A stretch of DNA of 25,010 nt. It comes from a virus. The notes beneath the pieces were generated by a model that was given only the letters and a program-made list of their open reading frames with translations, made no database searches and had not been told where the DNA came from. Below are positions 1 to 25,010 of this stretch, in pieces. The stretch covers positions 1 to 25,010 of IMG/VR virus record IMGVR_UViG_3300028287_000028; one strand, 5' to 3'. Position numbers and translations under genes: made by a program. The first letter of the stretch is position 1; every line of letters starts with the position of its first letter.

Positions 1-1
1 C

Positions 2-1099
2 GACCGAGTGTATCACGGCGTACTGTCTCTGGTTGACGTTCAAGCAACCACACAACCATACTACACACTTGCAGCCAACACACTAGAAACGACGTTGCAG
101 GCAGCGACGTGGAATGACTTCGCGCGTCTCGGTGATATCAACGAAGCAGTCCAAGTATTTGGTTCAACAGCTTTCGGCGATACTAACGCCGGAAACTTCG
201 ATTATACAACGCAAACGCTCGTGGCACGAGTTAGATCATGGCAGTATAACGCTGGAGAGACAACGTCGGTCGCGACTGGTATTGCTGAATTCTCTGGTTT
301 CTCTGCTGGTTATGGTGTTGGTGAATCTCTCAACCCCTCTAACACTTACTCTATTGCTGACGTATTCGGAGGAGCACAAGTATCTCCTTGGACGGGAATG
401 AGTCTGGAGAAGTTAGCGACTCCACAGGTGGAAACAGGTTTCAATGAATCTGATGGTAGTTTTACATGGGTATTGAACAACACTGCCGGTGGTACTGCCC
501 AGGAATGTGCCGCATATCTAGACGCGTTGGTTCTGCAAAATGCTGATGTCGATAATGGTGCCGGAACATATAATGGTCGAAATGGCCGAGTATGGTACGA
601 CAGAAACGCCTCTGGTAAAATTGTGTCGAAGTCAATCTCATCTGAAGGATTGTTTATCGAAGGACTTACGACTGCTGAACAGCAAAACGTAATTCTCACG
701 TCAGACGCCGGCACTACTAAAACATATCCGTTCTTTCCTGAAGTTCAGATCACAGTCGGTACTCCTGCGGTCGCAGATACGAATGCATGGTATCACGTTT
801 TCTACCACGACGGCGCAACCACTGCTGACTTCGACACTGCCACTGCAGTAACGGTTCTCGATAATAACAATGTTGCTGTTAAGGGTAACGTTAGTACTGA
901 TGCCGTCTCCGGAAAAATCAGCTTCGCGTATGCATACGATACTTCCACCGCAGCAGGACTAGTAGCAGCTACTGATAAACCTATAGTTGTGTTGGTAGAG
1001 GGTGATGGCGGTGTTGCTCAGGCGATCACTTATGCGACAATCACCCGTGATACAGTTGTTCCGATCACATGTTCTCCTGCAACGGACAACAATGCGTGA
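2..1099 (+). CDS. Probable virion structural protein, 5' end outside window
   Basis: The reading frame is open to the left edge, so the gene is partial; a GTG at 8 is only an internal codon candidate. About 366 residues are visible, rich in Ala, Thr, Asn, Gly and Asp with few Lys or Cys, alternating short beta-like segments, and ending in CSPATDNNA. This composition is typical of phage tail or fibre-type exported virion proteins rather than enzymes. No catalytic motif is visible. It is followed with a 4-base overlap (GTGA) by the next gene and sits two genes upstream of the prohead core gene, where the portal gene 20 would be expected in T4. I infer a tail/adsorption-related virion protein; the exact role is unknown. 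Confidence 0.6.
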   Translation, partial: DRVYHGVLSLVDVQATTQPYYTLAANTLETTLQAATWNDFARLGDINEAVQVFGSTAFGDTNAGNFDYTTQTLVARVRSWQYNAGETTSVATGIAEFSGFSAGYGVGESLNPSNTYSIADVFGGAQVSPWTGMSLEKLATPQVETGFNESDGSFTWVLNNTAGGTAQECAAYLDALVLQNADVDNGAGTYNGRNGRVWYDRNASGKIVSKSISSEGLFIEGLTTAEQQNVILTSDAGTTKTYPFFPEVQITVGTPAVADTNAWYHVFYHDGATTADFDTATAVTVLDNNNVAVKGNVSTDAVSGKISFAYAYDTSTAAGLVAATDKPIVVLVEGDGGVAQAITYATITRDTVVPITCSPATDNNA

Positions 1100-1425
1100 T
1101 AAAGGTCAGAGCGTCTAAGATATTGATTGAGATTCCTAAGGAGGGCGCTGAACCGTGGATATCAATCACGGTTGAGCGCATCGAACATAATGGGGATATC
1201 GTCAATACTGTAGCTAATTACGACAGATTCAATAGACGCTCATCTGATCTGGCGAAAACTAGATATGGACCTGAAAATGGATTTGCGCCATCAACCCATA
1301 TTGACGATGGAACGTTTTCATTCGAAGATGTTAGTAATATGATTAGTATTATTGTTATTGGTTGGTTGGTTGAAAGATACAACGGCACTGTGGACGAACA
1401 CGGTAACGTGCTTTTAGAGTCTTAA
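1096..1425 (+). CDS. Hypothetical protein, likely virion-associated (109 aa)
   Basis: I prefer the GTG at 1096, which overlaps the TGA of the upstream gene (GTGA, stop 1097-1099), over an ATG at 1069 that would give a 30-base overlap; neither has a good Shine-Dalgarno site. The protein starts MIKVRASKILIEIPKEG and has a mixed alpha/beta pattern with a hydrophobic stretch (MISIIVIGWLVERY) near residues 80-93 that looks like a buried strand/helix rather than a certain membrane segment. No family is recognised. Tight coupling to the two neighbouring virion-type genes suggests it belongs to the same structural module, which is inference from context only. Confidence 0.6.
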   Translation: MIKVRASKILIEIPKEGAEPWISITVERIEHNGDIVNTVANYDRFNRRSSDLAKTRYGPENGFAPSTHIDDGTFSFEDVSNMISIIVIGWLVERYNGTVDEHGNVLLES

Positions 1426-1428
1426 TCA

Positions 1429-1911
1429 ATGGCCTTAGTTGCAACCATCGATGGTCCTAACAGGGATATATACCTCTCAGCTAATACCGTTGGTGTCGAT
1501 ATTATCCCAATGAACATCTACAAGGAAGTGAGAACGTTGCGACGCTTGAATGAGGATCTTCGTAAGTACGAAATGTTCATCTCGGCGTTCGGTAATGTCG
1601 ATAAGGGTGGGGGAAAGGCAACTGAACGCTACATACAGTTGAATAGTGGAACTAGGATTATTCCCTACGATGTGAGCCATGTGTTGACAATTACTGGCAT
1701 TATGATTACTGACGATGGCCAAGAAGGTATCGCATGCTTTGATCGTACTCCACTATCAGGTTCGACCAATGTGGACATCAACTACATTCCACCCCAAGTG
1801 GAAATTATCACTGTCATTGGTGGTTCCGGTCTATCAGTGGCGCAGGATGAAACACTAACCGAGTTAAGCCAGAACTCATTGACTAAGACTGAATTCTTAG
1901 CATTAAAATAA
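1429..1911 (+). CDS. Probable virion (tail-type) structural protein, 160 aa
   Basis: It starts with ATG three bases after the previous stop. The N-terminus MALVATIDGPNRDIYLS, the central NSGTRIIPYDVSHVLTITG and the later YIPPQVEII segment resemble a widespread group of phage minor tail/structural proteins with an 'IDGPNRxIxL ... GxRIxPxxxxHxLxIxGxL' layout; this is recalled family resemblance, not a search result. No enzymatic motif is visible. The gene closes the three-gene block at the left edge and is followed, after a clear AAGGAG site, by the prohead core gene. It may be a tail or head-to-tail adaptor component; the exact role is unknown. Confidence 0.6.
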   Translation: MALVATIDGPNRDIYLSANTVGVDIIPMNIYKEVRTLRRLNEDLRKYEMFISAFGNVDKGGGKATERYIQLNSGTRIIPYDVSHVLTITGIMITDDGQEGIACFDRTPLSGSTNVDINYIPPQVEIITVIGGSGLSVAQDETLTELSQNSLTKTEFLALK

Positions 1912-1922
1912 GGAGATCCATT

Positions 1923-2102
1923 ATGGACGACAATACTGACGTAGAAAATATCATAACAAACATCGGTGCCAAGAACTTTACCGCGGCCGAATCCAACTTT
2001 AATAGCACATTGGACGATAGAGTCCAGATTGCTCTAGATCAAGCGAAGGTTAGAATCGCATCTCAAATTTTCGATGACGCAGCGGTTGAGACTGAAGATT
2101 AA
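1923..2102 (+). CDS. 67: Prohead core protein, gp67-like (59 aa)
   Basis: A 59-residue acidic protein starting MDDNTDVENIITNI, preceded by AAGGAG eight bases before the ATG. The layout, an N-terminal 'xNxxAAExxF' helix, then a helix with ALDQAKVRIASQIF, then an acidic tail (DDAAVETED), matches the plan of T4 gp67, a small internal prohead core protein that is chopped up by the gp21 protease. T4 gp67 is 80 aa with a longer acidic tail. Position supports it: immediately upstream of a small protein, then protease 21, scaffold 22 and capsid 23, the T4 order 67-68-21-22-23. Sequence similarity alone would be weak for such a short protein; the call rests mainly on order. Confidence 0.65.
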   Translation: MDDNTDVENIITNIGAKNFTAAESNFNSTLDDRVQIALDQAKVRIASQIFDDAAVETED

Positions 2103-2120
2103 TCTTGAGATTTAAAAAGG

Positions 2121-2128
2121 TATAAATA
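2121..2128 (+). promoter_or_regulatory. T4-type late promoter (TATAAATA)
   Basis: This is an exact match to the T4 late promoter -10 element TATAAATA, which in T4 is read by gp55-loaded RNA polymerase and the gp45 clamp and needs no -35 box. The start site is expected about six bases downstream, at about 2134, one base before the ATG at 2135. It would drive the 68-like gene, 21, 22 and 23. Confidence 0.8.
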
Positions 2129-2134
2129 AACTCT

Positions 2135-2341
2135 ATGAAGAAATTTTCTACTATAAGAGAAGCGAAGAAGACTGCGCCCATGGGTGATAAAGTTTCTTCG
2201 AAAAAGGTTGGCAAAGTTTCCGTTGCGGTGTACAAGGGTAAAGGTGGATTCACTGCATACATTGATGGTGACAAACTAGACACATACCGGTCGCAGAAAG
2301 AAGCAGAAGCAATGTCTACGGAATTCGCAAAGGAAGTATAA
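2135..2341 (+). CDS. Small basic protein in the gp68 position (68 aa)
   Basis: A 68-residue Lys-rich protein (MKKFSTIREAKKTAPMG...) with a predicted small beta region (KVSVAVYKGKGGFTAYIDG) and a C-terminal helix. In T4 the gene between 67 and 21 is 68, another prohead core protein; this protein is half that length and I see no clear similarity, so only the position supports the comparison. Its stop TAA abuts the ATG of protease 21. Its ATG is seven bases after a late promoter -10 box and has no Shine-Dalgarno site, so the transcript made from that promoter should be practically leaderless. An internal ATG at 2180 is possible but also lacks a ribosome site. Confidence 0.65.
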   Translation: MKKFSTIREAKKTAPMGDKVSSKKVGKVSVAVYKGKGGFTAYIDGDKLDTYRSQKEAEAMSTEFAKEV

Positions 2342-3007
2342 ATGAAACTGATTGTAGAAACCATCGAACAAGAACTTGAGGTTATCACCGAAGCGAAAAG
2401 CAACGGCGAAAAGTCTTATATGATTGAAGGTATTTTCGCACAAGCAGAAGGTAAGAATAGAAATGGACGTGTTTATAGCAAGAAGGTTTTAGAATCTGCT
2501 GTTAACAAATACGTTACAGAGCAGGTTAGCATGAAGCGGGCGGTAGGTGAGTTAAATCACCCTGCAGGTCCTACTGTTAATCTGGATAAAGTTTCCCACC
2601 TCATTACTGAACTTAGTTGGTCAGACAATGATGTGATTGGAAAGGCATCTATACTCGACACTCCTAATGGAAAGATTGTAAAAGGTCTACTAGATGGTGG
2701 CGTTCGACTGGGTGTTTCAACTCGTGGTATGGGTAGTCTTGAGAATAGAAACGGCGTCTCCTACGTAGGTAAGGACTATATTTTAAATACAGTCGATATC
2801 GTACAGGATCCATCAGCAGTCGGTGCTTTCGTTAACGGAATCATGGAAGGTGTTGATTGGATTTGGAACAACGGCGTTCTCGAATCTCGGGTAATTGAAG
2901 AAATTGAGACAGAAATTAAGCGCGCTCCAAAGAAGGATCTATATGCGGTCCAGATTCGTGAGTATAAAAATTTCCTCTCGTTGCTAAAAACAAACTTTAA
3001 GGAGTAA
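2342..3007 (+). CDS. 21: Prohead maturation protease gp21
   Basis: A 221-residue serine protease of the T4 gp21 type (peptidase family S77; T4 is 212 aa). It processes the prohead core and the capsid protein N-terminus inside the prohead and is itself destroyed. Visible signatures are GRVYSKKVLE near 42-51, the catalytic His in GELNHPAGP (H73), the catalytic Ser in GVSTRGMGSL (S126) and the VDIVQDPSA segment (152-159) with conserved aspartates. The start ATG directly follows the TAA of the upstream gene, with AAGGAAG as ribosome site. It is flanked by scaffold 22 and capsid 23 downstream, the standard head operon. Confidence is high. Confidence 0.93.
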   Translation: MKLIVETIEQELEVITEAKSNGEKSYMIEGIFAQAEGKNRNGRVYSKKVLESAVNKYVTEQVSMKRAVGELNHPAGPTVNLDKVSHLITELSWSDNDVIGKASILDTPNGKIVKGLLDGGVRLGVSTRGMGSLENRNGVSYVGKDYILNTVDIVQDPSAVGAFVNGIMEGVDWIWNNGVLESRVIEEIETEIKRAPKKDLYAVQIREYKNFLSLLKTNFKE

Positions 3008-3010
3008 CAC

Positions 3011-4066
3011 ATGAACGAAGATCAAGATTTCGAAAATGTAGACCTTCCTGACGGTGATGAAAACATCGAGGAAGAGAAAGGTCACGATCCGGAAAAGGCA
3101 GAAAAGCAATCCATCGACTCTGTAGATGCTACAGACGGTGGCGTTAAGAAAGCCCCATCCAGGAAACTGGACAGCAAGAAGCAAGATCCTAAGCAGAGTC
3201 TTAAGAGCAAATCTGGCATGTTAAACGCTATGTATTCTAAAATGGCAAGCATGAACAAGGAAGAACTTACGGCGATGTATAGCAAAGTTTCTGAAGATTT
3301 TGATGACGTTAATATTGACGAGACTGACGAGGAACTTCCAGAAAGTTCTTATGACTTCTCTGAAGAATTGACTGATTTGGTTGAATCGGAAGCAACGCTC
3401 TCTGAAGAATTCAAGAGCAAAACTGCTATCATCTTTGAGACTGCGATTCGTTCTAAGATCGCGACGGAAGTCGGGAGATTGGAAGATGAATATCAAGAGA
3501 GACTTAGCGAAGAAATCGAGACTACTCGAACTGACCTCGTTGAGAACGTTGATAACTACCTCAACTATGTAGTTGAAAATTGGATGGAGGAAAACCAAGT
3601 CGCTGTTGAGACAGGTCTCCGTGCTGAAATCGCCGAAGATTTTATGAGTAACTTGAAAGAGTTGTTCGTTGAATCTTACATCGAAGTTCCTGAATCCAAG
3701 ATTGACCTAGTTGACGAACTTGCTGGACAGGTTGAAGAACTTGAAGAAAAACTTAATGGACAAACAGAGTCTGTTATTACTATGTCTGAAGAACTTGAGT
3801 CATACAAACGTGCCACGATTATCCGTGAACACAGTCGTGACCTAGCGGAAACTGAAGTTGAAAAACTGATGTCTCTTGTTGAGTCGCTTGACTTTGAAGA
3901 CGAAGACACTTTTTCTGCCAAGGTTAAGACTGTTAAAGAATCCTACTTCAAGAAAGAATCTACAGAAATTGTAGATGAAACTCAAGATGATTTCGATGAA
4001 GAAACAGTTGCACCATCAGCAAAAATGGCACAATACGTCCAGTCCCTTCGTGGGTCTCGGAAGTAA
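3011..4066 (+). CDS. 22: Prohead scaffolding protein gp22
   Basis: A 351-residue, strongly acidic (Glu/Asp-rich) and helical protein with long coiled-coil stretches; T4 gp22 is 269 aa. It forms the major scaffolding core around which the capsid protein assembles and is degraded by gp21. The segment FVESYIEVPESKIDLVDEL (about residues 219-237) followed by AGQVEELEEKLNGQ is the region most like gp22 of other T4-type phages. The N-terminal ~70 residues are charged and low-complexity (KKAPSRKLDSKKQDPKQSLK), longer than in T4. A GGAG site lies 6-7 bases before the ATG. It sits between the protease and capsid genes as expected. Confidence 0.9.
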   Translation: MNEDQDFENVDLPDGDENIEEEKGHDPEKAEKQSIDSVDATDGGVKKAPSRKLDSKKQDPKQSLKSKSGMLNAMYSKMASMNKEELTAMYSKVSEDFDDVNIDETDEELPESSYDFSEELTDLVESEATLSEEFKSKTAIIFETAIRSKIATEVGRLEDEYQERLSEEIETTRTDLVENVDNYLNYVVENWMEENQVAVETGLRAEIAEDFMSNLKELFVESYIEVPESKIDLVDELAGQVEELEEKLNGQTESVITMSEELESYKRATIIREHSRDLAETEVEKLMSLVESLDFEDEDTFSAKVKTVKESYFKKESTEIVDETQDDFDEETVAPSAKMAQYVQSLRGSRK

Positions 4067-4096
4067 AATAAAAATAATCCAATAGGAGCATATTAA

Positions 4097-5437
4097 ATGC
4101 AAAATCAAATGCCTTTCAATCAGTTGATTGAGAAGTGGGCACCGGTCTTAGACGACGAATCTGCGTCTCCGATCACTGACCACTATAAACGCGCTGTAAC
4201 AGCGTCCATTCTGGAAAACCAGGAACGCGTAACCGAAGACGAAGCGGGAATGCTGAACGAAGCAGCACCTACCTCTACTAGCGGCGTTGCTAACTGGAAT
4301 CCAGTTCTAATCGCACTTGTTCGTCGTGCAATGCCTAACCTTATGGCATATGACGTATGTGGCGTTCAGCCTATGTCAGGACCTACTGGTCTTGTCTTCG
4401 CAATGCGTTCACTTTACAAGAACAGTAAACTTGGTACAACTGCAGGGGATGAGGCGTTCTTCAACGAAGCAAACACTTCTTACTCTGGAGACTCTGGCGG
4501 TGTTGCGCAATCGGGCGACGCTTCTGGTCTATCTGGTCTTACTGACTCGAACGCTGATAGTTCAATCGATAACGATCGAACCGGGCCCACCTTTGGTACC
4601 GCGATGGCTACAGCAACGGCTGAGACTCTTGGTCAAGTTGGTGCTGACGCGTTCGGCGAGATGGGTTTCACAATCGAGAAGCAGACTGTTACTGCTAAAT
4701 CTCGTGCATTGAAAGCGCACTACACGCTAGAACTTGCACAAGACTTGAAAGCAATCCACGGTCTTGACGCTGATGCTGAAATCGCTAACATTCTGCAAAC
4801 AGAAGTGCTTGCTGAAATTAACCGCGAAATCATCAGAACGATTAACTCCCAGGCAGTAACTGGTTGTACCACTTCTAACGTTGCTACTCAGGGTATCTTT
4901 GACCTGTCTACTGACGCAGATGGTCGCTGGTCAGTTGAGAAATTCAAGGGACTTCACGTACAACTCGAAAGAGAATGTCACGCGATTGCTAAGGCAACTC
5001 GTCGAGGCAAGGGTAACATCATCATCTGTTCTTCAGATGTTGCTACTGCTCTATCCTCTGCGGGCGTCCTTGATTACACTCCTGCGATGTCTACACAACT
5101 CCAGGTTGATGATACAGGCAACACGTTTGCTGGTATTATCGGTGGAAAGATTAAGGTCTATGTTGATCCTTATGCTACTGTAGATTTCATCACTGCTGGT
5201 TATAAGGGTACTAACCCATATGACGCTGGTGTGTTCTACTGCCCATACGTGCCGTTACAGATGGTTCGTGCGGTTGGTGAGGAAGACTTTCAGCCAAGGA
5301 TAGGATTTAAAACCCGTTATGGAATGGTTGCCAATCCTTTCGCACAAGGTAATGGAACAATCGTTACTGCAGACCTAGCGCCTGCTAAATCGAATGTTTA
5401 TTATAGGATCATGCGGATCGACAATATCCTTGCATAG
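4097..5437 (+). CDS. 23: Major capsid protein gp23 precursor
   Basis: A 446-residue HK97-fold capsid protein of the T4 gp23 family (T4 521 aa). It is recognised from the N-terminal LIEKWAPVLDD, SILENQE, the block VRRAMPNLMAYDVCGVQPM followed by GPTGLVFAMR, and the C-terminal PYVPLQMVRAVGEEDFQPRI with GFKTRYGMVANP. A gp21 cleavage consensus (L/I-x-E before a small residue) occurs as L53-N54-E55|A56, matching the T4 site LTE|A; processing there would leave a 391-residue mature subunit. A clear TAGGAG site precedes the ATG. No late promoter lies immediately upstream, so expression probably relies on the one at 2121. A strong terminator follows. Confidence 0.95.
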   Translation: MQNQMPFNQLIEKWAPVLDDESASPITDHYKRAVTASILENQERVTEDEAGMLNEAAPTSTSGVANWNPVLIALVRRAMPNLMAYDVCGVQPMSGPTGLVFAMRSLYKNSKLGTTAGDEAFFNEANTSYSGDSGGVAQSGDASGLSGLTDSNADSSIDNDRTGPTFGTAMATATAETLGQVGADAFGEMGFTIEKQTVTAKSRALKAHYTLELAQDLKAIHGLDADAEIANILQTEVLAEINREIIRTINSQAVTGCTTSNVATQGIFDLSTDADGRWSVEKFKGLHVQLERECHAIAKATRRGKGNIIICSSDVATALSSAGVLDYTPAMSTQLQVDDTGNTFAGIIGGKIKVYVDPYATVDFITAGYKGTNPYDAGVFYCPYVPLQMVRAVGEEDFQPRIGFKTRYGMVANPFAQGNGTIVTADLAPAKSNVYYRIMRIDNILA

Positions 5438-5455
5438 GATAGTAGTATAAAAAGA

Positions 5456-5470
5456 GTTAGTTTAACTAAC
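5456..5470. repeat. 15-bp inverted repeat upstream of terminator
   Basis: GTTAGTT-T-AACTAAC is a perfect 7-bp dyad with a single-base centre, located between the capsid stop codon and the terminator stem. The lack of a real loop makes it a poor RNA hairpin, so it is more like a DNA-binding palindrome; no function is known. Confidence 0.5.
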
Positions 5471-5478
5471 CACTTTAG

Positions 5479-5508
5479 ACCTCACTAGTTCGCTAGTGAG
5501 GTTTTTTT
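5479..5508 (+). terminator. Rho-independent terminator after capsid gene
   Basis: A perfect 10-bp stem ACCTCACTAG / CTAGTGAGGT closes a stable TTCG tetraloop and runs straight into seven T residues. It lies 42 bases after the gene 23 stop and ends the head operon. The left side has no A-run, so it should act on rightward transcripts only. Confidence 0.92.
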
Positions 5509-5635
5509 ATGCGTAATAAAACTCAGACCATTTAGGTTTATCAGAATTTATTCTATACGCCATAGCATTGTGATTTTTAAAACCATATTCGAGCGTAGCT
5601 AATGACGCAACATTGCGACATATAAAGGCGAGACA

Positions 5636-5731
5636 TTAAAAAAAGAATGCATGCCAAAAAGCAACACTCAAGATAATAATAACCACTGCCAATAATATCC
5701 CATCGAATTCGTCTTGATCCGGCGGTCTCAT
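5636..5731 (-). CDS. 31-residue membrane microprotein
   Basis: On the minus strand an ATG (5731-5729) lies one base after the TAA of the upstream minus-strand gene, giving a 31-residue protein beginning MRPPDQDEFDG, followed by an uninterrupted hydrophobic segment (ILLAVVIIILSVAFWHAFFF) to the C-terminus. This is an acidic, proline-rich cytoplasmic or periplasmic tip plus one membrane span. Tight coupling to the preceding membrane protein argues that it is real. The frame continues open after the TAA stop (5636-5638) for another 42 codons down to 5507, described under findings. The function is unknown; lysis or host-membrane roles are possible but unproven. Confidence 0.5.
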   Translation of the reverse strand: MRPPDQDEFDGILLAVVIIILSVAFWHAFFF

Positions 5732-5732
5732 G

Positions 5733-6053
5733 TTACTCAAGATCCATAAGTTTCTGTTCTATCAGTTGCTTCTTGTAAACCTTTCGTTCCATCTCACTTT
5801 GCAAATACTCATATCTAGATTTTTCTGCGGATATAAGAGGCGTGTTACTCAGTTCTTTGTTCCTGTAATGAGCAATGACCTCGGCGTCCTTCTTGATATC
5901 TAACCCGATGATCTCGGCCTTTAGTTCAAACTCGGCGCTTCTCGCAACGTGTCTGGCATCCAGGAACAAGAATGCCGCAAACATCGATCCGAACAGCGTG
6001 AGTATAGTCAAAACAGTGGTGGCCAAATTAAGAAGATGTTTTTCGTCTTTCAT
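5733..6053 (-). CDS. Leftward late membrane/coiled-coil protein (106 aa)
   Basis: The only substantial gene on the minus strand. It encodes MKDEKHLLNLATTVLTILTL..., with a single membrane segment at about residues 9-31 followed by about 70 residues of charged helix likely to form a coiled coil (AEFELKAEIIGLDIKKDAEV; RYEYLQSEMERKVYKKQLIEQ). Cleavage by signal peptidase is not evident. A late promoter TATAAATA on the same strand (6087-6080) lies 26 bases before its ATG, so it should be expressed with virion and lysis genes. The topology (short N-terminus, one span, long coil) is like inner-membrane spanins of the Rz type, but no lipoprotein partner is seen, so this stays a hypothesis. A 31-residue membrane protein follows directly. 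Confidence 0.75.
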   Translation of the reverse strand: MKDEKHLLNLATTVLTILTLFGSMFAAFLFLDARHVARSAEFELKAEIIGLDIKKDAEVIAHYRNKELSNTPLISAEKSRYEYLQSEMERKVYKKQLIEQKLMDLE

Positions 6054-6079
6054 TTTAGTATATCGATGAGTTGTTATTG

Positions 6080-6087
6080 TATTTATA
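6080..6087 (-). promoter_or_regulatory. Leftward T4-type late promoter
   Basis: The minus strand reads TATAAATA exactly. The expected start is near 6074, leaving a leader of about 20 bases before the ATG at 6053. It is divergent from the early-type promoter that begins 27 bases away on the plus strand, so the intergenic region is an early/late divergent switch point. Confidence 0.75.
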
Positions 6088-6090
6088 CTG

Positions 6091-6155
6091 TTAAATCAAT
6101 GACTTGGCACCTATTGTGGTTTTAGACGGAATCGACGATAATACTTGTCTAACAA
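6091..6155 (+). promoter_or_regulatory. Early-type promoter, repeat copy A
   Basis: TTGTGG (6114-6119), a 17-bp spacer and GATAAT (6137-6142) form a sigma70-like promoter. The surrounding sequence from AAATCAATGACTTGG (6093) to the -10 box is repeated at about 7936 and 9029. Copy A is the most diverged, and its sequence downstream of the -10 box differs from the other two. It faces the accessory genes beginning at 6241, about 98 bases after the -10 box. Confidence 0.75.
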
Positions 6156-6206
6156 CTTGAGAGCCGGGGAAACCGACTTAACCCGTGTACTTAATTTGAT
6201 AACTAA

Positions 6207-6220
6207 AGGAAATTAGAACA
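6207..6220 (+). repeat. Leader repeat AGGAAA..AGAACA, copy 1
   Basis: AGGAAATTAGAACA recurs as AGGAAACAAGAACA at 6541-6554 and AGGAAACTAGAACA at 6731-6744, where it forms the ribosome site directly before an ATG. Copy 1 has no ATG after it; the gene at 6241 instead uses a separate TAGGAG site. It looks like a leftover translation-initiation cassette. Confidence 0.6.
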
Positions 6221-6240
6221 ACCTATAGGAGATACGAATA

Positions 6241-6474
6241 ATGGATTTTCCAAAACGCAATATACCTCGCGGGATCAGACTCCCAAACAACGCGATAGTC
6301 ATAGAATCAAAAATGCTAGATGGACAGGTTATCTACTTGTGCATGTTAGATGACAACGAGGCGACCCCGTTCGCAACTTGGATAGCTAGAGATCGCGACC
6401 CGGAGTCAACCACGCTCGGGCATTATCACCAGCATCTTAGTGATGCCTTAGTGGATTTTCAGCAAAGAACATAA
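6241..6474 (+). CDS. Hypothetical protein, first accessory gene (77 aa)
   Basis: A 77-residue protein MDFPKRNIPRGIRLPNNAIV... with a TAGGAG site ten bases upstream of the ATG. It has a plausible small beta-rich fold (AIVIESKMLDGQVIYLCML) followed by a His/Asp-containing helix near the C-terminus (GHYHQHLSDALVDFQ). No family is recognised. It is the first gene after early promoter copy A, so it is likely made early and could act on the host, but nothing in the sequence states how. The 81 bases downstream hold no gene and contain AACC-rich repeats. Confidence 0.65.
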   Translation: MDFPKRNIPRGIRLPNNAIVIESKMLDGQVIYLCMLDDNEATPFATWIARDRDPESTTLGHYHQHLSDALVDFQQRT

Positions 6475-6555
6475 CCACTAACCAACCCCCCAACCAGGGC
6501 CCGTAATCAGTCGAGGCTTTCAGGTGAACCAACCAACCATAGGAAACAAGAACAG

Positions 6556-6732
6556 ATGAAAAACAAAGGACCATTCGCAGACAAAACAGTACGCGACCAG
6601 TGGCAGGGCGGCGGCTACTGGCATGGAGTCAAGCGCCACCCCAAGGCAGCTGCCGCATTACAACGCAAATCTGCGCGAATGCGTGGTATCACTGTGGCTG
6701 AATTCAGAGCCGCACACCCCGAAACAACATAG
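6556..6732 (+). CDS. Small basic hypothetical protein (58 aa)
   Basis: A 58-residue protein beginning MKNKGPFADKTVRDQWQGGG, with YWHGVKRHPKAAAALQRK and a C-terminal RMRGITVAEFRAAHPETT. It is Arg/Lys/Ala-rich and has a Gly-Gly-Gly turn; it may bind nucleic acid through its basic middle, which is inference from charge only. The start is fixed by the repeated leader AGGAAACAAGAACA one base before the ATG. The stop TAG overlaps the next copy of the same leader. No known family is recognised. Confidence 0.65.
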   Translation: MKNKGPFADKTVRDQWQGGGYWHGVKRHPKAAAALQRKSARMRGITVAEFRAAHPETT

Positions 6733-6744
6733 GAAACTAGAACA

Positions 6745-7014
6745 ATGAAAAATGAATACATAGAAGTCGTCAAGAGGTGGCAAGCAGGAGAGGATGTGAG
6801 TCAAGAGGAACTAAAGGCAAATGCTAAGGCTGCTGCTGATGCTTCCTCTAAGGCTGCTGATGCAGCCTCTAAGGCTGCTTCTCGTGCTGATGATGCTTAT
6901 GATGCTGCTTATGATGATGCTTATGTTGCTTATGTTGCTTATGTTGCTGCTGCTGATGCTGCTGCTGCTGATTACTGGGTTAAAAAATACGAGGAGTTAA
7001 CTAATGAAAAATGA
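6745..7014 (+). CDS. Alanine-rich repeat protein, copy 1 (89 aa)
   Basis: An N-terminal cap MKNEYIEVVKRWQAGEDVS and a C-terminal cap YWVKKYEELTNEK enclose about 50 residues made almost only of Ala, Asp, Tyr, Ser, Lys and Val. In the DNA the middle is a GCT-dominated triplet tract (GCT interspersed with GAT, TAT and GTT). Ala-rich periodicity would give a long amphipathic helix. The start follows the leader AGGAAACTAGAACA directly. It is a tandem duplicate of the next gene, and its 3' end, including the GAGGAG that encodes Glu-Glu, provides the ribosome site for that gene; the two overlap by 11 bases. The function is unknown. Confidence 0.75.
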   Translation: MKNEYIEVVKRWQAGEDVSQEELKANAKAAADASSKAADAASKAASRADDAYDAAYDDAYVAYVAYVAAADAAAADYWVKKYEELTNEK

Positions 7015-7259
7015 ATACATAGAAGTCGTCAAGAGGTGGCAAGCAGGTGAAGTAGTTAGTGTAGAAGCACTAAAGGCAAATGCTGATCGTGCTGCTGGTG
7101 CTGCTGATGATGCTTATGCTGCTTATCGTGCTGGTGCTGCTGCTCGTGCTGCTGCTGCTTATGCTGCTGATGCTGCTGATGCTGCTGGTATTTATGATGC
7201 TCCTGCTGCTGCTGATGCTGCTTGCTGGGTTAAACGATACGAGGAGTTAACCAATGACG
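6745..7259 (+). repeat. Tandem duplication of ~259-bp gene unit with GCT triplet tracts
   Basis: Two units start at 6745 and 7004 (period 259). Each begins with the same 44 bases and ends with the same ACGAGGAGTTAAC-AATGA motif (one base differs). Inside each unit is a GCT-rich triplet tract (about 6818-6972 and 7081-7223) typical of slippage-prone coding microsatellites. Confidence 0.85.
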
Positions 7260-7270
7260 AAATTGACTAA
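7004..7270 (+). CDS. Alanine-rich repeat protein, copy 2 (88 aa)
   Basis: The first 44 bases are identical to copy 1, encoding MKNEYIEVVKRWQAGE. The core is again an Ala-rich triplet tract but with different order (RAAGAADDAYAAYRAGAAAR), then the cap CWVKRYEELTNDEID. The caps are conserved while the repeat core differs, as expected for a fast-evolving triplet tract between constrained ends. Its Glu-Glu codons GAGGAG again serve as Shine-Dalgarno for the following gene, which starts 17 bases before this stop. Similar cap-and-Ala/Tyr-repeat proteins occur in other large phages as far as I recall, with no assigned function. Confidence 0.75.
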   Translation: MKNEYIEVVKRWQAGEVVSVEALKANADRAAGAADDAYAAYRAGAAARAAAAYAADAADAAGIYDAPAAADAACWVKRYEELTNDEID

Positions 7271-7670
7271 AAGCATGTCTAGAAAAGAACTTGAACAGTT
7301 TCAACAAACATTAGTCGCAGTGAACTGGGAAGATGTTGAGACAGGTAAGGTGGACAAGAAAGTCTACAATAAATATATTTATCAAAAAAATAGAGTGCAT
7401 GATCTGCTGACATCCTTTGTATTGGCAGACATGAGAGTTGAAGGTGATCTGAAAAGAAACAAAATGTTCAAAGAAACTCGTGATGTTGAAATCCAAATGG
7501 TTACTGATAGACTTCATAAGGAAACCTGTTCACGTCCCCATGATTGTGAGATGATGGCTTGTCTGTACACATGGGGCAATTGGGAAAATGATGTCGGAGA
7601 AGATATGTATGACTTTTATTTGAAAGCAGAAAAGTTAGTAGCACATGTAAGAAAGTATGGTTTAATATAA
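7254..7670 (+). CDS. Hypothetical protein (138 aa)
   Basis: A 138-residue, mainly helical, charged protein: MTKLTKSMSRKELEQFQQTL at the start, then a Lys-rich middle and CSRPHDCEMMACLYTWGNWEND with three Cys and a His near residues 91-105 (CSRPHDCEMMAC), which might bind a metal. Starts overlap the upstream alanine-rich gene by 17 bases and use its GAGGAG as ribosome site. No family recognised; part of the early accessory operon. Confidence 0.65.
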   Translation: MTKLTKSMSRKELEQFQQTLVAVNWEDVETGKVDKKVYNKYIYQKNRVHDLLTSFVLADMRVEGDLKRNKMFKETRDVEIQMVTDRLHKETCSRPHDCEMMACLYTWGNWENDVGEDMYDFYLKAEKLVAHVRKYGLI

Positions 7671-7695
7671 TAACTGAAGAGGACGGAAAATTAAC

Positions 7696-7950
7696 ATGTA
7701 TAAGGGTGAATTGACATTGCTAGAGATTGCCGAGATGGGACTCGGATTAGATGACCCGTATGGTGATGGGACAACGCTCCAGAATGTACGGAGTCGAGCG
7801 GTGGGTCGGCAGGACGCGATAAACCTGGTTCACAATAGACAGTACCCGTTAGACCACACCGCGATTCTGGAGCAATATGAGAGCGTGGTGAGAGATTCAC
7901 GGTTAGTCAGATTGAAGTACCCAGATTCTTCTATTAAATCAACGACTTAG
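7696..7950 (+). CDS. Hypothetical protein, possibly helix-turn-helix (84 aa)
   Basis: An 84-residue protein, MYKGELTLLEIAEMGLGLDD..., with GAGGACGG upstream of the ATG. LTLLEIAEMGLGL followed by TTLQNVRSRAVGRQDAINLV has the spacing of a helix-turn-helix or a NUMOD-type DNA-binding segment, but this is only a visual impression. The stop codon falls inside early promoter copy B (AAATCAACGACT), so the promoter's left arm doubles as its last codons (KSTT). No close family is recognised. Last gene of the first accessory transcription unit. Confidence 0.55.
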   Translation: MYKGELTLLEIAEMGLGLDDPYGDGTTLQNVRSRAVGRQDAINLVHNRQYPLDHTAILEQYESVVRDSRLVRLKYPDSSIKSTT

Positions 7951-8011
7951 CGACTATTGTGGTTTTAGACGAAATCGACGATAATAGTTATATAACAAAT
8001 TAAAGAAGAAG
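7934..8011 (+). promoter_or_regulatory. Early-type promoter, repeat copy B
   Basis: TTGTGG (7957-7962), 17-bp spacer, GATAAT (7980-7985). The 76 bases from AAATCAACGAC (7936) to AAAGAAGAAG (8011) match copy C at 9029-9104 with only five differences, four of them clustered in the spacer. The unit includes the leader and ribosome site of the gene at 8020. An AAATC-ACGA motif occurs twice within it, at 7936 and 7972. Confidence 0.8.
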
Positions 8012-8019
8012 TGAAAAAA

Positions 8020-8361
8020 ATGACAACGTATCTGATAGTGAATAGAGAAACAAAGGCGGTTGTTCAAGTACCAGGAAACGGCGTGGGTTGCTGGAAGGCG
8101 GCACGATATCAGACGGTCGCTGCGGCAAAATCTGCTATCACTCGAATGAAGAAGAAAGTTGCTGAGGACTATATGGGCGGCAAGCGGGCGCCAAACTGGT
8201 GTCTCGATGTCGAAAAATACGATATCTATAATCTCGACCAATATCGCGCAATGGACAAGCAAGTAGAACGCGTCAACATCATGACAGGTAAAACCTACAT
8301 GGAAGATGTCAATACGGCTAACTGTTGTTCTCCTTCTTCTGAAACTTACTGGAGCATGTAA
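8020..8361 (+). CDS. Hypothetical early protein (113 aa)
   Basis: Starts at ATG 8020, chosen over GTG 8011 because copy C of the same promoter-leader places its ATG in the equivalent position after AAAGAAGAAG, and the GTG falls inside that conserved ribosome-site block. The protein, MTTYLIVNRETKAVVQVPGN..., has an N-terminal beta strand, a WKAARYQTVAAAKSAITRMKK helix region and a C-terminal YMEDVNTANCC. Small proteins with a similar 'YLIVN...TK ... W..ARY.T..AAKSA.TR' plan seem common in phages, but no function is known. First gene of the second accessory unit. Confidence 0.7.
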   Translation: MTTYLIVNRETKAVVQVPGNGVGCWKAARYQTVAAAKSAITRMKKKVAEDYMGGKRAPNWCLDVEKYDIYNLDQYRAMDKQVERVNIMTGKTYMEDVNTANCCSPSSETYWSM

Positions 8362-8586
8362 ATGAGTATCTTACTTAATAATTATTTGAGTCCTGATTTC
8401 GAAGCGTCGATCTTCAAGGGTATCCCGATGTCGATGCGGCAGAGTGCCGAAGTTCGGAATATCATGATGACAGGTAAATTCTTCGTCAAGTATCGCGGTG
8501 GATCTACGCCAACATATAGACGGTCGCCGTATAACGCCGTGAAAGAACATGCTACATCGTTCGCAATTTATGCCAAAGGTATTTAA
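8362..8586 (+). CDS. Hypothetical early protein (74 aa)
   Basis: Its ATG directly follows the TAA of the upstream gene, so the two are translationally coupled. The 74-residue product, MSILLNNYLSPDFEASIFKG..., ends with YRGGSTPTYRRSPYNAVKEH and AKGI. It carries a basic patch (KYRGG...YRR) that could contact nucleic acid. No family is recognised. Confidence 0.65.
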   Translation: MSILLNNYLSPDFEASIFKGIPMSMRQSAEVRNIMMTGKFFVKYRGGSTPTYRRSPYNAVKEHATSFAIYAKGI

Positions 8587-8587
8587 A

Positions 8588-9028
8588 ATGTCAGTAACTA
8601 CTTTACCACCAATATCAGAACGTCCTATTTGCGGTGTCGCTGGTTGCAATTCAACTGCCCAACCTGCAGGTGGGCGCGGTGTCGTCTATTGGCGCCGACC
8701 TAAGTGGGTGAGAGAAGCGTATCCAGACTCTGAGGGATATGCTTGTTCCATGCACCACTCAATCAAGCATTCAATGGGTGGTTGGGACTACAAAATCTAC
8801 CGTAAGGATTACTGTGAGAATATCGATGGTCGTCTTGGATTCGTTTGTACCACGAACATTATTGATCCTGGGTGGCAGTTAGATGCCGATCATATCAATG
8901 GTGATCCATATTCACACAAAACTATGGGTGCTGATGCAATTCAAACCTTGTGTAAATGCTGTCATGCTATTAAGACCCGTGATTCGCGTGATTATGCTAC
9001 CCCTGGCCGTAAACAAGAAAAGACATAG
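8588..9028 (+). CDS. HNH endonuclease-like zinc protein (146 aa)
   Basis: ATG 8588 is chosen over ATGs at 8549 and 8570, which would overlap the upstream gene. The C-terminal half has the HNH layout: LDADHINGDPY (about residues 98-108, with the D-H pair), then an Asn-poor linker and LCKCCHAIKTRDS (C-x-x-C-H-x-x-K), as in phage HNH nucleases that bind a structural zinc. The N-terminal part has another Cys/His cluster (ICGVAGCNST ... GYACSMHHSIKH), also zinc-like. HNH proteins nick or cut DNA and often spread as free-standing homing endonucleases, or serve in packaging or host DNA attack. Position in the accessory cluster favours a homing or anti-host role. The active site second residue is not certain. 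Confidence 0.7.
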   Translation: MSVTTLPPISERPICGVAGCNSTAQPAGGRGVVYWRRPKWVREAYPDSEGYACSMHHSIKHSMGGWDYKIYRKDYCENIDGRLGFVCTTNIIDPGWQLDADHINGDPYSHKTMGADAIQTLCKCCHAIKTRDSRDYATPGRKQEKT

Positions 9029-9104
9029 AAATCAACGACTTAGCGCCTATTGTGGTTTTCGCTCAAATCGACGATAATAGTTATATAACAAATTAAAGAA
9101 GAAG
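9028..9104 (+). promoter_or_regulatory. Early-type promoter, repeat copy C
   Basis: TTGTGG (9050-9055), 17-bp spacer, GATAAT (9073-9078). It shares 71 of 76 bases with copy B, including the leader up to AAAGAAGAAG. The start of the repeat touches the stop codon of the HNH gene. It serves the gene at 9114. Confidence 0.8.
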
Positions 9105-9113
9105 CAAAACGAA

Positions 9114-9662
9114 ATGAAGATTGTAATTTGTACGCAGGATCGAGAAAACTACGGTGCCTACAACTGGGACGGACAAGGTGAATGTCCTGCCCACTGGAAA
9201 TACAGGGGTGGTGACACTTATATCGTTGAGGGTGTTGGCATCGGCGAAGCACAGTCGCCTGATTTCTGGGCACTGGTAGAGGACAGCGTTAGTCAGAAGT
9301 CGGATGGTTTCGAGTCGTATGTCATCAGTTCGAATCTGGTCGACGACTGTGAAGAAAACGCGCAGTGGTGCAATGATTGGGAAGCACCCATTATTCTCAC
9401 CGTCGAGCAAGACGGCCGTATTCTGGCGTCTAAAGACTCAAACACTGAGTTGATGCCTGTTGATATTATAGGCCACCGAGCAATCTGGGAACAAAAAGGT
9501 GGGATGGCCGTCGAGGGCACCCATTATCAAGAGTACCTCATGTCGGATGACTTCGGCACGTCGACGCATGGAGAAGCCTTCTCCATGGTTGTTAATTGGA
9601 AAGGTGAGGAGATTGAAAATCCTGTACTATTTGATATTGGGTTAGAAATGGAGGTGAATTAA
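9114..9662 (+). CDS. Hypothetical early protein (182 aa)
   Basis: A 182-residue acidic protein, MKIVICTQDRENYGAYNWDG..., with many Trp residues (WDGQG, HWKYRGG, FWALVE, QWCNDWEAP). The start follows the shared leader AAAGAAGAAG with nine bases between. The N-terminal strand-turn pattern, KIVICTQxRENYGAYNWDGxG, looks conserved-phage-like, and similar small proteins seem to occur in unrelated phages, but I cannot name a family or a reaction. It heads the third accessory transcription unit (9114-10758), all genes of which are closely packed. Confidence 0.7.
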   Translation: MKIVICTQDRENYGAYNWDGQGECPAHWKYRGGDTYIVEGVGIGEAQSPDFWALVEDSVSQKSDGFESYVISSNLVDDCEENAQWCNDWEAPIILTVEQDGRILASKDSNTELMPVDIIGHRAIWEQKGGMAVEGTHYQEYLMSDDFGTSTHGEAFSMVVNWKGEEIENPVLFDIGLEMEVN

Positions 9663-9663
9663 T

Positions 9664-9858
9664 ATGATAGAAAATGTTAGAGACTGGTCGCTCAACTGGT
9701 TAATTATAACAGTGTTTATTGCGAGTGGTATTGTCGGCGACTGGTTGGCTCTAATGATCGCAGACGAAAATCTCGACGAATTAATTGTAGCATGCGAGAA
9801 ACCGTTGCCGCGCACAGAAACTTGTGAACTAATCGCAGTAAAAAAGGAAATTAAATAA
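9664..9858 (+). CDS. Small membrane protein (64 aa)
   Basis: A 64-residue protein starting MIENVRDWSLNWLIITVFIA, with one membrane span at about residues 11-33 (NWLIITVFIASGIVGDWLALMI) and an acidic then basic C-terminal tail containing two Cys (VACEKPLPRTETCELIAVKK). GGAGG overlaps the end of the upstream gene ten bases ahead of the ATG. The stop codon TAA shares its last base with the next ATG (TAATG). The function is unknown. Confidence 0.65.
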   Translation: MIENVRDWSLNWLIITVFIASGIVGDWLALMIADENLDELIVACEKPLPRTETCELIAVKKEIK

Positions 9859-10208
9859 TGACGTACAAATCAGTAGAAATTGAAGCAGCAAAAGAAAAGT
9901 TAATCAGGGTGTTCCCAATGGAATTTCCCGAAGATGAATTGATGTGGGGCATCGTTGAATGTGCCATCGAGGATCTTTGTCTGGTTGATAAATCAGCAAA
10001 GACGCTACAGGCGATCAAGAGAATACCTGATGCCCGAACTCGAAAAGGAAAGATTCGGAAGAAGCGTCTCGAAGAAACGGCGGCAGAATACCTGGTGATG
10101 GCAGAAGATGCCCGAGATTTTCTAGCGAACGGATGTTGGCCTGCGACGATTCAAGGTGTCAGTCAATCATATGTCACCCGCGTGTTGACACAATTGGGGT
10201 TAGTGTAA
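9858..10208 (+). CDS. Hypothetical helical protein (116 aa)
   Basis: Starts at the TAATG overlap with the preceding gene, with AAGGAA as ribosome site. The product, MTYKSVEIEAAKEKLIRVFP..., is helical, with a basic cluster in the middle (RTRKGKIRKKRLEETAAEYL) and a C-terminal segment, ATIQGVSQSYVTRVLTQLGLV, that looks like a helix-turn-helix or WGR-like DNA-binding end. This suggests nucleic-acid binding by inference. The family is not recognised. Confidence 0.6.
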   Translation: MTYKSVEIEAAKEKLIRVFPMEFPEDELMWGIVECAIEDLCLVDKSAKTLQAIKRIPDARTRKGKIRKKRLEETAAEYLVMAEDARDFLANGCWPATIQGVSQSYVTRVLTQLGLV

Positions 10209-10453
10209 TGACTAATACAAAACCTAAATACGTGTTCCGAGAGGAAACAACTGACTGGGGACCTGTTGATGTATACGGTGACTCAGGTGCGCAAAATCAT
10301 ATCTATGTGTTTGTGAACAAACTAATGGTGGGTTATGTTAAGCGAGGAACCAAAAAGGTGTACTGGACAGAAAACCCATCACGCCAGTGGTCACCGCGCG
10401 GTAGAACATTTCGCTACCTGAGTGCTATTGAAATTGAGGATATAGAAACATGA
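10208..10453 (+). CDS. Hypothetical protein (81 aa)
   Basis: I place the start at ATG 10208, which overlaps the upstream TAA by one base (TAATG). A longer upstream extension in this frame from 10133 would run 75 bases into the previous gene. The 81-residue product, MTNTKPKYVFREETTDWGPV..., is beta-rich and aromatic (IYVFVNKLMVGYVKRGTKKV, RTFRYLSAIEIEDIET). It ends in a 4-base ATGA overlap with the next gene. No family is recognised. Confidence 0.6.
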   Translation: MTNTKPKYVFREETTDWGPVDVYGDSGAQNHIYVFVNKLMVGYVKRGTKKVYWTENPSRQWSPRGRTFRYLSAIEIEDIET

Positions 10454-10758
10454 TTCAACATGACCAATTAGAATTAGATTTTGGTTTTAAATTTTTAGAG
10501 GTCAGTGACGATCTGATTGTTGCATTAGATGAGGCAGAGTGGTCTTTATCTGAAATCAACGACAGAATCGAAGACGACGACCCTGCGCTCGCAGCATTCT
10601 TCGGAGCGTATCTGGTTCGCGAATCGATAACCGTACTGTTAGAGAGCATAAACGGATCCGTAGTAGATCCATACAGACCGCGAGATATAGAAAACGTCTT
10701 GGAAGAAGCATACCGTGATATGCTGGCGATCCGTAGCATTTTGAAGCGTGTGAGTTAA
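10450..10758 (+). CDS. Acidic hypothetical protein (102 aa)
   Basis: Starts with an ATGA overlap on the preceding gene. The product is acidic and helical: MIQHDQLELDFGFKFLEVSD, EAEWSLSEINDRIEDDDPAL, then VRESITVLLESINGS and a C-terminal EEAYRDMLAIRSILKRVS. It has the look of a small phage-encoded inhibitor or of a DNA mimic, but no test of this is possible here. It is the last gene of the third accessory unit; 58 bases separate it from the tail-tube gene, which has its own late promoter. Confidence 0.6.
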   Translation: MIQHDQLELDFGFKFLEVSDDLIVALDEAEWSLSEINDRIEDDDPALAAFFGAYLVRESITVLLESINGSVVDPYRPRDIENVLEEAYRDMLAIRSILKRVS

Positions 10759-10803
10759 ACTCCATCGTTTATGGGAAATATATCTTAGACGATTTAAATG
10801 AAG

Positions 10804-10811
10804 TATAAATA
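10804..10811 (+). promoter_or_regulatory. T4-type late promoter for tail tube gene
   Basis: An exact TATAAATA with five bases between it and the ATG at 10817. The usual start (about six bases downstream) coincides with the A of the ATG, so a leaderless transcript is expected. Confidence 0.8.
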
Positions 10812-10816
10812 GATCT

Positions 10817-11317
10817 ATGGCAGAATTAACTTCAAACATCAATTATCTACAACCGTCGGGTTTCAGTGTCTCCATTTCTCGGGAAAACTATCCGAACTTG
10901 GAATACTTCGCCCAGCAAATATCTCACCCATCTATCGATGTGGCAGAGACAATGCAAACAGCACGAAAAATCCAGATACCTACTGCGGGTGACACTGTAA
11001 CGTTCGGTACACTTGACGTCACGTTTCTCTTAGATGAGGACATGACGTCATATACGGAGATGTTCGACTGGATGGTCCGATTGGTTAACGAAAATCAGAC
11101 AGACCAGACAGCAGCAATCGCAACGGGAACCCCATCAACCGAGGCAGACATTTACGTTTCCATTCTGTCCAGTCACAACAACGTTATCAAAACCATAAAA
11201 TACTATAACTGTGTACCGACGTCTGTCAGTAATCTAGAACTAAATGCTCAATCAGGTGCAGAGATTCCTCTCACTTTCAACGTATCGTTCAGGTGTTTAC
11301 AGTTCGAACTGGTGTAG
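10817..11317 (+). CDS. Tail tube (gp19-type) virion protein (166 aa)
   Basis: A 166-residue protein similar in length and plan to T4 gp19 (163 aa), the tube subunit through which DNA is ejected: N-terminal NYLQPSGFSVSISR, FAQQISHPSIDVAE, then GDTVTFGTLDVTFLLDEDMT with YTEMFDWMVRLVN, and a C-terminal CVPTSVSNLELNAQSGAEIP followed by LTFNVSFRCLQFEL, which matches the WPTNVGELQL...EIQTFEVTLALDYWE region of gp19. In T4-type phages the main gp19 lies beside 18 and 20; in marine relatives a tube-fold paralogue or tail completion gene lies just before uvsY, so this may be a second tube-fold protein. Its late promoter fits virion expression. There is no Shine-Dalgarno site. Confidence 0.7.
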   Translation: MAELTSNINYLQPSGFSVSISRENYPNLEYFAQQISHPSIDVAETMQTARKIQIPTAGDTVTFGTLDVTFLLDEDMTSYTEMFDWMVRLVNENQTDQTAAIATGTPSTEADIYVSILSSHNNVIKTIKYYNCVPTSVSNLELNAQSGAEIPLTFNVSFRCLQFELV

Positions 11318-11346
11318 TTGTTTCCGTATACGGGATATGATATACT
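11318..11346 (+). promoter_or_regulatory. Sigma70-type promoter for uvsY-uvsW
   Basis: TTGTTT (11318-11323), an exact 17-bp spacer and TATACT (11341-11346). The spacer begins with a perfect 10-bp palindrome CCGTATACGG (11324-11333), a possible operator. The -10 box lies 32 bases before the uvsY ATG. Confidence 0.65.
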
Positions 11347-11378
11347 AAGTGTTTGATGTCCATGTTTTGGGATTTATT

Positions 11379-11825
11379 ATGATCGATTTAGATAAGATTT
11401 TGAAGGAGTGGCAGAAAGACGCTCCCATTGACATACTCGGATTAGATGACGCGTCCAGAAAGACTCCCGTACTTCATGGCAAATATCTTGAGTTCCTGTC
11501 ACATGCTAAACTAGAAATGAAAGACGCTGAGTTCAAACAGAAAGAACTCATGCGGAAGAAGTTTCTATGGTACAACGGTAAGATGACACAGGCACAACTG
11601 GAGCGTGAGGACTGGGATCCAGATCCATTCAATGGTCTTAAGATCATGAAGGGTGACATGCATTATTATGTAGAGTCAGACCCTGAACTGATTAAATCTG
11701 AGGCAAAGATTCACTACCACAAAACTGTGATAGATACACTGAAAGAAATCGTTGACACTATTAAGTGGCGGCACATGGTAATCAAAAACATAATTGAAAA
11801 TAAAAAGTTCGAAGCGGGTTTTTAA
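11379..11825 (+). CDS. uvsY: Recombination mediator UvsY
   Basis: UvsY helps load the UvsX recombinase onto single-stranded DNA coated with gp32. The 148-residue product from ATG 11379 (MIDLDKILKEWQKDAPID) matches T4 UvsY (137 aa) in its N-terminal LxKILxEWxKDxxID pattern, the central basic KKFLWYNGKMT region and the diagnostic C-terminus MVIKNIIENKKFEAGF (T4 ends IKHIQDMRAFEAGK). An upstream in-frame GTG at 11349 would add ten residues (FDVHVLGF...) with no support. It is immediately followed by uvsW, as in marine T4-like phages. Confidence 0.9.
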   Translation: MIDLDKILKEWQKDAPIDILGLDDASRKTPVLHGKYLEFLSHAKLEMKDAEFKQKELMRKKFLWYNGKMTQAQLEREDWDPDPFNGLKIMKGDMHYYVESDPELIKSEAKIHYHKTVIDTLKEIVDTIKWRHMVIKNIIENKKFEAGF

Positions 11826-11829
11826 ATAG

Positions 11830-13308
11830 ATGTCCATCGTCAAACTAAAATTACTCAACCATGCGATGCTACAGTTCATAGAATGTGAACCAGGCATTGC
11901 CCAGGAACTGAGTGATCGGTTAACCTTTGAAGTGCCGGGTGCGAAGTACATGCCTGCGGTGCGGAAGAAAGGTGGTTGGGATGGTCACATCAGACTATTC
12001 AACAGAAAGAATGGTCAGATCAACGCTGGGTTATACGATAACATCCGAAGTTACATCGAGTCTAGCGGCCATACAATCGAACTAGAGGAAACTGAGTTTG
12101 GTGTTCCTGGTTCGAAGAACGGAGTCCAACGTAAAGAAGTTGTAGACTGGATCAATACACTAACCCTACCGTGGGAACCTTACTACTATCAGATCGATGC
12201 GGTCACGCATGCACTTAGACACAAACGCGCGGTGTTCGTCTGTCCGACAGGTTCTGGTAAATCGTACATAGCATATCTGGCATCAAGGGCGTATCTTGCC
12301 CGGCACCAGAGTCACATACTGATCATTGTTCCTACTACTAGTTTGGTTGAGCAACTGTCTAGCGATTTCATCGAGTACAATGCATCGATGTCTGATTATG
12401 TGCAGAAAATTTATCAGGGTCATGAAATAGAGATCAAAAAACCTATTGTCATATCAACGTGGCAGTCTATCTACAAACTACCAAAGGAATGGTTTGCAAA
12501 GTTCGGTATGATCATTGGTGACGAGTGTCATGGATTTAAATCCAAGTCATTAACATCTATCATGAATAAGTCAGTGAATGCTGAATATAGAATAGGACTA
12601 ACAGGCACACTGGACGATTCTGAAGTTCATGCACTCGTCCTTGAAGGACTATTCGGACCAATCTTACAGGTAACAACAACAGCGAAATTGCAAGCAGAGA
12701 GAGTACTCGCTCCTCTAAAGATCCAGATGCTGGCATTACAGTACACCAACGAAGAACGTAAGTCAGTCCATAAGGTAGCGTATCACGATGAGGTAGACTT
12801 TCTTGTTGCGCATGAGAGACGGAACAAACTCATTACCAACCTAGCATTAGATCTTGATGGTAATACACTAATCTTATTTAATTATGTTGAGAAGCATGGT
12901 AAGGTGCTGCATGATATTCTTGATCAGAAAATTGAGAAGGGAAGAAAACTATACTTTGTTGCAGGCGAAACAGATGTTAAAATTCGTGAAGCAATTAGAG
13001 GAATTGTAGAGAAGCAATCTAATGCAATCATTGTGGCGAGTTTTGGTACATTTAGTACCGGTATAAATATACGTAACATTCATAATATTATCTTCGCGTC
13101 ACCTAGTAAGTCTGTTATAAGAGTACTACAGTCTATAGGTAGAGGATTAAGAATATCTGACAATGGTTATACAACCAACCTATATGATATTATGGATGAA
13201 TTGAAGTGGAGTGGTCGCGAGAACTTTTCAATGAAACATGGAAATGCTCGGATCACAATTTACGAACGCGAAGATTTCGTATTCAAAATTATAGGGATGA
13301 AAATATAA
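11830..13308 (+). CDS. uvsW: Recombination helicase UvsW
   Basis: A 492-residue SF2 helicase (T4 UvsW 503 aa) that unwinds R-loops and branched recombination intermediates and switches replication from origin- to recombination-dependent mode. Motifs in order: Walker A PTGSGKS (139-145), motif Ia VPTTSLVEQ, motif II DECH (231-234), motif III LTGTLDD (257-263), then the RecA2 domain with SFGTFSTGINIRN and motif VI QSIGRGLR (434-441). The N-terminal ~110 residues carry the substrate-binding double-wing domain. ATG 11830 lies four bases after the uvsY stop. The stop overlaps the next ATG by one base. Confidence 0.95.
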   Translation: MSIVKLKLLNHAMLQFIECEPGIAQELSDRLTFEVPGAKYMPAVRKKGGWDGHIRLFNRKNGQINAGLYDNIRSYIESSGHTIELEETEFGVPGSKNGVQRKEVVDWINTLTLPWEPYYYQIDAVTHALRHKRAVFVCPTGSGKSYIAYLASRAYLARHQSHILIIVPTTSLVEQLSSDFIEYNASMSDYVQKIYQGHEIEIKKPIVISTWQSIYKLPKEWFAKFGMIIGDECHGFKSKSLTSIMNKSVNAEYRIGLTGTLDDSEVHALVLEGLFGPILQVTTTAKLQAERVLAPLKIQMLALQYTNEERKSVHKVAYHDEVDFLVAHERRNKLITNLALDLDGNTLILFNYVEKHGKVLHDILDQKIEKGRKLYFVAGETDVKIREAIRGIVEKQSNAIIVASFGTFSTGINIRNIHNIIFASPSKSVIRVLQSIGRGLRISDNGYTTNLYDIMDELKWSGRENFSMKHGNARITIYEREDFVFKIIGMKI

Positions 13309-13769
13309 TGAATCTTAAGCAATTTAAATTGACCAACGGCGAAGAAATTCTTTGTGAAGTTGTGGAATGGCCTGACGAGACTCACAGCGAGATACTGGTC
13401 AGGAACGTTATTCAGATTGTCACGAAAGAAATATCGATTGAAGCAGATCCTGGATACGGAAGATACTATATTCTCCGACCTTGGATGATGTATGTCGATG
13501 GATACAAAGAAATTGTTATGATCAGTCCAACTAGTGTGGCAGGATCCGCTGGGGTGGTAGATACTGATACATCCGAACAATACCATTATGGTGTTTCGAA
13601 GATGCAGGATCTACATAACATTAGAATACAGGCATCAGCTGAAAGAGAAAGTGCCTTGTTATCGGATTTATTAAGCACTATAGTGCCATCGGGTAGCACA
13701 AAGACTCTAACTGATTCAGCAGGGACTAATGTGATTGACTTCCCTAGTGGTTCAGATAAGGTGCACTAG
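13308..13769 (+). CDS. Sm-like (Hfq-like) small protein (153 aa)
   Basis: Start ATG 13308 overlaps the uvsW stop (TAATG). The N-terminal 45 residues, with KQFKLTNGEEILCEVVEW followed by SEILVRNVIQIV, have the shape of an LSm/Hfq fold (a helix-poor Sm1 with the conserved 'LxNGExIxxxV' strand pair and an 'LxNxxxI' continuation), and continue through YYILRPWMMYVDGYKEIVMI. Proteins of this kind are seen in T4-like marine phages near uvsW as far as I recall. The C-terminal ~60 residues are polar and probably disordered. Possible role: RNA binding. The Sm assignment is inference from pattern, and ring formation is untested. Confidence 0.6.
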   Translation: MNLKQFKLTNGEEILCEVVEWPDETHSEILVRNVIQIVTKEISIEADPGYGRYYILRPWMMYVDGYKEIVMISPTSVAGSAGVVDTDTSEQYHYGVSKMQDLHNIRIQASAERESALLSDLLSTIVPSGSTKTLTDSAGTNVIDFPSGSDKVH

Positions 13770-13808
13770 TAATCCTAGCATTCATCTTCACTGTCAAACT
13801 ATGTTTTT

Positions 13809-13837
13809 ATTATACCAGTTTTGTATCAACAATTCAA
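13809..13837 (-). promoter_or_regulatory. Leftward TTGAAT-N17-TATAAT promoter
   Basis: On the minus strand TTGAAT (13837-13832), exactly 17 bases, then TATAAT (13814-13809). This is identical in both boxes and spacing to the rightward promoters at 14521 and 22392. It points away from gene 55, into the antisense of the Sm-like gene and uvsW; the start should be near 13802. Confidence 0.7.
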
Positions 13838-13852
13838 GTTTACACGGTTACT

Positions 13853-13884
13853 ACGCTCGCGCAGAGCGTTGGGGTTTTTATTTT
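13853..13884 (+). terminator. Possible terminator or attenuator before gene 55
   Basis: A 6-bp stem ACGCTC / GAGCGT with a five-base loop GCGCA is followed by TGGGG and then a T-rich run (TTTTTATTTT). The five bases between stem and T-run weaken it as a terminator. It lies 17 bases ahead of the gene 55 ATG, so it could act as a leader attenuator. Confidence 0.4.
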
Positions 13885-13901
13885 ATAGAAAAGGAATTAT
13901 T

Positions 13902-14516
13902 ATGATCATAGATATGGAAAAAGAAAAGAAATTGAAACCGAGGGAACGCGCTCATTATGTAAACAACGCTCTATTTTCTGCTGCAGTAGTAGAGTACGTT
14001 ATTGCATGTAAAGAGTCAGAAGAAAAGCAAGAACCTTACCCTATAGTAACAAACTATATCGCCGAGTGTTTTCTAAAGATTAACGAAGGTTTATCTCACA
14101 AAGCAAACTTCGGTCGCTACACTTATCGTGAAGAGATGATGATGGATGGTGTCGAGGATTGCTTGAAGCGTATCAAGAATTTCAAAATTGAAACTAAGAC
14201 ACGCACAGGTAAACCTAATGCATTTTCTTACTTCACTCAGATAGCGTGGTTCGCCTTTCTTCGCAGAATTGCCAAGGAAAAGAAGCAACAGGCAATAAAA
14301 GTCAAGTACATGAATGAGACTGGTTTAGATAATCTTATTCAGGAAGAGCTCGATGCTAATCCTGCCGCGCGCGCGACCCACGCATTCGTCGAGGAACTTC
14401 GCCAGCGTATCGACTTCATTAAAGATAAGGATAAGGACATCAAGGACTACTCCAAGAAAGAAACGAAGAAAAGACGTGCCGTTCATGCAGACTCGGATTT
14501 ATCTTCTTTCCTATAG
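13902..14516 (+). CDS. 55: Late sigma factor gp55
   Basis: gp55 recruits host RNA polymerase to TATAAATA late promoters. ATG 13902 is chosen because AAGGA lies six bases before it; an upstream in-frame ATG at 13821 would add 27 unsupported residues. The 204-residue product shows NEGLSHKANFGRYTYREEMM, the sigma region-2-like DGVEDCLKRIKNF, and NAFSYFTQIAWFAFLRRIAKEKKQ, matching the T4 gp55 block ([21 protein letters not shown]). The C-terminus DSDLSSFL corresponds to the T4 clamp-binding SLDFL, through which gp45 activates transcription. It precedes 47 and 46 as in marine T4-like phages. TATAAATA sites found elsewhere in this window fit its presence. Confidence 0.92.
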   Translation: MIIDMEKEKKLKPRERAHYVNNALFSAAVVEYVIACKESEEKQEPYPIVTNYIAECFLKINEGLSHKANFGRYTYREEMMMDGVEDCLKRIKNFKIETKTRTGKPNAFSYFTQIAWFAFLRRIAKEKKQQAIKVKYMNETGLDNLIQEELDANPAARATHAFVEELRQRIDFIKDKDKDIKDYSKKETKKRRAVHADSDLSSFL

Positions 14517-14520
14517 TGAC

Positions 14521-14549
14521 TTGAATTTACATTAGAAAAGCAGTATAAT
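14521..14549 (+). promoter_or_regulatory. TTGAAT-N17-TATAAT promoter for 47-46
   Basis: TTGAAT (14521-14526), 17 bases, TATAAT (14544-14549). It begins five bases after the gene 55 stop and 37 bases before the gene 47 start. Both boxes are identical to those of the promoters at 22392 and, leftward, 13837. Confidence 0.75.
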
Positions 14550-14585
14550 GAATACTACCGCACGATAAATCATGAGAACAGTGAA

Positions 14586-15650
14586 TTGAAGTTAGCAATA
14601 ATATCAGATACTCACGCTGGAATTAGAAACAGTTCGGATGTCTTTATTGAATACCAACGTAGATTCTATGAGGACATATTCTTCCCCTATCTACTAGAAC
14701 ACGGTATCAATAAGATACTACACTTAGGTGACTACTACGAGAACAGGACATCGATCAATTTCAAGGCGTTGAATGCGAACCGTGAAATGTTTCTGGATAA
14801 ACTCCGCGAGTATGGTATACACATGGACATCATACCCGGAAACCACGACACATTTTACAAAAATTCTAGCAAACTCAACGCTCTAAAAGAACTACTCGGT
14901 CACTACATGAACGAGGTGCGGATCTTTGAACAACCCGCAGTAGAACAGTATGGCGAACTCAAGATCGGCATTATTCCATGGATCAATGCAGAGAACGAAG
15001 AAGCGATTCGACTCTTCATTAGTACATGTAAGGCAGACGTGATAGGTGCACATCTGGAACTCGCTGGGTTTGAAATGCAAATAGGCGTCGTCGCTCCCCA
15101 TGGTATGGACCATAGTATTTTCTCTCGTTTTGAAATGGTATTATCAGGTCATTATCATACTAAGTCGCAGCAGGATAACATCCACTATCTAGGTAGTCAG
15201 ATGGAATTCTTCTGGAGCGACTGCAACGATCCGAAGTACTTTCACATTCTCGATACAGAGACTCGGGAGTTAACTCCTGTACAAAATCCTATCACCATGT
15301 ATGAGAAGATCTTGTATGATGATAGTGTAAGCACATCATACGCGACTGTCAACGTACAGCATCTAGATGGTAAGTTCGTTAAACTTATTGTTATAAACAA
15401 ATCAAAACCTAAAGAGTTTGAGAAGTTCGTTGATAGAATACATGCCAGAAAACATCATGGTTTACAGATCGTCGAGAATTTCTCTGACTTCGTAGGAACT
15501 AACGTCGAAGACGATAAGGTGTCCGTCGAAGATACCGAGAGTTTACTCTACACATATATTGATGCGACAGATACAGAACTCGATAAATCTAGAATTAAAA
15601 CTTTGATTCGTAGTCTTATGGTGGAAGCACAGTCCACTGAAATTGAATAG
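14586..15650 (+). CDS. 47: Recombination endonuclease subunit gp47 (Mre11-like)
   Basis: Metallophosphoesterase of the Mre11/SbcD type (354 aa; T4 339 aa) that works with gp46 to resect DNA ends. Metal ligands are visible: D8-T-H10 in SDTHAG, D49 in HLGDYYENR, N86-H87-D88 in PGNHD, H156 in GAHLE and G188-H189-Y-H191 in SGHYHT. The start is TTG: no ATG or GTG is in frame upstream, and MKLAIISDTH is the conserved N-terminus. The ribosome site is weak. The gene ends with TAG, and the next frame (gene 46) continues in the same phase, as described under findings. The order 47-46 follows T4. Confidence 0.95.
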   Translation: MKLAIISDTHAGIRNSSDVFIEYQRRFYEDIFFPYLLEHGINKILHLGDYYENRTSINFKALNANREMFLDKLREYGIHMDIIPGNHDTFYKNSSKLNALKELLGHYMNEVRIFEQPAVEQYGELKIGIIPWINAENEEAIRLFISTCKADVIGAHLELAGFEMQIGVVAPHGMDHSIFSRFEMVLSGHYHTKSQQDNIHYLGSQMEFFWSDCNDPKYFHILDTETRELTPVQNPITMYEKILYDDSVSTSYATVNVQHLDGKFVKLIVINKSKPKEFEKFVDRIHARKHHGLQIVENFSDFVGTNVEDDKVSVEDTESLLYTYIDATDTELDKSRIKTLIRSLMVEAQSTEIE

Positions 15651-15662
15651 GAGACACCCGTC

Positions 15663-17372
15663 TTAGTTTTAGAACGAATAAAATACCGAAACTTCCTTTC
15701 CACTGGGAATAACTTCACCGAGATTGATTTCTGTAAAGAGAAGACAACACTCATCGTGGGCACAAACGGATCAGGTAAATCATCACTGGTAGATGCGTTG
15801 TCATATGCCTTGTTCGGTAAGGCACATAGGAACATCACCAAAGTTCAACTTATCAATTCCATAAATGCCAAAGATATGGTTGTTGAAGTGGAATTCAATG
15901 TTGCTAATAGTGCGTATCGAGTTGTCAGAGGTCAGAAACCAACCATATTCGAAATCTGGAAAGATGGCGTACTTCTGAATCAGGATTCACACGTCAAGAA
16001 GTACCAGAAGATCCTTGAACAGAATATCATTAAGCATAACCACAAGTCCTTTCACCAAGTGGAGGTACTAGGTTCGTCGTCGTTCGTTCCCTTTATGCAA
16101 CTACCTACGAATCAGAGACGTGAGGTGATTGAAGATCTGCTTGATATTAATATATTCTCACGAATGAATACTCTACTTAAAGAAAGAAACTCGGTTCTGA
16201 AAGAAGAGATGATCAACAACAAACATAATCTTGAACTTGTGAACACTAAATCCGAGTCACAGACTAGACATATTAAGGAGATCGAAAAGATCACCGACGG
16301 TGTCATCGCCAGTAAAAGAACTGAGATTGAAGAACTACTCGCCGAAGTGATTAGTTCTCAAGCATCCATAGACGGTATAGATGTCACTGGTCTAGAAGAT
16401 ATGAGAACCCGCAGTGATAGTTTTGATGAACAGATTAGTAAGATTCGATCCTACGGTGCTGTGTTCGATAAGAAGCATGCTGAACTTCATAAAGAAATAA
16501 ATTTCTATACTGATAACGATGTGTGTCCTACATGTACACAATGTATCGATGATGATTTCAAGGAAGTGAAGTCGAACACAGCGGCATCTGAACTAGTGAA
16601 AATCGCGGATGGCCAGAAAAAGGCAAAGTTTTATCAGGCTGACTTATCAGATAAGGCGACACACCTGAAGAAGTTAATCGACGCGGAACTCGGTAAGATT
16701 TCTAAGATTGAACACCATCAGTCGAATATTAACACCGCTCAACGTAGAATAACTACGGTTGAATCAGAACTGCAAACATTGGTTCAGAACAACGCGAATC
16801 TTGACGCCGCACACGCGAGTCTGGCCGCACTCCAGATCGAGATCAACAACCATATTGATACTAAACTGAAACTAGCGGACCAGCGTGAATATAATCTAGT
16901 CGCTGCTGAGTTACTTAAAGATACAGGTTTCAAAACCAAGATCATCAAGCAGTATCTTCCGGTGATTAATAAATTTGTTAACAGTTATCTCCAAGTGTTG
17001 GATTTCTATGTTCGGTTCGATCTAGATGAGTCATTCAAGGAGACGATTCGTTCACGGCATAGAGATTCGTTCTCATATGATTCATTTAGTGAAGGTGAGA
17101 AACAGAGGATCGATTTGGCATTGTTGTTTACGTGGCGACAGATTGCCAAGATGAAGAATAGTGTTTCCACTAATCTACTGATCCTGGATGAGACTTTTGA
17201 TTCCTCGTTGGACGATGAAGGAGTTGAGAATCTGATTAAGATCCTGGATACCATTAACGAGCATACAAACGTTATTGTTATCTCCCACAACCCAGAAGCG
17301 ATGCAAGATCACTTTGACAGGACGTTGACGTTCTCGAAAAGTAATAACTTCTCTACGTACAACGAGGCATAA
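15663..17372 (+). CDS. 46: Recombination ATPase subunit gp46 (Rad50-like), non-canonical start
   Basis: Rad50/SbcC-type SMC ATPase, partner of gp47. From the assumed start at TTA 15663 it is 569 aa (T4 560). N-terminal VLERIKYRNFLSTGNNF, Walker A GTNGSGKS (33-40), the zinc-hook pair CPTC (C288, C291), ABC signature FSEGEKQRIDLALLFTWR, and Walker B LLILDETFDSSLD are all present. No ATG, GTG or TTG occurs in frame between the gp47 TAG (15648-15650) and a GTG at 15756 that lies inside Walker A and cannot be the start. AGGAG (15649-15653) points to GTC 15660 or TTA 15663; TTA aligns with the Met of relatives. Confidence 0.93.
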   Translation, partial: LVLERIKYRNFLSTGNNFTEIDFCKEKTTLIVGTNGSGKSSLVDALSYALFGKAHRNITKVQLINSINAKDMVVEVEFNVANSAYRVVRGQKPTIFEIWKDGVLLNQDSHVKKYQKILEQNIIKHNHKSFHQVEVLGSSSFVPFMQLPTNQRREVIEDLLDINIFSRMNTLLKERNSVLKEEMINNKHNLELVNTKSESQTRHIKEIEKITDGVIASKRTEIEELLAEVISSQASIDGIDVTGLEDMRTRSDSFDEQISKIRSYGAVFDKKHAELHKEINFYTDNDVCPTCTQCIDDDFKEVKSNTAASELVKIADGQKKAKFYQADLSDKATHLKKLIDAELGKISKIEHHQSNINTAQRRITTVESELQTLVQNNANLDAAHASLAALQIEINNHIDTKLKLADQREYNLVAAELLKDTGFKTKIIKQYLPVINKFVNSYLQVLDFYVRFDLDESFKETIRSRHRDSFSYDSFSEGEKQRIDLALLFTWRQIAKMKNSVSTNLLILDETFDSSLDDEGVENLIKILDTINEHTNVIVISHNPEAMQDHFDRTLTFSKSNNFSTYNEA

Positions 17373-17373
17373 G

Positions 17374-17634
17374 ATGACCGAAGAAAAACTTGAAACTGAT
17401 GTACCTAATGTGATAGAATTACAGTTGTCAGATATGATTGATATGGTGAACATAATCGATCTATGTTCTCAACGTGGCGCATTTCAAGGCGAAGAAATGG
17501 AAATCGTCGGCAAACTTAGAAACAAGATAAAGCAGTTCGTTTCTGTTTATGATCCACCTGAAGACCTTTTTGTATCTGGCGATAGCGAGACACTTGATGA
17601 ACCAACCAATGAAATCAATGAGGAAAATATATAA
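17374..17634 (+). CDS. Small acidic helical protein, paralogue 1 (86 aa)
   Basis: An 86-residue acidic protein with a helical core MVNIIDLCSQRGAFQGEEME and IVGKLRNKIKQFVSVY, flanked by polar tails. The 'IDxxxxRGxFxGEExxxxGxLR' core also occurs in the small gene on the other side of clamp gene 45 (18312). Small proteins with an RGxF..xE helical hairpin appear widely in large phages without an assigned function. In T4 rpbA (129 aa) lies between 46 and 45; this protein is shorter and shows no evident match, so I do not assign RpbA. The ATG is one base after the 46 stop, and the gene 45 ATG overlaps its stop. Confidence 0.75.
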   Translation: MTEEKLETDVPNVIELQLSDMIDMVNIIDLCSQRGAFQGEEMEIVGKLRNKIKQFVSVYDPPEDLFVSGDSETLDEPTNEINEENI

Positions 17635-18308
17635 TGAACCTATCTGAAGACACTCTTCATTTCCTGAAGAACTTTGCTTCGATCAATCCAAATATTGTTG
17701 TCGAGAGCGGACATACTATTAAGACGATTGCGGAATCTAAGACTGTACTTGCCGCCGCGCAGGTAGAGGAAGAATTTCCCGTCGACTTCGGTATCTATGA
17801 TCTGAACGAATTCCTCAGCGTATTGTCTTTGGTCGATAATCCCAATCTGAAGTTTGAAAATAAGAGCGTCGTCATTGCTGATGGATCTGGTCGTGCGCGA
17901 ACCAAGTATCATTATGCTGAATCGGCGATCTTGACGACACCTACCAAAGACATTGTCATGCCAGAAGCAGACGTAACTTTTGTCCTCGATAAGGAAACGC
18001 TGAACTCAGTTCGAAAGGCGGCTTCTGTTTTAGGACACGACACGCTGTTTGTATCTGTTATAGATAATACTCTATCACTATCAGTCGTCGACGCTGCAGA
18101 CCCAACGTCTAACGTATACACGATTGATGTTGATGGTGAATTTACGGAATCGAATTTTAAATTCATATTCGATATTCGTAATCTTAGAATGATTGATGGA
18201 GACTATACGGTCAATATCTCATCAAAACTTATTTCACATTTTGTGAATACCAATGCCAGTATCGAATACTGGTGTGCTCTCGAAAAAAATAGTTCATACG
18301 GAGAATAG
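17634..18308 (+). CDS. 45: Sliding clamp gp45
   Basis: The trimeric DNA clamp tethers polymerase gp43 to DNA and also activates late transcription through gp55. The product has 224 aa (T4 228 aa), with N-terminal MNLSEDTLHFLKNFASINPN, DFGIYDLNEFLSVLSLVDNP and the C-terminal FIFDIRNLRMIDGDYTVNIS followed by a final strand ending WCALEKNSSY. The two-domain clamp pattern is clear and the length fits. The start ATG overlaps the preceding TAA (TAATG), with GAGGAAA as ribosome site. Neighbours 46, 44 and 62 fit. Confidence 0.93.
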   Translation: MNLSEDTLHFLKNFASINPNIVVESGHTIKTIAESKTVLAAAQVEEEFPVDFGIYDLNEFLSVLSLVDNPNLKFENKSVVIADGSGRARTKYHYAESAILTTPTKDIVMPEADVTFVLDKETLNSVRKAASVLGHDTLFVSVIDNTLSLSVVDAADPTSNVYTIDVDGEFTESNFKFIFDIRNLRMIDGDYTVNISSKLISHFVNTNASIEYWCALEKNSSYGE

Positions 18309-18311
18309 ATT

Positions 18312-18545
18312 ATGACTAATAAGAAAGTTGAACAACCCACAGTAAGCGAAAACTATGAACAAATCGTAGAACTTTCGAACCGTTGTACTCGCAGCATTGT
18401 TGCGGTAATTGATACCATCGCCTCTCGTGGTGGATTTCGTGGCGAAGAACTCGCGACCATTGGTCAACTTCGAGATCAGGGGATCTCGTTGATCCAATTG
18501 ATTGAAGAAGAACAAGGCCTATCCGCGCAGGACGCATCTGAGTAA
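18312..18545 (+). CDS. Small helical protein, paralogue 2 (77 aa)
   Basis: A 77-residue protein, MTNKKVEQPTVSENYEQIVE..., whose core, VIDTIASRGGFRGEELATIG followed by QLRDQGISLIQLIEEEQ, mirrors that of the small gene at 17374 (VNIIDLCSQRGAFQGEEMEIVGKLRNKI). The two genes flank clamp gene 45 and are likely paralogues from an old duplication. The predicted structure is a two-helix hairpin. The function is unknown; location suggests a link to the clamp or replisome, which is inference only. Confidence 0.75.
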   Translation: MTNKKVEQPTVSENYEQIVELSNRCTRSIVAVIDTIASRGGFRGEELATIGQLRDQGISLIQLIEEEQGLSAQDASE

Positions 18546-18549
18546 AAAG

Positions 18550-18579
18550 TTGTATCTCTGTTTTGAACCTTTATATTAT
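18550..18579 (+). promoter_or_regulatory. Possible weak promoter before gene 44
   Basis: TTGTAT (18550-18555), an 18-base spacer and TATTAT (18574-18579) in the 48-base gap before gene 44. The boxes are imperfect and the spacer is one base long, so this is tentative. Confidence 0.35.
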
Positions 18580-18593
18580 GATTAGGAGTAACA

Positions 18594-19529
18594 ATGTCCA
18601 AAGACTTTATATGGTCTGAGAAACACAGACCTCGAAAGATATCAGAAACGATTCTTCCCGTCGACCTCAAGGAGACGTTCCAGCAGATGGTTACGTCTGG
18701 TGAAGTGCAGAATATGTTGTTCAGCGGCAGTGCAGGATTAGGTAAGACCACTGTCGCCAGAGCAATATGTGATGAACTCGAACTAGACTACATCATCATC
18801 AATGCTTCGGAAGAAGGTAACATCGATACACTTCGAGGTAAGATCAGGAAGTTCGCTTCCTCGATTGCTCTGACTGGTGGTTATAAGGTTGTCATACTTG
18901 ATGAGTCAGATTATCTGAATGCACAGTCCACGCAACCCGCACTTCGCGGGTTCATTCAGGACTTTTCAGATAACTGCCGATTCATTCTAACCTGCAACTT
19001 CAAGAACAGAATTATTGAACCATTACACTCACGGTGTGGCGTGTATGAATTCAATACGACCAAGAAGGATCTTCAAGATCTTTGTGGTCAGTTCTTCAAT
19101 CGCTCGATGGAAATCCTTGATAGTGAGGGAGTCAGTTATCAGAAAGATCAACTGGCAGAACTCATCATGAAGTATGCTCCTGATTGGCGAAGAGTTCTAA
19201 ACGAATGTCAACGCAATTCTATTGACGGTGTTCTAAAACTCAATTCTATGTCTGGGTCTATCTCAGACTATGATGTGCTGTTCGATCATATCAAAGCAAA
19301 GGACTTTAAGAAAGTTCGCGCTTGGGTCGTGAACAACATCGACGTTGATGCCGCCGCAATCTTTCGGGCGATATATGACCGAATGTTTGACCGTGTCGAT
19401 GCCAAGTCGATACCACACCTGGTGCTGATTCTTGCTGACTATCAGTATAAGAATGCATTCGTTGCGGATCATGAGTTGAACGTGGTAGCATGCTTGACTG
19501 AAATTATGGCGACCGTGGAAATGAAGTGA
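18594..19529 (+). CDS. 44: Clamp loader ATPase subunit gp44
   Basis: AAA+ ATPase that with gp62 opens and loads the gp45 clamp (311 aa; T4 319 aa). Motifs: WSEKHRPRKISE (RFC box), Walker A GSAGLGKTT (45-53), Walker B VVILDESDYL (99-108, D103-E104), sensor-1 RFILTCNFKNRIIEPL, and SRC at 146-148 with the arginine finger R147. The C-terminal collar domain follows. ATG 18594 has TAGGAG seven bases upstream. In T4 and most relatives 62 follows 44 directly; here a membrane protein gene lies between. Confidence 0.95.
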   Translation: MSKDFIWSEKHRPRKISETILPVDLKETFQQMVTSGEVQNMLFSGSAGLGKTTVARAICDELELDYIIINASEEGNIDTLRGKIRKFASSIALTGGYKVVILDESDYLNAQSTQPALRGFIQDFSDNCRFILTCNFKNRIIEPLHSRCGVYEFNTTKKDLQDLCGQFFNRSMEILDSEGVSYQKDQLAELIMKYAPDWRRVLNECQRNSIDGVLKLNSMSGSISDYDVLFDHIKAKDFKKVRAWVVNNIDVDAAAIFRAIYDRMFDRVDAKSIPHLVLILADYQYKNAFVADHELNVVACLTEIMATVEMK

Positions 19530-19541
19530 TTCTGGCGTAGT

Positions 19542-19549
19542 TATAAATA
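19542..19549 (+). promoter_or_regulatory. T4-type late promoter inside the replication block
   Basis: An exact TATAAATA, four bases before the ATG at 19554. It lies in the 24-base gap between 44 and the membrane gene. The start site would fall on or inside the start codon, so the transcript would be leaderless. It would also give late transcription of 62 and regA. Confidence 0.75.
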
Positions 19550-19553
19550 CTAC

Positions 19554-20528
19554 ATGACTCATATAATCGCGTTCATTACATCTATAGGTCTAGCGACCAT
19601 TGCTGCATTTTTCTCCATTGTGGGATTGTCTGCTATCTTCCAAGGCGCTATGGTACCGGTTATCATAATGGCATCTGCCTTGGAAGTAGGCAAACTAGTC
19701 TCGGCAGTATATCTACATAACTACTGGGATAAATTAACGTACCTGATCAGACTTTACTTATTCACCGCAGTCATAGTCCTAATGCTCATCACGAGTCTTG
19801 GGATTTTTGGTTTTCTCTCACGCGCACACATCGAGCAGAATGCTCCTGTGGGTAACAACGTTCTAAAGATTGAACGACTGGAACAACGCGTCTCCCGTGC
19901 ACGTGCGAAGATAACCGACGCAGAGGAAGTGGTATCACAACTGGACGGATCCCTCCAGACATTAATCGAGTACGACAAGATTAGTGGCGACGATGGTTAT
20001 CGTGCAGTCCGTGAACAACAACTCCCGCAACGGGGTGCGTTAACTGAAACGATAGAGTCTGCCCAGACAAAGATAGACGATTATGAGGACAAGAAACTAG
20101 AACTCAACCAGCAGTTGCAGGCACTAGAACTAGAGGTTGGACCAATTAAATACTTTGCTGCCTTGATTTATGATGATCCATCGAGTAGAATAGAAGAAGC
20201 GGTGAGAATAGTTATTCTACTGCTTGTTTTTGTATTCGATCCATTAGCGGTGGTATTGTTGATTAGTAGTACCAGTTTCTTGGGTCACAAAGAACCGAAG
20301 AATGTGAAGACAGAACAGATTCACATCGTCGACGACATTGCGCAGAATGAACAACTGCGGACAGAACAGATACCTATACCACCGGCGCATAAGACGCATC
20401 GAGAACCTAGACCAAAGTGGTTATCTGGTGCGACAGCCACTACCAAAGGATGGATTGACGAGAGGGGAAACCTTCTCAAGTCAATGAAGATGACTCAGCA
20501 ACAGGTAGACAAATATAACAGAGACTAG
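19554..20528 (+). CDS. Four-span membrane protein with coiled coil (324 aa)
   Basis: Membrane segments are at about residues 4-29, 33-54, 66-88 and 217-241 (VRIVILLLVFVFDPLAVVLL). Between the third and fourth lies a long coiled coil (about 104-195: LKIERLEQRVSRARAKITDA; TKIDDYEDKKLELNQQLQAL), and a polar C-terminal tail ends in TKGWIDERGNLLKSMK and a short helix. The plan, including 'GPIKYFAALIYDD ... AVRIVILLLVFVFDPLAV', recalls a conserved membrane protein of marine phages, of no known role. It could be a late-phase membrane, lysis-timing or superinfection factor. It has no Shine-Dalgarno site and follows a late promoter directly, unlike its replication neighbours. Confidence 0.75.
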   Translation: MTHIIAFITSIGLATIAAFFSIVGLSAIFQGAMVPVIIMASALEVGKLVSAVYLHNYWDKLTYLIRLYLFTAVIVLMLITSLGIFGFLSRAHIEQNAPVGNNVLKIERLEQRVSRARAKITDAEEVVSQLDGSLQTLIEYDKISGDDGYRAVREQQLPQRGALTETIESAQTKIDDYEDKKLELNQQLQALELEVGPIKYFAALIYDDPSSRIEEAVRIVILLLVFVFDPLAVVLLISSTSFLGHKEPKNVKTEQIHIVDDIAQNEQLRTEQIPIPPAHKTHREPRPKWLSGATATTKGWIDERGNLLKSMKMTQQQVDKYNRD

Positions 20529-20531
20529 ATT

Positions 20532-20915
20532 ATGACAGCACCATTTGATTTTGTGAATTCAATTAACATGACCAAAAAAGACATCATGGTAGACGACCTT
20601 GATGAGAAAGCATATGTTTCATTCATGACCAACAGACAACTGTCCTATTTTCAGGACACTGTGATTCTGGCGAATGAAATGAACATCCATCACCAGATAG
20701 ACAACAAACTTCAATACGATTTCTTACGTCACACTGTACGGAAAAGAAAACGATTCTCCAAGTGGGGAAAGAAAGAGACGTCTGAACACGCGGCGGACAT
20801 CAAGGCGTACTATGGTGTTAGTGAAGAGAAAGCGTACCAGATGATTTCTTTGTTGTCTGTTGATCAGTTGGCAACCATACGACAATTGGTGAGTAAGGGC
20901 GGAAAGTCTAAGTGA
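20532..20915 (+). CDS. 62: Clamp loader small subunit gp62
   Basis: gp62 is the single non-ATPase subunit of the gp44/62 loader. The 127-residue product (T4 187 aa; marine relatives are short like this) has PFDFVNSINMTKKDIM at the start, YVSFMTNRQLSYFQDTVILA and a basic VRKRKRFSKWGKKE block (T4 PRGKRYGKWAKL), ending in a helical tail with a Lys-rich end. Short length and divergence make it hard to recognise alone; position between 44 and regA strongly supports it. The ATG lies three bases after the upstream TAG. Confidence 0.88.
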   Translation: MTAPFDFVNSINMTKKDIMVDDLDEKAYVSFMTNRQLSYFQDTVILANEMNIHHQIDNKLQYDFLRHTVRKRKRFSKWGKKETSEHAADIKAYYGVSEEKAYQMISLLSVDQLATIRQLVSKGGKSK

Positions 20916-20927
20916 ATACCTACATCT

Positions 20928-20935
20928 TATAAATA
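20928..20935 (+). promoter_or_regulatory. Possible late promoter before regA
   Basis: TATAAATA in the 53-base gap between 62 and regA. The expected start near 20941 leaves a leader of about 28 bases containing AAGGA (20955-20959), so it is a conventional leadered arrangement. RegA is an early protein in T4, so late expression would be notable. Confidence 0.5.
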
Positions 20936-20968
20936 AAGCATTAATGGTGAGTTTAAGGATGAGTTATC

Positions 20969-21382
20969 GTGGAAGAAAATAAAGTATGGACTCCGGCAGA
21001 TATGTTAGAAGTGGTTCTCCATGAACCAGATGATTTTCTAAAGGTGAGAGAGACGTTGACTAGAATCGGTGTCGCTTCCAAGCGTGAGAATAAACTATTT
21101 CAATCGTGTCATATCCTCCATAAGCAAGGAAGATATTTCATTGTACATTTCAAGGAATTGTTTTTGCTAGATGGCAAAAAAGCGAATCTTGAAGAGAATG
21201 ATTTACTCCGTCGCAATACTATAGCGACGTTACTATCCGATTGGGGATTAATACAAATAGAAAACCCAGTTCTTTGCTCAGAGCATGCTCCCCTGAGACA
21301 GATCAAGATCATTCCACATAGGGAAAGAGATCAGTGGGAACTGTGTCCAAAGTACTCTATAGGGAACAATAAAGTTACTTAA
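20969..21382 (+). CDS. regA: Translational repressor RegA
   Basis: RegA binds start regions of early phage mRNAs and represses their translation, including its own. The 137-residue product (T4 122 aa) matches closely: EPDDFLKVRETLTRIGVASK, then LFQSCHILHKQGRYFIVHFK, NTIATLLSDWGLIQI and the C-terminal WELCPKYSIGN (T4 ends WKLVPKYTIGN). Start is GTG 20969, with AAGGA nine bases upstream; a 12-codon out-of-frame ATG ORF at 20944 covers that ribosome site and stops at the GTG region. The location after 62 and before 43 is as in T4. Confidence 0.95.
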   Translation: MEENKVWTPADMLEVVLHEPDDFLKVRETLTRIGVASKRENKLFQSCHILHKQGRYFIVHFKELFLLDGKKANLEENDLLRRNTIATLLSDWGLIQIENPVLCSEHAPLRQIKIIPHRERDQWELCPKYSIGNNKVT

Positions 21383-21404
21383 AACGAATAATAAGGAGAA
21401 AGTA

Positions 21405-22121
21405 ATGGTACAGAAATTCAAACAATTCGTCGCCGAGGCAGGTGGTCAAGCCGCGGGAAAGATGGAACTGGTTAAGACTGATGTTTCTAAAGCCCGCGAA
21501 CACGCGGAGAAGGCCTTTGCTGCCAAGGATAGAGTACTAGACGATGAACTTCCTGGATTCGATGCCGCATACAATAAGGCAAAAAAGATCGCAGGCAGCG
21601 GTAAGACGAAACGTAAAGACATGCCAGTCATTTCTGAAACGGATGTGAAGAATCTACAACGTTCACTTAAGAGTGGTTCTATTGACATAAGGGCGCCCAG
21701 AACTAACTCAGGTAATCCATTCCCTAAAGGTCTTACAGCAGCAACAGGCAAGCAGTGGTTGGAAAATGGACTGAAGCGAAATGATGGTGAGTCAAAGGAT
21801 GATGTTGTCAATGTTAAACTCGGCAAAGTAAAGATCGGCGATCTTAAACCAATTCAACAACAGATCTATTTTGATAAGTCTGTAGGCGACATTGCTAATT
21901 TTGGTGCCGCAGGCACTAAGAGTTTCGCAACATCTAAGGGCAACACATTTATTATCTCATCCGATAAGCGGATCATTGACGGACACCACAGGTATCTGGC
22001 CGGAGTACTGGTTGATCCATCTATGATGGTGAACGCACTGATTATCGATCTTCCTATCAAGGAACTTTTACCTCTGACGCTGTCATATAGTGACGCGGTA
22101 GGTAATCAAAGAAATTCGTAA
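21405..22121 (+). CDS. ParB/sulfiredoxin-fold protein (238 aa)
   Basis: Inserted between regA and 43. The C-terminal half (about 138-225) has the ParB/Srx-like plan: GKVKIGDLKPIQQQIYFDK, then IISSDKRIIDGHHRYLAGVL with the D-G-H-H-R motif (192-196), then NALIIDLPIKELLPL. Proteins of this fold include nucleases, CTP-binding ParB-type switches and ADP-ribosyl or kinase-like enzymes; phage members are often labelled ParB-like nuclease. The N-terminal part begins MVQKFKQFVAEAG, a KFKxFVxE start recurrent in marine T4-like virion and core proteins as I recall, then a basic helical region. AAGGAG precedes the ATG. The exact activity is not established. Confidence 0.75.
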   Translation: MVQKFKQFVAEAGGQAAGKMELVKTDVSKAREHAEKAFAAKDRVLDDELPGFDAAYNKAKKIAGSGKTKRKDMPVISETDVKNLQRSLKSGSIDIRAPRTNSGNPFPKGLTAATGKQWLENGLKRNDGESKDDVVNVKLGKVKIGDLKPIQQQIYFDKSVGDIANFGAAGTKSFATSKGNTFIISSDKRIIDGHHRYLAGVLVDPSMMVNALIIDLPIKELLPLTLSYSDAVGNQRNS

Positions 22122-22125
22122 AAAC

Positions 22126-22154
22126 TTGAATTTCTAAAAGAAAACACTTATACA
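22126..22154 (+). promoter_or_regulatory. TTGAAT-N17-TATACA promoter with dyad over -10
   Basis: TTGAAT (22126-22131), 17 bases, TATACA (22149-22154). A perfect 7-bp dyad CACTTAT / ATAAGTG with loop ACAT (22145-22162) lies across the -10 box, a likely operator or leader hairpin. It begins just after the ParB-like stop and faces the microprotein gene at 22259 and polymerase 43. Confidence 0.55.
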
Positions 22155-22258
22155 TATAAGTGCTCGGACAATTATGTCGGGTACAAACACACACATATAT
22201 ATTTTAGAAGGAGCATTTGCGTCCCCATAAAATCCCAACCACATAGGAGACGTATTGA

Positions 22259-22354
22259 ATGAAATATGAAATATTCTCGGTGTTCAAATCGCTTGTAGTT
22301 GTTACAGCGATATTGATGACAGCACCGGTATATGCTTTCATCTGTTATATCTGA
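22259..22354 (+). CDS. 31-residue membrane/signal-like microprotein
   Basis: ATG 22259 follows TAGGAG with a proper spacing of ten bases. The protein is MKYEIFSVFKSLVVVTAILM..., ending APVYAFICYI. It has a basic N-terminus, one hydrophobic span (about residues 8-29) and a signal-peptidase-like VYA|F near the end, so it is either a short membrane peptide or a secretion-signal remnant. The 137-base gap before it (22122-22258) holds only the promoter, hairpins and a second AAGGAG (22208-22213) with no convincing ORF. The function is unknown. Confidence 0.5.
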   Translation: MKYEIFSVFKSLVVVTAILMTAPVYAFICYI

Positions 22355-22366
22355 TGATAAGGTTTC

Positions 22367-22389
22367 GTGGAGTTCCATAAAAACTCCAC
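22367..22389 (+). promoter_or_regulatory. Perfect hairpin just upstream of gene 43 promoter
   Basis: An 8-bp stem GTGGAGTT / AACTCCAC with a seven-base loop CCATAAA. No T-run follows, so it is not a standard terminator. It ends two bases before the -35 box of the gene 43 promoter. In T4 the gene 43 mRNA carries a polymerase-binding hairpin at the ribosome site; here the hairpin lies about 38 bases upstream. Confidence 0.6.
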
Positions 22390-22391
22390 AA

Positions 22392-22420
22392 TTGAATTGA
22401 CTTACTTTATATGATATAAT
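22392..22420 (+). promoter_or_regulatory. TTGAAT-N17-TATAAT promoter of gene 43
   Basis: TTGAAT (22392-22397), 17 bases, consensus TATAAT (22415-22420). The +1 position (seventh base after the -10 box) is exactly the A of the gene 43 ATG at 22427, predicting a leaderless polymerase mRNA. No Shine-Dalgarno is seen before the ATG. Confidence 0.75.
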
Positions 22421-22426
22421 TAATAC

Positions 22427-24883
22427 ATGACTGCATTTTATACGAACGTAACACGCTCTGGAAACTCTATATTATACCGTGGTATTGAAAACGGTGAACG
22501 AGTCCAGAAGAAAATCAAATATCAACCCACCCACTACATCTTTTCTAAAAAGAAATCAAAATATAAATCCCTCTATGGTGATCCTGTATCGCCTGTAGTC
22601 TTTGCTGATATGCGAGACGCGACGGAATTCCGCAAGAAGTATAAGGACGTCTCCAACTTCACAGTATATGGAATGGAGAATTATGTCTTCCAGTTCATCA
22701 GTGATGCGTTTCCTAAAGACGTTAAATTCGAGAAGGATCTTGTTAACATAACAACAATAGATATCGAGGTACAATCTGACGATGGATTCCCAGAACCGAA
22801 CGCTGCCGAACGAACTGTCACGGCAATTTGCTGTAAGAGTAATCTTAGCGAAACGTACTTTGTCTGGGCACTGGACGACTACGATCCTACCAAGAATGAA
22901 AAGGACGTCACATTCTTTCGGTGTGAAACTGAGTTGGATCTTCTTATGTCTTTCGTTGGATGGTGGAGTTCTGCTCCCAATATGCCTGATATTGTTACCG
23001 GATGGAATTCTAAACTCTTTGACATCAAGTATCTTGTTAATAGAATAACGAACCTGATAGGTATCGAGACTGCCAAGCGTCTATCGCCATGGGGTATAGT
23101 TGATGAACGCGTCACGCGCGTACAGTTAGGCAAATCATACCAAGAGGACTATTATTACGAACTGCGCGGCATTACGCAACTAGACTATCAGGAACTGTTC
23201 CTGAAGTTTGGTGTGCTCATCTACGGGCGACAAGAACGATACTCACTGGATCATATTGCCCAACAGATACTAGGTCGAAAGAAGATCGACTACGGTGAGT
23301 ACGGAACACTTCACGCCCTATACAAAGAGAACCATCAGTTGTTCATCGATTACAACATCGAAGACTGTGCATTGGTCGAGGGTATTGATAGCGAAACAGA
23401 ATTAATCGATCTGGTCATGACGCTTTCATATAAGGCGAAATGTACCTATAGTGATGCGTTAGGAACTACAGGCATATGGGATGCTGTAATCTATAACGAA
23501 CTGAAGCAACAGGACATTGTGATCCCACCTAAGATTCATAAGACAGGCGATAAGATCGTTGGTGGATATGTCAAAGATCCAGTAATCGGGTTGAGTAAAC
23601 ATATCGCTTCTTTCGATTACGAAAGCCTGTATCCCAATATTATGGTGCAGTACAATATGTCACCAGAGACCATGGTCGATATCAGTCTGGGTGGTGATGT
23701 AACGATCACTGCCAACTCCGCCCGCTTCCGACGGGATGCAGAGGGCATCTTACCTCAGGTGATCAAGAAGTTCTATGGTGACAGGCGCGATGCGAAGAGA
23801 CGGAAACTCGATGCCCAACAACGTTACAACGATGCTCCGTCTAAGGAAATCAAGACAGAAATTTCTGTGGCTGATAACCAGCAGATGGCGATCAAGATCC
23901 TCATGAACTCGCTTTACGGTGCAGTGGCGAATCAATACTTTCGCTATTACAATTCTCAGATGGCAGAGTCGGTGACGCTGAGTGGTCAACGTGCCATTCT
24001 CTTCGCAGAGGCAGCGATCAATAAGGAGATGAATAAACTCCTAGAGACGACCGATGATGATTATGTGATTGCGATTGATACCGACTCGTTGTATGTCAAC
24101 ATGCATCCGTTGGTTGAAAAGTTCGAACCTAAAAACAGTATTAACTTTCTTGATAAGATTTGTAGTACACATTTCGCTGCTTGTCTGGAGAGTGCCTGTC
24201 AGAAACTATCAGACGCCACTAATGCATACGAGAACCGTATGATAATGGAGCGCGAGGTAATCGCATCATCAGGAATATGGACAGCAAAGAAACGATACAT
24301 ACTTCGCGTACATGATAACGAGGGTGTCCGATACGATAAACCCAAACTGAAGATCATGGGCATCGAGGCAATCAAGTCATCGACACCTCAGATCTGTCGT
24401 GATAAATTTCTAGAACTGTTCGAGATCATAATGGACGATGACGAGATTCTAACTCAAGCGTTTATTGCAGAATTCAAAAAGTTGTTCAGGACACTAGAAC
24501 CGGAGGCAATCGCCTTTCCTCGTTCGGTGTCGAATGTTCGTAAGTACCATGATAGAAAGTATATCTATGGTAAAGGAACGCCTATACACTCGCGTGGTGC
24601 GTTACTGTACAATCACCACATCAAGAAGAATCGACTAGGCAAGAAGTATGAATTGATCAAGGACGGTGAGAAGATAAAGTTCATTTATCTGAAGCAACCG
24701 AACCCGATCAAAGAAAATGTTGTGACTTTTCCACAAATTTTACCACCAGAGTTGAAATTGCATGGTCATATAGACTATAATACTATGTATGAGAAAACTT
24801 TTCTCGATGGTCTAAAACCTATCCTAGATTCCCTAGGGTGGACTGCCGAGGAAGTATCTACGCTGGATGCGTTTTTTGTATGA
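22427..24883 (+). CDS. 43: Family B DNA polymerase gp43
   Basis: Replicative polymerase, 818 aa (T4 898). The 3'-5' exonuclease is intact: Exo I IDIEV with D112 and E114 (the same numbers as T4), Exo [11 protein letters not shown] (N194, D199), Exo III YNIED (Y309, D313). Polymerase motifs: [13 protein letters not shown] (D397), [11 protein letters not shown] (K490-G498), [13 protein letters not shown] (D551, D553). The C-terminus [11 protein letters not shown] is a clamp-binding tail like the T4 end SLDFLF, for gp45. All catalytic residues are present, so it is a complete proofreading enzyme. It ends with an ATGA overlap into the next gene. Confidence 0.97.
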
Positions 24884-25010
24884 AATATGTACTGACATTA
24901 TTTAAGAACAGATTTGATACCGCGACAACTAATACGTTTGCGTTTGATGATTTTGAGGACTTTGAGAGGATTCTGTATGATCTTCATGCTCTACCTACAA
25001 CAAAGAAAAA
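24880..25010 (+). CDS. Unidentified gene, 3' end outside window
   Basis: Starts with ATGA overlapping the gene 43 stop (24881-24883), so it is probably coupled to the polymerase. Only 43 residues are visible: [20 protein letters not shown], then [20 protein letters not shown] and TKKK. The opening 'LFKNRFD' plus '[11 protein letters not shown]' has the look of the N-terminus of phage primase/helicase or virulence-E-type proteins that follow polymerase genes in some phages, but too little is seen for an assignment. Confidence 0.6.

What the first reader, a model, noticed from the sequence alone, without database searches (positions are those of the whole stretch)
6745..7259. Tandem alanine-rich genes built on a GCT triplet tract with constant caps
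Two adjacent genes share the first 44 bases and the 3' cap exactly, while their Ala/Asp/Tyr cores differ and are composed of GCT-type triplets. The 3' cap codons GAGGAG double as the ribosome site of the next gene in both units. This is a self-propagating gene format: each copy brings the start signal for the next. The triplet tract should vary in length by slippage, a possible phase or length-variable protein.
Basis: partly seen in the sequence, partly recalled or inferred. Interest (0 to 1): 0.62.

Follow-up and report, generated by a model that had tools for sequence, protein, structure and literature searches.

The report
Shuffled tandem alanine-helix phage gene family
A marine-type phage carries two back-to-back copies of a small, previously uncatalogued gene with fixed ends and a variable alanine-rich helical middle; about 60 relatives sit in similar head-to-tail rows in unrelated phages, where they appear to be shuffled by recombination.

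Summary
The two genes (W1 6745-7014, W2 7004-7270) are real. Their first 44 bases are identical and their cores are almost pure NNT triplets (Ala=GCT 51/53, against 23% in the other genes). The C-terminal codons GAGGAG sit 7 bases before the next gene's ATG. The 3' cap is not "exactly" identical.
The format is not a local oddity. I found about 60 copies in 19 viral contigs, in rows of 2 to 8, in phages of unrelated types. There is no match in Pfam, PHROGs, NCBIfam, PDB, isolated phages, plasmids or GTDB contigs. At 34 of 36 junctions the genes overlap by 11, 4 or 8 nt, and the Glu-Glu codons are biased to GAG, so the cap-as-ribosome-site claim holds.
Slippage or phase variation is not supported: near-identical genomes keep identical core lengths. 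Instead, one near-identical phage pair switches abruptly inside the array, and core modules recur at other offsets. This indicates recombinational shuffling.
Non-alanine residues recur every 3.5 residues, so the cores are selected as amphipathic helices. Function is unknown; the best guess is variable acidic helical binding proteins for host take-over or counter-defence. Why third positions stay T is unresolved; an overprinted hydrophobic frame is possible but unlikely.

The parts
6728..6744 (+). Leader with ribosome site (CATAGGAAACTAGAACA) before W1; 94% copy of the leader at 6538-6554 before the preceding gene
   Evidence: repeat D8
6745..7014 (+). W1, first copy: 89 aa, cap-core-cap
   Evidence: profile match to the family
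6745..6822 (+). N-cap of W1 (MKNEYIEVVKRWQAGEDVSQEELKAN); first 44 nt identical to W2
   Evidence: helix 4-13 and start of helix 20-45 in the model
6823..6975 (+). Core of W1: 51 codons, 44 with third base T, Ala/Asp/Tyr/Val-rich, non-Ala residues strongest at period 3.5
6976..7014 (+). C-cap of W1 (WVKKYEELTNEK, stop); GAGGAG at 6991-6996 is the ribosome site of W2
7004..7270 (+). W2, second copy: 88 aa; overlaps W1 by 11 nt
7082..7225 (+). Core of W2: 48 codons, 47 with third base T; all 28 Ala are GCT
7226..7270 (+). C-cap of W2 (WVKRYEELTNDEID, stop); GAGGAG at 7241-7246 is the ribosome site of the next, unrelated gene
7254..7670 (+). Downstream gene (138 aa, no family) whose start lies inside the W2 C-cap
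6821..7000 (+). Open +1 frame inside W1 (59 aa, Leu/Met-rich); a direct consequence of the NNT rule, no evidence of use
7080..7250 (+). Open +1 frame inside W2 (56 aa, Leu/Met-rich); same remark

Best explanation
W1 and W2 belong to an uncatalogued accessory gene family of tailed phages. Each gene makes a 60-120 residue, mostly acidic, all-helical protein: a conserved N-terminal helix-turn-helix cap (NKHIELVKKWLADxxSVSxEELKAN), a variable alanine-faced helical core and a conserved C-terminal helix (WVKRYEELT). Genes stand head to tail. The C-cap codons carry the ribosome site and start of whatever follows, so a new copy can be added, lost or swapped without breaking expression downstream. The near-identical junction (C-cap plus N-cap, roughly 45-70 nt) is inferred to be the handle for homologous recombination, which expands, contracts and mixes copies within an array and between co-infecting phages. 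Core segments also move between copies. The cores are inferred to have begun as GCT triplet tracts and to have diversified mostly at codon positions 1 and 2, keeping a heptad-like helical pattern. The product is inferred to be a set of variable helical binding proteins, most likely for host take-over or counter-defence. Shown: family, architecture, overlap and ribosome-site bias, triplet make-up, helix periodicity, presence in unrelated phages, one switch between near-identical contigs. Inferred: recombination at the caps as the mechanism, expression, and function.
For: Family: searches with profiles find copies in 14 contigs plus five more. Junctions: overlaps of -11 (19), -4 (9) and -8 (6) in 34 of 36 pairs; GAG bias at the cap Glu codons. 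Unrelated phages: T4-like head protease, scaffold, major head protein, clamp and PolB in the window; PolA-type, terminase/portal and HK97-like genes in others. Shuffling: contigs L058 and L013 are about 99.9% identical over 3 kb, then switch inside copy 2. A 48-nt core module is shared exactly between two phages at different offsets, and 46 nt between tandem paralogues; 17 pairs share 30 nt or more, against 0-5 in codon shuffles, although several of the 17 are aligned orthologues. Nearest N-cap and C-cap are in another contig for 39 and 41 of 53 copies. Protein-level selection: power at period 3.5 is 32.6 against 12.1 +/- 1.8 in shuffles. Models are all-helical, mean pLDDT 78 and 75.
Against: The contigs are metagenomic assemblies, so a switch inside repeats could be a chimera; only one clean near-identical pair was available. 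Caps are short, and nearest-cap statistics on 27-30 nt are noisy. No neighbour or homologue points to counter-defence (PADLOC; no family). Some copies are solitary with a stable, non-repetitive core conserved in related phages (L056:16357-16635 and L061:2310-2624), so not every member is in a shuffling array. The W2 model is weak (pTM 0.41).
Confidence: 0.6

Rival explanations
1. Length-variable or phase-variable protein: the GCT tract slips during replication, so tract length changes often and acts as a switch.
For: Cores are triplet repeats; core length varies from 16 to 89 codons; orthologues differ by in-frame duplications.
Against: Two copies in near-identical genomes have equal length and one substitution in 114 core codons. 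The tract is broken up by Asp, Tyr and Arg codons, and triplet changes keep the frame, so no on/off switch results.
Confidence: 0.1
2. Neutral low-complexity relic: duplicated GCT-expanded genes without function that decay with time.
For: Third-base T falls as core complexity rises (rho -0.65), as expected if expansion is followed by decay.
Against: Caps are conserved across unrelated phages; ribosome-site codons are kept; non-Ala residues follow a helical period of 3.5, not 3; almost all frames are intact.
Confidence: 0.08
3. Overprinted gene: NNT codons in frame 0 make NTN codons in frame +1, which are always hydrophobic and never stops. A selected hydrophobic peptide in frame +1 would explain why third positions hold still.
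For: The +1 frame is open over most of the core in nearly all copies and, in the commonest form, ends at the TAA next to the next gene's start. In orthologous repetitive cores only 6 of 39 substitutions are at position 3, against 27 of 54 in the caps (Fisher p=8e-4).
Against: The +1 start codon is not at a fixed place and lacks a well spaced ribosome site; the frame is broken in several copies (L006:4001, L009:818, L013:1063). Openness follows mechanically from NNT. Frame 0 carries clear protein-level selection. Few pairs were usable, and caps may be replaced by recombination, which inflates their divergence.
Confidence: 0.08

Closest known systems
Translationally coupled overlapping genes (NTGA -4 and -8 spacing; review PMC12548453)
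   Same: Start of the next gene overlaps the stop of the previous one; -4 and, less so, -8 are the spacings the review names as common.
   Different: Here the commonest spacing is -11, which the passages read do not list as enriched, and the coupled partners are copies of the same gene in rows of up to eight.
Module shuffling by promoter early stem loops (PeSLs) in T4-type phages (described in PMC4503421)
   Same: Short repeated sequences serve as recombination sites that shuffle accessory genes; the window is T4-like and has a 76-nt repeat flanking this region (6083-6158, 7926-8001).
   Different: The repeated handles here are coding caps inside the genes themselves, and the family also occurs outside T4-like phages.
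Alanine-zipper / Alacoil-type coiled coils (plant GAGA factors, PMC3037368, title and abstract only)
   Same: Alanine face with coiled-coil-like 3.5-residue periodicity.
   Different: No sequence or fold match was found; oligomeric state unknown.
Alanine-rich putative immunity proteins (Imm-5-like, recalled from memory)
   Same: Small alanine-rich helical proteins.
   Different: No Pfam match for any of 46 members at E 0.01, apart from one weak FliC hit; the resemblance is only a lead.

Membership tests
Translationally coupled gene arrays | Overlapping or near-touching stop and start codons in most pairs | tested here: met
   34 of 36 pairs overlap by 11, 4 or 8 nt
Translationally coupled gene arrays | Ribosome site inside the upstream coding region, kept by codon choice | tested here: met
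   GAG at first cap Glu 40/49 against 43% background, p=9e-8
Translationally coupled gene arrays | Downstream translation depends on upstream translation | not testable with these tools
   needs an experiment
Phase-variable (contingency) gene with a simple repeat | Tract length differs among near-identical genomes | tested here: not met
   equal lengths in L058/L013 copies 3 and 4; L051 and L052 identical over 4.9 kb, though these may be the same phage
PeSL-type shuffling in T4-like phages | Early promoter plus stem-loop between shuffled modules | tested here: inconclusive
   76-nt flanking repeat with weak hairpin, z -0.17 and -1.16; promoter scan no better than chance
Any catalogued protein family (Pfam, PHROGs, NCBIfam) | Profile match by most members | tested here: not met
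   at most 2 of 46 members match any family, weakly
Solved or predicted folds (PDB, BFVD) | Significant structural match | tested here: not met
   W1 model: no match with E <= 0.001; one sequence hit at E 0.46 to keratin

The most novel reading that the evidence does not exclude
The arrays are a phage-borne diversification system: constant coding caps act as recombination handles, and triplet-built helical cores are shuffled between tandem copies and between unrelated phages, giving a changing set of helical binding proteins against variable host targets. A still more unusual variant, a selected hydrophobic peptide overprinted in frame +1, is not excluded (about 0.08).
Probability: 0.25. Interest if true: 0.78.

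Novelty: new variant of a known kind. Interest (0 to 1): 0.57.

Why it matters
It is a gene family with a recurrent, compact format (fixed coding ends, variable helical middle, ribosome site inside the cap) that spreads across unrelated phages but has no entry in the protein family libraries searched. If the shuffling reading is right, it would be a simple way for phages to make variable proteins without a dedicated enzyme system, and it points to an untested set of candidate host take-over or counter-defence proteins.

Tried and rejected
Searches of isolated phages and plasmids with full and caps-only queries gave nothing credible (the low-complexity filter masks much of the core, so only the caps were effectively searched); two scans of GTDB contigs gave no confirmed relative. 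Fold searches returned only chance helical bundles. PADLOC on ten genes around the pair and Pfam on ten other window genes gave no defence link. Ordinary codon usage was rejected as the cause of NNT: Ala goes from 23% to 96% GCT within one genome, and the excess also covers GAT and TAT. A DGR-like adenine-specific mechanism was considered and dropped because the differences are not adenine-specific; no search for a reverse transcriptase was made. The +1 hydrophobic frame was examined and kept only as a low-probability rival. Papers on alanine-rich tandem phage genes: none found in the open library.

Full report
WHAT IS THERE. The window is part of a T4-like phage genome: head protease, scaffold, major head protein, tail tube, helicase, late sigma factor, SbcC-like subunit, sliding clamp, clamp loader and family-B DNA polymerase all match PHROGs at E below 1e-30. 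Between the major head gene and the tail tube gene lies a stretch of small genes without known relatives. Two of them are the finding: W1 (6745-7014, 89 aa) and W2 (7004-7270, 88 aa). Their first 44 bases are identical. GAGGAG inside each C-cap lies 7 nt before the next ATG, at 7004 for W2 and at 7254 for an unrelated 138-aa gene.

THE TRIPLET CORE. In the cores, 44 of 51 and 47 of 48 codons end in T. Ala is GCT in 51 of 53 cases, while the other genes of the window use GCT for 23% of Ala. Pooled over ten contigs, 1343 of 1742 core codons end in T, where 629 are expected from the same phages' own synonymous usage. So the triplet make-up is real and is not ordinary codon usage.

A FAMILY. A single-protein search found two relatives, a second search one more, and profile searches extended this to 14 contigs with 1 to 11 copies each, plus five further contigs, a few of them overlapping or near-identical records of the same phage. 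In all there are about 60 copies. Nearly all stand in rows of 2 to 8 (eight in contig G002, with three more elsewhere in it). No library family covers them, nor were relatives found in the PDB, isolated phages, plasmids or GTDB contigs. The contigs are different kinds of tailed phage: T4-like (window, L060), family-A polymerase phages (L056, L057, L061, L063), a terminase/portal/scaffold set (L058), HK97-like head genes (L059) and others. Apart from the arrays, the window shares genes only with L060 and L055 among the contigs compared.

THE JUNCTION. In 34 of 36 adjacent pairs the next start overlaps the previous stop: by 11 nt (19), 4 nt (9) or 8 nt (6). The Glu-Glu codons of the C-cap supply the ribosome site in nearly all; in some -8 junctions of the L014/L019 group a further AGAGG-type site lies between them and the start. 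Codon choice shows selection for it: the first Glu is GAG in 40/49 and the second in 31/48, against 43% in other genes, while Glu in the N-cap is GAG in 54/219. The -4 and -8 spacings are common in prokaryotes and short overlaps are linked with coupled translation (PMC12548453); coupling itself was not tested here.

SLIPPAGE OR SHUFFLING. Two contigs, L058 and L013, are about 99.9% identical over roughly 3 kb, including two whole copies whose core lengths are identical, with one substitution. Moving upstream they switch abruptly, within the core and C-cap of the second copy, to different cores and different upstream genes. In L014 one cassette lies after another that it precedes in L017 and L019. 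Exact core modules recur at other offsets: 48 nt between two phages (L011, L016), 46 nt between tandem paralogues; 17 pairs share 30 nt or more against 0-5 in codon-shuffled controls (several of the 17 are aligned orthologues). The closest N-cap and C-cap mostly lie in other contigs. I read this as recombination through the near-identical caps. Slippage or unequal crossing has acted more slowly: orthologues differ by in-frame duplications such as 42 nt in L014 against L019. There is no sign of a phase switch. Assembly chimerism cannot be excluded for the single near-identical pair.

THE PROTEIN. Non-alanine residues of the cores recur with period 3.5 (power 32.6 against 12.1 +/- 1.8 in shuffles; period 3.0 gives 14.9). 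Lags 3, 4, 7 and 10 are enriched, lags 2, 5 and 9 depleted. This is the mark of an amphipathic helix with an alanine face and shows selection on frame 0. Pooled, the signal is strong; taken alone, W1 follows it and W2 does not. Members are acidic (median net charge -5, mean pI 4.8). AlphaFold models of W1 and W2 are all-helical: a short helix, a turn, then long helices (mean pLDDT 78 and 75); the W1 model has no significant fold match.

WHY T IN THE THIRD POSITION. Third-base T declines as the core becomes more complex (rho -0.65), as expected if cores start as GCT tracts and decay. But in orthologous repetitive cores only 6 of 39 substitutions fall at position 3, against 27 of 54 in the caps (p=8e-4). 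The 39 and 54 leave out the non-repetitive solitary pair, a choice made after seeing the data; with it included the core shows 16 of 57, no different from a third (p=0.48). One reading is that NNT in frame 0 makes every +1 codon NTN, hydrophobic and never a stop, so that a hydrophobic peptide overlaps each core. Its start is not fixed, it is broken in several copies, and its openness is a mechanical result of NNT, so I give it about 8%. The question stays open.

VERDICT. The slippage and phase-variation reading is not supported. Function is inferred only; counter-defence or host take-over by variable helical binders is the guess I would test first.

Noticed in passing
window 6083-6158 and 7926-8001: A 76-nt direct repeat (84%; central 33 nt differ at one base) flanks the block of small genes that holds W1 and W2, each copy just upstream of a gene group. 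It occurs nowhere else in the window or the loci fetched; possible regulatory or recombination element.
   Followed up: partly
window 5733-6053 (-) and L055 13227-13503: A small gene on the minus strand is 97% identical over 274 nt to a gene in contig G002, which otherwise shares only the array family with the window and holds 11 copies of it: suggests recent transfer between the two.
   Followed up: no
L011 4308-4820 and L010 1058-1387: The last copy of two arrays is fused in frame to what follows, after loss of the stop/start arrangement, so the C-cap is joined to an unrelated tail.
   Followed up: no
L056 16357-16635 and L061 2310-2624: Solitary member with a non-repetitive core conserved between two related phages; its substitutions fall mostly at position 3, like an ordinary gene, unlike the repetitive cores.
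   Followed up: partly
window 5477-5504: Strong terminator-like hairpin (12 pairs plus T run) just after the major head protein gene.
   Followed up: no
window 6538-6554 and 6728-6744: A 17-nt leader with ribosome site (CATAGGAAAC[A/T]AGAACA) is repeated before gene 6556 and before W1.
   Followed up: no
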